Below, in pieces: positions 1 through 64,000 of a DNA stretch of 64,000 nt. A program made the translations under genes and the position numbers. The first letter of the stretch is position 1; every line of letters starts with the position of its first letter. The DNA comes from an uncultured Lachnospiraceae bacterium (GTDB lineage Bacteria > Bacillota > Clostridia > Lachnospirales > Lachnospiraceae), in NCBI GenBank assembly GCA_902786515.1, contig CADADA010000003.1, positions 1 through 64,000 of the forward strand, read 5' to 3'. Under the pieces are notes generated by a model, which searched no databases, was not told where the DNA came from, and worked only from the letters and a program-made list of their open reading frames with translations.

Positions 1-123
1 TTATTGTCAAGTGTTTTTTGATAAAAAAGTGGGGGATTTTATAAAAAAAGGAATCTGGAAGTCTTATAGAATGGGACTTAGAGATTCCGAGAGATTATAG
101 TATATTATGGGAGGAAAAGGAAT

Positions 124-2583
124 ATGTTTGATACAGTGAAATTGAATATATTGATTCCATTGGAATATAGATGTGAGAGTATATGTAAAGATATATGCAA
201 TGTTCAGAAGAATATAGCTGAAGAATGTGAGAAATCAACAGAAAATTATAAGTTTTCTGTTGAATGGTTTAAGAAGTGCTTTAGAAATAAAAAAATTGAA
301 AGTAATTATCAGAATGCGAATTCAGCTTTATTAATTGATGATAACTATAAAATAAGCAGAGTAGAACTGAATTCAGAAATAAGGAATTCAATTGGTCTTT
401 ATCAAAATGAAAATATTTTATATGGTCTATGTGGAAGTGATATAAAATTTACTATAGGAAAAATAAGGATTTTATTTACTAAAAGTCAGATAGCATTTTT
501 GCATCTACAACTTATTTCAGAAGATTTGGATGAAAACAGTTCTCGTAAATTTATCTATTCATTTAGTAAAATAAATAGTGGACATCCATTAATTACATAT
601 CAAAAAAAAATGTCAATTAATGAGGTTAAAGAAGTAAAAAAATCATTCAAAGAAATTATAATGAACATTATTAATATTCAATCATATATACCTATGTCCT
701 TGTATGAAAACATAATAGCTCCGTATTTCCAAATATGTATCATTGGAACATGTGACAATGAGAATAAACTTAATTTTTTTGATTCTGTACAGGCATTGTC
801 GAATAGACAGAGTTCAAGGGAGCTAGAAGAAAGAAAGCGATATATTGGCAAAGAAGAATATGTTTCTAGATTCGTAGGTGACAGATGCATATGTATATTT
901 GGAGATACAGAAAAGTGTGGACAAAGTAATCTACAATTTATTACTGATATAAAAAATGGGTTAGTGAAATCAGCTACGGAAAACTATACAACAGTATATG
1001 CTTTTCTTATTTCTTTATATTTATTAGTTATGAAAGTCGACTTAAGTATTCAAAGTGTTAATTATTTGTTAAATGCACCTTCTCGTTTGTCAGATGAAGA
1101 AAATATAAGAGATTTTTTTAATAACTGTATAATGCAAAATGGATGGAAACTTACTGAGAAAATTAATCTGATAAAAGAAGAATTACAAATTAATCAGAAT
1201 ACAGATATTCATAAAGAAATATTGGAATTAAAAAGAATACACGAAAAAAATACTAATAAGGTTATTTGGGAAGAAAAAAAGAACAGTTACCAGGTGATGG
1301 AATTACATACCGAAGTCAAGAATATATCAGGTCAGATTGAAAAATTAGATAGTAAAGTAAGCTTTTTAGTTGATTTTATAAAAAATGAATTAGCAGATTA
1401 TTTAAAGGAACAAAAGGAAAGATTTGTTAAGTCAATAGATGCTAGAAAAGATGCACGTGTTGGAGAATTTATAAAAAATACTTCATCATATATAGATGAT
1501 AAAATAATGCTAACAGGAGCTGAAATTGTCAATAGAGAAAGGGAGGGGCTTGCTATTTTGTTTGGAAATAGATGGGAGTATCTGTTACCGACTTCTCAAA
1601 CCTCGTTAGTTTCAGCAAGCGCGATGCTAAAGAGGTGTTCTGATATATGTGATATGGATTTTGATTTTTCTGGTATATGTATCTGCGCAACGGCAGCACT
1701 AGAGGCTGAATTAAAACGAATTTTCTTTGACGGATTAATTAATTATATGATATTAAAGTATGATGAACCAAATGAAGAAAACGGAGATAAAATATATGAA
1801 AACTGGCCAGATATACTGCTATCTATTCCGAAGCATAAATATGAAAAGGGTAATAATGGTGATATAAAAATAAAAACAGTATTTACTATGGGAAATTTAC
1901 CATATTTATTTGGTAATATTATGTTTTCGAATAATAGATATATTAGGTCAAAACAGTTAGAACAGTCTGATTTAGCACGCAAATGTATGTCCGAGTATTT
2001 ATCCACTGTTGTTTATGATAAATACAAAGAAAATCCAATTGATTGTTTTTATGCAAGTGAAAATAATGATGAAGGTATCTTTTGCAAAGAAGATTGCTTT
2101 GTATATAAATGTGAAAAAGTGCGTAGAGAGTTCAGGAACAAAGCAGCACATATTAATGTTATGACTGAAAAACAGGCAGTGGATTGTTATCAAAGTGTAG
2201 TTTCAAAACCAGATACGTACAAGTATAATGCTGAAGTTGTAGGTGTACTTATGGAATTGTTTGAGAAGGTTGATGGTGTAAAACTTAATTCTATATTACA
2301 GAATAATATATACATAGTAGAATCAACGAAGAATTATGTTAAGGTTGCTTCGGAAATGTATTCAGTAGGACAGGTCGTAGATATGACAAATATTGAAATA
2401 ACTTTCAATGGTGGACTGAGAGGAATAATATATGGGTCTGATATAGGTGTTTCATTATCTAAAAATCATGTAATAAAGAAGGGATTAATAGCAGAAGATT
2501 GTATTGGTAAAGTGGTGAAAGTAAAATTAATACGATGGGATGAAAACGCAAAAAAGTTTAATGCAGAGTGGATAGGTGTATAA
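124..2583 (+). CDS. Large HEPN-like domain protein, putative defence effector
   Basis: An 819-aa soluble protein that I do not recognise as a named family. A coiled-coil-like, Lys/Glu-rich stretch lies around residues 340-460. The region from about 520 to 690 looks like a HEPN domain: a helix with ALEAELKR and, at residues 671-676, RNKAAH, which fits the R-x4-H motif of HEPN RNases. The last 70 residues look like a small beta-barrel (S1/OB-like). A GGAGG site precedes the ATG. A CARF-like gene follows after about 110 bp, and CARF sensors commonly pair with HEPN effectors. An RNase role is therefore inferred from motif plus context; the HEPN call itself rests on one short motif. Confidence 0.5.
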   Translation: MFDTVKLNILIPLEYRCESICKDICNVQKNIAEECEKSTENYKFSVEWFKKCFRNKKIESNYQNANSALLIDDNYKISRVELNSEIRNSIGLYQNENILYGLCGSDIKFTIGKIRILFTKSQIAFLHLQLISEDLDENSSRKFIYSFSKINSGHPLITYQKKMSINEVKEVKKSFKEIIMNIINIQSYIPMSLYENIIAPYFQICIIGTCDNENKLNFFDSVQALSNRQSSRELEERKRYIGKEEYVSRFVGDRCICIFGDTEKCGQSNLQFITDIKNGLVKSATENYTTVYAFLISLYLLVMKVDLSIQSVNYLLNAPSRLSDEENIRDFFNNCIMQNGWKLTEKINLIKEELQINQNTDIHKEILELKRIHEKNTNKVIWEEKKNSYQVMELHTEVKNISGQIEKLDSKVSFLVDFIKNELADYLKEQKERFVKSIDARKDARVGEFIKNTSSYIDDKIMLTGAEIVNREREGLAILFGNRWEYLLPTSQTSLVSASAMLKRCSDICDMDFDFSGICICATAALEAELKRIFFDGLINYMILKYDEPNEENGDKIYENWPDILLSIPKHKYEKGNNGDIKIKTVFTMGNLPYLFGNIMFSNNRYIRSKQLEQSDLARKCMSEYLSTVVYDKYKENPIDCFYASENNDEGIFCKEDCFVYKCEKVRREFRNKAAHINVMTEKQAVDCYQSVVSKPDTYKYNAEVVGVLMELFEKVDGVKLNSILQNNIYIVESTKNYVKVASEMYSVGQVVDMTNIEITFNGGLRGIIYGSDIGVSLSKNHVIKKGLIAEDCIGKVVKVKLIRWDENAKKFNAEWIGV

Positions 2584-2693
2584 TAGTGTTTCTAGACTTA
2601 ATTAAGAATAAGGTGTATAATTTAAGTAATAAACAAACTGGTTAGAGGTGTCGTACACTAAGAAAATAATATATAACTATGGAGGTAGTGAAA

Positions 2694-3314
2694 ATGAAGA
2701 AAACAATAATTTGCAGTTTGCCATTCAAACAAAATATTCAAAAGGTGTATTACGAAAAGAATAATATATCTTTTGAAGTAGCAGATCATCCTGTTAAATT
2801 TCCGATAAATTCGGTAATAGAAAAGAATGTGACAGATGGTGATGAGCTAAAAATTATTCTTTTAGTAAAACATGATAAAAACAATTATTATGAGGATAAT
2901 AAGCAAATGTTTTTTGATGAGTTGAAAGATTCCATCGGTTCAAGAAATATTGATATTAATACTGAAGAATTGTATACTGAATTTTCCGAGGACAGAGAAG
3001 TTCATGAGAAGTTGCTTGGTGATATTATTGATAAAATTGATGATAACAGTAATATAATTGCTGATATTACCTATGGTCCTAAGGATGTACCTATCTTAAT
3101 TTTTACGGCTTTAAATTTTTGTGAGAAACATTTGGGCTGTAATATTGAGGGAATTGTATATGGTCTGGCACAATTTGGAGACAATAGTATTATAACAGAA
3201 GGAAAAATGTGTGATATGAGTTCCTTGTTCTTTCTAAATTCATTGGCAGACACAGTAGAGTGCAGAGATTCGGAGAAGTCAAGGCAGTTATTAAAAACAC
3301 TTCTTTCATTATAG
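2694..3314 (+). CDS. CARF-like nucleotide-sensing protein
   Basis: A protein of about 206 aa. The start is the ATG at 2694, because the upstream in-frame ATG (2679) is part of the GGAGG ribosome site. The stretch at residues 124-158, DITYGPKDVPILIFTALNF followed by an IEGIVYGL strand, resembles the DIThGFRslP...v.giyYG core of CARF domains in Csx1/Csx2/TM1812-type proteins, which bind cyclic oligoadenylates. No effector domain is attached, so this would be a stand-alone sensor acting on neighbours: the HEPN-like protein upstream or the sigma-like protein 14 bp downstream. No cas genes, CRISPR array or cyclase are visible in the window. The fold is inferred from motif similarity only. Confidence 0.5.
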   Translation: MKKTIICSLPFKQNIQKVYYEKNNISFEVADHPVKFPINSVIEKNVTDGDELKIILLVKHDKNNYYEDNKQMFFDELKDSIGSRNIDINTEELYTEFSEDREVHEKLLGDIIDKIDDNSNIIADITYGPKDVPILIFTALNFCEKHLGCNIEGIVYGLAQFGDNSIITEGKMCDMSSLFFLNSLADTVECRDSEKSRQLLKTLLSL

Positions 3315-3328
3315 GGAGGTGTTTGCTC

Positions 3329-4306
3329 ATGATAGAAAAAATTGATATTAAGACAGAATACACAAAAAAAGAAAAATTAAAAAACGAAATATATTACTGG
3401 CTTGAAATACTTGAACAAAAGTTTGCGATTGACAAGGAACGTGAACCATTAAAACATCGTAAAGAGTCTATGAAATTAGTGGAAAATTTGTATTTGTATG
3501 TTTTAGAAGTTTATAAGTATAACAGAACCTTGTTACATGAAGGAAATTATGAAGAATATGGCTATGAAATTGTCAAAACAGGTCTTAGTTGTATAAAGAA
3601 TTATAAAAAAGATAATGAAAAAAGAGCTAGTTTTCTTACATATTTTTTAGATTCATGGGAGAAAGAGTGTAGAAAATCAAATTTTGATAATACCATTGCG
3701 ACTGAAAAAGGATTTAGTATTTCTTCACGACAAAAGAGATATGTATTAAGTTTAAAGAAGTTATTGAACAGTAAAGGCGAGTGCTTGTCTATGACATTGC
3801 ATTCGGATATGGTTGCCGAACATTTAGGGATACCCACAGAAACAGCAAGAGATATTATTAAATATTGTAATTTATCAAATTCTTCAGTATTAGTTGACGA
3901 ATCAGGCAAGGAGGTAAATGCTATTGAACTTGTACCTGATAAATCAATTAGTATTGAAAATATTATTATTGAACATGATAAATGGGATGAGTTAATGGAT
4001 GGAATTGATAAAGCTATAGGAAAATTCGCACAGACACCAAAACCTTATGCTTTAGATGTGTTATCCTGTGATATAGCAAGTGTGCTAATTGATATGAATG
4101 AAGAATACTCATATGACTATGAGTTTGTCAATAAGGAGTTGGTTAAGGAAATAATAACTCATGATACTATTCCGAAGGGAAAAGATATTGCAGCCAGTTA
4201 TGACATATCGCCACAAGCTTTATCTATGGCATATTCAAGATTAGTTAAAAAGATACAACAAGCTATAAGTCATAAATATATGAATGAAGCTCAAATTCAA
4301 AGGTAG
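3329..4306 (+). CDS. RNA polymerase sigma-70-like factor
   Basis: A 325-aa protein. The start is the ATG at 3329 after GGGAGGTG; a GTG at 3260 would overlap the CARF-like gene without a ribosome site. Residues about 70-115 look like sigma region 2, about 130-200 like region 3 (helix-turn-helix with MVAEHLGIPTETARDII), and about 270-315 like region 4 (KGKDIAASYDISPQALSMAYSRLVKKI). It is co-transcribed with the CARF-like gene, which suggests signal-dependent transcription. Its last 118 codons and the next 6 bp recur almost identically at 10873-11236. Its own terminator seems to have been displaced by the inserted DNA that begins about 4313. Confidence 0.55.
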   Translation: MIEKIDIKTEYTKKEKLKNEIYYWLEILEQKFAIDKEREPLKHRKESMKLVENLYLYVLEVYKYNRTLLHEGNYEEYGYEIVKTGLSCIKNYKKDNEKRASFLTYFLDSWEKECRKSNFDNTIATEKGFSISSRQKRYVLSLKKLLNSKGECLSMTLHSDMVAEHLGIPTETARDIIKYCNLSNSSVLVDESGKEVNAIELVPDKSISIENIIIEHDKWDELMDGIDKAIGKFAQTPKPYALDVLSCDIASVLIDMNEEYSYDYEFVNKELVKEIITHDTIPKGKDIAASYDISPQALSMAYSRLVKKIQQAISHKYMNEAQIQR

Positions 4307-4312
4307 TATATT
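3949..4312 (+). repeat. 364-bp direct repeat, copy 1 (3' end of sigma-like gene)
   Basis: This stretch matches 10873-11236 with no gaps and, by eye, eight substitutions. Seven of these are silent and one changes Pro to Thr. The match begins at TAGTATTG and ends just after the stop codon at TATATT. Together the copies bracket the IS-like transposase and the STAND gene. Confidence 0.9.
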
Positions 4313-4330
4313 TGACAACTTTTCAACTTA

Positions 4331-4446
4331 GTTACACTAAATTCATTTGAGTGTAACATAAAAGTTCAATAAACCGCAGAAATGCGGCGTTTTCGCTTTT
4401 TACATCGAAATATCTGATACAATTTTAGTGTAACGGTTACACTAAA
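4331..4446. promoter_or_regulatory. Two palindromes sharing GTTACACTAAA
   Basis: GTTACACT at 4331-4338 is mirrored by AGTGTAAC at 4350-4357. A second, perfect 11-bp palindrome with one spacer base, TTTAGTGTAAC/GTTACACTAAA, lies at 4424-4434 and 4436-4446. It sits directly before the transposase ribosome site (GGAGGTG). They are likely terminal sites of the IS or an operator for transposase expression. Confidence 0.5.
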
Positions 4447-4459
4447 TGGAGGTGTTAAA

Positions 4460-6096
4460 TTGTATTTCGATTATGCAGTTGCAATACCCTTTGAAAAAGG
4501 GAAAAATATTACCAAGAAAAAAGGTAATGCTGTCTATGTTCTTTATCAACATGGGCAAGTATACAAGCCTGATAAAAAATATGCGATTCCTCAACGAACC
4601 ATTATTGGAAGGGTTAATCCTGATTCTCCAGATACCATGTATCCTAATGAACACTTTCAAGAGTTCTTTCCTACGGTCCTACTACCGGAGAAATTGCCTG
4701 AGGCTTATCGTAGCTGTGCCTTACGAATATGCTCATATGCTGTAATAAAAAAGGTTCTTGATGATTATGAAATCCCTCGGATGTTCATGAACTACTTCTA
4801 CAAAGAAAGTGGTCTCATCCTAGACCTTGTGGCATACATGATAGTTGACGAAGAAAATGCCGGCCGGTATTATCCTGATTTTGCATTTAATCATCCGCTC
4901 TTTTCCGAGAATATGCGAATCTATAGTGATTCAAAGGTAAGCCGCCTGCTTAAAAGTATCTCTAAGGAACAGATCAATGCATTCCTAAATGAATGGAATG
5001 ACAACCGTGACCATAAGCAGCGCATATATGTTTCCTATGATTCAACCAATAAGAACTGCCACGCCGGAGTCATTGACCTTATTGAGTATGGCAAACCCAA
5101 GGATTACCAATCTTTAATATTGCAATTGCTTACGATAAGAACAATCGTGTCCCCCTGTTTTATGAGGAATATCCTGGATCTATCACCGATGTGTCGCAGT
5201 TTAGATACATGGTTGATAAGGTTGAACAGTATAACTACAAGAATGTAGGATTTATCCTGGATCGCGGATATTTCAGCAAAGAAAACATTCAATACATGGA
5301 TGATAATAAACATCCATTTGTAATAATGGTTAAGGGGCAGAAGGAATTGATCTCTGCCCTTGTCCACGAACATCGTAACACCTTTGAGACGGACAGAAGC
5401 TGTGCCATTCGATCCTATCGAGTATATGGCAAATCCGTATTCTCAAAGCTTTATGAAGATGATAACTGTGAAAGGCAGTTTCATATATACTACAATCCAT
5501 CAAAGCAGGCTTCTGAACGCGAACAGTTTGAGCAGCAACTTGACAAAATCAAGATGTACCTTGACAAACACATAGGTGAAAACATAACTGTTCCTAATAC
5601 ATACAAGAAATACTTTACCCTTCGCTACAAGAAGGATGAAGTACTCTCTTATGAAGAAAAGGTTGATGTCATCCAATCAAAGCTCGAACTGTGAGGATAT
5701 TTCTGTATTATTACATCAGAAAGAATGACTGCGCAGGAAGCGTTGATTCACTATAAAGGACGTGATGTTTCAGAGAAGCTGTTTAGCGCTGACAAATCCT
5801 TTATAGGCTCAAAAAGCATGAGGGTTCAAACTGCTGAATCACTATCTGCCAAGATATTTATCGAGTTTATTGCTCTGATAGTAAGGAACAGAATCTACAA
5901 TCTTCTCAAGGAAACACTCCTGAGGATGGAAACTCGTCAGAACTATATGACGGTACCAGCTGCAATACATGAGCTCGAAAAAATTGAGATGGTTAAGCGC
6001 TTACGATATAAATGTCAGATGATTAAAGAAACGCTGCGTGTACTTCAAAGCTATAAAAAGGAAATAGAAGCAAATAATAAAACATCATTTTTGTAA
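4460..6096 (+). pseudogene. DDE transposase, IS1634-like, frameshifted and with an internal stop
   Basis: Three reading-frame pieces together make one transposase of about 545 aa. The first (TTG start at 4460 after GGAGGTG) runs to about codon 215. Around 5100-5108 one base appears to be missing, because the expected continuation (NIAIAYDKNN...) lies in another frame and runs to a TGA at 5692-5694. After that stop the same frame resumes with GYFCIITSERMTAQEAL and ends at 6096. DDE-type landmarks are visible, including the GFILDRGYFSKENI stretch and the C-terminal KIFIEFIALIVRNRIY helix of the IS1634/IS4 superfamily. The two lesions make the gene inactive as it stands. Confidence 0.8.
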
Positions 6097-6120
6097 GCTA
6101 GTGGATAAGGAGGCCATATA

Positions 6121-9100
6121 ATGAAAGAAATAATCTGCCCTAAATGTGGATCATCCAGTGTATATAAAAGTAAAAAGTATAGCGCCTGGATCTGCGAAGA
6201 CTGTAGCAAAAAGTTTACAGAAACAATTGCCACGAACAAAAAGTGGAATGATGGTCTGGAAAGTGCTAATTATTGGGACAATGAGTTTATATTTGTCGCC
6301 CCTGTGTCTTTGGCTATTTCATATCAGAAATTAAAAGAATATGTGGCAGATGGAAACATCGGATGCACTCTGTTTTTAATCAGGGATGTATTTGAACTCA
6401 TGATTAAAATTCCGGTTACCATATTATTTAACGGCGTTCACGATCTTAAAGAAACACACGCTGATTTTGAGAAGGTTCTCACTTCAAATAAACAACTTGA
6501 AAAGCTCTATGATTATTCCATTCAAATGCTTTCAACAGGAAAGTGGTGGGAGTGCGTCCGATTGGCAGCAGCCATAAAAAATGAATTTTGGGAGAATTGG
6601 GCAGAAGATTATGCAGCACAAGCACTATTATTGAAAGATACATGTGCTTATCTTGGCAAGTTATATAAATTGATGTATTTCAGGATTCCAGGAAATCCTA
6701 AAACAAGTATGGTTACTTGGAGAAATAGAGTACTTGGACATAGTTGCCTTGCAGATAACATTCAGGAAAAATATTCTGAAATCCCCTATATTTTGGAAAT
6801 GTTTAAACAGGTTTGTGAATCAAGCGTACTTTTCTATTCGAGGACTTGTTTTTGTGATAGGAATAAGAAGCCTCTTTGGGGAACTAATGCAAATCCTTCT
6901 GAAACTGAAGTATTCATTCAATATAAATGTAATGAAGAGAAGCAAAATATAACACTCCTTATGCATGATTTTCTGGCGGGCTGTGATAATAGTCTTTCGT
7001 GTTTTGATGGCTTTGAAAAAGGAAAAGCGTATTTATTGTCTTATTCAAGCGGTGAAAGATACCGTGATTTCAAACTTTCTGAGTATCTATCCAAACATAG
7101 CGATAGCAGGATAAATAAGTTAATGGTATCCGAGTTATCATCAGAAAATGTTTTCTCTGATAACTTGGAATCCAAAGATATCGAAACATTAGAGGAATTG
7201 TTATCATCGAAGGACGATGTCATTGGTGTGAATTGCTTATATCAGTGGATCTTAGATGCTATTGCAGATAATGACAAAGGAATACTGCTTCTGTCTGCGG
7301 AGCGAGGGCTTGGTAAAAGCACTTTCTGTGCGACGATAGATCAGCTGGATCGCACTGGAGTACAAAAACTGGATGAGGACCTGCTAGAACAATGGTATGA
7401 ACTAGAGAGTGATACAGCGATTCGAGTTTGGCATTTCAATTCGGATTATAGAGGGAGAAAAGATATTTTTATTCCAGGCATACGTGATGCTATGCTCTCA
7501 TTGGAAAGCGGTACGACAATCGGAAGAGGTAGTAGAGGCAATATCTTAAAAGGCAAACTGGAAGTTCAATGGAACAGTCTGCTTACCTGTGATAAAAATC
7601 TTCGGAAGCTCCTTTTCGCAGAATGCTTGAATGATACTGTTTTGGAATATCGGGAACGTACTGATAAGAAGAAATTGCTCTTAGTACTGGACGGTATTGA
7701 TGAGGTGACAGATGTAAAGGAGCTATTCTCATTCCTTCCGGATGTAGATCATCTGGATGAAGGAGTGTACTTAATGCTGTCATGTAGAACAGCATCAGAA
7801 CTTGAGAATAAGCCTGAACTTCTAACTTTGATAGAGAACTTCCGATTTGCAAGTAGATTGCAATTTACAAGGAAATGCTTAGTTCGCGAAAACTCCGGAG
7901 TGGAAAACGTTTCTGAGAATGGTGATTACAATTTTGCGATAGCTGAATACATAAAAGGTATTCTTGCTGAGCAAGGGAAACGTATTTGTACAGATGACAT
8001 ATTAGATATAGCTGAAATGTTTGAGAATCGATTCTCTGCGGTGGCTGCATATAGAGAACTATGCAGGTTAAATCCGATTTTTATAGACTGTGTGGACGGA
8101 AACTTGTTTCAGATGTTTATTACACAGATCGAGCAAAATGCGCCGGTTTCATATCTGCAGAGAGTGAAAGCGATATTGAATACGCTTCTCTGGGCCGACG
8201 AACCGCTGACCATTCAGGAACTGGCATATCTTTCCGGTGAAAGATATGTGTCTTATAGAATGCTAGGTATATTAAATGACTTGCGTGCATTTGTTAGGGT
8301 TTCGAGAAGTAGCCATGGAAACAGATACGAAATTGCGCATTCTCAGTGGAAGGATGCAATAAGAATATGGATACCGTATGGAGATGTGTATTTTCGTCAG
8401 CGCTGCAGCAGGCTGTTGGAAGAATTGGAGCAGTCATTCACTGAAGATAATATAATTGATCTGTTAGATGATAATTATGCTGGTGAACGTTGGGTTTTCA
8501 CGCGCATGTTAAACATCTATTCAAAAAATAAGTATGATTTAATGGAAAACTGGTGGGAGTCTATATGTATCGGCGCTTTTGAGACTATATTTGATACACT
8601 AATCACATTTGTTGATTTGCATGAAGATATTCAGCTATTAACGTCAACTAGGTTTATTGACATATTGAAAGGTATATCATTTGATTATCGAAAAGCGTTA
8701 TCAGATTTTTCTTACGATCCAGAGGGAGTGAGAGGATACAAGTACTATAATAAGAAGAGTAACGAATATGATTTGCTAGAGAAATTGGTGGCTTTTTTGA
8801 GTCGTATTTCGAAGTTAATCATTGACGATTATACTGATTTGGATGGTGATCCAAGTTGTAATCCTGCATTACCGGTTGCAGCAGAATGGCGATTTCACGC
8901 CGGAGAGATTTTAGTGGATTACTCTGTTTTGCGAGGAGAAAATAGTTCATCGAGATCAAAACTGCGAAAGAGAGCACTGGAATTATATGCTCCTTCCATA
9001 GAAACTGCACATTGGTTTGGATTTAATCATGAGGATAATGTTCTTATTGAAGCCTCAATGCGTATGGGGGATATACATATACAAAACAAAGAATACGAAT

Positions 9101-10329
9101 ATGCCTATATGCTTTACGAAAGGGTTATAACCCTTTTGGAAATGAAAAAGAAACTAGCTGTAGATATGCGAATGAAGCTTGCAAAAGCATATATGGAGAT
9201 AGGACGTGTTATTCCATATATTGATGAAAATAATCCCCCAGCATATTACTTGGGAAAGATGACGCCACTCGAATGTTATAATAAAGCATGTGATATGATA
9301 CGGTGTCTTCTGAAGGAAGATTGTAATAATTACGCTTTTTGGAAACTATATAAATCTGTTACATACAGAATCGGAAAGGTTTATTCAAAGGAGCATTTAT
9401 GGGAGGAAACGCTATACTGGTTTACGGAACATCTTGCAAGTATTGAAAAGCTGAATTCCGTAGATAAATATGAGGAGTATACTGCCCATATCTCAGTTGG
9501 AGATACGCATATAGCCATGCATGATGCAGAGCAAGCCGTGATACATTATCTGAATGCTTACCGAATCTGCTGTGATTATAATTTGGATCGTTTTGAAGTT
9601 TTGCAAAAGTTGATTTCATTCCCCACTACTCTTGTGGAAAATAGAAATGCGCTGGAAAAGGAATATGATTCAGTAGTAAAGACGCGAAAAGAATACGGTG
9701 ATGCATATCAGGAAGTTCTTGAAATTTTAAAACATACGGAACCAGACGCAGTGGCGAAAATTCCAAAAGGAAAACTGAAGCTGTTTCATGAACGTCAAAA
9801 TAAGGATCATGGATTTAGAGCAGATCCTACGAAAACACTTGACGAACAGGGGGTAATGAAACTAACTAAAGCAATTCTGGCAATAATTTTTAGAGATTAC
9901 TGGGCATCTGACAAACAAAGAGAAACGATAGAACAACATCAGGATAGGGATCGTATGGAAAATCGTGTAAAGCTTATGGAAGAGGTTATTGACCAGATTT
10001 CTATGGTTAGTAGCAGTAATAAAGCTATTACAAAGATTTCATCACGGGCTTATTGCGAAGTGTTTTGGTTATTAGAGCACCTTCCATTAAGTATTACCGG
10101 GAAGATGCCAGTTGATATCTTGCTGGATATTAAAACAAAGAGAGATAGAAGTTATGTAGTACAGTTCAGTCCTGCTGGAGATAATAAATATTTAGAAGAT
10201 ACATTATACTATATGAGATCATTGCTTGATATGTATGTGCCAGATGCGGAACCACTACTTGTTGATTACAGAAAGAACGTTCCTAGTGACTTTGATTTAA
10301 ACCGTATATTTGATGATGATTTTGAATAA
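6121..10329 (+). CDS. STAND-type P-loop NTPase with N-terminal zinc ribbon and C-terminal helical repeats
   Basis: A 1,402-aa protein. Residues 6-28 form a zinc ribbon (C6-x2-C9, C25-x2-C28). About 60-340 is an unrecognised, mostly helical region that could be the effector. A NACHT/STAND-like ATPase follows: the Walker A is AERGLGKST (393-401) and the Walker B is LVLDGIDE (521-528). A winged-helix-like region lies about 680-750, and long TPR-like helical repeats about 1,000-1,200 could be the sensor. This plan fits Avs-like or other NLR-like antiphage ATPases. A strong ribosome site (AAGGAGG) precedes the ATG. It appears less AT-rich than the flanking genes, which suggests separate acquisition. 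The family is secure; the trigger and output are unknown. Confidence 0.75.
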   Translation: MKEIICPKCGSSSVYKSKKYSAWICEDCSKKFTETIATNKKWNDGLESANYWDNEFIFVAPVSLAISYQKLKEYVADGNIGCTLFLIRDVFELMIKIPVTILFNGVHDLKETHADFEKVLTSNKQLEKLYDYSIQMLSTGKWWECVRLAAAIKNEFWENWAEDYAAQALLLKDTCAYLGKLYKLMYFRIPGNPKTSMVTWRNRVLGHSCLADNIQEKYSEIPYILEMFKQVCESSVLFYSRTCFCDRNKKPLWGTNANPSETEVFIQYKCNEEKQNITLLMHDFLAGCDNSLSCFDGFEKGKAYLLSYSSGERYRDFKLSEYLSKHSDSRINKLMVSELSSENVFSDNLESKDIETLEELLSSKDDVIGVNCLYQWILDAIADNDKGILLLSAERGLGKSTFCATIDQLDRTGVQKLDEDLLEQWYELESDTAIRVWHFNSDYRGRKDIFIPGIRDAMLSLESGTTIGRGSRGNILKGKLEVQWNSLLTCDKNLRKLLFAECLNDTVLEYRERTDKKKLLLVLDGIDEVTDVKELFSFLPDVDHLDEGVYLMLSCRTASELENKPELLTLIENFRFASRLQFTRKCLVRENSGVENVSENGDYNFAIAEYIKGILAEQGKRICTDDILDIAEMFENRFSAVAAYRELCRLNPIFIDCVDGNLFQMFITQIEQNAPVSYLQRVKAILNTLLWADEPLTIQELAYLSGERYVSYRMLGILNDLRAFVRVSRSSHGNRYEIAHSQWKDAIRIWIPYGDVYFRQRCSRLLEELEQSFTEDNIIDLLDDNYAGERWVFTRMLNIYSKNKYDLMENWWESICIGAFETIFDTLITFVDLHEDIQLLTSTRFIDILKGISFDYRKALSDFSYDPEGVRGYKYYNKKSNEYDLLEKLVAFLSRISKLIIDDYTDLDGDPSCNPALPVAAEWRFHAGEILVDYSVLRGENSSSRSKLRKRALELYAPSIETAHWFGFNHEDNVLIEASMRMGDIHIQNKEYEYAYMLYERVITLLEMKKKLAVDMRMKLAKAYMEIGRVIPYIDENNPPAYYLGKMTPLECYNKACDMIRCLLKEDCNNYAFWKLYKSVTYRIGKVYSKEHLWEETLYWFTEHLASIEKLNSVDKYEEYTAHISVGDTHIAMHDAEQAVIHYLNAYRICCDYNLDRFEVLQKLISFPTTLVENRNALEKEYDSVVKTRKEYGDAYQEVLEILKHTEPDAVAKIPKGKLKLFHERQNKDHGFRADPTKTLDEQGVMKLTKAILAIIFRDYWASDKQRETIEQHQDRDRMENRVKLMEEVIDQISMVSSSNKAITKISSRAYCEVFWLLEHLPLSITGKMPVDILLDIKTKRDRSYVVQFSPAGDNKYLEDTLYYMRSLLDMYVPDAEPLLVDYRKNVPSDFDLNRIFDDDFE

Positions 10330-10441
10330 CTTGAAAAGGATGATGCGTTGCGCTGATATAGTTCTTCGATGGGTAACAGATCATTTTCAACCTTGCCAAT
10401 TGTTGAATGTGGCATTCTGATTTTATATGATTTTAAAAGGA

Positions 10442-10474
10442 GTTTACGACAAAAATCGTAGACTTCTTTTTTTG
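10442..10474 (+). terminator. Intrinsic terminator after STAND gene
   Basis: GTTTACGA (10442-10449) pairs with TCGTAGAC (10456-10463), allowing one G-T wobble, around a CAAAAA loop. A T-rich run follows. Confidence 0.7.
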
Positions 10475-10541
10475 TACCTTTTTTCCGATACGATACTGAG
10501 GATGTTTTGAGATTTTTGTATTCTATACCTGTACTTCAGAG

Positions 10542-10646
10542 ATGAACGTACCGCCTGGTGGTTGGGCGTATAGTTCAGCTGACAGCGACCGTAAAACGGC
10601 TAAAGGTTTGCTGGGATTGAAACACCGACGTGCTAAGAATGATTAA
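10542..10646 (+). CDS. Possible 34-aa small protein or gene remnant
   Basis: An ATG-started frame encodes a Pro/Gly- then Lys/Arg-rich peptide starting MNVPPGGWAYSSAD and ending HRRAKND. It has no clear ribosome site. It lies in the 350-bp gap between the STAND terminator and the YbjN-like fragment. It could be the 3' end of a gene lost in the rearrangement. Nothing else is recognisable in the gap. Confidence 0.2.
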   Translation: MNVPPGGWAYSSADSDRKTAKGLLGLKHRRAKND

Positions 10647-10678
10647 AAACTGTTGTACGGAATGAAAGGAGAACATCC

Positions 10679-11230
10679 ATGCGTAAATATGAATACTCTA
10701 ATGAACTTGTAAATCTTGTAAAGAAATTCCTTGTTGATGATGAGTGGCACTTCTCTTTCGATGAGAATACCGGAGTGTTTGATTTCGGACTCAGAGTCAA
10801 GATCCAGAAGATCAACTGTTTTTTGCAAGTGTTTTTTTGCAACTTTTGCCGAAAAACACTTGCAAAAAAAAATAGTATTGAAAATATTATTATTGAACAT
10901 GATAAATGGGATGAGTTAATGGATGGAATTGATAAAGCTATAGGAAAATTCGCACAGACACCAAAAACTTATGCTTTAGATGTGTTATCCTGTGATATAG
11001 CAAGTGTGCTAATTGATATGAATGAAGAATACTCATATGACTATGAGTTTGTTAATAAGGAGCTGGTTAAAGAAATAATAACTCATGATACTATTCCAAA
11101 GGGAAAAGATATTGCAGCTAGTTATGACATATCGCCACAAGCTTTATCAATGGCATATTCAAGATTAGTTAAAAAGATACAACAAGCTATAAGTCACAAA
11201 TATATGAATGAAGCTCAAATTCAAAGGTAG
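10679..11230 (+). pseudogene. Chimera: YbjN-like N-terminus joined to sigma-factor C-terminus
   Basis: A continuous 183-codon frame made of two unrelated parts. Codons 1-50 (MRKYEYSNELVNLVKKFLVDD then WHFSFDENTGVFDFGL) resemble the start of YbjN-like proteins common in Lachnospiraceae, with a good ribosome site (AAAGGAG). A perfect 18-bp inverted repeat lies at the junction. From codon 66 the frame is the second copy of the sigma-like C-terminus. Both parts are truncated, so this is best read as a recombination scar, although an expressed fusion containing sigma region 4 cannot be excluded. Confidence 0.7.
10819..10869. repeat. Perfect 18-bp inverted repeat at the rearrangement junction
   Basis: TTTTTTGCAAGTGTTTTT at 10819-10836 is perfectly mirrored at 10852-10869, with a 15-nt loop. 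The second 364-bp repeat copy starts 4 bases beyond it. It could be a mobile-element end or a stem-loop that promoted the break. It would also act as a hairpin terminator-like structure. Confidence 0.8.
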
Positions 11231-11236
11231 TATATT
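10873..11236 (+). repeat. 364-bp direct repeat, copy 2 (sigma-like 3' fragment)
   Basis: Ungapped match to 3949-4312 with eight substitutions by eye. Unlike copy 1, it is followed by a strong terminator and the spoVG-like gene, which is probably the original downstream context. Confidence 0.9.
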
Positions 11237-11246
11237 AAAGATAATT

Positions 11247-11286
11247 AAAAAAGATAACTTGGATTTTTTCTAAGTTATCTTTTTTT
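11247..11286 (+). terminator. Intrinsic terminator after sigma fragment
   Basis: AAGATAACTT (11251-11260) pairs perfectly with AAGTTATCTT (11272-11281), flanked by A-runs and T-runs. It is probably the native terminator of the sigma-like operon. Confidence 0.85.
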
Positions 11287-11370
11287 GTATATAAGTGTTA
11301 ATTTTTGCAATAACTGCTCTATTAAATAAAATGAACAAGTAAATCAAGCAATAAAATGGAGGAAGACAAT

Positions 11371-11724
11371 ATGATTATAACAGTTATAAAGATTAGGAAA
11401 TTTAATAATTCCGGAACAAAATTGATAGGGATTGCAGATGTTACTTTGGATGATATGATTGTTCTTCACGATATCAAAATACTGTCCAATAATAATAAAA
11501 AATTTCTTGCAATGCCTAGTAGGAGTTCTTGCAATGGATTTAAAGATATATATCATCCTATTAACTCAAAAACAAGAGACAGAATAGAGTCTATATTATT
11601 TGAGTTATATGAAAAGACAATAGGTTTTGATAATGATATTTTTGAATTTGAGAATGTAAATGGCGATAAGAAGTCACTTATTGAACAAATAGGAGAAGAT
11701 TTTGAAATTATTATGAGATTTTAA
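11371..11724 (+). CDS. SpoVG family RNA/DNA-binding protein
   Basis: A 117-aa protein starting at the ATG at 11371, seven bases after GGAGGA; an ATG at 11356 overlaps the ribosome site. The core matches SpoVG: an N-terminal strand pair (ITVIKIRKFN), then HDIKIL, KFLAMPSR, FKDIYHPINS and TRDRIE in the usual order. The length exceeds the roughly 90-100 aa of SpoVG by a short C-terminal tail. SpoVG proteins bind nucleic acid and tune gene expression. Here it sits alone at the head of the accessory gene run, not by a septation or sporulation locus, so it is probably an element-encoded regulator. Confidence 0.8.
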   Translation: MIITVIKIRKFNNSGTKLIGIADVTLDDMIVLHDIKILSNNNKKFLAMPSRSSCNGFKDIYHPINSKTRDRIESILFELYEKTIGFDNDIFEFENVNGDKKSLIEQIGEDFEIIMRF

Positions 11725-11787
11725 GACTACAGAATACAACAAAAAAAGTAAATTAGATATTACCATGCACTGATTGGAGGAATGTAT

Positions 11788-12576
11788 ATGATTAAAGCTA
11801 ATGCGTTAAAAGAATGTTTTGCAACTGACGGTGTAGATACTAAAATGTCAATTTTTAGCCATAATAATCAGAATATTGTTATTGATGGGGTGGATGAAGA
11901 CTGTATTATTCCAACAGGCGTTGAGAATCTCGCATACAAAATGATGATTCACGACAAGTTGATAAGGGAATACATTATTAGCTTAAGGAACAATTATATT
12001 TCAAAGTGTGAGGATTTTAGTTTTTCACTGGAAGGTAAGGCAGATGAAGAAAAGAAGTTGATTATAGATATTTTTCAGAATTTATATGGAATAGTAACTA
12101 TGGTTCATTATTGCCCTCATTGTGAAGTTCTAAAGGGGAAAATAGCATTAACAACAAAAGCACATAATTTTATTCTGGGTCAGTATATGGAAATAGCTAT
12201 TTATAAGAGTGTTAAGGATATTCTTTTGGATTTATCTAATAAATACAACAAGAAATTCAATATATATAGGAATGTGAAGGTATCTACAAAAAATGATGGA
12301 AAGATAAAAAATGAGTTTGACTTAGTTATTGAATCAAGTGAGAAAATTGTTTATGTAATTGAAGTGAAGACAGGATATTCATTCAGAGATTTCAATAGAT
12401 ATACCGAAGTTGGAAAGCGGTATGGTATTGTTCCGGACAGATTTTTACTTGTAGATAATTGTTTAACATTAGAGCACTGTGAAACAATAGAATATTTCTG
12501 TGAGTATTTAGTAAGTAATTTAGAAAATAATAGTTTTTCAGAGAAGCTTATTACTATGATTGAAAAAGATATTTAA
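11788..12576 (+). CDS. PD-(D/E)XK nuclease-like protein with a conserved N-terminal domain
   Basis: A 262-aa protein. The start is the ATG at 11788 (MIKANALKE), seven bases after GGAGG. The truncated paralogue at 16184 also begins MIKAHALR, which supports this over the ATG at 11782. Residues 1-105 are the shared domain. About residues 170-205 show the nuclease core: an Asp in NEFDLVIE, then VIEVKTG (E-x-K), similar in pattern to the C-terminal nucleases of DUF1887/Card1-like proteins. A CHC/CPHC-like cysteine cluster (HYCPHC) lies between them. It probably cleaves DNA or RNA. It has a 15-bp gap to the next gene. Confidence 0.6.
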   Translation: MIKANALKECFATDGVDTKMSIFSHNNQNIVIDGVDEDCIIPTGVENLAYKMMIHDKLIREYIISLRNNYISKCEDFSFSLEGKADEEKKLIIDIFQNLYGIVTMVHYCPHCEVLKGKIALTTKAHNFILGQYMEIAIYKSVKDILLDLSNKYNKKFNIYRNVKVSTKNDGKIKNEFDLVIESSEKIVYVIEVKTGYSFRDFNRYTEVGKRYGIVPDRFLLVDNCLTLEHCETIEYFCEYLVSNLENNSFSEKLITMIEKDI

Positions 12577-12591
12577 GGGGAGGAGATTGCA

Positions 12592-13623
12592 ATGATTACA
12601 TACACAATTTTTAATGATGCAAAATATTATTCACACTGTGAGAATGAATACAATGAAGTTATGTCAATTCCTGCAAAGCCAGCATTTGCAATGATGGAAG
12701 GAGAAAGTATTGTTCCAACATTACTTCCTAAGGAGTATTCAACAGTAGAGGAGATTTTAAAGCGAATTGATGAAATTGATTTGGCTATAGTTGAAGAAAT
12801 TGCACGCAGTAAGTACCTTAACTCATTGCAAATATTTGAGTTTCTTAGACTAAGAGGGTATTCGGTTAAAAGAGATAATCTTAGAAGAAAGATTCTGAAA
12901 TTGATGCGTTACAGGATTATAAAGGAAAATATGATTAAGTGTTCTGGTTCAGAAAATGGATTACGTTATTATGAAATTGAACTCAAAGGATATTTAATTG
13001 CTTTGAATAAAGGGGTATTTTTCCATGCAGGAAATAGTTTTATGACATATAAAAAGAAACTTGAAACCGGGAAGCATGATTCACCATTAGATGTTAAGCG
13101 AGTTTTAGCTGGGAATATGATAGTAAGTAATGCATTAAAAAATGGAATAAAGATGGAACGATTCGGAATAATGGAGACTTTCTGTGTTGAAAATATGGAT
13201 GGAAAGGTAAAAGATGGGGCTATTTTTCGTACGGCTGCAACTATTAAAATTGATGATGAAAGTGTACTGGCGTATGAGGTTGTTCGTGATAATGAGGACG
13301 GATACATAAAGTTGGCAGATAAGATTGAAAGATACTATAAACTTTTACATAACGAAAAATATTTATATTCTAATCACCATTCAGATAATGTATTACCCCA
13401 GATGGTTATTTGTGGGGAATCAGAGGAACATAATAAGAAAATTATGGAGTTTTTAATGGAAGAAAATTTATGGAGAGAGGAAGATACACTTTTATTCACT
13501 GAAGATTTGCTGAATATTCGAGATTCAGCTAAATCAATATATGAGTTTAGGAATAATGAGAAAATATGGTATAAATTACCACAAAAAAATGATTTCAATA
13601 ATGGAACTAAGAGAACTGCATAA
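12592..13623 (+). CDS. Winged-helix protein with nuclease-like fold (replication-relaxation-like)
   Basis: A 343-aa protein with a strong GGGGAGGAG ribosome site. Residues about 60-135 form a winged helix (IVEEIARSKYLNSLQIFEFLRLRGY then RRKILKLMRYRII). The C-terminal half, with DGAIFRTAATIKI then YEVVRDNEDGYIKLADKIERYYKLL, follows the layout of replication-relaxation/MobC-like proteins: an acidic strand followed by a helix with KxxxYY. Such proteins accompany mobilisation and replication modules of mobile elements. The family assignment is tentative; the winged helix is clearer than the nuclease-like part. Confidence 0.45.
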   Translation: MITYTIFNDAKYYSHCENEYNEVMSIPAKPAFAMMEGESIVPTLLPKEYSTVEEILKRIDEIDLAIVEEIARSKYLNSLQIFEFLRLRGYSVKRDNLRRKILKLMRYRIIKENMIKCSGSENGLRYYEIELKGYLIALNKGVFFHAGNSFMTYKKKLETGKHDSPLDVKRVLAGNMIVSNALKNGIKMERFGIMETFCVENMDGKVKDGAIFRTAATIKIDDESVLAYEVVRDNEDGYIKLADKIERYYKLLHNEKYLYSNHHSDNVLPQMVICGESEEHNKKIMEFLMEENLWREEDTLLFTEDLLNIRDSAKSIYEFRNNEKIWYKLPQKNDFNNGTKRTA

Positions 13624-13643
13624 ATGATTGGAGATGAAAAAAT

Positions 13644-14234
13644 ATGGTTGTTAAAGAAAAAAGTGCAAGAGGGATAGATACAATCCCATTATCATCTGTG
13701 TTTATTGAGAATCGTGACATATTTTTGAAAGGTGAAATATCGACAGAAGTTGCAGATGAATTCTGTGAACAATTTATTTACTTACTTCGAAGAGGAAATG
13801 ATCCCATACGAGTATGGATAAGTAGTTATGGCGGTTCAGTTATCGACGGATTACGTATTTATGATTTGATTTCTTCGGTAAAAAATATCAAAGTTTATAC
13901 GATAGCATATGGAGCAGCATATTCTATGGCAGGGTTATTGCTTGCTGCTGGTACAAAAGGATGTAGATTAATGTTACCTCATACTAGATTAATGTTACAC
14001 CCAGCAACTTTTGTTGGTGGGTGTAGTGGGAAACTAAGTGATATTCGTGCTAAATCAAATATGTTAGAAGAATATGAAGAGATAATAAATCAGATTCTGT
14101 CTAAACATAGTGGACTAAGTGTTAAGAAAATTATTGAGGATAATTCATATGATCATTTTTATACTGCAGAGGAAGCGATAAAAAATGGTTACTGTGATCG
14201 TATAGCTTGTATAGATGATTTAGTGAAAGGGTGA
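13644..14234 (+). CDS. ClpP-like serine protease
   Basis: A 196-aa protein of normal ClpP length. The catalytic triad is readable: Ser94 in YGAAYSMAG, His119 in LMLHP and Asp170 in SYDHF, each at the expected family position. The oxyanion strand (SSYGGSV, 60-66) is also present. It differs clearly from housekeeping ClpP, with no typical propeptide and an unusual N-terminus, so it is an accessory paralogue. ClpP needs an AAA+ partner. The only AAA+ unfoldase nearby is at 17505, which lacks an obvious IGF-type ClpP loop. Its stop overlaps the ribosome site of the VirD4-like gene, so the two are co-translated. Confidence 0.8.
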   Translation: MVVKEKSARGIDTIPLSSVFIENRDIFLKGEISTEVADEFCEQFIYLLRRGNDPIRVWISSYGGSVIDGLRIYDLISSVKNIKVYTIAYGAAYSMAGLLLAAGTKGCRLMLPHTRLMLHPATFVGGCSGKLSDIRAKSNMLEEYEEIINQILSKHSGLSVKKIIEDNSYDHFYTAEEAIKNGYCDRIACIDDLVKG

Positions 14235-14239
14235 AGATA

Positions 14240-15490
14240 ATGGAAGAATTAGTATTAGGAAAAACTACAAGATTTCCAATAGAGAATAAAATGGGTATAA
14301 ATGCACATGTTTGTGTATTTGGAGGGTCAGGTAGTGGAAAAAGCCATTCGATTGTTAGACCAAATATTTTGAATTTTTCCTCAGCGGGAAGTTCAATGAT
14401 AATTTCAGATCCAAAGGGTAGTTTAGAAAAAGAGTTTAAGGATTATTTAAAAACAAAGGGATACAAGATTTATTCGATTAATCTTATTGAGCCGGAAAAG
14501 AGCTCATGCACTTATAATCCTTTTGATTATATATCAAAGGAAATTGACTTTATTAAACTTGCTCATAGAATTATTTATTCTGATTCTTTGTCAAGGACGT
14601 GTAAGAATCAAGATCCTTACTGGAATAGGATGGCAGAGGCACTTCTTGCAGGGCTGCTAGAACTGACAATGTGCGTTGAGAAAGAAGGAGATGAAACACT
14701 TGACAGAGTAATCTATTATACTTCACATCTTTCTGCTAATGGACTAGGTGAGACGAATGATATTTTGGATAATTTCGCTGAAAAAAGAAAAGATAGTTTG
14801 GTTGCAAAAAACTGGATAAAAATCAAAAGTGTTATGCCAGCAGAAAAGACTTTTTCATGCATTGTTTCTTCTGTTCAAGAGCATCTTGCCAGATATGAAA
14901 GTGAGGAAATGACAAAATTTTTTAATAAATCAGAGAGGATATGTTTCGAAGATTTTGCCAAAGAGAAAAGTGTATTGTTTTTGAAAATATCAGATACAGA
15001 TGATACATATTACGATTTTGCAAATATTATTTATGGACAGGCGATTGATTCTATCTCGATGTATGCAGATAGAAATATAGATGGAAAATGCAGAATTCCT
15101 GTTCGATTTATATTGGATGACTTTGCAAGTAATGTATGGATTGATTCTTTTCCTAAGATCATTTCTACTTCACGAGCAAGAAACATTTCATTTATGATTA
15201 TATGCCAATCAGTTCAACAGTTGAGAATGGGATATCAGGATTCTGCACAGACAATTATAAGCAATTCAGATAACTTAGTATTAATGGGAACTAATGATGT
15301 TGAAACAGCTAGAGAGTTTAGTATCAGACTTGACATTCCGGTATATGATGTTTTGACACAAAAAAGAGGTGATATATATATTTTTAGGGCTGGAGAAAAG
15401 CCAATCGAGGATGAGAGATATGATTATAGAGAACATGAATTATATGGTTTGTTGAAAAAAAATGCAAAAGATGAAAGAGAAGAGTGTTAA
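14240..15490 (+). CDS. VirD4/TraG-like coupling ATPase
   Basis: A 416-aa protein. The ATG at 14240 is preferred to the GTG at 14231, which overlaps the ribosome site. The Walker A is GGSGSGKS (28-35), followed by SMIISDPKGSL, the classic DPKGE-like signature of VirD4/TraG. The Walker B is RFILDDFAS. A later helix carries the QSVQQL stretch typical of coupling proteins. No N-terminal transmembrane segments are present and the protein is short, so it is a soluble VirD4-like ATPase. No other type IV secretion genes, relaxase or VirB4 are seen in the window. It may act as a DNA or protein pump within the island system. Confidence 0.75.
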   Translation: MEELVLGKTTRFPIENKMGINAHVCVFGGSGSGKSHSIVRPNILNFSSAGSSMIISDPKGSLEKEFKDYLKTKGYKIYSINLIEPEKSSCTYNPFDYISKEIDFIKLAHRIIYSDSLSRTCKNQDPYWNRMAEALLAGLLELTMCVEKEGDETLDRVIYYTSHLSANGLGETNDILDNFAEKRKDSLVAKNWIKIKSVMPAEKTFSCIVSSVQEHLARYESEEMTKFFNKSERICFEDFAKEKSVLFLKISDTDDTYYDFANIIYGQAIDSISMYADRNIDGKCRIPVRFILDDFASNVWIDSFPKIISTSRARNISFMIICQSVQQLRMGYQDSAQTIISNSDNLVLMGTNDVETAREFSIRLDIPVYDVLTQKRGDIYIFRAGEKPIEDERYDYREHELYGLLKKNAKDEREEC

Positions 15491-15556
15491 CTTGGAGATA
15501 GTTTGTACTTATATAGTAAATAGAAAACAACAAAGATATTATACGAGGAATTGATT

Positions 15557-15746
15557 ATGCAAAGTTATAAATGTGCAGCGGTTTTGTTAATTGTTATGGA
15601 TACTAAAGCGACAGATATTGTCAATTCCTCTGAATATGATTTTGGTGGAATTTGGCACAGTCATATCAATTCTTGTTTGGGAAGATAATGCTGGGTATCC
15701 AAAGGTTTTATCATGCTTTGTTGATGAAGATAAAAAAAGCGAGTAG
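15557..15746 (+). pseudogene. Possible small gene remnant, frameshifted
   Basis: A GAGGA ribosome site precedes an ATG frame (MQSYKCAAVLLIVMDTKA...) that stops after 43 codons. An overlapping frame continues sensibly (GTVISILVWEDNAGYPKVLSCF) to a TAG at 15744. A single frameshift around 15640-15660 would join them into a protein of about 60 aa. The family is unknown. Confidence 0.3.
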
Positions 15747-16183
15747 TACTGTAAATTATTCGATTTGATACAAAATAAAAATGAGTCAATCAATGTTAAA
15801 AACTGAAATTTGGTCTTTATTAGCAATTCATTGTTGACATTAGTGAGTTATGGTTTGCTAGTATTGTAAATTTGGCTGTTCGTTCAGACGATGTTAGTCG
15901 AATTTACATCTAGTTGATCAATCATCATAGGATATGCCACGCTGACGCATATCTATGATTCCAAGAATTGTAGTACAGTTTTGCATAATTATATGCTCCT
16001 TTCTCGTTTGTTTTTACTACGAGAAAACTATACCACAATAAATATCACACCGATGTTCCGAGTGGGTACACCGGTGGAATAACGTGCTCACACCGTTTCA
16101 AGCGAAATGCTCACACCGGTCGGGCGAAATTTGCAATACTCAAGATGTAAGGTGAAAACAGCATTAGAACAGGAGGAAAAGAT
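15747..16183. other. 437-bp non-coding interval with tandem TCACACCG repeats
   Basis: No convincing gene lies here. TCACACCG occurs at 16045-16052, 16088-16095 and 16111-16118. The last two belong to adjacent imperfect 22-23-bp repeats (16086-16108 and 16109-16130), each ending GCGAAAT. Such repeated ends resemble IS21-type termini, so this may be an IS relic at the boundary between two gene blocks. Confidence 0.4.
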
Positions 16184-16552
16184 ATGATTAAAGCACACGC
16201 ATTAAGACTTGTATCTTCAGATGAAGTTACTGCAAATGATACTTCTGAATTATCTTGTCTGATCGATAATAATCAAAACATGATAATTGAATCTTTCATG
16301 ACTAATGAGCATATTCCAACTGCTATCTCAGGACTTGATATTAGAATGATGAAACATGATGCAAGTATTAGAGATATCATCAACGAACTTAGAATTAGTT
16401 ATGTATCAAAGAAGTCAGACTTTCATATTTCACTAGCAGGAAAAAGCAAAGCTGAAAAAGACATAATCATATCCCTTCTCCAGGATATTCTTAAGAAACA
16501 TTTTTTTTTCGATACGAGTTCGAATAAATCAGTAAATTTTAGTACCATATGA
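16184..16552 (+). pseudogene. Truncated paralogue of the 11788 nuclease (N-terminal domain only)
   Basis: A 122-codon frame with a good ribosome site (AGGAGGAAAAG). Residues 1-105 clearly align with the N-terminal domain of the protein at 11788: MIKA.AL, NNQN..I, IPT....L...M..HD..IR, LR..YVSK..DF..SL.GK...EK. Similarity stops at LLQDILKK, where the reading enters a T9 tract and then unrelated codons. The nuclease half is missing. It is either a remnant of a second copy or a stand-alone domain. Confidence 0.65.
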
Positions 16553-16721
16553 TTGTGAGATAGATGAGTATCCACAGAGAATTTGTTGAAGAGAGGTGGT
16601 GATATAGCGTGCACAGTTTTGTAAGAAGTAAAGAGAGGTGGTGGTGAGAAAAATTTATTGTTTGGACGGTGTTAATTGTGTAATTGGAGGATTATTTAAT
16701 ATTAATATTGGAGGAATATTT

Positions 16722-17216
16722 ATGGGTAAGATGATCAAGAATGCAAAGAGTAATGGTTTTGATGTTATGCCAAAGGGTACTTTCAGAGGTGGAGAGCAGC
16801 AGGACACTGAGACAATGCCGAAGGGCACTTTCAGAGGTGGAGAACAGCAGGATATCGAGACAATGCCAAAGGGCACCTTCAGAGGTGGAGAACAGCAGGA
16901 CACTGAGACAATGCCGAAGGGCACTTTCAGAGGTGGAGAACAGCAGGATATCGAGACAATGCCAAAGGGCACTTTCAGAGGCGGAGAGCAGCAAGATACC
17001 GAGACAATGCCAAAGGGTACTTTCAGAGGCGGAGAACAAGGAATGTCAGGTGCATACATACCTAAGAGAACTGGAGGCACAAATAATATCTCTGTTAAAC
17101 GAGTCAGCACACCTAATGTTGTCAAAGCAAACTCGCCTATTGTTACTGTAAAAGCTGTAGAAAGTGGTGATAAAGAAGTATGCAAGTTACCGAGAGGTAC
17201 ATTTAGGGCGGGATAG
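16722..17216 (+). CDS. Protein of tandem MPKGTFRGG repeats, candidate substrate of the E1/JAMM enzyme
   Basis: A 164-aa protein. The start is the ATG at 16722 after GGAGGA; an upstream GTG at 16638 would extend it but lacks conserved features. From residue 16 there are five full 16-aa units, MPKGTFRGGEQQD(T/I)ET, and a sixth ending MPKGTFRGGEQG. A 45-residue Val/Ser/Thr-rich stretch then leads to a last degenerate unit at the very C-terminus (LPRGTFRAG). The motif [ML]P[KR]GTFR[GA]G thus occurs seven times. The protein is soluble and probably disordered. The repeated RGG recalls the diglycine ends that E1 enzymes activate and JAMM proteases cut, and the E1-JAMM gene lies three genes downstream. 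A substrate, scaffold or peptide precursor role is inference. No homologue is known to me. Confidence 0.65.
   Translation: MGKMIKNAKSNGFDVMPKGTFRGGEQQDTETMPKGTFRGGEQQDIETMPKGTFRGGEQQDTETMPKGTFRGGEQQDIETMPKGTFRGGEQQDTETMPKGTFRGGEQGMSGAYIPKRTGGTNNISVKRVSTPNVVKANSPIVTVKAVESGDKEVCKLPRGTFRAG
16767..17042 (+). repeat. 48-bp tandem repeat, 5.75 units
   Basis: Units start at 16767, 16815, 16863, 16911, 16959 and 17007. Units 2 and 4 are identical, and the T/I variant at position 14 alternates T-I-T-I-T. The array therefore grew by duplication of a two-unit (96-bp) block. Confidence 0.95.
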
Positions 17217-17255
17217 ATTTAATGAATAGAATGTTTTTATGAGAGGAGATTAGTT

Positions 17256-17489
17256 ATGGAAGGCGTTATCGGTTTAGTAACAGTTGTATTAATACTGGCA
17301 TATATTGTTTTGGCTATATGGGTTATATGTAAGCGTAGAACTATCGGTGGTTCTGTAGGAGCTTCAGTCGGATTTGCATGCGGCGGACTTGTTATTATTC
17401 CGATTGCCGAGGCTATAGCAACATTTGTTTGCTGGGCTGTTGTAATTGGTATAGTACTGTGCATTATTGGAGCTGTCTTTGGCGGATGA
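17256..17489 (+). CDS. Small membrane protein with C-terminal Gly-Gly
   Basis: A 77-aa protein with a GAGAGGAG ribosome site. There are two long hydrophobic segments, about residues 5-25 and 35-75, separated by a basic loop (CKRRT) and rich in small residues. It ends GAVFGG. It lies between the repeat protein and the AAA+ gene in the same run. It could anchor the system in the membrane. The diglycine end is notable beside an E1/JAMM gene, but Gly is frequent in this protein and the match may be chance. Confidence 0.6.
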   Translation: MEGVIGLVTVVLILAYIVLAIWVICKRRTIGGSVGASVGFACGGLVIIPIAEAIATFVCWAVVIGIVLCIIGAVFGG

Positions 17490-17504
17490 TGAGGAGGTAA
17501 TAGT

Positions 17505-18851
17505 ATGAGGAAATTTTCCCAGTCTACAAAAGCGGATTATGAAGAACTTGATATGATTTTGTCCGATGGACAGCTCCATATTTTCAATAATAGAGAACTT
17601 CCATCGGGGTGTAATCCTAGAAAAACTCGAATTGGCTTCGAGAAAGATGGGGATATTTATACACTTTATGTGGACACTGGAGTGGAAACAAGTGTTAACA
17701 ATGAGGACTTTGTTCTTCTGCTAAAAAATGGAGAATTAAAATTTGTTGGGATGGATGATTTAATGTCTTTTTTTACTTCAACTAAGATTTTGTTTGAAGA
17801 CATTGATACATCAGACGACAAAGACAGTAGTGAACAAAGTAGCGAATCAGAGCATGGGGTAATATCAACTACAAGTGTAGAGAAAATTTGCACCGATCAT
17901 GCTGTTGTAGATCGACAAAAACTGGAAGAAATAAACAAGGAGCGTAATCAAATCAAAGAAGTATGGCCTGAGAGTATATCTAGTGCTTTAAAAAAACAGA
18001 TATATGGACAAGACAGAGCAATTGATGCACTTGCTGAAGGCATTGCAACTAAATATATGAGAAACTGTGAAAAGGTATATGTTGCACTATTACTAGGACC
18101 TCCAGCTGCTGGAAAAACAGAAACTGGAAAGCTGTTACCAGAAATTTTATCTGAATTGTATGGAAGAGACTATGGCTTTATCAAAATTGACTGTAACACA
18201 TATAAACGAGAGCATACTATACATAGTATTCTTGGGGCTCCTCCAAGTTATGTAGGAAGTGGGAAACCAACATTGTTAGATCCGATACGAAAGAATCCAT
18301 ATCATGTAGTTCTGTTTGATGAAATAGAGAAGGCTCATGAAGATTTGCTAGTAGCATTAATGGAAGCATTAGATACTGGTTTCCTGTCTATGGCAGACAA
18401 TTCACCTAAGATAGATATGAATAAATGTATTGTCTTGTTCACTTCGAATATTCCGATAGATATGGAAGTATACAATTGTGCATCTGAATATGAAAAGAAT
18501 GAAATGTGTAAGGATGTATTTACAAAACACTGTGGTCGCCCTGAAGTAAGCCGTCGAATCCGTGACTTTATGGTATTCAATCCTGTTTCCGATGATGCAA
18601 AAGTAGATATTATTATAAAGTTTTCGAAACGTGTATTAGCTGATTATGGGGCAGAACTATTTCACATTGATGAAAACCTGATGTCTGATTTCTTAAAATT
18701 CAGAACAAAATATGGCGCATCTGAAATCGGGAATTATGTGGAGAGATCGATAAGCCGAGCGATAATCAAATCTCGAAATAGAAATATTGTTGCAGGTAAG
18801 AAAATATATATGAAGGGCGTTCCTGAAGATATAGTGCTTGAAATGGTATGA
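17505..18851 (+). CDS. ClpB-type AAA+ ATPase with a novel N-terminal domain
   Basis: A 448-aa protein. Residues 1-100 form a domain (DGQLHIFNN.ELP...C then RIGFE) shared with the separate protein at 20868. An acidic Ser/Asp linker (102-125) follows. The single AAA+ module resembles the second ring of ClpA/B: QIYGQDRAIDAL, Walker A GPPAAGKT (198-205), SYVGSG pore-type loop, Walker B VVLFDE (268-273), sensor VLFTSN and a C-terminal small domain (TKYGASEIGNYVERSISRAI). It probably unfolds or remodels proteins, perhaps feeding the ClpP-like or HExxH protease or removing modified proteins. It lies 25 bp before the JAMM-E1 gene. Confidence 0.8.
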   Translation: MRKFSQSTKADYEELDMILSDGQLHIFNNRELPSGCNPRKTRIGFEKDGDIYTLYVDTGVETSVNNEDFVLLLKNGELKFVGMDDLMSFFTSTKILFEDIDTSDDKDSSEQSSESEHGVISTTSVEKICTDHAVVDRQKLEEINKERNQIKEVWPESISSALKKQIYGQDRAIDALAEGIATKYMRNCEKVYVALLLGPPAAGKTETGKLLPEILSELYGRDYGFIKIDCNTYKREHTIHSILGAPPSYVGSGKPTLLDPIRKNPYHVVLFDEIEKAHEDLLVALMEALDTGFLSMADNSPKIDMNKCIVLFTSNIPIDMEVYNCASEYEKNEMCKDVFTKHCGRPEVSRRIRDFMVFNPVSDDAKVDIIIKFSKRVLADYGAELFHIDENLMSDFLKFRTKYGASEIGNYVERSISRAIIKSRNRNIVAGKKIYMKGVPEDIVLEMV

Positions 18852-18876
18852 GGGTGAGGGATTGGAGTGAATAAAT

Positions 18877-20724
18877 ATGTATATTGATAGTTTATTTTCA
18901 ATGGGTATTGATTACTTGATAAAGGGAATACACAGCATAATGGGGATTGATAAGGAGGAAACAGATATGTATGTGAAGAAAGATATCTTGAAATCTGGTG
19001 TATTTAATGGAGTAGCAAATACTACGGTATGCATTTCCGAAAACGTGTTAGATGAGTTTCGTGCTACGGTAGGTAAACATCGTCCGGAAACTGGTGGTAT
19101 GCTAGCATGCTGCAGTGATTTAAATAAAATTGATACATGGAGATTTGACCAGAAGTCTGTTAACACGTCAGCCTCTTATTCTTATGATGTAGACGAAATG
19201 AGTTTGCAGTTTAAGCAGTGGAAAGAAAAAGGTGTTCGAAGCGTAGGATTTGTTCATTCACATCCAGCAACATATAAACAACCATCTTACGATGATATAG
19301 CAACTGCTCGCGCCCTAATGAAGTTTTTTAAAAATGATTTTTTCTATTTGCCTATTATAATTAGCGATAGGAAAGGTTTTTTTACAATGTATTTTTTTGT
19401 GGTTAGACAAGTTGGGTTACATCTAAATGTTAATTTGGACTATGTTCAGAAAGCGACAGCTGATGGATATAAAATGGTTCCATTTAGGGCCTGGGAGGAA
19501 AACTACTCTATCAGAGAAGTTGAGTCTTATTACAAGCGTGTTAATGGAGAAACTGATGAGGCATATCATAATACTCAGCATGTAGTTAATTATGGTAGAG
19601 AAGTACAATCGGTTATTAAAAAAACAATGGCTTCTATTCAGCCAATTAGTATGGCAAATCATTATCAGATGAACAAGGGGGCATATGCGTTAGCTGTTAA
19701 TGGTGGAAATGGTGTTAATTATCCTATTACACAATTTGAAAATGGAGCAGTGAAGATGAAAGATGAAATCAGAACAACAAGTGAATATTTCAAGAGATTG
19801 GAAGGTGTCTATCCGACTAAGGTTTTAGATAAGGTTGTAATTTGTGTTGGTACCGGTGGAGCTAGAACAGTTTTAGAAAATATGGCAAGAAACGGATTCT
19901 GTAATTATATTTTAATAGACGGAGATAAGATTTCTCCTTCTAACATTGCAACCCAAGGAGTGTTTATTTCAGAAATGGGAAAGTGGAAAACAGAGGCTAT
20001 AAGATCAAGTATACTAGACATAAATCCTAATGCAAAGGTTATCTGCGTGAACAGATTTCTAGATAATGAATTCTCAGATGAAGAGTTCGAGGTATGCCTT
20101 AAAAACTTCCGAGGAAAAAGACCGACAGATTATTTAGTATTAGGCTGTTGTGATACATTTAATGGAAATAAGCGTAGTTCAGAATTGAGTCTTAAATTTG
20201 GCCTTCCATATATTGGTGCAGGAATGTATCAGCAGGGATTAGCAGCAGAAGTGATTTTTACATATCCAGGAGTAACACCATCATGTCCAAGATGTATGTT
20301 AAAGAGTCGTTATGAAGCATACGAAGATGGATATAAAAATGATGTAACATCCGCAGGATGCCCAAGTTTTGCAACAGAGCGTTTAAATACGTTAATTGGA
20401 TTTATTAGTATTATGATGCTTATGTACAAAGAAGCACCTAATAGTCCATACAATAGAATGCTTGATGAGGTTAAAGATCGTAATTTTGTCTGGGTAAGAA
20501 TGTCTCCTTATCTTAGCAGTTCAGATTTGGGAATAGGTCTGTTTGATCGAGTATTAGGCACTCAGGAAACTTCAAGGTATACCTTTTTTGACGAAACCTT
20601 ATGGATTCCACAACATCCAGATTCCCCAGAACATGGAGAAGAAACATGTAAGCTTTGTGGAGGTGTAGGCGACTTGCGAAAATTAAAATATAAATGGAAT
20701 GATACACGTAAAATTAATGGTTAA
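18877..20724 (+). CDS. JAMM isopeptidase fused to E1/ThiF-like activating enzyme
   Basis: A 615-aa protein. Residues about 50-190 are a JAB/JAMM metalloprotease: Glu71 in RPETGG, then HSHPATYKQPSYDD (His127, His129, Ser137, Asp140), all zinc and catalytic positions intact. About 320-600 is a ThiF/E1 fold: VVICVGTGGART nucleotide loop, LIDGD, a GCCDTFNG stretch with candidate catalytic Cys, and zinc pairs CPRC and CKLC. The G-x-G-G-x-G loop is slightly altered (GTGGAR). The start is ambiguous: the ATG at 18967 follows a perfect TAAGGAGGA and would remove 30 residues without harming a domain. JAMM-E1 fusions belong to bacterial ubiquitin-like or peptide-tag systems: E1 adenylates a C-terminal Gly, and JAMM processes or removes the tag. 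Confidence 0.85.
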   Translation: MYIDSLFSMGIDYLIKGIHSIMGIDKEETDMYVKKDILKSGVFNGVANTTVCISENVLDEFRATVGKHRPETGGMLACCSDLNKIDTWRFDQKSVNTSASYSYDVDEMSLQFKQWKEKGVRSVGFVHSHPATYKQPSYDDIATARALMKFFKNDFFYLPIIISDRKGFFTMYFFVVRQVGLHLNVNLDYVQKATADGYKMVPFRAWEENYSIREVESYYKRVNGETDEAYHNTQHVVNYGREVQSVIKKTMASIQPISMANHYQMNKGAYALAVNGGNGVNYPITQFENGAVKMKDEIRTTSEYFKRLEGVYPTKVLDKVVICVGTGGARTVLENMARNGFCNYILIDGDKISPSNIATQGVFISEMGKWKTEAIRSSILDINPNAKVICVNRFLDNEFSDEEFEVCLKNFRGKRPTDYLVLGCCDTFNGNKRSSELSLKFGLPYIGAGMYQQGLAAEVIFTYPGVTPSCPRCMLKSRYEAYEDGYKNDVTSAGCPSFATERLNTLIGFISIMMLMYKEAPNSPYNRMLDEVKDRNFVWVRMSPYLSSSDLGIGLFDRVLGTQETSRYTFFDETLWIPQHPDSPEHGEETCKLCGGVGDLRKLKYKWNDTRKING

Positions 20725-20791
20725 GCAATGACTAATGAACTGTTTTAGAGAACTGCTTTTTGTTCCTAACAGGTCATTTTTATAAAGAAAC

Positions 20792-20847
20792 TTTTTTTCG
20801 GATTCAAGAAAGATATATGTGAAGATGTAAGTTATGATTTATATGAG
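20792..20847 (+). repeat. Intergenic repeat, copy 1 (shared with 26712-26769)
   Basis: TTTTTTTCGGATTCAA followed by TGTAAGTTATGATTTATATGAG matches the intergenic sequence before the membrane-protein gene near 26839. It lies before the 20868 gene and is likely a shared promoter or regulatory site. Confidence 0.6.
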
Positions 20848-20867
20848 ATGGGGGGAGGGATGATGGA

Positions 20868-21179
20868 ATGAGAGAATTTATTGAGGGAAATGATAATCAG
20901 TTTAGTGATTTAAAAAGGCGGCTTCAGGACGGTTTGTTACACGTGTATAAGAACTGTGAATTGCCAGCATGCTGCAGTAAAAGAAGTTGCCGTATAGGAT
21001 TTGAAATGGATAATAATGCGTATGTTATGTTGATTGACTTAGGGATAACGTGTTCGAAATCAAAAGGAGGAATTTCATTAATTCAATTTAAGCAGTTATT
21101 GTCAGATGGACAATTTATATTTATAGACTTTAATGATTTGAAAGTCTTTTTGAAATCCTTAGGCTTTCTTTATAAATAG
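20868..21179 (+). CDS. Stand-alone copy of the AAA+ N-terminal domain
   Basis: A 103-aa protein with a GGGGGAGGG ribosome site. It aligns with residues 10-100 of the AAA+ protein at 17505: (S/Q)DG.LH(I/V)(F/Y)(N/K)N.ELP..C, then RIGFE.D...Y.L.(V/I)D.G, and a closing LLSDGQF.F...DL..F. It lacks the ATPase. A free copy of a partner domain suggests an adaptor, a competitor, or a shared binding module in the complex. It is not recognised as any named family. Confidence 0.65.
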   Translation: MREFIEGNDNQFSDLKRRLQDGLLHVYKNCELPACCSKRSCRIGFEMDNNAYVMLIDLGITCSKSKGGISLIQFKQLLSDGQFIFIDFNDLKVFLKSLGFLYK

Positions 21180-21190
21180 TGAGGTGTTTT

Positions 21191-21664
21191 ATGGAAGGTA
21201 CATATGAATACATGTGGATAATAATTGGAAGTATACTCTTGGTTGCGTTAATAAAAGTAATCTATCAGATATATAAAAACAAAGTAGGGGAACGTAGCAC
21301 ATATAGACCTGTACAAACTCCGACAGCTAATTCAAATCGCCAGATATCAACAGGTATAAGAGAATTTGGACCGGTTAACTATTATGCGAATGCAAGACAT
21401 AATCAAAAAGATAGATGGTTTCAGTTTATGTATCGTGAGGTAAATGGCGAATGGTTAGCCTACATACTAAGAATGCCAAGTCTTAATGGAAGAGATGGAG
21501 ATTTGCATTTGACTCATAGATACAAAAATGAGAATACCTATTGGATTTGCTATGATCCACAGCCTAGAAGTTTGGAAGGCATTCAGAGCGTTAGTCGTGC
21601 GTGGGCAGATCGTGAATTAGAGTATATAAGTACGGGAGTACCATTTGAAGAACAACGTTGGTGA
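21191..21664 (+). CDS. Membrane-anchored protein, possible divergent E2-like domain
   Basis: A 157-aa protein. The start is the ATG at 21191, after GAGGTG. One transmembrane helix (about 8-26) is followed by a basic, polar linker and a soluble domain (about 60-157). The latter has NGEWLAYILRMP, HLTHRYKNENTYWICYDPQ, then SRAWADREL. The His...ICYDP pattern with a lone Cys followed by a Trp-containing helix loosely resembles prokaryotic E2-like proteins, and an E2 is the expected partner of the JAMM-E1 protein. This is inference from pattern and context only; it could equally be an unrelated accessory protein. Confidence 0.45.
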   Translation: MEGTYEYMWIIIGSILLVALIKVIYQIYKNKVGERSTYRPVQTPTANSNRQISTGIREFGPVNYYANARHNQKDRWFQFMYREVNGEWLAYILRMPSLNGRDGDLHLTHRYKNENTYWICYDPQPRSLEGIQSVSRAWADRELEYISTGVPFEEQRW

Positions 21665-21676
21665 GGGGAATGAGGT

Positions 21677-21949
21677 ATGAAGGTTATGATAGGAAGAATT
21701 GAAAAGATTAAGTTAAGTCGAATTGTACGTGGACCAATTTACCAAGTCATTCTTATTAGAAATATGAATGACACAAATGGAAATATTCTTGAAGCACATA
21801 TTATATATCCTGGGATTAGATATGAAAATTTAGAGTGTGGTCAGGTTATAGAAGTGACGGGACATTATTCATATTTTGATTGTATAGAAAAACAGCTATA
21901 TGTGGTAGATGAAATAAAGGCATTAAAGAATAATGAAGATGCTATTTAA
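21677..21949 (+). CDS. Small beta-rich protein, possible OB fold
   Basis: A 90-aa protein with GGGGAATGAGG upstream. The sequence alternates strands (GRIEKIKLSRIV, YQVILIRN, GQVIEVTGHYSYF, LYVVDEIKAL), as in single-domain OB folds that bind nucleic acid. The GQVIEVTGHY turn is typical of an OB beta-3/beta-4 region. It has a 12-bp gap to the upstream gene, so it belongs to the same operon. A ubiquitin-like beta-grasp was considered but the strand pattern fits less well and it has no C-terminal Gly-Gly. Confidence 0.5.
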   Translation: MKVMIGRIEKIKLSRIVRGPIYQVILIRNMNDTNGNILEAHIIYPGIRYENLECGQVIEVTGHYSYFDCIEKQLYVVDEIKALKNNEDAI

Positions 21950-21966
21950 AAAGGGGGACTTTTATA

Positions 21967-22719
21967 ATGAAGAGATGTGTAAATCAAAATTGTGATTCAA
22001 CATTTTTGTACGGAAATGACAAAAAAGAATGTCCATTTTGTCATCACCGGCTTCAATATAATTCTCATGTTACAACAGATATATCAAGAGAGATTATTGC
22101 ATTAGATGAAGTTCCTATGATTAGGAATGACGAAAGTATTGAGAATCCTGTGTTTATTAGGCATGTTTTTAATGGTATAGAGTGCCATGGAAGAATTGTC
22201 GAAATTGACCACCATGAAGTATTTAATGGAAAGTGGCATAAGTTGTTTAATGCGCTGATTAGAAATGAGCCATATCAGCTTGCACACCAGACTGCAGAGT
22301 ATATTATTCGAGTTGAGAATATTACCGATGAATACCCAACAGATATTATGGATTTCTGTATGTATGGTAATTACTTGGGACGTTTGCAGGTGGGGGATGA
22401 AGTTGTTATAAAAGCTAAGGATTACTCTGATAGAAAAGTTGTAAGAGAAATATACAATACTACTACAGCATCTATGGTCAGACCAGGTTTTCAGATTCCA
22501 GCAGGATTAATTAAGGTATGTGTTTGGGGTGTATTAGCTATCATAGTTGCGTTGATGTGTACAATGGTTTGGCTTTTCAAATCTGGAGCAATAGTTACAT
22601 GTATTGCGATTGTTGGAGCTGCAATTTTTCCGATATTAATTTTTGCTTTTGGTGTTTGGCTTTTGTTTAGGAGTGTTTTTCCAAGGCGAAGAAGGAGAAG
22701 ACGTTTTTGGGATAACTGA
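21967..22719 (+). CDS. Zinc-ribbon protein with two C-terminal transmembrane helices
   Basis: A 250-aa protein with a GGGGGAC ribosome site. The N-terminus has a zinc ribbon (C4, C9, C22, C25: RCVNQNC and CPFC). A central beta-rich region (about 55-170) has an SH3/OB-like look (GNYLGRLQVGDEVVIKAKDYSD). Two transmembrane helices lie about 180-205 and 210-235, and the cytoplasmic tail is a run of seven Arg. The topology suggests the zinc and central domains face the cytoplasm. The role is unknown; it may place the system at the membrane, as the genes at 17256 and 21191 may do. Confidence 0.6.
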   Translation: MKRCVNQNCDSTFLYGNDKKECPFCHHRLQYNSHVTTDISREIIALDEVPMIRNDESIENPVFIRHVFNGIECHGRIVEIDHHEVFNGKWHKLFNALIRNEPYQLAHQTAEYIIRVENITDEYPTDIMDFCMYGNYLGRLQVGDEVVIKAKDYSDRKVVREIYNTTTASMVRPGFQIPAGLIKVCVWGVLAIIVALMCTMVWLFKSGAIVTCIAIVGAAIFPILIFAFGVWLLFRSVFPRRRRRRRFWDN

Positions 22720-22750
22720 TGATTATAGATCGTACAGGAGGACTTAGGAT

Positions 22751-25237
22751 ATGGACTATATGAGAAAAAAATACATAGAAATGCAGAAGTTGGCAGAAAA
22801 AATAATTGCTATAAAAAAGGGGGGATGTATGGATGATATATCATCATCAGATATTTATTTAGATAATAACTCTTATATTCCCTCTATTTCAAAATGGTTT
22901 CGCCTAAAGGGATTTAGAATGAACTTGGATCGTGAATCTACTATGGATCACTTGGATACGGCTGTAAATAAGTGGATTCGTTCATCAACAGGGACAGGCA
23001 GTGATGCAGCTTATGTAATTAGTTGCAATGCAGGAAATATGTCCTTTTTATATGGTTCAAATAATGATGTTGTAATGAGTTCATTTCGCTCTAATGTTTC
23101 TGAGTGCGATATTTGCAAAGTTACACCTAATCATAATGGATTTAGTTATAACGGAGTATTCACAGGTACTTTTTCTGCTAATGGTCTTGCAGACTCCCTG
23201 ATTGCCGCTAATATTAGGGATTACTATATTGCTTGTATTTTTACGCCTGTATCAGACAGTGAAATACATAAACTGTTAGATACAAACAGGGTGCATCGTA
23301 ATATTTTGGAAGAGTATAAAACATATCAAAGGGTTTATGGAAATCAGAGTAAGAGAATAGAAAATGTTTCTCTGCCAGTAGTTAATCAAGCTTTAGAAGT
23401 CTTAAAAGAGGAGATGGAATATATTGAGGAAAATATAGGAAAAGGGTTTGTCAGAGCAGTTATCAGATTTGGATCGGATTCAGAAGATAATTATAGATTA
23501 CTCTCATCTATTATTAGTGAATCTTTTAATTTTGAAAGAAGAAATGGTTTCGAACCAGTGCGTGGTTTTCGATTAAGCAACATGAATGATAACATGGATA
23601 GTATTTTGGCAGTACCTTATGTCTGCGTCAGAAATAAGGGCTTTTCTGGAAATATTCATACTCTTACATTGCAAAGTAGTAAAAATATAGGGACATTTTG
23701 TATTCCGGCTCTATCTTCAAGCAAGGGGCTTTACATCAGAAATTATAATGTTGATGAAGATTCTATAGATGATTTTCCATTAATAGAGATGCCAAATGGC
23801 GAAAAAATATTGTTAGGCAAATCGTCACATAATGATGAATGCGCAGGTATTCCATATGAAAAGTTATGTCAGCATAGTTTCGTAACAGGTTCAACTGGCT
23901 CGGGAAAAACGACGACGGTAAAAAAAATTCTGTGTGACGCATATAAAAAGAATATTCCGTTTGTAGTTATCGAAGCAGCTAAAAAAGAATACTTTACACT
24001 TATGTCATGCATTCCTGAATTACAGATTTACACTGCTGGAACAGATGGAAGAAAGCTTACTTTTAATCCATTGCAACCAGAAGATGGAGTTCTCATAGAA
24101 AATCATGTCGCTGCAGTTGTACGTGCACTATTAGCTTGCACGGGTGGTGAGCATCCTATACCAGAAGCTTTTAATGGATTGCTTAAACAGACATATAAAG
24201 ATTTTGGGTGGGAATACGGACAGCTGTCATATACAGATGAGTATAAACCTTTTCCTACATTTAAGGATGTTTTTGCCAATGTAGATAAGTATATAGCTAA
24301 TCATGCACATTATGGCACAGAGGTAAAACAAAATTTAACTGCTGCGCTATCATTACGAACGGAAACGATGTATGACGGTGCATTAGGTAATTTGTTTGCT
24401 AATAATTGTGGTTTGCAGTCTAAGGAGCTATTGGAGGCACCATGTGTCATTGAACTGTCCGATTTTTCTGAAGAATCAGTAGCTTTTTTAATGAATATAT
24501 TGCTGTTCAAGTTTCAGTGTTATCTGTCGCATCAACCAGAAACATCGGAATTACGAAGAATTATAGCTGTTGAAGAGGCGCATAATGTATTTAGAAAAAC
24601 AAGTTTAGAAGATACGGGAAGAGCATTAAGCAATAATTATTTTGATAAGATGTTAGCCGAAATCAGAAGTTCTGGAACCGGATTGATAATCTCCGATCAA
24701 CGACCTGGATTGCTGAGTGAGGCAGTTATGGCAAACACCGCAGTTAAAGTTATCCATGGTCTTTCAGAATATGAAGATAGAGAGTTGGTAGGTTTGGCTG
24801 CAAATTTGTCTTCTTTCCAAATCAAAAGGTTAAGTGAACTAAAAGCAGGTGAAGGACTAATAGCTATAAGAGGCATTCATGGTGTTCAACATGTAATTGT
24901 TGATATGATAGAGGATTCACGTAAATATAATTCGTCATGTCATATTTGTTCGAATAGATTTCGTTGCAAAAAAACTGCGGTTGAGAATATGCTGAATGGA
25001 ATGGATTTAGAGATTATAAAGTATCATGTGACTAATATAATGGCATCTCCATACAACCCTAGAATATTAGAAAGTAATATTACGGATATGCTAAGGGCAC
25101 TAAATATTGTAGCAACATCTGGTACAAAACTCTGTTTTTTAGGAGAGGTGCTTAATAGATATGGAGATGCGTCTTTAAGTGAACAAAGGGTTATAACACA
25201 AACGTTTACAGATTATTTGGGAGGGAAGCGCCTATGA
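22751..25237 (+). CDS. HerA/DUF87-type hexameric ATPase
   Basis: An 828-aa protein. The C-terminal half (about 365-730) is a HerA-FtsK family ATPase: Walker A GSTGSGKT (380-387), VIEAAKKEY, FNPLQPEDG, Walker B IIAVEEAHNVF, then EIRSSGTGLIISDQRPGLLS and the arginine-finger region. A zinc cluster CHICSNRFRCKK comes after it. The N-terminal 350 residues are unrecognised and include an unusual Ser/Asn-rich start. HerA ATPases translocate DNA or protein and often pair with nucleases (HerA-NurA, HerA-Sir2, HerA-DUF4297) in defence. Here the nuclease at 11788 and the JAMM-E1 gene are the possible partners. Its stop overlaps the next start (ATGA). Confidence 0.8.
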   Translation: MDYMRKKYIEMQKLAEKIIAIKKGGCMDDISSSDIYLDNNSYIPSISKWFRLKGFRMNLDRESTMDHLDTAVNKWIRSSTGTGSDAAYVISCNAGNMSFLYGSNNDVVMSSFRSNVSECDICKVTPNHNGFSYNGVFTGTFSANGLADSLIAANIRDYYIACIFTPVSDSEIHKLLDTNRVHRNILEEYKTYQRVYGNQSKRIENVSLPVVNQALEVLKEEMEYIEENIGKGFVRAVIRFGSDSEDNYRLLSSIISESFNFERRNGFEPVRGFRLSNMNDNMDSILAVPYVCVRNKGFSGNIHTLTLQSSKNIGTFCIPALSSSKGLYIRNYNVDEDSIDDFPLIEMPNGEKILLGKSSHNDECAGIPYEKLCQHSFVTGSTGSGKTTTVKKILCDAYKKNIPFVVIEAAKKEYFTLMSCIPELQIYTAGTDGRKLTFNPLQPEDGVLIENHVAAVVRALLACTGGEHPIPEAFNGLLKQTYKDFGWEYGQLSYTDEYKPFPTFKDVFANVDKYIANHAHYGTEVKQNLTAALSLRTETMYDGALGNLFANNCGLQSKELLEAPCVIELSDFSEESVAFLMNILLFKFQCYLSHQPETSELRRIIAVEEAHNVFRKTSLEDTGRALSNNYFDKMLAEIRSSGTGLIISDQRPGLLSEAVMANTAVKVIHGLSEYEDRELVGLAANLSSFQIKRLSELKAGEGLIAIRGIHGVQHVIVDMIEDSRKYNSSCHICSNRFRCKKTAVENMLNGMDLEIIKYHVTNIMASPYNPRILESNITDMLRALNIVATSGTKLCFLGEVLNRYGDASLSEQRVITQTFTDYLGGKRL

Positions 25238-26220
25238 GTGAAATCAGTGGAGGCAATGATAATGATATTAACGAATCAAGTGTTGAAGAAACGTCTTCAA
25301 GTACGACTGAAGTAAGCAGTAGCTTGGATTTGGGAACTGAAAGAACATCTGAGGAGATTAATTCTGGAAGTTTGGATAGCCTGGAAGGTGTTTTTGATGG
25401 GAAGGAGGTGTCAATCAACCCTAATGAAACAACAACGGGGTTTAACCAATTATTAGAAACACCTGATACGATGGAATTAGCACAGAGAAGTGTGGAAAAT
25501 TATTATAATCAATCGATTCAGCAAATTTTAGAAATAAACGGTAAGTATATGTCTGATGTGGATCGTGAGCGAGTGGCGAATGGAGTTGACAGTATAAAGG
25601 CTGTTGAACATACACCAGGAAAAGGTTATACAGGCTTTTATTTGTTAAATAATGGTAGAAGCAGTATAGAAGTCTCTGCCATCAATCAGTTACAGATGGA
25701 AAGAAGTACTAAACATGAGACAAACCATTTTGCTAGTACGAACAGAGAAATTATTGTTCCACAACCAGATAGAAGGGGGTATACTGTTTATCAAACTGTA
25801 GGCACAAGGCAAGCTAGTTGGTTTCATTCTAATGAGACGGGTAAAGATTCGGAGTTTACATCAAAAGGACGCGGATTAAACGAGGGGCTTACTACAATGT
25901 ATACAAATCAACAATTGATGGAAATCAGCAAAGAAAAAGGTGAGACCGCGGAGAGACAGGGAATATATGGTCATGCTACAGAGATATGTACTCAATTGGA
26001 GAACATTCTTGGTAAAGATACACTAAAAGAAGCGTACTATGGAGGGAATTTGCAGAACTTGGAAAGCAAAGTTGATTCTTTAGCAGGTGATAAATCATTT
26101 GAGAATTTAAGAGAATGCCTAGATAGGACGCTATCGAGAGATTATTTTGAACGTGTTCAAGCAATGAAAGAAGCACAGTCTATATTGGCCAGAATGTATG
26201 AGAAAGGAGAAAGCGCATGA
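25234..26220 (+). CDS. HExxH zinc metalloprotease-like protein
   Basis: A 328-aa protein. The first 75 residues are Ser/Thr/Glu-rich and disordered. A helical stretch follows, then the motif HETNH (161-165) and, 52 residues downstream, GLNEGLT (Glu217), giving the HExxH...E layout of gluzincin metalloproteases. There is no signal peptide, so it would act inside the cell unless exported. Translation is coupled to the HerA gene (ATGA overlap) and to the next gene (26217, also overlapping). A function in processing, immunity or killing is inferred. Confidence 0.65.
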   Translation: MSEISGGNDNDINESSVEETSSSTTEVSSSLDLGTERTSEEINSGSLDSLEGVFDGKEVSINPNETTTGFNQLLETPDTMELAQRSVENYYNQSIQQILEINGKYMSDVDRERVANGVDSIKAVEHTPGKGYTGFYLLNNGRSSIEVSAINQLQMERSTKHETNHFASTNREIIVPQPDRRGYTVYQTVGTRQASWFHSNETGKDSEFTSKGRGLNEGLTTMYTNQQLMEISKEKGETAERQGIYGHATEICTQLENILGKDTLKEAYYGGNLQNLESKVDSLAGDKSFENLRECLDRTLSRDYFERVQAMKEAQSILARMYEKGESA

Positions 26221-26591
26221 TAGATTTTATTTTAGATTTTATGGCGAACAATAATGTAAATGTGATTAATCAAGGTGAGCAACAAAAGATAGAAAATGGT
26301 ATTAAAATGTATCTCCTTGAAAGTGGAATCTCAGAAAACGAACTCGGTGCTTATTACAAAGATTATGTGCTTAGGCATTTGAAGACAGTAAGTATACCCG
26401 ATTTGAAAAGTTATTTTATTTATTATCCAATAATAAGTAGTGTGAATCAGGCGGTTATTGAATTTCAGTATGATGGAAAGTTGTCTGAGGAACAGACCAA
26501 GGAATTGTATCGAAATATGCAACTTTTATATGCGAGTGGATTGGGGGATAAGTATGTTCCTGCAATGGAAATAAAACAAATTTTAGGATAG
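26217..26591 (+). CDS. Small protein translationally coupled to the metalloprotease
   Basis: A 124-aa acidic, helical protein with no recognised domain. Its ATG overlaps the metalloprotease stop. The coupled start suggests it binds or controls the protease, for example as an inhibitor or chaperone. It is the last gene of the run; no obvious terminator is seen, and a 250-bp gap follows. Confidence 0.55.
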   Translation: MIDFILDFMANNNVNVINQGEQQKIENGIKMYLLESGISENELGAYYKDYVLRHLKTVSIPDLKSYFIYYPIISSVNQAVIEFQYDGKLSEEQTKELYRNMQLLYASGLGDKYVPAMEIKQILG

Positions 26592-26711
26592 AAAAAATCA
26601 CATAGAAATATTATATGGACCATCAGAAAAGTAAACTTTGGGGCCTATTCTGTGTATTTAAAAAAATTAATTTTGATGTGGAATGTACTGCCTGTATAGC
26701 AGATGAGTTAA

Positions 26712-26769
26712 TTTTTTTTCGGATTCAAAGATGAGATGAATTTGGTATGTAAGTTATAATTTACATGAG
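26712..26769 (+). repeat. Intergenic repeat, copy 2
   Basis: TTTTTTTTCGGATTCAAAG followed by TGTAAGTTATAATTTACATGAG matches 20792-20847 and likewise lies in a leader upstream of a gene. It contains a TATAAT-like hexamer. Confidence 0.6.
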
Positions 26770-26838
26770 TTAAAAGAGCTGACAGCTGCGTTATTAAAAA
26801 TGGCTCTTGTGAAACTCGTCATTTTGAGAAGGTATACA

Positions 26839-27228
26839 ATGAGAGATCATTCTACTAGGACAACGATGGAATTTATTATCAGTGTTGCAGGGGAATTCGT
26901 GATTGGATTTATTTGGTACAAGAATCTTCTATTTAGAGTTCTTCCACACCATGATTTCTATGAATCTCTTAAAACGCTTTTTGTACTGTCTGTGGTATCA
27001 ATGATGGTTTACCTAATACTGTTTCGACGTTGGAAAAATGGCTGGACAGCTTCATCATGTTTTGTAATGCCTTTTGGTATTTATACAGTGATAACTTACG
27101 CAGTAACTTCACCGACATTTATTCGCATAGTAACGGTAATTACATTTCTTTTATCCACTGGATATACAATCTTGTCGCTTACGAGAAAAGTTAAAAAGAA
27201 GCGGAAAAATGCACTTGTGAAAAGATAA
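26839..27228 (+). CDS. Four-helix membrane protein
   Basis: A protein of 129 aa from the ATG at 26839 (GAGAAGG upstream); an earlier ATG at 26800 lacks a ribosome site. There are four hydrophobic helices: about residues 10-30, 45-62, 70-88 and 92-112. The tail is Lys/Arg-rich (KVKKKRKNALVKR), as expected for a cytoplasmic end. The family is unknown. It shares its leader sequence with the 20868 gene, so it may belong to the same regulon. Confidence 0.5.
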   Translation: MRDHSTRTTMEFIISVAGEFVIGFIWYKNLLFRVLPHHDFYESLKTLFVLSVVSMMVYLILFRRWKNGWTASSCFVMPFGIYTVITYAVTSPTFIRIVTVITFLLSTGYTILSLTRKVKKKRKNALVKR

Positions 27229-27291
27229 GTATGTTTCAGAAACAGTTTATAAGAATCTGAACAGTCTTGGAATTGAGTAACGTATTCGGGG

Positions 27292-27498
27292 GTGGTGTGG
27301 AATGGAAAATTAGGAAGGCATGATTTATTAGGAGGGAATTGGCAGGTGGAGGCACATATAGAGTTTATTAAAAAAATACATATAGATATTGAAACATATG
27401 CAAAGTGTTCAGTTAAATCAACTAATAAATTGGATGATTTTAATAAATCAGATGCAAGCAGTAGCATAAGCAAACTGTGGCGGCAAAGGTATATATAA
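27292..27498 (+). CDS. Possible 68-aa hypothetical protein
   Basis: A GTG-started frame encoding a polar protein with HIEFIKKIHIDIETYAKC. There is no good ribosome site before it. Codon use is not distinctive. It may be a gene remnant. Confidence 0.25.
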   Translation: MVWNGKLGRHDLLGGNWQVEAHIEFIKKIHIDIETYAKCSVKSTNKLDDFNKSDASSSISKLWRQRYI

Positions 27499-27565
27499 CT
27501 TTTTGGATAGTAGCTTTATGTAATTAGTATTTTAAAGAGAAGTTTATGGAAGAGAATGAATAGCA

Positions 27566-27733
27566 ATGGAAATGTTATTGGAGTATAGAGATGCACATAA
27601 TTCAGTGGTATATTGGAAAATGCTGGAATTAATAAATGGTGAGGATAGCGAATACACTCTAGGTAATATAGAGGATGCAATTGAAAAATGTAAGACTCAA
27701 ATAATAGGTAATAACAATAAGAATGAAAAATAA
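27566..27733 (+). CDS. Possible 55-aa small protein
   Basis: An ATG frame encoding an acidic, helical peptide (MEMLLEYRDAHNSVVYWKM...GNNNKNEK). No homologue is recognised and the ribosome site is weak. The rest of the 27734-27893 gap is AT-rich and empty. Confidence 0.3.
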   Translation: MEMLLEYRDAHNSVVYWKMLELINGEDSEYTLGNIEDAIEKCKTQIIGNNNKNEK

Positions 27734-27893
27734 TATAACAGATATTATATGTCCAGTTAAATTATATTGCTTATTTCCTATATAATTTATTTACAATAGT
27801 TTTGGTGAAAGCAATAATGATTAATTGATTTTGAGTTGTATGAAATATGCATTTTTTCAAAATAATGGTTATGCATAGGGAGGTTTGGAATAA

Positions 27894-28832
27894 ATGAGTA
27901 AAATAAATATTATTAAAATAGGCATAGTGGTTTTGGCATCTATATGCGCGATTGGATTTTGGAGTTTTACGTGTAAGTATGTTAACAATACAGAAGATAC
28001 AAGAAATAACGAAATTGAATGCAATACTAGTTATACTGATAAAGAAATCATCACAAACAGATACTCTGTTTTATATGATGATAGTGGCGAATATCTTCTA
28101 TCGCCAAAAGGCACAAAAATCACAGGTCCTTATTTAAAAATATACAGTGAGGATATTAGTGAAACAGACCAATTTATTTGTCGGTATGTTGATAAAAATG
28201 GATTGATAGGCTACATGAATCAGGATGGCACTAAAATAACAAAACCTATTTTTATTCAGGCCTCTCGTTACATAGAAAATGCACCAGTTAGGGTGGAAAC
28301 AACAAAAAGTGAAGTGTACTATATTGATAATTCATTTGAAAGAATTTCTGAGGATTTTGCCGCGGGTTCAGAATTTGAACACCAGGGATGTTATGCGAGG
28401 GTAAAATTATTAACTACGCAAAAATATGCTATCATTAATAAAAAAGGAGAAGTGATTTTGGATGGTGATATAGATTATATAAATCCCCTACCAGATGTAC
28501 TTTGTTTGGCAACTGCAAAACTATCTGATGGTAGAGTCGCAATTCTTTCACTAAATTCTGGAAATGATGATTCTGTAAATATTTTATATAAAACGGATGA
28601 ACGTTACTCGGGTATATCGGAGATGCACTTTGATACATATGCATATATAAAAAACAATGACAATAATGTTGGTGTAATTGATTTTAAAGGAAACGTTATT
28701 ATTCAGCCAGTATATGAAAGGATAGATGCAAAAATTATTAATAGTGAAGATTCAAAATTTATGGGAGACAAGGTTGAGTTCACATGTATTAAAAAAGATG
28801 GTACACAACGGATTATTATTAAAGAATTTTAA
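27894..28832 (+). CDS. Membrane-anchored WG-repeat protein
   Basis: A 312-aa protein with GGGAGG upstream. An N-terminal hydrophobic helix (about 7-25) ends in SFTCKYV, a signal anchor or possibly a weak lipobox. The rest is a series of WG-type beta units: RYVDKNGLIGYMNQDG, KYAIINKKGEVI, VGVIDFKGNVIIQPVYE. Such repeats form propeller-like surface proteins of unknown binding role. It lies 53 bp before the phosphatase gene. Confidence 0.7.
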   Translation: MSKINIIKIGIVVLASICAIGFWSFTCKYVNNTEDTRNNEIECNTSYTDKEIITNRYSVLYDDSGEYLLSPKGTKITGPYLKIYSEDISETDQFICRYVDKNGLIGYMNQDGTKITKPIFIQASRYIENAPVRVETTKSEVYYIDNSFERISEDFAAGSEFEHQGCYARVKLLTTQKYAIINKKGEVILDGDIDYINPLPDVLCLATAKLSDGRVAILSLNSGNDDSVNILYKTDERYSGISEMHFDTYAYIKNNDNNVGVIDFKGNVIIQPVYERIDAKIINSEDSKFMGDKVEFTCIKKDGTQRIIIKEF

Positions 28833-28885
28833 TTTTATAGGGAGTGCATATTAACTAATAAGCTTGGTAGGAAGGAGAATTTATA

Positions 28886-29602
28886 TTGCTATACTTGGTA
28901 TCTGACATACATGGTAATTATAAAAAATTTAAAACATTATTGTCAAAAATAAAATTTGATCGGGAGAATGATCATATGATTGTTTTAGGGGATGTAATTG
29001 ATAGAGGTCCTGATCCAATTAATCTTTTGAATTATATAAGGGAGAATGTTAATAATGGCATAATGTCAATGTTGCTCGGAAATCATGAGATGTTTGCTAT
29101 TATGAATTGTAAAGGTCAATTAGAGGACAAGATATGGGCAAAATTTGGAGGTGAACAAACATTGATTGAGCTTTCAAGAATGCAAAAAAAAGAAAGGATT
29201 GAATTACTTAGCTTTTTGGATAATTTACCATACTACATAGAAATTAATTCTCCGTTTTTTGGAAATACGATATTAACCCACACAGGCATAGATATAGATA
29301 ATCTGAGTTATAATCGAGATAATAGTATTAACGTGAAGAAGTCTATTGAAAAGGCTGTTAATAAAAATCCGTTTTATATGGTAGGCAGAGATTTACATGA
29401 TATGCCTTACAGTTATAAAAAATTATTAGATTCATTTCTAATAGTTGGACATATACCAACGATAGAGTTAAACGATAGTGGCAGTAATTGTTTTTATAGA
29501 ACAAAGCATTACATGGTGATTGATGCTGGCGCAAGTTGTGTCAAGAGAGGTGGAACTCTTGGATGCTATTGTGTGGATACCGATGAAGAAATATATATAT
29601 GA
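28886..29602 (+). CDS. PPP-family metallophosphatase (PrpA/ApaH-like)
   Basis: A 238-aa protein with a TTG start after AAGGAGAA. The metal-binding motifs are in order: SDIHGN (6-11), GDVIDRG (about 34-40), GNHE (about 67-70), HTGID and VGHIPT. They match the bacterial PrpA/PrpB and ApaH phosphatases, which remove phosphate from proteins or cleave diadenosine tetraphosphate. The substrate is unknown. The adjacent WG-repeat gene suggests a small two-gene unit. Confidence 0.85.
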   Translation: MLYLVSDIHGNYKKFKTLLSKIKFDRENDHMIVLGDVIDRGPDPINLLNYIRENVNNGIMSMLLGNHEMFAIMNCKGQLEDKIWAKFGGEQTLIELSRMQKKERIELLSFLDNLPYYIEINSPFFGNTILTHTGIDIDNLSYNRDNSINVKKSIEKAVNKNPFYMVGRDLHDMPYSYKKLLDSFLIVGHIPTIELNDSGSNCFYRTKHYMVIDAGASCVKRGGTLGCYCVDTDEEIYI

Positions 29603-29724
29603 TAATACGAAGGTTATTTTGTTGGTTATCTTAAGATGGACAAAAAAATAATATTAATAAAAACAGCATAACAATAGTCCAATATATTACAATTTTTTAG
29701 GGATATTCTCCACATTTATGATAA

Positions 29725-29916
29725 TTACCCATCCTCAAACACTTCCTCCACCGGCTTTTCAAGCTGCTTAGCAATCTTAAGTGCTAATATAAGAGAAGCG
29801 TCACGCTCACCGGTTTCGATACGGCTGATGGTTCTGACGGTGCTGCCTACAGCATAAGCTAAGTCGGCTTGTTTTATTCCTTTTGATTTTCTAAGTTCTT
29901 TTACTTTGTTTTTCAT
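29725..29916 (-). CDS. Xre-family HTH regulator
   Basis: A 63-aa protein that is almost entirely a Cro/C1 helix-turn-helix: VKELRKSKGIKQADLAYAVG, then TVRTISRIETGERDASL. It lies on the opposite strand, on the same side as the S24 repressor. It probably controls a nearby promoter in this mobile segment. Confidence 0.85.
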   Translation of the reverse strand: MKNKVKELRKSKGIKQADLAYAVGSTVRTISRIETGERDASLILALKIAKQLEKPVEEVFEDG

Positions 29917-30024
29917 AGAAACCCTCCATTCGTTAGCTTGATATGCACAAGTAGAAATAATTCATTTATCTGTATTGATTCATATTCAAATAATATCACA
30001 CCACCAAGTCAAAATAGTGCAGGT

Positions 30025-30738
30025 CTACAATACTTTCCCAAGAACCATAAAATTGCTGTTTTCATTTATAGGGATTGGGTCATATTTCTTATTGAGTGAG
30101 ATAAGGAAATGTCCATTATCATCGTCTTGAAGTTTCTTAATATATACATTGTCATCAAGTGAAAATATTCCGATTTCTCCGTTGCTCAGATAATCCTGGG
30201 CGTGGACAAATACCTTCTGTTTATCTGTATAAACAGGTTCCATACTATCACCGGTAATAGTAAGAGTGTAGTCGGCTCCTTCCGGAACTAAGTCAGCAGG
30301 GAAATCTAATTCTTCATAATCGTCTCCGGCTAAATAGTTACCAACACCGGCAGATACTAGAGTGTAATAAGATTTGAGTCGGATACTTTGTTTTCCGGTA
30401 AAAGGTATTACCTTTGATTCACTTGGTATTACATATTTTTCGTTATCTAATAGAAGCTCAGCGTAGTCATCGAGCTTTTCTTTTCCTTTTTCATTCAGTC
30501 TGCCATACTTGTCTAATTCATTGAATCCAAAAAATTCCGAATAGATATCTTCAACCTTAAGTATCCGGCAGATATTTAAAAATATCTCAATACTAGGTTC
30601 GCTCTTTCCACATTCCCAGTTAGATATATTCTTATAGTTGATTTGAATTCCGTTTTCATTCAGTAATTTGGCTAAATCCTGCTGCAATAGTCCATTTTTC
30701 TTTCTGTATGTAGATAAAATTTCTGGAATAGATTTCAT
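30025..30738 (-). CDS. S24-type repressor (LexA/CI-like) with Xre HTH
   Basis: A 237-aa protein. Residues 8-65 are an Xre HTH (LLQQDLAKLLNENG...ISNWECGKSEPS). Residues about 125-237 form an S24 peptidase: the likely self-cleavage site SAGVG (about 129-133), catalytic Ser in GDSMEP, and Lys in VYIKKL. DNA damage and RecA filament would trigger self-cleavage, as with phage CI. It is divergent from the Y-family polymerase gene with promoters in the shared 225-bp region, so it probably represses that operon and itself. Confidence 0.85.
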   Translation of the reverse strand: MKSIPEILSTYRKKNGLLQQDLAKLLNENGIQINYKNISNWECGKSEPSIEIFLNICRILKVEDIYSEFFGFNELDKYGRLNEKGKEKLDDYAELLLDNEKYVIPSESKVIPFTGKQSIRLKSYYTLVSAGVGNYLAGDDYEELDFPADLVPEGADYTLTITGDSMEPVYTDKQKVFVHAQDYLSNGEIGIFSLDDNVYIKKLQDDDNGHFLISLNKKYDPIPINENSNFMVLGKVL

Positions 30739-30797
30739 GGTTAATCGCCTCCCGTATTCTTATATTTGTCCTAAAAGTGTTCCATTCCTATATAGAG

Positions 30798-30826
30798 AGT
30801 ATAATCCATCACAATTATAAAATCAA
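30798..30826 (-). promoter_or_regulatory. Promoter for S24 repressor
   Basis: On the minus strand, TTGATT (30826-30821), a 17-bp spacer and TATACT (30803-30798) read towards the repressor gene. Confidence 0.7.
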
Positions 30827-30867
30827 GGAAAATCGTAAAAAATATGATTAGTAGACCAACTTGTCTA

Positions 30868-30896
30868 TTGAAATCACAAAAACAAGGATTTATAAT
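30868..30896 (+). promoter_or_regulatory. Promoter for Y-family polymerase operon
   Basis: TTGAAA (30868-30873), a 17-bp spacer and TATAAT (30891-30896). The direct repeat GTGAGACAAAT follows at 30911-30921 and again at 30954-30964, the second copy spanning the ribosome site and start. These may be repressor sites. Confidence 0.75.
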
Positions 30897-30963
30897 CACC
30901 GTACAAGGAAGTGAGACAAATATCATTTCCCTGTAAGAATTATCAGAATCGAGGTGAGACAAA

Positions 30964-32211
30964 TTGAGTGAGCGAACAATACTCCACAGTGACTGTAATT
31001 GCTTCTATGCAAGCGTGGAGCAACTTCATCATCCCCAACTGCGACAAAAACCCTTGGCAGTTGGTGGGGACCCGGAGGCAAGGCATGGAATAGTTCTTAC
31101 TGCCAATTACATAGCCAAGAAGTTCGGAGTGAAAACTGGCATGGCATTATGGCAGGCGAAGCAGATTTGTCCGGATATTGTATTTGTTCCACCGAGAATG
31201 GATTTATATCTGAGATTTTCCCGCATGGCTCATGAGATATATAGTGAATATACGGATTTGTATGAGCCTTATGGAATTGATGAGAACTGGCTTGATGTTT
31301 CAGCAAGTGCCACACTTAAAGGCGATGGACTTAAGATTGCCGAAGATATCAGCAGGCGTGTGAAGTCTGAACTAGGGATAACGGTAAGTATCGGAGTGTC
31401 ATTTAATAAGATATTTGCAAAGCTTGGTTCTGATTATAAGAAGCCGGATGCCATAACCACTATGTACAGGGATGAATTTAAGGAGAAAGCCTGGAAGCTT
31501 CCTGCATCAGATTTATTATATGTGGGAAAGAGTACGGATAAGAAGTTAAGAAATCTTGGAATCAAAACTATAGGTGATATTGCAAATGCTGATGAAAAGC
31601 TCTTGCACAGTCATTTAGGCAAGATGGGAAGTATTCTTTGGGGCTTTGCCAATGGATATGATGATTCCCCGGTAAGGCTTGAACATACTCATGCACCGAT
31701 TAAGTCCGTTGGCAATAGTACAACCACATTCAGGGATTTGGTAAATGATGAAGATGTGAAAATCGTAATATACATGTTATCTGAAAGTGTTGCAGCCAGA
31801 CTTCGGGAAAACGGATTTCAGTGTAGAACTGTGGAAATAAGTGTGAGGAATAATGAATTGTTTTCATTTACAAGGCAGACAAAAATTGACCATGCCACGA
31901 ATATCACAGGAGAGATTGCTGAAACTGCATTTGCATTGTTTAAGGGAAATTATAACTGGAGACAGCCTATAAGAAGCATTGGTGTCAGAGGTGCTGATTT
32001 AGTATCGGAAGGATATTATGACCAGCTGGATTTGTTTGGCAATGTTATTTTCAGGGAGAAATGCAAGAAGGTAGATATGGCGGTTGATGATATCCGGAGA
32101 AGATTTGGATATCACAGCATACAAAGAGGTCTTATGTATAAAGATTTGGCATTGTCATCGTTGGATGCAAAGAGTGAACACACAGTTCACCCTCATGGAT
32201 ATTTTGGATAA
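30964..32211 (+). CDS. Y-family DNA polymerase (DinB/UmuC-like)
   Basis: A 415-aa protein with a TTG start after GAGGTGAG. The palm motifs are clear: ILHSDCNCFYASVEQ (D9 metal ligand) and YGIDENWLDVS (D and E catalytic). Then IGVSFNKIFAKLGSDYKKPDAI follows, plus a thumb, little finger and C-terminal extension typical of Firmicutes UmuC-like polymerases. Translesion synthesis is the expected role. It is the first gene of a damage-response-like operon divergent from an S24 repressor, as seen on many Lachnospiraceae elements. Confidence 0.9.
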   Translation: MSERTILHSDCNCFYASVEQLHHPQLRQKPLAVGGDPEARHGIVLTANYIAKKFGVKTGMALWQAKQICPDIVFVPPRMDLYLRFSRMAHEIYSEYTDLYEPYGIDENWLDVSASATLKGDGLKIAEDISRRVKSELGITVSIGVSFNKIFAKLGSDYKKPDAITTMYRDEFKEKAWKLPASDLLYVGKSTDKKLRNLGIKTIGDIANADEKLLHSHLGKMGSILWGFANGYDDSPVRLEHTHAPIKSVGNSTTTFRDLVNDEDVKIVIYMLSESVAARLRENGFQCRTVEISVRNNELFSFTRQTKIDHATNITGEIAETAFALFKGNYNWRQPIRSIGVRGADLVSEGYYDQLDLFGNVIFREKCKKVDMAVDDIRRRFGYHSIQRGLMYKDLALSSLDAKSEHTVHPHGYFG

Positions 32212-32249
32212 ACATTTTATAGTGACTTTACGAAGGAGGTTATATTTTT

Positions 32250-32498
32250 ATGAATACAATTGAAGAACCTTATATAGCTGAGGTAAATGGAAAGACAGCA
32301 GAGGTATTTATATTCATAGCTAATTATATTGAAGAGAAGGGATATGCGCCTACGACCAGAGAAATATGTGCAGGTGTTAATTTGAAATCTACGTCAACAG
32401 TTTCAAGGCACTTAAAAAAGCTGCAGAAGCTGGGATTCATTGAAAAAAGGGCGGAGTGTCCAAGAGCGATATCAATAGTCGGAAAGGTAGTGGGATAG
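32250..32498 (+). CDS. LexA DNA-binding-domain-only protein
   Basis: An 82-aa protein with AAGGAGG upstream. It matches the LexA N-terminal winged helix: VFIFIANYIEEKGYAPTTREICAGVNLKSTSTVSRHLKKLQKLGFIEK. The S24 cleavage half is absent, so it cannot self-cleave. It could compete with full LexA or act as a stable repressor of SOS-box promoters such as the integrase promoter at 36692. Confidence 0.85.
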   Translation: MNTIEEPYIAEVNGKTAEVFIFIANYIEEKGYAPTTREICAGVNLKSTSTVSRHLKKLQKLGFIEKRAECPRAISIVGKVVG

Positions 32499-32499
32499 A

Positions 32500-32745
32500 A
32501 TGAGTAAAGTGTATGTAAATGTCCTGGCGGAATTTACGACAGATGGAAGGTTATTACCTAAGAGCTTTACCTGGAAAGATGGAAGCGTTTATGAAATACA
32601 ACGTATTTCTGATATTAGAAGAGCTGCCAGTCTTAAGGCAGGCGGAGCAGGAACAAGGTACACATGCATTGTAAATGGCTTTGAAAGTCATTTGTTTTAC
32701 GAAGGGGAGAGTAAGTGGTTTCTAGAAGAAAAGGCAGGGAGCTGA
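32500..32745 (+). CDS. Small conserved-type hypothetical protein of the polymerase operon
   Basis: An 81-aa protein starting 2 bp after the LexA-like stop. It is beta-rich with a repeated FTWKDGSVYEI...GGAGTRYTCIVNGFESHLFYEG pattern. I recall similar small proteins beside UmuC-like genes, but no function. It is likely co-translated with its neighbours. Confidence 0.65.
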   Translation: MSKVYVNVLAEFTTDGRLLPKSFTWKDGSVYEIQRISDIRRAASLKAGGAGTRYTCIVNGFESHLFYEGESKWFLEEKAGS

Positions 32746-32915
32746 TTGTAGATGTGGTGTCTATAATCAGTCCCTCTAAGGTCAGCAAAATACACAAGCC
32801 AGAGCATAATATTTGCAATATGATTATGCGCCGGAACTTCTGGCAAAAGATAACAAAGGTGATTTCCCTTTCCTTTGAAATCGTAAAAAAATACGAGAGC
32901 AAAGGAGTGGATTGA
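32715..32915 (+). CDS. Possible 66-aa basic hypothetical protein
   Basis: A GTG frame overlapping the previous gene by 31 bp, filling the gap up to the zinc-ribbon gene. An inner GTG at 32754 is an alternative start. It is basic, with no recognised domain. Confidence 0.35.
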   Translation: MVSRRKGRELIVDVVSIISPSKVSKIHKPEHNICNMIMRRNFWQKITKVISLSFEIVKKYESKGVD

Positions 32916-32916
32916 T

Positions 32917-33126
32917 TTGAGAACAGAAAATAAATGTATTGATATGCATTGTAAAAAGTGTAGAAAAAGCTTCAGAGTGTCATACGAGCTTACAGGAATG
33001 GATGCAGCACCGGTATTACCGAACATCACATTAAAATGCGGAACCTGTAAGAGAACAGCGACATTCAAGAAATACACAGAAGCAAAGTTGATGGAAATAT
33101 CAAAAGAAAATAAGGCATTAGTATAG
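32917..33126 (+). CDS. Small zinc-ribbon protein
   Basis: A 69-aa protein starting at a TTG after CAAAGGAGTGG. Two pairs, CKKC and CGTC, form a zinc ribbon with a beta segment between (FRVSYELTG, ITLKC). It probably binds nucleic acid or protein. It is the last gene before a 270-bp gap. Confidence 0.65.
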   Translation: MRTENKCIDMHCKKCRKSFRVSYELTGMDAAPVLPNITLKCGTCKRTATFKKYTEAKLMEISKENKALV

Positions 33127-33242
33127 TTGATTATCAGCTGCGGTTTATGTGAACTGCAGAACAGGACAATTAAATGAGGGCCTCATGATATGGGCAATAT
33201 TCGTAACAAGCTTACCCTGATAGTGAGCGAGAGTGGCAGCCT

Positions 33243-33303
33243 AAGGACGCATGAGAAAGATTACCAGATAAGAGTCTGGCACTTTCTTAGTGCGTCCTTT
33301 TTT
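33243..33303 (+). terminator. Long hairpin terminator, possible small RNA
   Basis: AAGGACGCA (33243-33251) pairs with TGCGTCCTT (33291-33299). An inner stem GAGAAAG/CTTTCTT and an apical CCAGA/TCTGG follow, then a T-run. The stem is unusually long. The preceding 100 bp are richer in GC than their surroundings, so it may be the 3' end of a structured RNA. Confidence 0.65.
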
Positions 33304-33402
33304 GCGTGATAGCAACGAAACATATATGTTTCTCGAAATTAAATAAGCACACAAAAGTCCTTTCTTTTCTGGTGGTCAGTCCCCGGAAAGAGAGGAATTT
33401 AT

Positions 33403-33684
33403 ATGTACTACGATATTAAGGAAAGTGGAATGAGAATCAAAGAAATGAGGAAAAAAGCAGGGTTAACACAGGAAAAGCTAGCAGAAAAGATGAATCTTTC
33501 TACGAATATGATTTCAAAGATAGAGCAGGGAGTTTCAGGAACAACACTTGATAATATAGGGATAATAGCTGAGATATTAAATACAACGGCTGATTATTTG
33601 GCTTATGGAAGAAGTGTAATGGTTGTACCGGAGGAACTTAGAAGTGCATTTGAGGCGATGATTGTGGCTTATAACAATAAGTAA
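33403..33684 (+). CDS. Xre-family HTH regulator
   Basis: A 93-aa protein with AGAGAGGAA upstream. HTH at 10-65: IKEMRKKAGLTQEKLAEKMN, then TNMISKIEQGVSG. A short C-terminal helix could give dimerisation. It is probably a local regulator of the element. Confidence 0.85.
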   Translation: MYYDIKESGMRIKEMRKKAGLTQEKLAEKMNLSTNMISKIEQGVSGTTLDNIGIIAEILNTTADYLAYGRSVMVVPEELRSAFEAMIVAYNNK

Positions 33685-33756
33685 GATATTGATGAGGTTT
33701 TGGAAGGATAGTATTCAGCTATCCTTCCTTTCTCGTTCTGGCTGCTTTCTTATTTA

Positions 33757-34578
33757 TTATATTTTTGCCAAAGATTTTACAAATGGTTTAAACATTTTCT
33801 TGTATTTAGGACCAAGCTGTGCTCCATAGTGATCCTGAAGAAGTTTAAGAACATTTTTTGGATTGTTCTTGTGTTTATATAGGAAGTTGATTAGTTCATC
33901 AGTTACTGGAGCACCAGCAACATCAGTGTATTTTCCAATGTATTGGCAAAGTACAGAAAAACACATTTTATTGTCCCAGTTGCGGGTAACTGCAACATAG
34001 TTGGTATTGGTTACTTCCCGATATATTTTTAAACCATTTGTATTTCCGAAAAAGTGAACCAGAAATAGATGTAAATATGAAGTATTGCTTTTAGGACAAG
34101 CAGCAATAATATCATCAATTACAGATTTTGGTTCATTATACACTTTTTCGTTTGTTGATGGTGCATCAGATAGAGAAGGCATTTCTATATCTGATGATAC
34201 AGGAATGGTTGTTGTATCATTATTGCAATTGGCAGAGAAAATCCTGTGGATAGATATTCCCCTGTCTTCCCAGAAACGAATAACTGAATCAAATCCTGTA
34301 TCTTTTGAAACAATATATATTTCGTGTTCAGGTTCCTTACAAAGCTGATAGCCAAGGTATGTTACTAGTTGAAAATCAAGAGCATTATTGCCTTCATAAC
34401 AAAGAATAAACTCAAGATTTTTGTTGTTTGATAAAAGTTTTATTACATTTAAGTAAGACATACGTGGTGACTTTTCTGTGTAAAAAACAAGAAAGTGTGA
34501 ATCTTCATCTGCTTCTGATAAAAGGGTTACCCACTCATCACCTACATTTTCACTGTCTACATAGTAATATTTGGACAT
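33757..34578 (-). CDS. PIN/NYN-like domain protein
   Basis: A 273-aa protein. The start is the ATG at 34578 (MSKYYYVDSENVG), since an earlier ATG at 34602 lacks a site. The N-terminal half has the PIN-like layout: VDSENVG, LEFILCYEGNNALDFQLVTYLG and EIYIVSKDTGFDSVIRFW, with the conserved acidic residues that bind metal. This suggests an RNase. The C-terminal half is helical and unrecognised. It lies alone on the minus strand, bordered by promoter-poor gaps. It might act in RNA decay or as an anti-phage nuclease. Confidence 0.75.
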   Translation of the reverse strand: MSKYYYVDSENVGDEWVTLLSEADEDSHFLVFYTEKSPRMSYLNVIKLLSNNKNLEFILCYEGNNALDFQLVTYLGYQLCKEPEHEIYIVSKDTGFDSVIRFWEDRGISIHRIFSANCNNDTTTIPVSSDIEMPSLSDAPSTNEKVYNEPKSVIDDIIAACPKSNTSYLHLFLVHFFGNTNGLKIYREVTNTNYVAVTRNWDNKMCFSVLCQYIGKYTDVAGAPVTDELINFLYKHKNNPKNVLKLLQDHYGAQLGPKYKKMFKPFVKSLAKI

Positions 34579-34836
34579 ATATAACCTCATCAACCAGAAC
34601 ATACCTATTATACCATATTAAGGAATCTGATGGTAATAAAATATATATTTATTATCTCTGATAAATTATGAATACAATTCCTACTTATCCCCACGAACTA
34701 TGAATACGCTTCACTTCTGACATTTATCAAAATCTTTTATCATATAGTCATGGTTAAGCAATACAGCAAAACCTAATGAGAAAAGCGGCGTGCACAAAGC
34801 TTTCCTAATATTTATTGAAAAGGAAGGTAAAGCCAA

Positions 34837-35205
34837 ATGACAATGTATGATGGAAAAGAAATGTATGAAGGACTTCTATTTATGAGGTCATTTAAGAGTG
34901 AAGAGAATTTGAATCCGGATGTAACACTGGATATGCTTGCAGCTCGTAAAGCAGGAATAATTATTAAGAACGTATTAGTAGATGATAATTATTCAAAGTC
35001 GGTAGACAGAGAAGAGATGACTGATTTGCTTGGGTTCCTGAATAAGGTTGATGCAAAGGTTCTTGTTGTGGAAGATATTCACGACATCACAGATGACGCA
35101 AATGACCTTAAGAAGATGATGGACCGCATAAACGGTATGGATGTTATTATCTTTGAACTTAGAAGTATGTCAGCCAGATTCAATAATTACAATCATGAGT
35201 GCTGA
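34837..35205 (+). CDS. Degenerate resolvase-like protein
   Basis: A 122-aa protein with AAGGAAGG upstream. The core VDREEMTDLLGFLNKVDAKVLVVEDIHDITDDANDLKKMMDRINGMDVIIFEL follows the serine-recombinase N-terminal fold (Rossmann-like), but the N-terminal catalytic Ser and the Arg residues are missing. It is therefore non-catalytic, perhaps a regulator. It starts a seven-gene run ending in the integrase and overlaps the next gene. Confidence 0.55.
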   Translation: MTMYDGKEMYEGLLFMRSFKSEENLNPDVTLDMLAARKAGIIIKNVLVDDNYSKSVDREEMTDLLGFLNKVDAKVLVVEDIHDITDDANDLKKMMDRINGMDVIIFELRSMSARFNNYNHEC

Positions 35206-35347
35206 TGATAATGCAAATCCATTTTATATAGTTTTTTCCTTTGGAGTTGTGGTGTTCGACAGGTCTGGAAACAGACTTGTTGAATGTCCGACGGAAGATG
35301 AAGCGATGGAATGGATAAATGAATGGAGGTCAGGCAATGAAGTATGA
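35195..35347 (+). CDS. 50-aa hypothetical protein
   Basis: Starts at the ATG at 35195 (MSADDNANPFYIVFSFGVVV), overlapping the previous gene by 11 bp; a longer frame from 35141 lies within that gene. Beta-rich, acidic C-terminus. It overlaps the downstream HTH gene by 11 bp as well, so the three are translated together. The function is unknown. Confidence 0.6.
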   Translation: MSADDNANPFYIVFSFGVVVFDRSGNRLVECPTEDEAMEWINEWRSGNEV

Positions 35348-35669
35348 TGGATATGAAATAGGACCACATATAAGACAATTAAGAAAAAATAAGAAGATGA
35401 CAGTAGCTGAACTTAGTGACAAAACTGGATTAAGTAATTCAAGTATTAATCAAATTGAACAGGGTGGAAGAAACCTGAGCATTAATAGTTTATACTTGCT
35501 TATGGCAGCATTTCAGTGTGATGCAAATACAATACTTAATATAGAAGAAAAGGGTTTACCATGTGAGAATTCCATTGATAAGAAAATCGAGGAATTACCG
35601 GGAGTTCAGGCAACTTATTTGAAAAAATCTTTTATTTTTATGATAGAACAGGCAAAGCAGGCAGTGTAG
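35337..35669 (+). CDS. Xre-family HTH regulator
   Basis: A 110-aa protein starting at the ATG at 35337, with a GGAGG site. The HTH runs about 8-60: IRQLRKNKKMTVAELSDKTG and SSINQIEQGGRNLS. The C-terminal tail is helical. It is probably the regulator of the integration module. Confidence 0.85.
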   Translation: MKYDGYEIGPHIRQLRKNKKMTVAELSDKTGLSNSSINQIEQGGRNLSINSLYLLMAAFQCDANTILNIEEKGLPCENSIDKKIEELPGVQATYLKKSFIFMIEQAKQAV

Positions 35670-35681
35670 GAGAGGATAGAG

Positions 35682-36071
35682 ATGAGTAAAAAGAAAAGAA
35701 GAGAGCCGAAGATTGAATGTATTGCATACATATCTGTTGAAGGTGACTTAAATAAGATTGACAGACTTGAAGCAAAGCAGGAGAGATATATCAGAGAATA
35801 TGCCAATGCACATAACATTGATATAGTAGGTGTCGAATACAGACATGGATTTGGACAGATGGATGTTAATAGACAGATAAATGAAATTGCTGGTCTTATA
35901 CGAGCAAAAAGAGTTCAGGGAATTATCATTTCAAACATTAATAAAATTATCCCAGGAGATAATCTTGTTGATGCATATGCAAAAGTTGGTATTATCAAGG
36001 CTGCAGGAGGAACATTCATTTCCGTAGAAAATGGAAATTTAGATTTAGGAATCAGTATAGAAGGTGAATAG
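35682..36071 (+). CDS. Degenerate resolvase N-terminal-domain protein
   Basis: A 129-aa protein with a GAGAGGA site. It aligns with the resolvase/invertase N-terminal fold: CIAYISVEGD, YIREYANAHNIDIVGVEYRHGFGQ, DVNRQINEIAGLIRAKRVQGIIISNINKI. The catalytic Ser of the YxRVS motif is replaced (YISVE) and the downstream Arg of the LsRlgR motif is lost. It is a probable regulator rather than a recombinase. It is the second such protein in this run. Confidence 0.7.
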   Translation: MSKKKRREPKIECIAYISVEGDLNKIDRLEAKQERYIREYANAHNIDIVGVEYRHGFGQMDVNRQINEIAGLIRAKRVQGIIISNINKIIPGDNLVDAYAKVGIIKAAGGTFISVENGNLDLGISIEGE

Positions 36072-36074
36072 TTT

Positions 36075-36494
36075 ATGGCAAATAAAAAAGAGTATAAAAC
36101 ATATAAAAGAGGACAAATACTTTATGTCGATTTGGGGCATAAGCCGGAAGGAGTACAGGGTGGATTGAGGCCATGTGTTGTCGTGAGTAATGATGCAAGT
36201 AATCATAAATATGCACCACAGATAACAGTGTGTGCATTGACTACAAAGTTAAAGAACAATCCGGTGCATGTTATTGTTAAGCCTGATGATATTAAAGGAT
36301 ACTCATTATTAAAGGAATCTGATTTTTTACCGGAAGACATTACTACGGTATCTAAGAATAAAGTATGTGCAACAATGGGTTACATTCCTAGAAATGCTGA
36401 GATAATGAATCAGATAAACTATGTGCTTGCTAAGCAATTAGGTTTGTTAAGTGTTGTTGGTACAAAAGTTAAGGAGGAAAATGATGGCAGATGA
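36075..36494 (+). CDS. MazF/PemK-like endoribonuclease
   Basis: A 139-aa protein. Motifs: GQILYVDLG, VQGGLRPCVVVSND (the RP..VVSN loop), ITVCALTTK and EDITTVSKNKV, all typical of MazF/PemK toxins that cut mRNA at short sites. It starts 3 bp after the resolvase-like gene. No MazE-like antitoxin is obvious; the degenerate resolvase-like protein just upstream may be the partner, which is speculative. It overlaps the excisionase-like gene. Confidence 0.85.
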   Translation: MANKKEYKTYKRGQILYVDLGHKPEGVQGGLRPCVVVSNDASNHKYAPQITVCALTTKLKNNPVHVIVKPDDIKGYSLLKESDFLPEDITTVSKNKVCATMGYIPRNAEIMNQINYVLAKQLGLLSVVGTKVKEENDGR

Positions 36495-36666
36495 AAAAAT
36501 ATTATTAAATGTAGAAGAGACGGCTGCTTACCTTGGAATTGGTAAGACAAAATGCAGAGAATTTTTAAGAGAGCATGAACATGACTTTGTTATCCGTATT
36601 GGAAATAGGATATATGCAAATAAAAACCTGCTGGAGCAGTGGGTTGATAAACAATCAAAGCAATAA
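36484..36666 (+). CDS. Excisionase-like HTH protein
   Basis: A 60-aa protein starting at the ATG at 36484, after AAGGAGGA. It is a MerR-like/HTH_17 winged helix: NVEETAAYLGIGKTKCREFLREH followed by a short wing and ANKNLLEQW. It directly precedes the integrase, the usual place for Xis, so it probably bends DNA and sets the excision direction. Confidence 0.8.
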   Translation: MADEKILLNVEETAAYLGIGKTKCREFLREHEHDFVIRIGNRIYANKNLLEQWVDKQSKQ

Positions 36667-36691
36667 GAAAAAAATAAAAAAAGTTTGAAAA

Positions 36692-36726
36692 GAACACTTG
36701 TTCGATAAAGCGAAGTTTGCTATAAT
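36692..36726 (+). promoter_or_regulatory. SOS box over the integrase promoter
   Basis: GAAC-ACTT-GTTC at 36692-36703 is a perfect Firmicutes LexA (DinR) box, GAAC-N4-GTTC. It overlaps the -35 (TTGTTC, 36698-36703). A 17-bp spacer leads to TATAAT (36721-36726). A second inverted copy of the flank, GTGTTCTTTT, is at 36752-36761. Confidence 0.8.
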
Positions 36727-36782
36727 AAGGGTAACAAGTAAATATCGACTCGTGTTCTTTTGATTTTATAGAGGTGAAAACA

Positions 36783-38000
36783 ATGGGTAGAAAGAAAAAG
36801 TTGCCGCCTAATATAAGGCAAAAGAGTAATGGTTCATACGAAGCGAGAAAGAGAATTAATGGAGTTGAAATTAATCTCTGTAATAATGATTTGGATGAGC
36901 TAATCAAAGAATTCGAGTTGGCGAAGAAGAAACTAGGCTATTCCGATGAGAATGTAAAATCAAATCAGAATGGATATATGTCATTGAATGAGTGGTTTGA
37001 GAAGTGGTTTACTACATACCGTGTTCCTTATATTAAGGATACAAGTGTAGCACCAATGAAGAACCGATATTACAGGACCTTTGGACAGAAGCTTGGTCAG
37101 ATGTCAATTAACAGCATAACAAATTATGATATTCAGAATGCTATAGCTGAAATGAAAAAGGAGGGAAAGGTTAATTCAGCTACAAAAGAAGCCTTTGCAA
37201 GAGTAAGGGATTGTCTTGAAAGTGCTAAGAATAATAAGATGATAGATACAAATCCTTGTTTTGATATTATTGTTCCATGGGAACGTAAAAAACCAAACAG
37301 GAGATTCCTGACAGTAGAAGAGCAGAATAATTTTCTTGAAACTGCAAAATTCGATAGGGAATTCTATTATCCAATGTTTATGATTATGTTTCAGACAGGG
37401 TTAAGAATAGGAGAAGTTGGTGGTCTAAAATGGTCAGATGTAGATTTTATCAATAAAAAGATTTATGTCAGAAGAAGTTTAAGCTGTCATTACCTTAATG
37501 GTGTAAAGACAATGAAGTTATCATCGACCAAAACGATTAACTCTGTGAGAGAAATACCATTCTTAGGAAATGTTGAAGAAATGTTTAATAGACAAAAGGC
37601 AGCACAGGACAAACTTAGAGCTAATCTTGGTTCCAGGTATAGGAGTGAATATGATGATATGACGAATCTTGTATTTACTACTAGCATGGGAAGTCCAATG
37701 ACCAGATACACAGCTGAGAAAGAAATTAATAAGGTTGTAAAGGCTTACAACGAAATGGAAAATTTTAATGCAGTTAAGGAGAATAGGGTTCCTAAGTTAA
37801 TGGAGCATGTTCATCCTCATGCGATTAGGAGGACTTTTTGTACTCGCTGCTTTGAATCAAATATGAATCCTAAAGTGGTTCAGAAGTTGATGGGGCATGC
37901 TACTTATTCCACCACTATTGATATATATACTGATGTTATGAAGGATAAAATGGATGAAGAAGTATTAAAATTTGATATTGGTTTTGAAGACGAAGAATAG
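36783..38000 (+). CDS. Tyrosine recombinase integrase
   Basis: A 405-aa protein starting at the ATG at 36783 (GAGG upstream); the GTG at 36774 is less likely. It has an N-terminal Arm-binding domain (about 1-60), a SAM-like core-binding domain (about 65-170) and a catalytic domain with the catalytic residues Arg (TGLRIGE), HPHAIRR, GHATY and the nucleophile Tyr in IDIYTDV. It is full length, resembles ICE integrases of the Tn916 type, and appears intact. It ends next to backbone genes, so the right attachment site should lie within 38001-38290. Expression is probably SOS-inducible. Confidence 0.9.
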   Translation: MGRKKKLPPNIRQKSNGSYEARKRINGVEINLCNNDLDELIKEFELAKKKLGYSDENVKSNQNGYMSLNEWFEKWFTTYRVPYIKDTSVAPMKNRYYRTFGQKLGQMSINSITNYDIQNAIAEMKKEGKVNSATKEAFARVRDCLESAKNNKMIDTNPCFDIIVPWERKKPNRRFLTVEEQNNFLETAKFDREFYYPMFMIMFQTGLRIGEVGGLKWSDVDFINKKIYVRRSLSCHYLNGVKTMKLSSTKTINSVREIPFLGNVEEMFNRQKAAQDKLRANLGSRYRSEYDDMTNLVFTTSMGSPMTRYTAEKEINKVVKAYNEMENFNAVKENRVPKLMEHVHPHAIRRTFCTRCFESNMNPKVVQKLMGHATYSTTIDIYTDVMKDKMDEEVLKFDIGFEDEE

Positions 38001-38311
38001 ACGAGCGAATTATTTTAGGTATAAATTACCGTAGCTTATCATATAAAAGCAAAATCTGCCGTTCCCAACGCGTAAAATCGAGAAAAAAGTTGGGAAAGAA
38101 AAAAACAAAATAAAACTGTTTTTTCCCAAATTGAAACGCAGAGTTATCGAGGACGAAGGCTGGGAACCCGCATAAATAAAGGGATTCTGGGTGAGAAGTT
38201 GCAAAACAGATGCAGTAATAAGGCTTTTTAGCCGGTGATTAACATAAACCCTTTGAATGACGGAAACTTCTGTTGTTTGAAGGGTTTTACTGTTTATGAA
38301 GGAGACGAAAT
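38001..38311. other. Gap likely to hold the right attachment site
   Basis: No gene is seen. The sequence 38060-38170 is rich in AAAAAAG and TTCCCAA/TTGGGA motifs and has a higher GC content than the integrase. I could not define the core repeat, because the left end is outside the window. Confidence 0.35.
38246..38287 (+). terminator. Hairpin between integrase and backbone
   Basis: AAACCCTT (38246-38253) pairs with AAGGGTTT (38280-38287), then T-A rich sequence. It marks the end of the element or its neighbour. Confidence 0.5.
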
Positions 38312-40132
38312 TTGAAAAAGGAAATAAGAAAACAAAAGAGAAGAATATATATTTCTTCGTTATTCATAACAGCTGGTATGACCCAGATATTATGGATGTT
38401 TAATAATTTTTTCATATCATTTTTGTGGGGATTATCAAGTTTGATATATGCTGCAATATTGTTTGGAATCACTTATATTCCGTTAAGAAAGTATCGGCTG
38501 TCTTTAACAGAAATGTCAGAGCAGACATATGATGGTGACGAGCGCTCATTTATCAGGAAAATGGCTGACAGATATACGAAAAGACGCTTGAATGGAATAG
38601 CAATACTATTTTGTGTTACATTTGTATTTATATTTTCGGAATTGAGTTTTTTTATATTTGGTAACTCTAAGTTTTCGGAATTTATTGAGAATTTCTATAA
38701 AAATATAATAGTCATTGAGATACCGGTGTATTTGTGTATAAAAAACAGAATGTGTTTCATACTGTTTCAAAGCATTAGCGGGCATCCGGATAAAAAAGAT
38801 TATAAAAAGCATATAATAGGGATAACAGCCTTTTCGACAGCTTTCTGGATGTGTGTTACAGCAGTCACATTCATTTTTAGGGATACATTTGAATATCCTG
38901 GAAACAATTTCCTTATGGCTGCTATTTTGTTTATGCTGCTCATATTTACATACAATCTTACTCTGAGAAAAAAGATTACCGATGTAAATATAGTTGTTAA
39001 TAAACCAAGAATTGCTGTTTTTACTTCTGTCATATTAGTGGTTGCAGCGTTTTCTGCAATGCAGAGGGAAACATGGTACACACAGTCATATATCAATTCA
39101 GTTCCTGTGGTTGAACATAATGAACATAAGATTGAATATGATGAAGAGTCGGGAGTTTATACCATTACTTCATCCACGGATGATTTTAAAATACTTCATC
39201 TGACGGATATTCATATCGGAGGGAGCCTTTATTCATACAGGAAGGATTTGAAGGCTTTAAAAGCCTGCTATGCGGAAATTGAATATACACATCCTGATTT
39301 TGTAATAGTCACCGGAGATTTAAGTTTTCCGTTAGGAATAATGTCTTTATCGTTTAATAATACGGCACCGGTAGGGCAGTTTGCAGCATTTATGCGAAAT
39401 GTGGATATTCCATGGGCATTTACATATGGAAACCATGACACGGAAAGCCTTGCATCAGCAGGAAAAAAAGAATTGAATGAAATATATAAGGAATTGTCAT
39501 ATAAGACATCGGGGAAACTGCTGTATCCGTATGTACAGCCTGATATCACCGGAAGAAATAATCAGTTAATTGAACTAAAAAACTCAGATGGAACTTTGAA
39601 TACAGGATTATTTTTAATTGATTCAAATGCTTATACGGGAGAAGGAATTAATGTATATGACTACATTCATGATGATCAGGTAGAGTAGTATGCAGATGAA
39701 GTAAAGAGATTACAAAATGAAAAAGGGGAAAATGTTAATTCTATGGTCTTTTTCCATATTCCGCTTCAGCAGTATAGAACGGCATATGAGCTTTATGAGC
39801 AGGGAAGCGATGAGGTAAAATACTATTTTGGAGAGAATGGTGAAAAGATGATTAATAAGGTATGTTGTTCAGATTACCCAAGCAGTCTGTTTGACAAGAT
39901 GCTTGAATTGAAAAGCACCACCGGAACATTTTGCGGACACGACCATTACAACAACATGTCACTCGAGTATCAGGGAATCAGGCTTACATATGGAATGAGC
40001 ATTGATTATCTGGCAATGCCGGGTATAGAAAAAGATAAAAAACAGCGTGGGGCAGAATTGATTACAATACATTCCGACGGGTCATGGGATTTAGAACAGA
40101 TTCCGCTTACGTCCATAATGGAAGATGAGTAA
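38312..40132 (+). pseudogene. Membrane-anchored calcineurin-like metallophosphoesterase with an in-frame TAG
   Basis: A TTG start after AAGGAGA. Residues 1-270 hold about six transmembrane helices. From about 285 there is a metallophosphoesterase: LHLTDIHIGG, VTGDLS, FTYGNHDTE. The reading frame stops at TAG (39686-39688) after DDQVE, then continues in the same frame: YADEVKRLQ, FFHIPLQQY and GHDHYNNMS, finishing the catalytic metal ligands at 40132. The TAG would be TGG (Trp) by one base. The truncated protein lacks the C-terminal His ligands, so it is inactive unless the stop is read through or is an error. Confidence 0.85.
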
Positions 40133-40243
40133 GAAAATACTTGTAGAAAAAACCGCGGATAAAGAAGTGAAATTTATGACAAAATTACGTTAAAAACATT
40201 TTATTTTTTAATAAGTATAAATAAAAATGTGATTTGTGTACAA

Positions 40244-40270
40244 AAAAAAGTATATTTAGAATACTTTTTT
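40244..40270 (+). terminator. Terminator after metallophosphoesterase
   Basis: AAAAAAGTAT (40244-40253) and ATACTTTTTT (40261-40270) pair perfectly with a 7-nt loop. Confidence 0.75.
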
Positions 40271-40320
40271 AAAGCAAAATTTAACAAAAATAACATCAAA
40301 ATAGCACTAAAATAATTTGC

Positions 40321-40349
40321 GTGACAAAAAGAAGACTATCCTATATAAT
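40321..40349 (+). promoter_or_regulatory. Promoter of starch-binding protein gene
   Basis: GTGACA (40321-40326), a 17-bp spacer and TATAAT (40344-40349), with the ATG 47 bases downstream of the -10. Confidence 0.65.
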
Positions 40350-40395
40350 AACTCACTGTAAATCAAGCATAATAAGAAAAGGAGACACAAATATT

Positions 40396-41658
40396 ATGAA
40401 ACAATTTGACACAGTGAAAAAGTCATTGGTTACGTTTGCATCTGTCGTAATGATGACTATTGCGATTTTAATTGCACAGGGTAGCAATACAGATGTATAT
40501 GCAGCAGATTCAAAGACTGTGATTTACTATGATAACAGTAACTGGAGCAGTGCAAACATTCATTACAAAGTTGGTAATGGTAAGTGGACCAGCGTACCGG
40601 GAGTGAGAATGTACGAATCTTCAAAAGAAGGATATGGATTCAGGTATACGATAGAGCTTGGTGATTCAGATAATGTAACATTTTGCTTTAACGATGGTAA
40701 TGGCAACTGGGACAGCAGATACGGTGCAAATTACACTGCAGGAGCTGGAACATACGGAGTGAAAAATGGAAACGTAACAAGACTTGCTGATGATATAGAT
40801 ATATATGAATGGTCTTGTACACCATCAAAAGGTTATTACTATATTGGACTTGGTGTAGATAATTTTGATGAAGAATATTCTTATACATACACATTGACAC
40901 AGTTAAGATCAAATAACGGACTTACTCTTTTAGAACCAAGAGTTGTTTCTGTTGAGAAATATGATTCTAATTATTTGCCGTTATCATTTGGACTTTACCG
41001 CTCAGGTGATTTCAAATTAGAATTAACTTTGACTGATAAGTCAGGAAAGACAGCATCTTATACAAAAACATTTACATTAGATCCTTTGGCAATCACAGAG
41101 ATTATACCTGATGTTAATAAAGGAGTAGTAGGACAGGAAGTTGAATTCTATGCTAACTGCGAAAACGTATTTAATTATTATATGCCAATGAGCACATACT
41201 GGACAGTGGAAAAGGATGGAAACATTCTTATATTAAACAAATTTTCAGAATGCTCAAGATACTTTAAGTGGACACCTGATGAAAAGGGAACATATACGAT
41301 TTCAGTATATGCAAAAGATACATCACAAGATGAAGCAGTTTGCAGTACTACATTTGAAGTAAAAGAAACAAAAGATAATATGGTAAAGGTATATTATAAT
41401 AATTCAGCATGGTCTACAGCATATATTCATTATGGAATAGATGGTGTCTGGACACAAAACAATGGTGTTGTGATGAAACCAAGTGACGACCCAAGATACA
41501 CATGGATGTATACGATTAACCTTGGAGAAGCTGAGGGAGCACAGGTTTGCTTCAACAACGGTGCAGGACAGTGGGATAGCAGAAATGCACAGAATTATGC
41601 CGTAACTACAGGAACGTATGCTGTAATTTACGGAAATGTATATCATATAGCAGATTAA
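40396..41658 (+). CDS. Secreted protein with two CBM25-like starch-binding domains
   Basis: A 420-aa protein from the ATG at 40396 (AAGGAGA upstream); an earlier GTG frame adds no domain. The signal peptide (MKQFDTVKKSLVTFASVVMM then ILIAQG, cut near VYA-AD) is clear. Residues about 35-125 and 340-420 are carbohydrate-binding modules with the CBM25/26 pattern (YYDNSNWSSANIHY..GNGKWT, CFNDGNGNWDSR.GANY, G.Y.V..G). The middle part is Ig-like. There is no catalytic domain. It would bind starch or other glucans at the cell surface, a common trait of gut Lachnospiraceae. Confidence 0.85.
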   Translation: MKQFDTVKKSLVTFASVVMMTIAILIAQGSNTDVYAADSKTVIYYDNSNWSSANIHYKVGNGKWTSVPGVRMYESSKEGYGFRYTIELGDSDNVTFCFNDGNGNWDSRYGANYTAGAGTYGVKNGNVTRLADDIDIYEWSCTPSKGYYYIGLGVDNFDEEYSYTYTLTQLRSNNGLTLLEPRVVSVEKYDSNYLPLSFGLYRSGDFKLELTLTDKSGKTASYTKTFTLDPLAITEIIPDVNKGVVGQEVEFYANCENVFNYYMPMSTYWTVEKDGNILILNKFSECSRYFKWTPDEKGTYTISVYAKDTSQDEAVCSTTFEVKETKDNMVKVYYNNSAWSTAYIHYGIDGVWTQNNGVVMKPSDDPRYTWMYTINLGEAEGAQVCFNNGAGQWDSRNAQNYAVTTGTYAVIYGNVYHIAD

Positions 41659-41664
41659 TAGTCT

Positions 41665-41700
41665 AAAAAAGTCATTGCCTTAAACGGTGATGGCTTTTTT
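41665..41700 (+). terminator. Terminator after starch-binding gene
   Basis: AAAAAAGTCATTGCC pairs with GGTGATGGCTTTTTT (G-T wobbles allowed), and the stem ends in a T-run. Confidence 0.75.
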
Positions 41701-41732
41701 TATATATTCATGTAGAAAAACAGCGAATTTTG

Positions 41733-41761
41733 TTGGAAAATGACATATATTATGGTAAAAT
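41733..41761 (+). promoter_or_regulatory. Promoter for GGDEF gene
   Basis: TTGGAA (41733-41738), 17-bp spacer and TAAAAT (41756-41761), 34 bases before the ATG. Confidence 0.55.
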
Positions 41762-41795
41762 ATTGTTGTGAGACACTCGAAGCGGAGGTGGAAAT

Positions 41796-44700
41796 ATGAG
41801 ATTAGAATATAAGGATTATGTTAGGAATGTTGTAAAGTCATATCTTGGAAGGCTGAATAAGAAAGCGATTTTTATCAAACACTATAATACACTTAATATT
41901 ACTTTAGATGAGATGCTGCCGGAAGAAGATAATAATCACTTTTTCCTTTTTCATGAGTTTGAGATCAATTCTATGAAAGAGGCATATGAGCCATTTCTTG
42001 GATGGATTAAGGTGTGTTATGATAAGTTTTATAAAGATATATATTCACCTGAGGAATTTGTTGCTGAGTGTGGAGTATATATTCTTCACAGACAGGTTCT
42101 TTATGATTATATAAAGTATGGAAAATGCAGCAGACATGAGGAAGTATTGATGAGCGAATATTTTTATGAGCAGGAAAAGATGCTTGAATCAATATATGCT
42201 GTTTTTCGTTATGTTGCAAAGAATCATTCCGTTATAATGATTATGTCTAAATTACACATGGTGTCTTATAGTACTCTCCGTATGATTCATTATATTATTG
42301 ACAAAGTAGATGAAATACATTTCATCTTTACATACAATGATATCTTTTTTGTGAGAGATTCGTTGAAAAACAATTGGAACCGGCTTATTGAACGCGGTGA
42401 AAATGAGAATATGATTCTTGAGTGGGGAAAGGTTGAGAATCAGCAGAGTGTTGAGCTGGAAGACAGAGTTATTTTTGATATGTCAAGAATAAAAGAAGTA
42501 ATACTTAAAGCATGGAATATGTATTACACTTTTGCACTTGAAGATGCTGATTATTACCTTGAGATGATATATGACAAGATTAATAAGTCAGACTCTAAAG
42601 TTTCTCCTGAAGACAAGATGGAGATTTATATCGTATATGCGCTTACAAATGTAGGCCTTTCTAATAGCAGCAAGGTATTATTCATCTGCGAAAATATGTG
42701 TTCACTGCTACAGCAGTCGTCTAATCTTTATTACGAATATATGTATAATTACATTTCGGCTATGGGACATTTGCTTTTGATAGACTCAGAACTTTCTGAT
42801 AAGTACTGCAGGCGATGCAGAGAGATTGCGGCTGAGATGGGAGATGAACTCTTAGACTTCAAGATTGATGTTATGAAATGTATGGCTGATTTTGGAAGCT
42901 TTGGTGAGACGTTTAAATGTGACAAGTTCTTTTCAGTTATGCCGGAAATCGTAGAGAAAACAAAAAAATATCATTATGATAATTTCCTTGCATATCTCTA
43001 TGTATATGCTATGAGAATGATAAGGAAAGTATCATCGCTATAGCCAAAGGTCAAAAGGAACCGTATTATTTTAATAAAGGAATAAATCTGGCAAAAGAAA
43101 TGGGGAATAACAACTTGCTTCTTGTTGCCTATATGAAAAATATTATTGTTTATTCATCTTATGGTTTTCATAAATATGTCAGAAAGATGTATGAGAAGAG
43201 AATAGAGGTATCAGACCCGAAAAACCTTTTAAGACGTGCACATATGTATGCGGGTGTAGGATATAACTCTATTGTCATGGAAGAATATGCTGATGCAGAC
43301 AATTATTTTAGAAATGGTCTTGAGCTGTGTGTAAAGTTAGAATCAGCTGATGACATTTCAGAAGTTTTATATAACATGGCGTTAAATTATTTTGTTGCAG
43401 GTATTTATGACAGATGCGTGGAATATATGGAATGCGTCATAAAGATTATGAATGCACTGGAAGTGCAGGAGATACGGGTATGTAATGTTTCAAAACTCTA
43501 CGGTATAGTTGCCATGGCTCATTACAAGTTAAAAGAATATTATAACTGTTACTATTATCTTGATAAAATTGAATTGGTACTAAGCCATATAATTAACGTA
43601 AATGAAAGTGAAAATTACAATCTCTGGGAGGAGGATTTGTACCTCTATCATATGCTGAGAGCAGTAATGTATGCCTATGAAGGAAATTATGAAATCGCAC
43701 AGAAAGAATTTGATAAAGCCTATTACTACATGGATATACAGCCGGGAACCCAGTATTACACATATTCAGAATATGTCATTTCAAGGGCAGAGGTGTACGA
43801 AAACAGCGGAGAATCGGATAAAGCAAAGCGACTCCTTGAGGAAGGAATTCAGTACTGTATAGAAAAGGGCTATTATTACAAACAGGCTCAGTTAGAGGCT
43901 ATGTATCATGACAGCCCGTATAAAGTGAACAGAAGGTATGCAGACATACCGGTAGATTTTTCACATATCATGCGAATAGCCGGGTTTGCCGGTAACGTAG
44001 TAAAATTAAAAAGCAGGGAGAGAGATGTCAATTTTCTTACGATATGTCAGGATGTACTTATTAAGGAGCAGGCAGGAAAAGACAGCGTAGTGGAAAATTG
44101 TATGAACATAATCCAGAATAATTTTAATCTTGAGCAGATGGTTCTGTTAGACAGACAGGGAGAGTGCAGAATTACATATTCTTATATGGATAAGGCATTA
44201 TATTCAGAAGATATAGATGATATATTTGCATTTTTTGACGGATACAAGAGAGAATTTATTGCGAACAGAATTGAAAAAAACTACAAAAAATACATTGACA
44301 TTACAAGTAAATTCGGAACGGACAAGATAGTGACGATAGTTGGAATACCGATTATCAGAAATGATGAGGTGGTAAAAATCTTTCTTGGCGCCACGAACAT
44401 GCACCGTAATTTCACAGGTGACAGGGTGTTCTTAAATGCATCAAATCTACAGATTATGAAAGTAGTAATTGAGCAGCTTGATGAGGCGATTAAGAGGGTT
44501 GACAATGCCTGCATGATTAAGGCGATGAACAGTCAGCTGGAAAAGACCTCTATTACTGATCAGCTTACCGGTATCTACAACCGTATGGGATTTGACAGTA
44601 TTTTGTCTAAACTTGAAGGCAGCAGAGGAATGGCATTTTACATCGACCTTGATAACTTTAAATATTATAATGACAATTTCGGACATGAGGTTGGAGATGT

Positions 44701-45049
44701 GATACTGGTAGAATTTGCCAGACTGCTTACGGATGTAGCAGGAGATAAAGGATATCCTATAAGATATGGAGGAGATGAATTTATCCTGTTTATGCCGGAT
44801 ATAGAAAAAGAGAAAGCTGTGGAGATAGCTAGAGAAATATTGAACAGGATGAGTAATCAGATTCGCCAGTCTGTGCATGATGGTATTACAGGCAATCCGA
44901 TTATAGAAAAAGGAAAAGAGATTACCTGTTCGATTGGTATTTCAAAGTGTGAAAAAGTAACCACGGAGAACATGGAGGAGACTTTGAAGCAGGCTGATAA
45001 AGCGTTGTACCATGTGAAGTCGGATAAAAAAGGAGATTATGCTTTGTGA
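41796..45049 (+). pseudogene. TPR-GGDEF diguanylate cyclase gene, frameshifted
   Basis: Two frames make one protein of about 1,084 aa. The first (41796-43043) encodes a helical, ATPase-like N-terminal part and ends FLAYLYVYAMRMI. One base appears to be missing near 43015: the other frame reads DKESIIAIAKGQKEPYYFNKG from there with no break. The second part has TPR-like helices (about 43100-43900), a GAF-like region, then TDQLTGIYNRMGF and the active-site RYGGDEF. The cyclase site is intact, so a short protein starting at 43100 could still make cyclic di-GMP. The gene is either broken or carries a base-call error. Confidence 0.8.
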
Positions 45050-45074
45050 CCTGATATGGGAAAATAGTAGAATT

Positions 45075-45114
45075 AATGAACCTGCACTGATGTAGCTATT
45101 GGTGCAGGTTCATT
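45075..45114 (+). terminator. Perfect 13-bp hairpin after GGDEF gene
   Basis: AATGAACCTGCAC (45075-45087) and GTGCAGGTTCATT (45102-45114) are exact complements, with a 14-nt loop. The T-run is weak. Confidence 0.65.
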
Positions 45115-45131
45115 AATAATCTAAGAAAATG

Positions 45132-45161
45132 TTGCAAGTAAGAATAGTTTTGTGGTAGAAT
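45132..45161 (+). promoter_or_regulatory. Promoter for deacetylase gene
   Basis: TTGCAA (45132-45137), 18-bp spacer and TAGAAT (45156-45161). Confidence 0.55.
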
Positions 45162-45226
45162 GGTATATGCTGAAATAGAATACTGTGATTTATTTAGAAG
45201 GTTGCTGATTTCAGATGGAGGTAAAG

Positions 45227-46240
45227 ATGAGTGTTGATGAAAAAAATACTTCGGTCGGCAGGCAGCTATCAGGAATGGATGAGAGAAGAAAAAGAATTAA
45301 CAGAATGAAGAAGACAATTGTCATTACCTGTATTGTATTGGTATTGATTCCAATCATTGTGTGCATCTTTTTACTAATCAGAGTGAATCAGTTAGAAAAA
45401 GATATAGATAATCTGTTATCCATGAAAGAAGCAGGAAAGATAGTGTCGCAGGTTGACAGTACAGGGGAAAGATATTTGGTACTGTCGACCGGAACCGAGG
45501 AAAACAGTGAGTCTGAATCCGAGACGGAAAAGGAGACACCTCCGGAGACAACCACTGTTATGGAAGAAACCGTGCCGGAGACTACTACTGCAGATCCGTA
45601 CACGGGAAAGAGAGCGTATCTTACGTTTGATGACGGACCGAGTGTAAATACAATACCGATACTTGATACTCTGGACAGGTATGGTATTAAGGGGACGTTT
45701 TTTGTGATAGGAAAAGCTGATGACCAGTCAAAGCAACTGATGAAAGAGATAGTTGACAGAGGACACGCGATGGGACTTCATTCGTATTCTCATGATTATG
45801 GTGCGCTATATGCATCACTTCAAAGCTTTTCAACTGATCTGGCAAGCATACATGATTTAGTTCAGAGTGCTACAGGTAAAGATGTAAGGCTCTTCAGATT
45901 TCCGGGAGGCAGCTCAACTACCACCACGGCAGTTGATGTCAAAGAGTTTATAAAATATTTAAATGATAATCATTATAGATATGTGGATTGGAATGTGTCA
46001 AGTCAGGATGCCACCGGCAAGGCGATGACACCTGAGCAGATAGCAAGTATTGTTGTGTCTGAGTCCTTAGGATGCAATAATGCTTACATACTTATGCATG
46101 ATGCCAAGGGAAAGGAATCGACTGTACAGTCGCTGCCATCCATTATAGAGCAGCTTCAGGCAAATGGGTTTAAGTTTTATCCTTTGGACGATTCGGTAGA
46201 AAATCTGTGTCAGCATGTAAAATCTACATCAGTACAATAA
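45227..46240 (+). CDS. Membrane-anchored polysaccharide deacetylase
   Basis: A 337-aa protein starting at the ATG at 45227 (GGAGGT four bases before; the ATG of MEVKM is part of that site). One transmembrane helix (about 30-52) leads to a Ser/Thr/Glu-rich linker and a NodB domain: TFDDGPS (catalytic Asp and metal Asp), HSYSHD, RFPGG, and the C-terminal LMHDAKG. It acts outside the membrane on peptidoglycan or other GlcNAc polymers, so it would modify the wall. It precedes the bactofilin gene by 20 bp. Confidence 0.85.
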   Translation: MSVDEKNTSVGRQLSGMDERRKRINRMKKTIVITCIVLVLIPIIVCIFLLIRVNQLEKDIDNLLSMKEAGKIVSQVDSTGERYLVLSTGTEENSESESETEKETPPETTTVMEETVPETTTADPYTGKRAYLTFDDGPSVNTIPILDTLDRYGIKGTFFVIGKADDQSKQLMKEIVDRGHAMGLHSYSHDYGALYASLQSFSTDLASIHDLVQSATGKDVRLFRFPGGSSTTTTAVDVKEFIKYLNDNHYRYVDWNVSSQDATGKAMTPEQIASIVVSESLGCNNAYILMHDAKGKESTVQSLPSIIEQLQANGFKFYPLDDSVENLCQHVKSTSVQ

Positions 46241-46261
46241 AAGCATTATGGAGGAATAACA

Positions 46262-47134
46262 ATGAGTTTTTTTAAGGATTTTAAGGATGATTTGTCTCAG
46301 GCGGTAAATGAACTTGTAGCGGATGAAGAATTAAGCGAAAAAGTCAAAGAAGAAGAAAAGGAAGAAGAAAAAGAAGAAGTTGAGACAGAAGATGAAGATA
46401 TGCAGCTTTTAAATGACCTTTTATCTGAGGAGACAGAAGAATATGACTATGATGGCGAAGCAGGAGATACTGATACTGATATAGACGATTTGGAGGATGT
46501 TGAGGAAGAAATGGAAGAGAAGATAGAAGAAGATTACACAGATATCGGAGATTTGCTTGAAGAAGATGATAACGCAGCAGAAGAAGCAGAAAATGAAGCT
46601 AAAAAAGAAGCGTTACGAGGAAACAGAAACTCTACGGTAAAAAATGAGATAACAAGCTCTACAAAGGAAGCACCTTCAGATGAGGTAACGGAAATCACCA
46701 AGGGAACCGTGATAGAAGGTAATGTGATATGTGAAGGCTCCATGAATGTATATGGAAAGATTAAAGGAAATGTAGCATGCCGTGGAAAACTTGTTATCAG
46801 TGGAACTGTAGTTGGAGCTTCAAGAGCAGCAGAGGTATATACCAAGAGTGCCAAGATTGATGGAGATGTAACCAGTGACGGACCGATTAAAGTTGGTAAC
46901 GGTTCTATCATTATTGGTAATATTTATGGAACATCGGCAGTAATCGGCGGCGCCGTAAAGGGAGATATAGACGTACATGGTCCTGTGGTTATAGACGGAA
47001 CGGCTGTTGTACAGGGTAATATACGCTCACGTTCTGTACAGATTAACAATGGTGCAGCTATCGAAGGTTCAGTTTCACAGTGTTACGCTGAGATTGATTA
47101 CCTTGCATTGTTTGATAAAACTTTTGCAAAATAA
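46262..47134 (+). CDS. Bactofilin-like polymer-forming protein
   Basis: A 290-aa protein. The first 120 residues are strongly acidic and Glu-rich (EEEKEEEKEE). The C-terminal part is a beta-helix of bactofilin (DUF583) repeats: IEGNVICEGSMNVYGKIKGNVACRG, KIDGDVTSDGPIKV, IGGAVKGDIDVHGPVVID. Bactofilins polymerise without nucleotide and place cell-wall enzymes. The adjacent membrane-bound deacetylase may be its client. Confidence 0.85.
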   Translation: MSFFKDFKDDLSQAVNELVADEELSEKVKEEEKEEEKEEVETEDEDMQLLNDLLSEETEEYDYDGEAGDTDTDIDDLEDVEEEMEEKIEEDYTDIGDLLEEDDNAAEEAENEAKKEALRGNRNSTVKNEITSSTKEAPSDEVTEITKGTVIEGNVICEGSMNVYGKIKGNVACRGKLVISGTVVGASRAAEVYTKSAKIDGDVTSDGPIKVGNGSIIIGNIYGTSAVIGGAVKGDIDVHGPVVIDGTAVVQGNIRSRSVQINNGAAIEGSVSQCYAEIDYLALFDKTFAK

Positions 47135-47187
47135 TATATTCAGAATGTATAAAAAACTGCTATTTAGAGAAAGGTTATGGTACTAAT

Positions 47188-47895
47188 ATGGCACAGTTAA
47201 AGAGAGTACTCTTGAAATTAAGTGGAGAAGCACTTGCGGGCGACAAAAAGACAGGATTTGATGAGGAGACTGTAGTTAAAGTTGCAAAGCAGGTCAGACA
47301 GCTTACAGATAAGGGAATTCAGGTAGGAATCGTAATCGGCGGAGGCAACTTCTGGAGAGGAAGAAGCAGCGAAAAAATTGACAGAACAAAGGCAGATGCC
47401 ATAGGTATGCTTGCAACGGTTATGAATTGTATTTACGTATCTGAGATTTTCAGAACTGAAGGAATGATGACACAGGTGCTTACACCATTTGAGTGTGGTT
47501 CATTTACAAAATTGTTTTCAAAAGACAGAGCAAATAAATATTTTTCAAAAAATATGGTTGTATTTTTTGCCGGTGGTATAGGACATCCTTATTTTTCAAC
47601 TGATGTAGGAATGATTCTAAGAGCCATTGAGATAGAGGCAGACTGTGTGTTGGCGGCAAAAGCTGTTGACGGTGTTTATGACAGCGACCCGAATAAAAAT
47701 CCGGATGCAAAAAAATATGACTCATTGTCGATTCAGGAGATAATTGATAAAAAACTTGGTGTTATTGATCTGGCAGCATCAGTGTTGTGCATGGAAAACA
47801 AGATGCCGGTTAAAATATTTGGATTAAATAAAGAAAACAGCATTGTGAATGCAGTTTTCGGAGAATTTACAGGTACAGATATAATAGTAGAATAG
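47188..47895 (+). CDS. pyrH: UMP kinase
   Basis: A 235-aa protein of normal length, with the amino-acid-kinase motifs KLSGEAL, IGGGNFWRG, and DGVYDSDP. It phosphorylates UMP to UDP. The gene is followed by frr after 14 bp, the order conserved in bacteria. Confidence 0.95.
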   Translation: MAQLKRVLLKLSGEALAGDKKTGFDEETVVKVAKQVRQLTDKGIQVGIVIGGGNFWRGRSSEKIDRTKADAIGMLATVMNCIYVSEIFRTEGMMTQVLTPFECGSFTKLFSKDRANKYFSKNMVVFFAGGIGHPYFSTDVGMILRAIEIEADCVLAAKAVDGVYDSDPNKNPDAKKYDSLSIQEIIDKKLGVIDLAASVLCMENKMPVKIFGLNKENSIVNAVFGEFTGTDIIVE

Positions 47896-47909
47896 AATAG
47901 GAGATTACA

Positions 47910-48461
47910 ATGGAAGATTTAAAACAGTTTGAGGAAAAAATGGAAAAATCTATTGACAGTCTGAGGTCAGAGCTTGCAACAATCAGGGCAGGAAGGGCAA
48001 ACCCTCATATACTGGATAAGATAAAGATAGATTATTACGGAACACCGTCGTCTTTGCAGCAGGTAGCAAATGTGTCTGTACCTGAAGCAAGAATGATTCA
48101 GATTCAGCCGTGGGAGCCAAATCTGATTAAGGAAATAGAAAAAGCAATTCTTACATCAGATTTAGGATTGACACCGACAAATGACGGAAAAGCGGTAAGA
48201 CTTGTATTTCCCGAGCTGACAGAAGAAAGACGTAAGGAATTGGTAAAAGACGTAAAGAAAAAAGGCGAAAGTGCAAAAGTGGCTGTAAGAAATGTCAGAA
48301 GAGATGCAAATGATTCGGCCAAAAAGAAGAATAAGGCAAATGAAATATCGGAAGATGAGTTAAAGCAGTTAGAAGATAAGATTCAGAAGATGACAGATAA
48401 ATATGTGGCAGAGATTGACAGTGTGATTGAAGATAAATCAAAGGATATTCTTACTGTTTAA
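47910..48461 (+). CDS. frr: Ribosome recycling factor
   Basis: A 183-aa protein with the three-helix-bundle sequence (SLRSELATIRAGRANPHILDKIKIDYYGTP and RRDANDSAKKKNK). It splits post-termination ribosomes with EF-G. Confidence 0.95.
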   Translation: MEDLKQFEEKMEKSIDSLRSELATIRAGRANPHILDKIKIDYYGTPSSLQQVANVSVPEARMIQIQPWEPNLIKEIEKAILTSDLGLTPTNDGKAVRLVFPELTEERRKELVKDVKKKGESAKVAVRNVRRDANDSAKKKNKANEISEDELKQLEDKIQKMTDKYVAEIDSVIEDKSKDILTV

Positions 48462-48472
48462 TAAGATTTACA

Positions 48473-48496
48473 GGGGAGAAAGAAACTCCCCTTTTT
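48473..48496 (+). terminator. Intrinsic terminator between frr and uppS
   Basis: GGGGAG (48473-48478) and CTCCCC (48486-48491) enclose a short loop and are followed by TTTTT. Confidence 0.75.
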
Positions 48497-48535
48497 CACT
48501 ATATTTCAATAAAATGTTTCGAAATGGAGAAACTT

Positions 48536-49270
48536 ATGAGTGATAATAAAGTATTAGAGGGAATGAAGATTCCGGAACACGTTGCTATAATAATGGATGG
48601 AAACGGAAGATGGGCAAAGAAAAGAATGCTCCCGAGAAATATGGGGCATGTTCAGGGAGCTAAAACAGTTGAACAAATATGTGAAGATGCAGACAGTGTG
48701 GGAATAAAATATCTGACAGTATACGCATTTTCAACTGAAAACTGGAGCAGACCTGAAAAAGAAGTGAATGCTATAATGAAACTTCTAAGGAATTACCTGA
48801 AAGATTGTATCAAGAGAGCTAACAGTAACAATATGAAAGTGCGCGTTATCGGAGAAAGAAGCAGATTAAGTGAAGATATACGGGAAAAGATTGAAGAACT
48901 CGAAGAAGCTTCAAAAAATAATACGGGGCTTAATTTTACCATCGCATTAAATTACGGAAGTAAAGACGAGATTACAAGAGCGGTTAAAAGACTTGCGAAG
49001 GATTGTGTTGACGGAACTGCCGATGTGGATAAAATAGACGAAGCAATGATTTCAGGATATTTAGACACTGCAGGGATTCCGGACCCTGATTTGCTTATCA
49101 GGACAAGCGGAGAGGAAAGGTTATCAAACTACCTCCTGTGGCAGCTTGCTTATGCAGAATTTTATTTTACGGATGTATTGTGGCCTGATTTTAATAAGGA
49201 TGAATTAATCAAAGCAATTGAAAAATATAATGGAAGAGACAGGCGCTACGGAGGCGTTAATGAGGAATAA
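48536..49270 (+). CDS. uppS: Undecaprenyl diphosphate synthase (isoprenyl transferase)
   Basis: A 244-aa protein. The ATG at 48536 is preferred to 48524, which supplies the GGAG site. Motifs: HVAIIMDGNGRWAKKR (catalytic Asp), YLTVYAFSTENWSRP and RTSGEERLSNYLLWQ. It makes the lipid carrier for cell wall synthesis. Confidence 0.95.
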   Translation: MSDNKVLEGMKIPEHVAIIMDGNGRWAKKRMLPRNMGHVQGAKTVEQICEDADSVGIKYLTVYAFSTENWSRPEKEVNAIMKLLRNYLKDCIKRANSNNMKVRVIGERSRLSEDIREKIEELEEASKNNTGLNFTIALNYGSKDEITRAVKRLAKDCVDGTADVDKIDEAMISGYLDTAGIPDPDLLIRTSGEERLSNYLLWQLAYAEFYFTDVLWPDFNKDELIKAIEKYNGRDRRYGGVNEE

Positions 49271-49272
49271 GT

Positions 49273-50100
49273 ATGTCAAAGATTGAAAAACTGATGAATA
49301 AATCCTTTCTTGAAAGGACAATCAGTGGAATTTTATTAGTTATTATTGCACTGGTAACGATAATAATTGGAAATGATGTTTTATTCGTTGTCATTGCAGC
49401 GACTTCACTGATTGGATTGTCAGAGCTGTATAAAGTATTTAAAATTGAGAAAAAAATGCCGGGGATAGTTGGATATATTGGATGTATAGGATACTATACA
49501 CTGATTCGTTCAGGAAATGATGAGTATCTGCTTCCCATGATGTTAACAGTTCTCATGCTTGTCATGGCAGTATTTGTATTTTCATTTCCAAAGTATCAGG
49601 CAAATCAGATAATGGCTGTTTTCTTTGGAATAGTGTATGTTGCAATAATGCTTTCTTATGTATATCGTACGAGAATGATGGTAAATGGCGTATATATTGT
49701 ATGGCTGATTTTCCTTTGCTCATGGGGATGTGACACATGTGCATACCTTGTCGGCGTAATGTTTGGAAAACATAAGATGGCACCGGTGCTAAGCCCTAAG
49801 AAGTCTGTTGAGGGCGGAATTGGCGGAATTGTTGGAGCAGCTCTGCTTGGATTTATATACACCATGATATTTGCTGATATATTTGTAAAATTAAATCATT
49901 ACATGATAATGGTTCCCGTTATGTGTGCTGTTGCAGCCATGGTTTCACAGGTTGGAGATTTGGCAGCATCGGGAATAAAAAGAAATTATGATGTGAAGGA
50001 TTATGGAAAACTAATTCCCGGTCATGGTGGTATTCTTGACCGGTTTGACAGTGTCATTTTTACGGCACCGATTATCTACTATTTTGTTTTATATTTATAA
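49273..50100 (+). CDS. cdsA: Phosphatidate cytidylyltransferase
   Basis: A 275-aa integral membrane protein, with about eight helices. The CDP-diglyceride signature KRNYDVKDYGKLIPGHGGIL and DRFDS is present near the C-terminus. It starts 2 bp after uppS. It makes CDP-diacylglycerol for phospholipids. Confidence 0.95.
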   Translation: MSKIEKLMNKSFLERTISGILLVIIALVTIIIGNDVLFVVIAATSLIGLSELYKVFKIEKKMPGIVGYIGCIGYYTLIRSGNDEYLLPMMLTVLMLVMAVFVFSFPKYQANQIMAVFFGIVYVAIMLSYVYRTRMMVNGVYIVWLIFLCSWGCDTCAYLVGVMFGKHKMAPVLSPKKSVEGGIGGIVGAALLGFIYTMIFADIFVKLNHYMIMVPVMCAVAAMVSQVGDLAASGIKRNYDVKDYGKLIPGHGGILDRFDSVIFTAPIIYYFVLYL

Positions 50101-50124
50101 ATATGTAATACGGGAGGGATAAAA

Positions 50125-51264
50125 TTGAAGAATATAGCGATACTTGGTTCGACGGGCTCAATAGGAACCCAGACATTAGAGATTGTAAGAGCAAATAAAG
50201 ACCTTAATGTTGTTGCGATGACAGCGGGAAGTAATATAGAGTTATTAGAGAAGCAGATACGTGAATTTAATCCGGAAGTCGTAGCTGTATGGGATGAAGA
50301 AAAGGCAGAACTGCTAAGTCAGAGAGTGAAAGATCTGGATGTCGAAGTATGTAAGGGAATGGAAGGACTTATAACTGCAGCGACAGTAGACAGTGCGGAC
50401 ATTGTGGTACTTGCAGTAGTAGGAATGGTAGGAGTAAGACCGGCCATAGCAGCGATTAATGCCCATAAGGATATTGCACTTGCAAACAAGGAGACACTTG
50501 TTACGGCCGGACATATTATTATGAAAACGGCTGCGGAAAAGAATGTAAAGATTTTACCGGTCGACAGCGAGCACAGTGCCATTTTCCAGTGTTTAAACGG
50601 TGAAAAGCATGAGCAGATAAGCAATCTGATACTTACTGCTTCCGGAGGACCGTTCAGGAATATGACCAGAGACATGATGAGAAATGTTACTGTTGAGGAT
50701 GCTCTAAAACATCCGAACTGGTCAATGGGAAGAAAAATAACGATTGATTCTGCGACAATGGTAAATAAAGGTCTCGAAATAATCGAAGCAAAGTGGCTGT
50801 TTGATATGGATATTGACAATATACGCGTAGTTGTTCAGCCACAGAGCCTGATTCATTCAATGGTCGAATTTGTGGATGGTGGAATTATGGCGCAGTTAGG
50901 AACGCCTGATATGAGACTGCCGATTCAATACGCATTGTTTTATCCGGACAGGCGTAACTTAAGCGGTGAGAGAATTGATTTTTCAAAGATAACCAGCATT
51001 AATTTCGAAATACCTGATATGGATAATTTCAGAGGACTTTATCTTGCAAGAGAGGCAGGAAAGGCAGGAGGAAGCCTTCCTACCGTTATGAATGCGGCAA
51101 ATGAGAAAGCTGTTGCGATGTTTTTAAATCGTGAGATAGGATTTTTGGACATCACGGATATTATTGAAAAATGTATGGACAGACATCAGAATATTGATAA
51201 CCCGTCGCTTGAAGATATTCTTTCGGTAGAGCAGGATACATATGATTATATTGACAGTTTATAA
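50125..51264 (+). CDS. dxr: 1-deoxy-D-xylulose-5-phosphate reductoisomerase
   Basis: A 379-aa protein with a TTG start after GGGAGGG. NADPH loop GSTGSIG, LANKETLV, DSEHSAI and TIDSATMVNKGLE metal and substrate site are all present. It performs the second step of the MEP isoprenoid pathway, whose later step ispG lies two genes down. Confidence 0.95.
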   Translation: MKNIAILGSTGSIGTQTLEIVRANKDLNVVAMTAGSNIELLEKQIREFNPEVVAVWDEEKAELLSQRVKDLDVEVCKGMEGLITAATVDSADIVVLAVVGMVGVRPAIAAINAHKDIALANKETLVTAGHIIMKTAAEKNVKILPVDSEHSAIFQCLNGEKHEQISNLILTASGGPFRNMTRDMMRNVTVEDALKHPNWSMGRKITIDSATMVNKGLEIIEAKWLFDMDIDNIRVVVQPQSLIHSMVEFVDGGIMAQLGTPDMRLPIQYALFYPDRRNLSGERIDFSKITSINFEIPDMDNFRGLYLAREAGKAGGSLPTVMNAANEKAVAMFLNREIGFLDITDIIEKCMDRHQNIDNPSLEDILSVEQDTYDYIDSL

Positions 51265-51290
51265 AAAAGAATGATTCTATGGAGGACATA

Positions 51291-52568
51291 ATGAGTATAA
51301 TATTAACGATTATCGTATTTAGTGTTTTAGTATTTGTTCATGAATTTGGACATTTTATTATGGCAAAGAAAAACGGAATAGGAGTTGTAGAATTTTCAAT
51401 CGGAATGGGACCGAGATTATTCAGCTTTAAAAAAGGAGATACCACATATTCATGGAAACTTGTTCCATTTGGAGGTGCATGCCAGATGCTTGGCGAAGAT
51501 GAGGATGATACAGACAATGAGGAATCCTTTAATAATGCAAGCGTTTGGGCAAGAATGGTAGTACTTGCAGCCGGTCCGATGTTCAATTTCTTTCTTGCGT
51601 TTTTCTTATCGGTTATCATCATTGGAAATGTCGGATATGACCAGTGTTCAGTGTTAGAGCCTGATAAGGGAACGGCAGCCGAAGAGGCAGGATTGCAGGA
51701 AGGCGACATTATTACAAAATATAACGGACAGAATATCGTTATATCAAGAGACTTAACGTTAGAACAGTTTATAAACCCGGTTACAAAAAAAACGGTAAAT
51801 ATTACTTATAAAAGAGATGGAAAAGAGGTTGCTGCAACACTGGTTCCTAAGGAAGTATACAATCTCGGAATCTCTTACTATGCAAATGAGAAACCTGCTG
51901 AGATATCAGCCGTTGTGGAGGGCAGTGCAATACAAAAGGCCGGTGTAAAGGCAGGAGATGTTCTCGTATCAATCAATGGACATGAGATTTCTACAGGAAA
52001 AGAAGTAAGTGAATATCTCGATGAGAATCCGCTTACAAAAGATGAGATAGAGATAGAGATTTTACGTGGTAAAGAAACCATTAAAAAATCCGTAAAGCCG
52101 GGAACTGCTTATAGTATCGGGTTAAGATACAGTTCTGGAAGAGTAAAAACAAGTCCGGTAGGAGTTTTAAGGTATAGCTTTACGGAGATGAGATATGGCA
52201 TAGGGTATGTATTAAAAAGTCTTAAGATGCTTGTAACCGGAAAAATCGGTGCTGATGCCGTGTCAGGACCTGTGGGTATAGCTGATATAGTGGGAGAAAC
52301 CTATGAGGAAACCAAAAGCGAAGGCGGATTCTATGTATTTTTAAATATGGCATATCTCACGGTGCTGTTCAGCGTGAATCTGGGTGTGGTTAATTTATTG
52401 CCATTTCCGGCACTTGACGGTGGCAGACTTGTATTTGTTATCATAGAGGCAATAAGAAGAAAACCGGTACCAAAAGAAAAAGAAGCAGTAGTACACCTGA
52501 TAGGAATGGCGGTTCTAATGATTTTCATGGTGTTTGTACTGGTAAATGATATTAAGAAAATACTGTAA
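51291..52568 (+). CDS. rseP: RseP-type site-2 membrane metalloprotease
   Basis: A 425-aa protein starting at the ATG at 51291 (the ATG at 51279 belongs to the GGAGG site). It has HEFGH in the first helix, two PDZ-like domains (about 120-275), and NLLPFPALDGGRLVF. It cleaves anti-sigma factors and signal peptides within the membrane. Confidence 0.93.
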   Translation: MSIILTIIVFSVLVFVHEFGHFIMAKKNGIGVVEFSIGMGPRLFSFKKGDTTYSWKLVPFGGACQMLGEDEDDTDNEESFNNASVWARMVVLAAGPMFNFFLAFFLSVIIIGNVGYDQCSVLEPDKGTAAEEAGLQEGDIITKYNGQNIVISRDLTLEQFINPVTKKTVNITYKRDGKEVAATLVPKEVYNLGISYYANEKPAEISAVVEGSAIQKAGVKAGDVLVSINGHEISTGKEVSEYLDENPLTKDEIEIEILRGKETIKKSVKPGTAYSIGLRYSSGRVKTSPVGVLRYSFTEMRYGIGYVLKSLKMLVTGKIGADAVSGPVGIADIVGETYEETKSEGGFYVFLNMAYLTVLFSVNLGVVNLLPFPALDGGRLVFVIIEAIRRKPVPKEKEAVVHLIGMAVLMIFMVFVLVNDIKKIL

Positions 52569-52589
52569 AACAAGGAGAAGGTGGTTTGT

Positions 52590-53654
52590 ATGGCACACAG
52601 AGATACTACGAAAGTGATTCATATCGGAGATAAAATAATCGGAGGTGGCAATCCTATATTGATACAGTCTATGACAAATACAAAGACTGAGGATGTAGAG
52701 GCAACTGTAAGGCAGATAAAATCATTAGAAGAAGCAGGGTGTGACATAATAAGATGTGCGGTTCCTACACAGGAGGCCGCAGAAGCAGTAAAAGAAATAA
52801 AAAAACAGATATCGATTCCGTTGGTTGCAGATATTCATTTTGATTACAGGCTTGCAATAAAAGCTATTGAAAACGGTGTGGATAAGATAAGAATAAATCC
52901 CGGTAATATTGGCGGGCGGGAAAAACTCGAAGCTGTAGTAATGAAGGCAAAAGAAAGACAGATTCCTATACGTGTAGGTGTCAACAGCGGTTCACTTGAG
53001 AAGTCAATACTTGAGAAGTACGGTAAAGTGACGGCAGAAGGAATAGTAGAAAGTGCCTTAGACAAAGTCGGTATGATAGAAGAGCTGGATTATGGGAATA
53101 TCGTAATCAGTATTAAATCTTCTGATGTTTTAATGTGTGCGGCTGCACATAAGGTTATGGCAGAAAAAACATCATACCCTCTTCATGTTGGAATCACTGA
53201 ATCAGGAACACTTTATTCCGGAAACATAAAATCAGCAGTAGGACTGGGAATTATATTAAACGAAGGAATTGGCGATACGATAAGAGTGTCACTGACAGGA
53301 AATCCACTGGAAGAGATTCGTTCAGCAAAGATGATTTTAAAAACACTCGGATTAAGAAAGGGTGGAGTAACAGTCGTATCCTGTCCGACCTGTGGAAGAA
53401 CTCAGATTGACCTTATAGACCTTGCAAACAAGGTTGAAAATATGGTTCAAAAATATGAGAATTTAGATATTAAGGTTGCAGTAATGGGATGTGTGGTAAA
53501 CGGACCGGGAGAAGCAAGAGAAGCTGACTTAGGAATAGCCGGTGGCATGGGAGAAGGATTATTAATCAAAAAAGGCGAGGTTATAAAAAAACTACCTGAG
53601 AGTGAACTCCTTGCAGCACTTGAGAATGAGATAATTGAAACCTATTGCAGGTGA
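52590..53654 (+). CDS. ispG: 4-hydroxy-3-methylbut-2-enyl diphosphate synthase
   Basis: A 354-aa protein. The start is the ATG at 52590. Iron-sulphur ligands CPTCGRT and [10 protein letters not shown] are present, together with the TIM-barrel start QSMTNTKT. It is in the MEP pathway. It ends 17 bp before the chosen polC start. Confidence 0.95.
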
Positions 53655-53671
53655 AAGGGTATGAATATTTT

Positions 53672-56600
53672 ATGGAAACAAAGTACTTTTTTGAGGTTTT
53701 TCCTACGATAGAGACAGACGGTGACATACGTGATTTATTTGAAAATGTTGCCGTTACGAAAGTTGCCAGAAACAGGGCGAACAATGCGGTCAGGGTTTAC
53801 ATATTGAGCAACAGACTGATAGAAAAAAAGACAATCCGAAAAATTGAATCTGTAATAAAAGAACAGATATTTGAGGATTCATCCGTAAAAGTAAATATAA
53901 TAGAAAAATTCAGCCTCTCCGGACAATACACTCCGGAAAGGCTTTATAAAATTTACAGAGACAGTATCCTGTATGAGCTGAAAGATTACAGTGTGATAAT
54001 TTATCACATGTTAAAAAGAGCTGACTACTCATTTAAAGACGATAAAATCATGAATCTGACAATACAGGATTCAACAATAAACAGGGCAAAAGAATCTGAA
54101 CTGACCAGGATTCTTGAGAAAATATTTTGGGAGAGATGCGGTCTTCCGGTAGAGGTTATCATTGATTATAAAAATGATGAGCAGGGCTTTGCAGCAGGAA
54201 GAAAGAAAAAGATAGAGCTTGAGGTGGCTGCCATTATAGAAAATGCATCTGCCGGTATGGAAGAAGACGAAAAGCAGGATTTGGCAGAAAAACAGGAAGA
54301 GAAGAAGGTTCCGGAAAAGAAGCAGGCAGCTGAACTTCCACAAAAAACTGACTCAAAAAGAGAGGATACGAAAAAAGCCTACAGAAGTTACAGAAAAGAG
54401 AATAATCCTGATGTGCTCTACGGAAGAGATTTTGATGATGAAGAAGAAATTGTAGCGATTGCTAGCATAGGTGAAGAGGTTGGAGAGACAGCGATAAGGG
54501 GTCAGATTATTGAGTTAGATAAGAGAGAAATCCGTGGTGAGAAGACAATAGTGATGTTTGATGTGACGGATTTTACGGACTCTATTACAGTAAAAATGTT
54601 TACAAAAAATGAGTTTTTAGATGATATTCTTGCCGTTATCAAAAAGGGTGCATTTATCAAGATAAAAGGTGTTATCACGGTTGACAGATATGACGGTGAA
54701 TTAACGATGGCTTCTATTATCGGCATTAAAAAATGCAGCGATTTCAGAACGAAAAGAATGGATACCAGTGTTGAGAAAAGGGTAGAACTGCATTGTCACA
54801 CTAAAATGAGTGATATGGATGGAGTAACCAGTGCAAAAGACCTTATTAAAAGAGCAATTTCATGGGGACATAAAGCACTTGCCATCACAGACCACGGACT
54901 TGTTCAGGGATTTCCGGAGGCATTCCATGCACTAAGGGATATAGAAGGGAAATACAATTGGGAGCCGTTTGATTTTAAGATAATTTATGGTGTGGAAGCA
55001 TATCTGGTCGATGATATCAAAAATGTAGTAACAAATTCAATGGGACAGCGTCTTGACGGTGATTTTGTTGTATTTGACTTAGAGACTACAGGTTTTAGCG
55101 CTCTGAATAACCGTATTATAGAAATCGGAGCGGTAAAAGTATCAGGAGGACAAATAAAGGAACGTTTTAGTACCTTTGTAAACCCAAAAGAACCGATACC
55201 ATTCAGGATTGAAAAACTGACGGGTATCAATGACAGTATGGTGATAGATGCGAGAACAATTGAGGAGATTCTTCCGGAATTTCTCGAGTTTTCTAAGGAT
55301 TGCGTTATGGTTGCACATAATGCCGATTTTGATATGAGTTTTATTATGAGAAACTGTGAAAGGATGGGAATAGAAAAAAAATTCACCATACTGGATACGG
55401 TCAATCTTGCAAGAATATTGATGCCTGGACTTAAGAATTTTAAATTGGATACCGTGGCAAAAGCTCTTGGCGTTTCGTTGCTTAATCACCATCGTGCGGT
55501 GGATGATGCAGAGTGTACCGCAGGTATATTTTTAAAATTGATAGAGATGTTGAATCAAAAAGGAATATTTGATTTGGACGCCGTAAACGATATGGGAATA
55601 TCTGATGCCGGTACGATTATGAAAATGCCGACTCATCATGCCATTATACTCGCAACAGGAGAAGTAGGAAGAGTAAACCTGTATCATCTGGTATCAGACT
55701 CTCATATAAAGTATTTTCACAGATTCCCAAGAATACCTAAAAGCGACTTTTTAAAGTATCGGGAAGGTCTTCTGATTGGTTCGGCGTGTGAGGCGGGAGA
55801 GCTGTATCAGGCTGTGCTGGAAGGAAAAAGTGATGAGGAGATAGCACGACTTACACAGTTTTATGATTATCTTGAAATACAGCCGCTGGGAAATAATGAA
55901 TTTATGATTAACAGTGAAAAAAGCAGTGTTTCTTCAAAAGAAGAATTAATCGAAATCAATAAAAAAATAGTAAAACTGGGTGAAGAATTTAATAAACCGG
56001 TGGTTGCAACCTGTGACGTTCATTTCATGGATCCGGAAGATGAAGTATACAGAAGAATTATTATGGCAGGAAAAGGATTTAAAGATGCGGATGATCAGGC
56101 ACCATTGTACTACAGGACAACGGAGGAGATGCTTGAGGAGTTTAAGTATCTCGGAAGCGATAAAGCCTATGAGGTTGTAGTTACGAACACGAATAAAATA
56201 TCTGATATGATAGATAACATTTTTCCTGTAAGCCCCCATAAGGCACCGCCGGTTATCGAAAATTCAGATCAGACGCTCCGTGATATCTGCTACGATACGG
56301 CAAGAAGCATGTATGGTGACGATTTACCTGAGATTGTGGTTGCCAGACTTGAAAGAGAACTTAATTCCATCATATCAAACGGATATGCGGTTATGTATAT
56401 TATTGCCCAGAAACTCGTTTGGAAATCAAATGAAGACGGATATCTTGTCGGTTCGAGAGGTTCCGTAGGGTCATCATTTGTTGCGACGATGTCGGGAATT
56501 ACTGAGGTAAATCCGCTTAGCCCGCATTATTATTGTGAAAAATGTCATTACAACGAATTTGATTCAGATGAGGTAAAGGCATTTACCGGAGGTTCAGGTT

Positions 56601-58147
56601 GTGATATGCCGGATAAAAAATGTCCGAACTGTGGTGAGAATCTGGTTAAAGCCGGTTTTGACATTCCGTTTGAAACCTTCCTTGGATTTAAGGGAAACAA
56701 AGAACCGGATATTGACCTTAACTTTTCAGGTGAATATCAAAGTAAAGCTCATGAGTACACAGAAGTAATCTTTGGAAAAGGACAGACCTTCAGAGCAGGA
56801 ACCATTGGTACTCTGGCTGATAAAACGGCATATGGTTACGTGAAAAAATATTTTGAAGAACGTGATGTGAGAAAGAGGAAATGTGAGATTAACAGGATAT
56901 CCAAGGGATGTGTAGGTATTCACAGAACCACGGGACAGCATCCGGGAGGAATAGTTGTGCTTCCATTGGGAGAAGATATTAACACATATACCCCGGTACA
57001 GCATCCGGCAAACGATATGACTACAAAAACAATTACCACACATTTTGAGTACCATTCAATTGACCACAATCTGTTAAAACTTGATATCCTCGGTCACGAC
57101 GATCCTACCATGATTCGTATGCTCGAAGACTTGACGGGTATAGATGCAAAGCAGATTCCATTTGATAATCAGGAGGTAATGTCTCTGTTTAAAGATACTC
57201 ATGCATTGTTAATTAATCCTTCAGACATAGGAGACTGCCCTCTTGGTTCACAGGGAATCCCTGAGTTCGGAACAGATTTTGTTATACAAATGCTTATCGA
57301 TACACAGCCTAAGACATTTTCGGACCTTATAAGAATTTCAGGATTATCACACGGAACCGATGTATGGCTTGGAAATGCACAGGCATTAATACTTGAAGGA
57401 AAGGCTACTATTTCAACCGCCATATGTACACGTGATGATATCATGATTTACCTGATTAACAAAGGCCTTGATTCCGAACTGTCATTTACAATAATGGAAA
57501 GTGTAAGAAAGGGAAAGGGATTAAAGCCGGATTGGGAAGAAGAGATGTTAAAACACTATGTGCCTGACTGGTATATATGGTCATGTAAAAAAATTAAGTA
57601 CATGTTCCCTAAGGCGCATGCCGCAGCCTACGTAATGATGGCGTTTCGTATAGCATATTTCAAAGTGTATTATCCGCTTGCATATTATGCGGCCTATTTC
57701 AGTATCAGAGCATCGGCATTTAGTTATGAACTTATGTGCCTTGGTCAGGAGAGACTGGAGTATCACCTGAAAGATTACAAGAACCGTAATGCACAAAACC
57801 TTTTGTCAAAGAAGGAAGAAGATACATTAAAAGACATGAAAATCGTTCAGGAGATGTATGCCAGAGGATTTGATTTTGAGCCTATTGATATATATAAAGT
57901 TCAGGCACATAAATTCCAGATTATGGATGGAAAGCTGATGCCATCATTAAGCAGTATAGATGGTCTGGGTGAAAAAGCGGCTGATTCAATAGTTGAAGCG
58001 GCAAGGACCGGCAAATTTTTATCAAAAGATGATTTCAGGGAGAGAACAAAAGTCAGCACAACCCTTACGGATTTGATGTCTGACTTGGGAATACTAAAAG
58101 ATTTACCTGAATCTAACCAGTTATCACTTTTTGACATGATAGTGTAA
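53672..58147 (+). CDS. polC: DNA polymerase III alpha subunit, PolC type
   Basis: A protein of 1,491 aa, normal for Firmicutes PolC. The start is the ATG at 53672; a TTG at 53645 within ispG is an alternative. Order: N-terminal domain, acidic linker (about 205-255), OB domain, PHP domain (LHCHTKMSDMDG) split by a DEDDh proofreading exonuclease (VFDLETTGFSALNNRIIEIGAV ... HNADFDMSF), then a polymerase with zinc-finger (CEKCHYN...CPNC) and EPDIDLNFSG catalytic motif, and a tail. It is the main replicase in this phylum. Confidence 0.95.
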   Translation: METKYFFEVFPTIETDGDIRDLFENVAVTKVARNRANNAVRVYILSNRLIEKKTIRKIESVIKEQIFEDSSVKVNIIEKFSLSGQYTPERLYKIYRDSILYELKDYSVIIYHMLKRADYSFKDDKIMNLTIQDSTINRAKESELTRILEKIFWERCGLPVEVIIDYKNDEQGFAAGRKKKIELEVAAIIENASAGMEEDEKQDLAEKQEEKKVPEKKQAAELPQKTDSKREDTKKAYRSYRKENNPDVLYGRDFDDEEEIVAIASIGEEVGETAIRGQIIELDKREIRGEKTIVMFDVTDFTDSITVKMFTKNEFLDDILAVIKKGAFIKIKGVITVDRYDGELTMASIIGIKKCSDFRTKRMDTSVEKRVELHCHTKMSDMDGVTSAKDLIKRAISWGHKALAITDHGLVQGFPEAFHALRDIEGKYNWEPFDFKIIYGVEAYLVDDIKNVVTNSMGQRLDGDFVVFDLETTGFSALNNRIIEIGAVKVSGGQIKERFSTFVNPKEPIPFRIEKLTGINDSMVIDARTIEEILPEFLEFSKDCVMVAHNADFDMSFIMRNCERMGIEKKFTILDTVNLARILMPGLKNFKLDTVAKALGVSLLNHHRAVDDAECTAGIFLKLIEMLNQKGIFDLDAVNDMGISDAGTIMKMPTHHAIILATGEVGRVNLYHLVSDSHIKYFHRFPRIPKSDFLKYREGLLIGSACEAGELYQAVLEGKSDEEIARLTQFYDYLEIQPLGNNEFMINSEKSSVSSKEELIEINKKIVKLGEEFNKPVVATCDVHFMDPEDEVYRRIIMAGKGFKDADDQAPLYYRTTEEMLEEFKYLGSDKAYEVVVTNTNKISDMIDNIFPVSPHKAPPVIENSDQTLRDICYDTARSMYGDDLPEIVVARLERELNSIISNGYAVMYIIAQKLVWKSNEDGYLVGSRGSVGSSFVATMSGITEVNPLSPHYYCEKCHYNEFDSDEVKAFTGGSGCDMPDKKCPNCGENLVKAGFDIPFETFLGFKGNKEPDIDLNFSGEYQSKAHEYTEVIFGKGQTFRAGTIGTLADKTAYGYVKKYFEERDVRKRKCEINRISKGCVGIHRTTGQHPGGIVVLPLGEDINTYTPVQHPANDMTTKTITTHFEYHSIDHNLLKLDILGHDDPTMIRMLEDLTGIDAKQIPFDNQEVMSLFKDTHALLINPSDIGDCPLGSQGIPEFGTDFVIQMLIDTQPKTFSDLIRISGLSHGTDVWLGNAQALILEGKATISTAICTRDDIMIYLINKGLDSELSFTIMESVRKGKGLKPDWEEEMLKHYVPDWYIWSCKKIKYMFPKAHAAAYVMMAFRIAYFKVYYPLAYYAAYFSIRASAFSYELMCLGQERLEYHLKDYKNRNAQNLLSKKEEDTLKDMKIVQEMYARGFDFEPIDIYKVQAHKFQIMDGKLMPSLSSIDGLGEKAADSIVEAARTGKFLSKDDFRERTKVSTTLTDLMSDLGILKDLPESNQLSLFDMIV

Positions 58148-58164
58148 ATGGAGTGACTTAATAG

Positions 58165-58911
58165 ATGGAATGTAACATAGACCAGAAAAGATTCAAAAAA
58201 GCACAGGATAAAATAACAGGAATTCAGAGGGAACGCCACAGCATAGGCGTTCTTTCTGAAAAGACCGTTCATGCGATTCTAAAGAACTATTATGAACCGG
58301 ATGAGGATAAGCAGGAGATACCTGTGGAAGGTATGGTAGCAGATATATATCGCGACGGTGAAATCATTGAAATCCAGACGGCACATTTTAACAAGCTAAG
58401 AGAAAAACTTGCGAGATTTCTGCCGTATTATGATGTTACAATCGTATATCCGGTGGCAAGAAATACATGGCTGACATGGATTGACGAAAATACAGGTGAA
58501 CATTTTCCAAAAAGAAAATCCCCGGTACATGGAAACGAATATTTTATTTTTCCTGAACTTTATAAGATTAAAACCTATCTTAGAAATGAAAATCTGCATT
58601 TTAAAATAGCACTTATTGATGTGGATGAGTATAAAATATTGAATAAAAAGAAGAGTAAAAAAAGCAGGCGCGGTTCAAAATATGATAGAATTCCTGTTGC
58701 ATTTACAGAAGAGATAGAAATAATGCGAAAGGAGGATTATATGCGATTTCTTCCTTTTGAACTTCCTGAAGAATTTACTACAACGGATTTAGCAAAGGCA
58801 GCAGGGATTCATGTATCACTTGCAAGAGTTGCATTGAATATACTGTTTTACGTAGGAACAGTGGATAAGGTTGGGAAAAAAGGAAATAATATAATCTACA
58901 AAGTAGTATAA
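58165..58911 (+). CDS. Conserved-type protein with PD-(D/E)XK-like core and wHTH tail
   Basis: A 248-aa protein. VADIYRDGEIIEIQTAHFNKLREKL has the D...E-x-Q spacing of a nuclease-like fold. The C-terminus (EFTTTDLAKAAGIHVSLARVALNILFYVGTVDKVG) is a winged helix. I recall similar proteins downstream of polC in Lachnospiraceae, without known function. It lies 17 bp after polC. Nuclease activity is inference only. Confidence 0.65.
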   Translation: MECNIDQKRFKKAQDKITGIQRERHSIGVLSEKTVHAILKNYYEPDEDKQEIPVEGMVADIYRDGEIIEIQTAHFNKLREKLARFLPYYDVTIVYPVARNTWLTWIDENTGEHFPKRKSPVHGNEYFIFPELYKIKTYLRNENLHFKIALIDVDEYKILNKKKSKKSRRGSKYDRIPVAFTEEIEIMRKEDYMRFLPFELPEEFTTTDLAKAAGIHVSLARVALNILFYVGTVDKVGKKGNNIIYKVV

Positions 58912-58961
58912 AAGACTATACTAAAAGTTATTTATTATTCGATGAACTATGGTCGCACAAA

Positions 58962-58989
58962 AAAACTACCGTGTAACAACGGTAGTTTT
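58962..58989. terminator. Bidirectional terminator next to tRNA-Glu
   Basis: AAAACTACCG (58962-58971) and CGGTAGTTTT (58980-58989) pair around an 8-nt loop, with A- and T-runs on each side. It serves both the 58165 gene and the tRNA. Confidence 0.8.
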
Positions 58990-58994
58990 AAAAG

Positions 58995-59066
58995 CAGCTC
59001 GTAGCGGAATCGAACCGCTGATTTCGCCGTGAGAGGGCGACGTCTTAACCTCTTGACCAACGAGCC
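58995..59066 (-). tRNA. tRNA-Glu (anticodon CTC)
   Basis: The 72-nt minus-strand gene folds into a cloverleaf: GGCTCGTTGGTCAAGAGG starts the acceptor and D arm, the anticodon loop is CTCTCAC in a CGCC/GGCG stem, and the T arm is GCGGTTCGATTCCGC. The 3' CCA is not encoded. Acceptor pair 1-72 is G-T, a slight oddity. Anticodon CTC reads GAG codons; the more usual TTC tRNA-Glu must be elsewhere. Confidence 0.9.
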
Positions 59067-59085
59067 ATTTATTTAGTACTATGAC

Positions 59086-59114
59086 AGTATATACTATCTT
59101 GAAAAAAATTGCAA
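59086..59114 (-). promoter_or_regulatory. tRNA promoter
   Basis: On the minus strand: TTGCAA (59114-59109), a 17-bp spacer and TATACT (59091-59086), 20 bases before the tRNA. Confidence 0.75.
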
Positions 59115-59147
59115 GCATTTTTTTTATTTTTTTTAAAAATATTTTTC

Positions 59148-59182
59148 TTGACAATAACATTTATATTGCGTACAATATAAAT
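59148..59182 (+). promoter_or_regulatory. Redox operon promoter with palindromic operator
   Basis: TTGACA (59148-59153), 17-bp spacer and TACAAT (59171-59176). ATTTATATTG (59159-59168) is mirrored by CAATATAAAT (59173-59182), so a 10-bp inverted repeat covers the spacer and -10. The MarR-like protein at 61011 is the likely binder. Confidence 0.8.
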
Positions 59183-59251
59183 GTAAACAATATAACGGGA
59201 CGCAATCTAAAATTTATATTTTATTTATGAAGAAAGGATAAGGTGAATAAT

Positions 59252-59791
59252 ATGAGTAGTATATATGATATTTCAGTTAAGAACAGAAAAGGTGAGGATG
59301 TCTCACTTAAGGAGTATGCAGGTAAGGTGTTATTGATTGTTAATACAGCGACGGGATGTGGTTTTACACCACAGTACAAGGGACTTGAACAGTTATATCA
59401 GGATTATCATGAGCAGGGACTTGAAATATTGGACTTTCCATGTGACCAGTTCGGACATCAGGCACCGGGCAGCGATGATGAGATTCATGAATTTTGCACA
59501 CTCAAATATAATACTTCGTTTGATCAGTTTAAGAAGATTGAGGTGAACGGTGAAAATCAGGATGCATTATTTGAATATCTGAAATCACAAAAGGGCTTTG
59601 AGGGATTTTCTTTGAAAGGCAAGGTTTTAATACCTATCGTGTCTAAGATGGATAAGAATTGGAAGACGAGTAGTGACATAAAGTGGAATTTCACAAAATT
59701 CCTTGTAGACAGAGACGGAAATGTAGTTGAAAGATTTGAGTCTACCGTTGAACCGGAGAAGATTGAAGCTAAGGTAAAAGAACTGTTATAG
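59252..59791 (+). CDS. gpx: Glutathione peroxidase family thiol peroxidase
   Basis: A 179-aa protein from the ATG at 59252. It has the Gpx fold: NTATGCGFTPQYKGLEQL with peroxidatic Cys (not Sec), then LDFPCDQFGHQAPG (a second Cys), and WNFTKFLVDRDG. The Cys/Gln/Trp tetrad is present. It probably reduces peroxides using thioredoxin, given the next two genes. Confidence 0.93.
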   Translation: MSSIYDISVKNRKGEDVSLKEYAGKVLLIVNTATGCGFTPQYKGLEQLYQDYHEQGLEILDFPCDQFGHQAPGSDDEIHEFCTLKYNTSFDQFKKIEVNGENQDALFEYLKSQKGFEGFSLKGKVLIPIVSKMDKNWKTSSDIKWNFTKFLVDRDGNVVERFESTVEPEKIEAKVKELL

Positions 59792-59807
59792 AATGGAGAG
59801 ACTTATT

Positions 59808-60668
59808 ATGTATGATTTGATTGTGATTGGAGGGGGACCTGCAGGTATTTCTGCAGCGATATATGCCAAAAGGGCGAATCTGAATGTGCTGGTACTTTAC
59901 ACGATGGAATCACAGTTATTGAAGGCACATAAGATAGATAATTATTATGGTTTTGTGAATGGAATTTCAGGTCAGGAATTATATAATAACGGAATCGGAC
60001 AGGCACAGAATCTGGGCGTCCATCTTGTTAATGAGGAAGTGACTGATATAGCAGGAGGAGATGGAGAATTTGTCGTAAAGACATTTACAAATGAATATCA
60101 GGCAAAGTCGGTAGTTATCGCCACCGGGAATAAGAAAATCAAACCTGATATTAAAGGAATAGATGAGTATGAGGGAAGAGGCATCTCGTACTGTGCCATA
60201 TGTGACGGTTTCTTTTATAGAAACAAGAAGATTGCGGTGATTGGAAATGGCAGATATGCTATATCTGAGGCGAATGACCTTAAGAATATCGCTGCTGAGA
60301 TTACGATACTGACTAATGGTGAGAAGATGGCGGAAGACAGCGGCTATATTGTCAAAACGGCAAAAATCTCGGAGATATCAGGTGACGATGGCAGAGTCTC
60401 AAAGGTTATATTTGAAGATAACACGGAGTTACCCGTTGATGGCATTTTTATCGCAATAGGTCAGGCAGGCGGGGGTGATTTTGCAAAGAAGCTGGGTATT
60501 CTTATGGAAAATGGCAATATACAGACAGATGAGAACATGGAGACTAATATAAAAGGAATCTACGTATGCGGAAATCTTGCAGGCGGACTTTTACAGGTCA
60601 ATAAAGCAGCATATGAGGGAGCGGTAGCGGGTCTTGCTGCCGTAAAATATGTAAAGAGCAGTAAATAG
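59808..60668 (+). CDS. trxB: Thioredoxin reductase
   Basis: A 286-aa protein starting at the ATG at 59808. FAD loop IGGGPAGISAAIYAKR, active-site CAIC in YCAICDGFFY, NADPH loop IGNGRYA, and the C-terminal GIYVCGNLAGG. It reduces TrxA. The class is the usual small NTR type, although the NADPH-site GNGRYA differs from GGGNTA, so a flavin- or ferredoxin-type electron donor is possible. Confidence 0.9.
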   Translation: MYDLIVIGGGPAGISAAIYAKRANLNVLVLYTMESQLLKAHKIDNYYGFVNGISGQELYNNGIGQAQNLGVHLVNEEVTDIAGGDGEFVVKTFTNEYQAKSVVIATGNKKIKPDIKGIDEYEGRGISYCAICDGFFYRNKKIAVIGNGRYAISEANDLKNIAAEITILTNGEKMAEDSGYIVKTAKISEISGDDGRVSKVIFEDNTELPVDGIFIAIGQAGGGDFAKKLGILMENGNIQTDENMETNIKGIYVCGNLAGGLLQVNKAAYEGAVAGLAAVKYVKSSK

Positions 60669-60703
60669 AATGGTATGTACAAAATGAAAGGAAAGTGAGA
60701 ATT

Positions 60704-61009
60704 ATGGATATAAGAGAGTTTACACAGGACAATTTTGAAAATGAGGTATTAAAAGCTGATAAACCGGTGATTGTGGATTTCTTTGCCACATGGTGCGGAC
60801 CTTGCAAAATGCAGTCACCGATTATAGATGAAATTGCCGGCGAGCGCAGTGATTTAATAGTGGGCAAGGTGGACGTTGATGAGAATCAGGATTTAGCGGT
60901 AAAATATGGTGTTATGAGTATTCCAACCATATTGGTTTTAAAAAACGGTGAAGTTAAAAAGACATTTACAGGGCTGACTTCAAAGGAAGATATTTTAGGG
61001 GCGATTTAA
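60704..61009 (+). CDS. trxA: Thioredoxin
   Basis: A 101-aa protein starting at the ATG at 60704. The redox site FFATWCGPCKMQSP and cis-Pro SIPTI are present. It is directly after trxB and just before marR. Confidence 0.95.
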   Translation: MDIREFTQDNFENEVLKADKPVIVDFFATWCGPCKMQSPIIDEIAGERSDLIVGKVDVDENQDLAVKYGVMSIPTILVLKNGEVKKTFTGLTSKEDILGAI

Positions 61010-61010
61010 C

Positions 61011-61457
61011 ATGGAAGATGATAATAAGTATGATATTTTAAAATTGGATAACCAGTTATGTTTTCCTTTATATGTTGTATCAAAGGAAATTATCAGAAAG
61101 TATAAGCCATATCTGGAAAAATTGGATTTGACTTATACCCAGTATATAGCGATGATGGTAATGTGGGAAAAGAAGAACCTTAAAGTAACGGATTTGGGAA
61201 AAATGTTATATCTGGATACGGGAACCATATCACCATTAATAAGAAAGCTCAAAGACAAGGGGTATGTTACACTGTCAAGAAGCAGCAAAGATGAACGCAT
61301 ACAGATGATACAAATCACGCGGGAGGGCGAAGAATTGAAGCAGAAGGCAGTGGAAGCGGGCGAGGGCATGAAGGAAAAGATGTGTGCCTGCCTTGATGAA
61401 AAAGACATGAAAGATTTATACAGAATATTATACACCATTATAAATGACATGGAGTAA
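61011..61457 (+). CDS. MarR/OhrR-family redox regulator
   Basis: A 148-aa protein. It has the wHTH (LTYTQYIAMMVMWEKKNLKVTDLGKMLYLDTGTISPLIRKLKDKGYV, SRSSKDERIQMIQIT). LDNQLCFPLYVVSKEI carries an N-terminal Cys in the OhrR position (Cys15 of OhrR), so oxidation sensing is likely. It closes the operon and is the likely ligand of the palindrome at 59159. Confidence 0.9.
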   Translation: MEDDNKYDILKLDNQLCFPLYVVSKEIIRKYKPYLEKLDLTYTQYIAMMVMWEKKNLKVTDLGKMLYLDTGTISPLIRKLKDKGYVTLSRSSKDERIQMIQITREGEELKQKAVEAGEGMKEKMCACLDEKDMKDLYRILYTIINDME

Positions 61458-61463
61458 ACTTAA

Positions 61464-61505
61464 AAGCTTGCAAATGCCTGTAAAACGGCAATTGCAAGCT
61501 TCTAT
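61464..61505. terminator. Bidirectional terminator between marR and DHH gene
   Basis: AAGCTTGCAA (61464-61473) and TTGCAAGCTT (61492-61501) pair perfectly, with an inner TGCC/GGCA stem. Confidence 0.8.
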
Positions 61506-61518
61506 AATTTTAGCTCTG

Positions 61519-62436
61519 CTAACCATTCAATTTAATAATCTCATCTAAAAGTTCCGGAACCTTAGTACCCATTGTATCATTATCAAACTGGCAGGTACCG
61601 ACAACCTTATGTCCGCCGCCGCCATATTTAAGCATCAATGCTCCCACATCGATAGAGCATGTCTTATTCAAAACGCTGTATCCAACAGCACATGAGCATC
61701 CCTGACCGGCTCTTCCGGATACTATCCATACGGAAATATTTGCCTCAGGATACAGGCTGTAAATCATAAATCTGTTACCTGTGTATATAGTTTCAAGACC
61801 GCGTAAATCACTGATAATAACATTATTCTTTACTTCTGTGTGAGCTTTTACCATCTCTACAAACTTTTCGGTCTGCTCAAAGTAGAGTTCGATTCTTTCT
61901 TTGACATCCGGAAGTTCCATTATCTCGTCGATAGTCATTGTACGGCACCAGTCAATCAGTTTCTCCATCAGCTGGTAATTGCTTATGGTAAACTGTCTGA
62001 ATCTTCCAAGACCGGTTCTCGGATCCATTATAAATCCTAAAAGAACCCAGCCGGTAGGGTTGAGAATCTCTTCCTTTGTGAGATTTGCTGAATCAACTTT
62101 ATCAACCGCCTCTAACAGGTCATCAAAGTGAGGAAACTTTTCTTTTCCACCGTAATAATCATAAACAACGTGTGCCGCACTCGGACTGCTCTTGCTTGCA
62201 CCGACATACTTACCTTTATAAGCATTACGTTCCTGTTCACTGGAATGATGGTCAAACCAAAGACCACAACCCTCTACAAAAGGTACATTTGCAAGGCAAT
62301 CGTCTTTTGTAACCTCAATGAGTCCATCCTGCAAGTCCTTAGGATGAGCGAATTTGTAAGTGTCAATAATGCCTGCTTCCTTTAAAAAAACAGCACAGGC
62401 AAGTCCGTCAAAATCAGATCTTGTAATTAATCTCAT
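61519..62436 (-). CDS. DHH-family phosphoesterase
   Basis: A 305-aa protein. The start is the ATG at 62436 (MRLITRSDFDG), eight bases after GGGGG. Metal motifs: RSDFDGLA, WFDHHSSE, and the C-terminal DHHA1 GGGGHKVVGT. It resembles exopolyphosphatase and nanoRNase-type enzymes, but the substrate cannot be told. It stands alone on the minus strand. Confidence 0.85.
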   Translation of the reverse strand: MRLITRSDFDGLACAVFLKEAGIIDTYKFAHPKDLQDGLIEVTKDDCLANVPFVEGCGLWFDHHSSEQERNAYKGKYVGASKSSPSAAHVVYDYYGGKEKFPHFDDLLEAVDKVDSANLTKEEILNPTGWVLLGFIMDPRTGLGRFRQFTISNYQLMEKLIDWCRTMTIDEIMELPDVKERIELYFEQTEKFVEMVKAHTEVKNNVIISDLRGLETIYTGNRFMIYSLYPEANISVWIVSGRAGQGCSCAVGYSVLNKTCSIDVGALMLKYGGGGHKVVGTCQFDNDTMGTKVPELLDEIIKLNG

Positions 62437-62597
62437 GTAATCTGCCCCCATGTGAATTTTTCTTCTATTGTATCATTTAAAGTCGATAATTGCAAGGTAA
62501 AGCAAGGATTGTGTTATTATTGAAAAAAATAGTTTAACATGGTAGAATGAAAACATTAGAAGCGAAAGAAAAAGCTATTCAGGGAGGAAATTAGCAT

Positions 62598-64000
62598 ATG
62601 GAACAAAAAAACTTCCAATTTGCAACACTAAACGAAGCGGTCGATGCCATAAATTTAATCAGGGATGAGTATAAAGGTAAAGAGTTTCATGATGCATTGA
62701 TTCACATATATACGACAGGTATTCCGGGGGAACGGGTACAAAAACTGATTGATGTTATAAAAAAAGAATTACCGGAATTTAAGTGTATTGGAATCTCCGA
62801 AGTGACGGGAGAGGTTGTATTTCCTGTTGAATTTGTTGTGCTTAATATCATCTTATCTGATGAAACTGAGTTTCACGTCGTGCAGATTGACTGCGCTCCG
62901 GGAGAAGAGCTGAAGGCCGGTAAGACTGTGGAAGATATGCTGAATCAGTATCAGGATGTCAAAGGAGTAGAAGTATATCCTTCAAATCATGCAATAGAAG
63001 TTAGCGGTTTTTTAAAAATTGTATCAATGGGACACGAGGACATTCCTTTCTGGGGCGCGATGGCAGTCAATCGTTCGGGAATGGTTGATGGAAAAGCTGC
63101 ACTTGGAGACAGTGGATTTGGAATAGGAGACAGAATAGTTTACAGTGGATTTTCCGTGGTATTGTATACCGGAAAGAATTTGGAAATCAATGCGGATTAT
63201 ATACTGGGATGGAAAGCAGTCGGCAGAGAGATGGAATATACAGTTGGAAAACGGACACCTGTGGGAGAAGGAGCTTTAAAAACTATCGATAACATGCCGG
63301 CGGTAGATATTTATAAAAAATATCTTGGAGTGAAATGGAATGAGAATTTTGTCTTTAACGTCTGCGAATTTCCTCTGATGGTACAACGAGATGGAATGGA
63401 TATATGCTTTATGCCCATTTATAGTGAAAATGGTGAATTATACTTTTCAGGAGTTTTATATAGTGGCGAAAAGTTGAGATTATCATACAGCACACCGGAG
63501 GAAATACTGGGAGCATCCAAAAAGGGCAGCGAGCGGATGAGAGAATTTTCGCCTGATGCCGTTCTCTTGTCGATGTGTTTTAACAGAATATTTTATCTGG
63601 GAAAAGATGCTCATGCAGAGTGGGATTATTTCAAAAGATATAATCCGGAAGCTGCAAATTATCATGGAAGTTATGAAATTTTTAAATACAATAAAAAAGG
63701 TGGCGTGCTTAACAGTGCAATAGTTGCAGTAGGACTTAGGGAAGGTGTAAAAAAGGACCTGAAGGAATATGAAAATGATGAGGAAGATGACGGATATCTG
63801 CATAATGAAGGAATCATACCTATTTCATACAGAATATCAAAATTTTTTAATGTGATGACGGATGAGCTGGTTCATTTGCAGAACAATCTAGAAGAAGAGG
63901 TGTATATTAAAACAAAAGAGGTAGAGGCACTTTCATTACATATAATTCAGTCACTGGCACAGACAATCGATGCAAAAGACAAATACACAAACGGTCATTC
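62598..64000 (+). CDS. FIST sensor protein with HD-GYP-like start, incomplete
   Basis: An ATG at 62598 after GGGAGG starts a frame with no stop to the window end (467 codons). Residues about 40-380 look like FIST_N and FIST_C, a ligand-binding module (RSGMVDGKAALGDSGFGIGDRIVYSG split in shorter motifs). The last residues (SLHIIQSLAQTIDAKDKYT and NGHS) match the start of HD-GYP phosphodiesterases, with the metal-binding His probably next. It would degrade cyclic di-GMP in response to a small ligand. The C-terminus is outside the window. Confidence 0.7.
   Translation, partial: MEQKNFQFATLNEAVDAINLIRDEYKGKEFHDALIHIYTTGIPGERVQKLIDVIKKELPEFKCIGISEVTGEVVFPVEFVVLNIILSDETEFHVVQIDCAPGEELKAGKTVEDMLNQYQDVKGVEVYPSNHAIEVSGFLKIVSMGHEDIPFWGAMAVNRSGMVDGKAALGDSGFGIGDRIVYSGFSVVLYTGKNLEINADYILGWKAVGREMEYTVGKRTPVGEGALKTIDNMPAVDIYKKYLGVKWNENFVFNVCEFPLMVQRDGMDICFMPIYSENGELYFSGVLYSGEKLRLSYSTPEEILGASKKGSERMREFSPDAVLLSMCFNRIFYLGKDAHAEWDYFKRYNPEAANYHGSYEIFKYNKKGGVLNSAIVAVGLREGVKKDLKEYENDEEDDGYLHNEGIIPISYRISKFFNVMTDELVHLQNNLEEEVYIKTKEVEALSLHIIQSLAQTIDAKDKYTNGH

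Follow-up and report, generated by a model that had tools for sequence, protein, structure and literature searches.

To our knowledge, E1-type protein tagging uses a folded β-grasp modifier in all cases known so far. The system nearest to the locus described here is the type 6e operon, predicted to encode a polyUbl protein with 1–3 β-grasp domains of 70–75 amino acids, an inactive E2/RWD protein and a JAB domain fused to the N terminus of an E1 (Iyer et al. 2006, PMC1779556). The window analysed here, a 64,000-nucleotide stretch from an uncultured Lachnospiraceae bacterium, likewise encodes a JAB (JAMM) domain N-terminal to an E1 domain and a tandem-repeat candidate modifier (Table 1), and at most related loci a small gene, here for a protein with an HxxH and cysteine pattern (HxxH-C), lies between the repeat gene and that of the fusion. 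Unlike in type 6e operons, the repeat units are linear peptides of 11–16 residues, the sandwiched protein keeps its cysteine and matches no E2 model, and every locus also encodes a Clp-type AAA+ protein with its own N-terminal domain (NTD).

Type II CBASS, 6A-MBL, Bil and Bub also encode E1 and peptidase activities together, and the NCBIfam 6A-MBL cap2_3 model gives a weak match (55.7 bits; cut-off, 320), but no β-grasp modifier and no recognisable E2 is encoded here and the gene set is another one. An E1-type enzyme adjoining a very short peptide gene is shared with MccB–MccA and with ThiF-like RiPP enzymes, from which the JAMM fusion, HxxH-C and the AAA+ unfoldase set the locus apart; unlike MccB–MccA, it has neither a C-terminal Asn nor an exporter. 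The Pup–proteasome system resembles our working model in joining a small unfolded modifier to an AAA+ partner, whereas no Pup ligase-type gene is among the common genes here, and an E1-type enzyme would carry out activation and a JAMM enzyme cleavage. Within open-access papers, which did not extend to those on Bub, no account of the motif or of the module was found. Judged by sequence, the repeat, HxxH-C, JAMM–E1 and AAA+ genes may quite possibly constitute one undescribed module, in which a peptide polyprotein would be the substrate of JAMM–E1, be conjugated and be handled by the AAA+ protein.

Table 1. Features of the module and its surroundings in the window
Feature	Position	Strand	Basis
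ClpP peptidase upstream of module, possible AAA+ partner	13644..14234	+	PF00574 1.8e-42
Ribosome-binding site GGAGG of repeat gene	16710..16714	+	7 nt 5' of ATG
Repeat protein, 164 aa	16722..17216	+	Seven [ML]P[KR]GTFR[GA]G copies
Hydrophobic protein, 77 aa, ends FGG, within operon	17256..17489	+	No Pfam or NCBIfam match; not found at other loci
NTD-AAA+, Clp D2-type motor with new N-terminal domain of ~100 aa	17505..18851	+	PF07724 1.5e-24, ClpA 5e-36; homologue at all eight other loci
JAMM–E1 fusion	18877..20724	+	PF14464 1.3e-9, PF00899 2.8e-14, both above Pfam cut-offs
Stand-alone copy of AAA+ N-terminal domain	20868..21179	+	Aligned; blastp to NTDs of L039, L037, L025
HxxH...YxC protein, N-terminal hydrophobic segment; possible minimal E2-like	21179..21664	+	Alignment; homologue at all eight other loci
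HerA-like ATPase downstream, module membership uncertain	22751..25237	+	Similar ATPases follow module at L038, L039

The repeat protein of the window contains six copies of MPKGTFRGG, starting at residues 16, 32, 48, 64, 80 and 96 with a period of 16 residues (motif cores at 16767, 16815, 16863, 16911, 16959 and 17007), and a seventh copy, LPRGTFRAG, that starts at residue 156 and forms the final nine residues (17187–17213). The preliminary description, which had noted seven motifs in a 164-residue protein and, three genes on, a JAMM–E1 fusion with intact JAMM residues, is borne out on both points, the last motif being C-terminal and the residues of the fusion (18877–20724) being confirmed by alignment. 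Further upstream, at 12592–15490, a helix-turn-helix-like gene, ClpP and a T4SS coupling-type ATPase (PF02534 1.1e-42) follow one another in what we read as a mobile-element or defence block. Positions 16184–16552 resemble a shortened copy of the N-terminal part of a Card1-like nuclease-related protein at 11782–12576, and 6121–10329 encode a 1402-residue protein showing features of a zinc ribbon, a STAND-like NTPase and TPRs.

The JAMM–E1 fusion is rare. One besides that of the window was found in 397 Lachnospiraceae genomes and none in 371 genomes of the window's class; others are present in Massiliimalia massiliensis (Oscillospiraceae, two loci), in Pontiellaceae bacterium B12227, in three more genomes of the order of the latter and in a further genome from the same phylum sample. 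Lachnospiraceae and Massiliimalia belong to Bacillota, Pontiellaceae to Kiritimatiellota. A contig scan with one sequence found nothing and an alignment-based scan gave three loci; a tenth, truncated copy lies on an IMG/VR contig, and plasmids and phages gave weak E1 matches or none. A Bradyrhizobium match was set aside, its E1 and JAMM being encoded by separate genes. Two of the nine loci, L024 and L026, are copies of one element with about 86% identity, so that the set amounts to approximately eight independent loci.

Comparison of open frames showed exactly four families common to 9/9 loci: the repeat peptide, HxxH-C, JAMM–E1 and NTD-AAA+. The preliminary description had proposed a search for co-occurrence of the repeat protein and the fusion; the two occur together at all nine loci in two phyla, and, far from lying mainly in genomes without the fusion, the clear matches to the repeats in Kiritimatiellales come only from JAMM–E1 genomes. 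When 394 Lachnospiraceae genomes were queried with the repeat, no further repeat protein came up. Equally constant, and beyond that description, are the NTD-AAA+ and HxxH-C (21179–21664) partners, and its failure to see a β-grasp protein extends to the common families, which include no β-grasp, other repeat or Ubl gene. The usual gene order is peptide, HxxH-C, JAMM–E1, AAA+; the window instead has its AAA+ gene ahead of that of JAMM–E1, with HxxH-C and its N-terminal hydrophobic segment downstream, and at L050 a tandem HxxH-C gene comes after the AAA+ gene.

At the eight other loci the peptides are encoded by small, unannotated genes a short way upstream of JAMM–E1. They have no match to known families in Pfam or NCBIfam and share no N-terminal sequence that could serve as a conserved leader. 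Across all nine loci they measure 27–164 residues, with 1–7 copies of [LIVM]PxG[TGVI]F, nearly always in tandem, in units of 11–16 residues and with variable spacing: MKAEKWEYLVPVKNVVACG(DDELPEGGFRG)x4 at L025, MKTMKLEF(GGESVPSGTFR)x5 at L050, four VPPGTFH/IPAGTFH copies with GEEDA between them at L037, LPAGTFCGGDEIPAGTFH at L039, VPAGFFSGGRDHVEAGTFHA at L038, a single motif copy in SLPPGTFRNS at L040, and LPVGIFNGGREGQELPSGVFC at L024 and L026. The window protein matches those of L050 and L025 in blastp (1.5e-13 and 3e-6); the shortest peptides, whose length is insufficient for blastp, were identified from motif and position. Just upstream of JAMM–E1 the nine stretches hold 27 copies of the motif, all of them on the coding strand, against a single copy among 176,640 further bases of these loci; its C-terminal form is present in 9/9 upstream stretches and once in the background. 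Since the pattern was defined from these same positions, the constancy of Gly and Phe partly follows from that definition, which does not apply to the enrichment.

In all nine peptides the last copy closes the chain, 1–3 residues past the Phe, with the endings TFR, TFH, TFHA, GFRG, TFRNS, VFC or TFRAG. Internal copies in the relatives are followed by HGE, RGD, CGG, SGG or NGG, and GG is found after internal copies only, at no locus after the last. Because the endings vary and GG is confined to internal copies, the conserved core is PxG-x-F rather than RGG, and the cleavage after RGG suggested by the preliminary description was dropped. Between copies of one gene the codon differences, summed over pairs, are almost all synonymous (synonymous to non-synonymous 58:0 at L050, 39:0 at L025, 16:0 at L037 and 36:6 in the window, where the non-synonymous ones are Thr/Ile exchanges in the spacer only). 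Selection thus acts on the peptide sequence of every copy, and these codon counts point to purifying selection on the repeats.

A strong hairpin lies between the stop codon of the peptide gene and the next gene in 8/9 loci (folding z −2.9 to −6.6 relative to mononucleotide shuffles), the window being the exception. Genes for peptide substrates are often arranged with a hairpin directly 3', and here it would yield peptide in excess over enzyme. Leader-peptide attenuation is an unlikely explanation, since up to seven copies are conserved at the protein level.

The fusion consists of an N-terminal Prok-JAB domain followed by an E1/ThiF domain, and in the window its probable start is at 18967, an ATG with its own GGAGG at which the homologues begin. 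The JAMM residues E71, H127, H129, S137 and D140 and the four zinc cysteines of the E1 (two CxxC pairs) are kept in 8/8 aligned sequences, and the adenylation features (nucleotide-binding GxGG; conserved D, N, Q, K and D) are intact in all of them. No catalytic cysteine is conserved in the E1 crossover loop of these eight sequences, the zinc ligands being the only invariant cysteines; the loop has instead an invariant Thr-Ser, within VTS in most, which makes a cysteine thioester on the E1 unlikely. Profile searches with the fusion match the structures of MccB and PaaA. Pairwise identity is 30–55% in most pairs, and the linkage of the module is therefore old.

HxxH-C is a family of ~100 residues with the pattern HSxH...YxC, whose cysteine and histidines are kept in the canonical copies of all loci. 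The cysteine follows the histidine by about ten residues, as in E2 active sites, a likeness of pattern that does not by itself prove homology. The predicted model (pLDDT 70) has four strands and one helix, and its weak structural matches in VIA-align, which extend along the entire model, repeatedly include E2 enzymes: Ube2T (Z 3.8, r.m.s.d. 4.0, 82 residues aligned), UbcH5B (Z 3.6, 3.7, 83) and Ube2G2 (Z 3.2, 4.1, 84), values of Z below 4 that may reflect merely a common arrangement. With no match to a known family, no E2 profile or other relevant match in Pfam and nothing significant in Foldseek (E at least 0.4), we do not claim it as a proven E2. At L038 the canonical copy is accompanied by additional ones (1812–2153, 2537–2815 and 2831–3253) in which the Cys or His has been lost, and one half of the tandem gene at L050 is degenerate.

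The NTD of the AAA+ protein (model pLDDT 81) has no match to a known family, no significant Foldseek match and no clear structural match. It was rejected as a β-grasp or E2 domain, which it does not match; low E-values traced to 16 residues within designed armadillo repeats. At several loci it carries an [LM]PxG[CSA]-like segment that resembles the peptide motif, possibly by mimicry or else by coincidence.

What the NTD goes with is indicated by the two elements of Massiliimalia massiliensis (L024, 11816–17571, and L040, on the reverse strand), which are 97% identical over 5,756 bases. This stretch starts at the NTD/motor boundary within the AAA+ gene; upstream of it the two have no DNA similarity, HxxH-C, JAMM–E1 and the NTD are 44%, 41% and about 35% identical, respectively, and the peptides differ. 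Peptide, HxxH-C, JAMM–E1 and NTD have been exchanged as a block on a constant motor, a natural swap, and the NTD therefore belongs with the peptide and its enzymes. The strongest indication that the AAA+ protein reads something specific to the peptide and enzyme set comes from this exchange. The IGL/IGF loop is the ClpP-docking site of ClpA and ClpX; IGF is at the expected position in the clostridial members L024, L026 and L040, and the loop is absent from the AAA+ proteins of the window and L025. The ClpP gene of the window has no match at the eight other loci and was not retained as a core part. As the AAA+ protein of the window lacks the docking loop and the other loci lack a ClpP gene, the link to degradation is weak, and degradation of targets is only a possibility.

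Given the universal linkage, the conserved motif and the purifying selection, the repeat protein is a well-supported candidate for the substrate of JAMM–E1. The polyprotein of tags that the preliminary description proposed is, with universal co-occurrence, still the best reading, shorn of RGG as the cut site. The repeat protein would be a polyprotein of short linear peptides, cut by the JAMM domain at PxG-x-F, most likely after the Gly to leave ...PxG-COOH, because Pro, Gly and Phe are constant and the tail after the Gly varies in sequence and length, as do those of ubiquitin-like precursors. A cut one residue beyond the Phe may be an alternative, as it fits the natural C termini of some loci. 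Since some of the peptides end in a residue other than Gly, trimming would have to precede use by the E1 domain, which would then adenylate the new C terminus. Without a conserved E1 cysteine and with the invariant Thr-Ser, the peptide would pass to another nucleophile, plausibly the invariant cysteine of HxxH-C, which would serve as a minimal E2-like carrier and hand the peptide on to target proteins, conjugation to proteins being its most likely purpose. The AAA+ protein, through its NTD, would recognise the tag, the tagged protein or JAMM–E1 and then unfold the target. Taken as a whole, tagging by unfolded polyprotein peptides of ~11–16 residues, cut and activated by JAMM–E1, then joined to proteins and recognised by a Clp-type unfoldase of their own, is a possibility that we put forward with reserve.

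The main rival, itself unlikely, is a RiPP-like product: the repeat gene would be a multi-core precursor from which the JAMM domain frees the cores, and an MccB/PaaA-like E1 would modify their C termini to give a free signal or toxin. A small precursor gene with a 3' hairpin adjoining a ThiF-like enzyme, as well as the profile matches to MccB and PaaA, are as this would predict, and several RiPPs are made by ThiF-like enzymes (PMC12250964). However, no transporter or other tailoring enzyme is among the genes common to the nine loci, no leader is conserved, the review of ThiF-dependent RiPPs does not mention JAMM/JAB (PMC12250964), and a Clp-type unfoldase whose NTD is exchanged alongside the peptide is left unexplained. 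It is also improbable that the PxGTF copies serve as a multivalent motif bound by the NTD or JAMM–E1 in a scaffold that is neither cut nor conjugated. Such a role would suit a short linear motif of variable spacing and number (1–7 copies), and the similar [LM]PxG segment in the NTD of some loci; yet the last copy always lies 1–3 residues from the C terminus, as for a processed or activated end, and the peptidase and the adenylase would have no substrate.

Ubl sulfur carriers use a JAMM enzyme with a ThiF/MoeB-type E1, and a trimmed peptide could by analogy be converted by the E1 to a C-terminal thiocarboxylate that donates sulfur to a metabolite. This is very unlikely here, as neither a sulfurtransferase nor a metabolic enzyme is among the genes common to the nine loci, and neither tandem short peptides nor an AAA+ motor would have a role. 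Chance proximity of a low-complexity repeat protein to JAMM–E1, for which only the general abundance of repeat proteins speaks, is in practice refuted by the occurrence at 9/9 loci in two phyla, the C-terminal motif and the synonymous-only divergence.

The conserved PxG-x-F motif and the four-gene operon make the idea of a peptide substrate directly testable. If tagging by linear peptides is true, these would be a third kind of protein tag beside β-grasp modifiers and Pup, and could offer a compact, genetically encoded tagging tool. It would also mean that E1 machinery can run on linear peptides, which would bear on the origin of ubiquitin systems.
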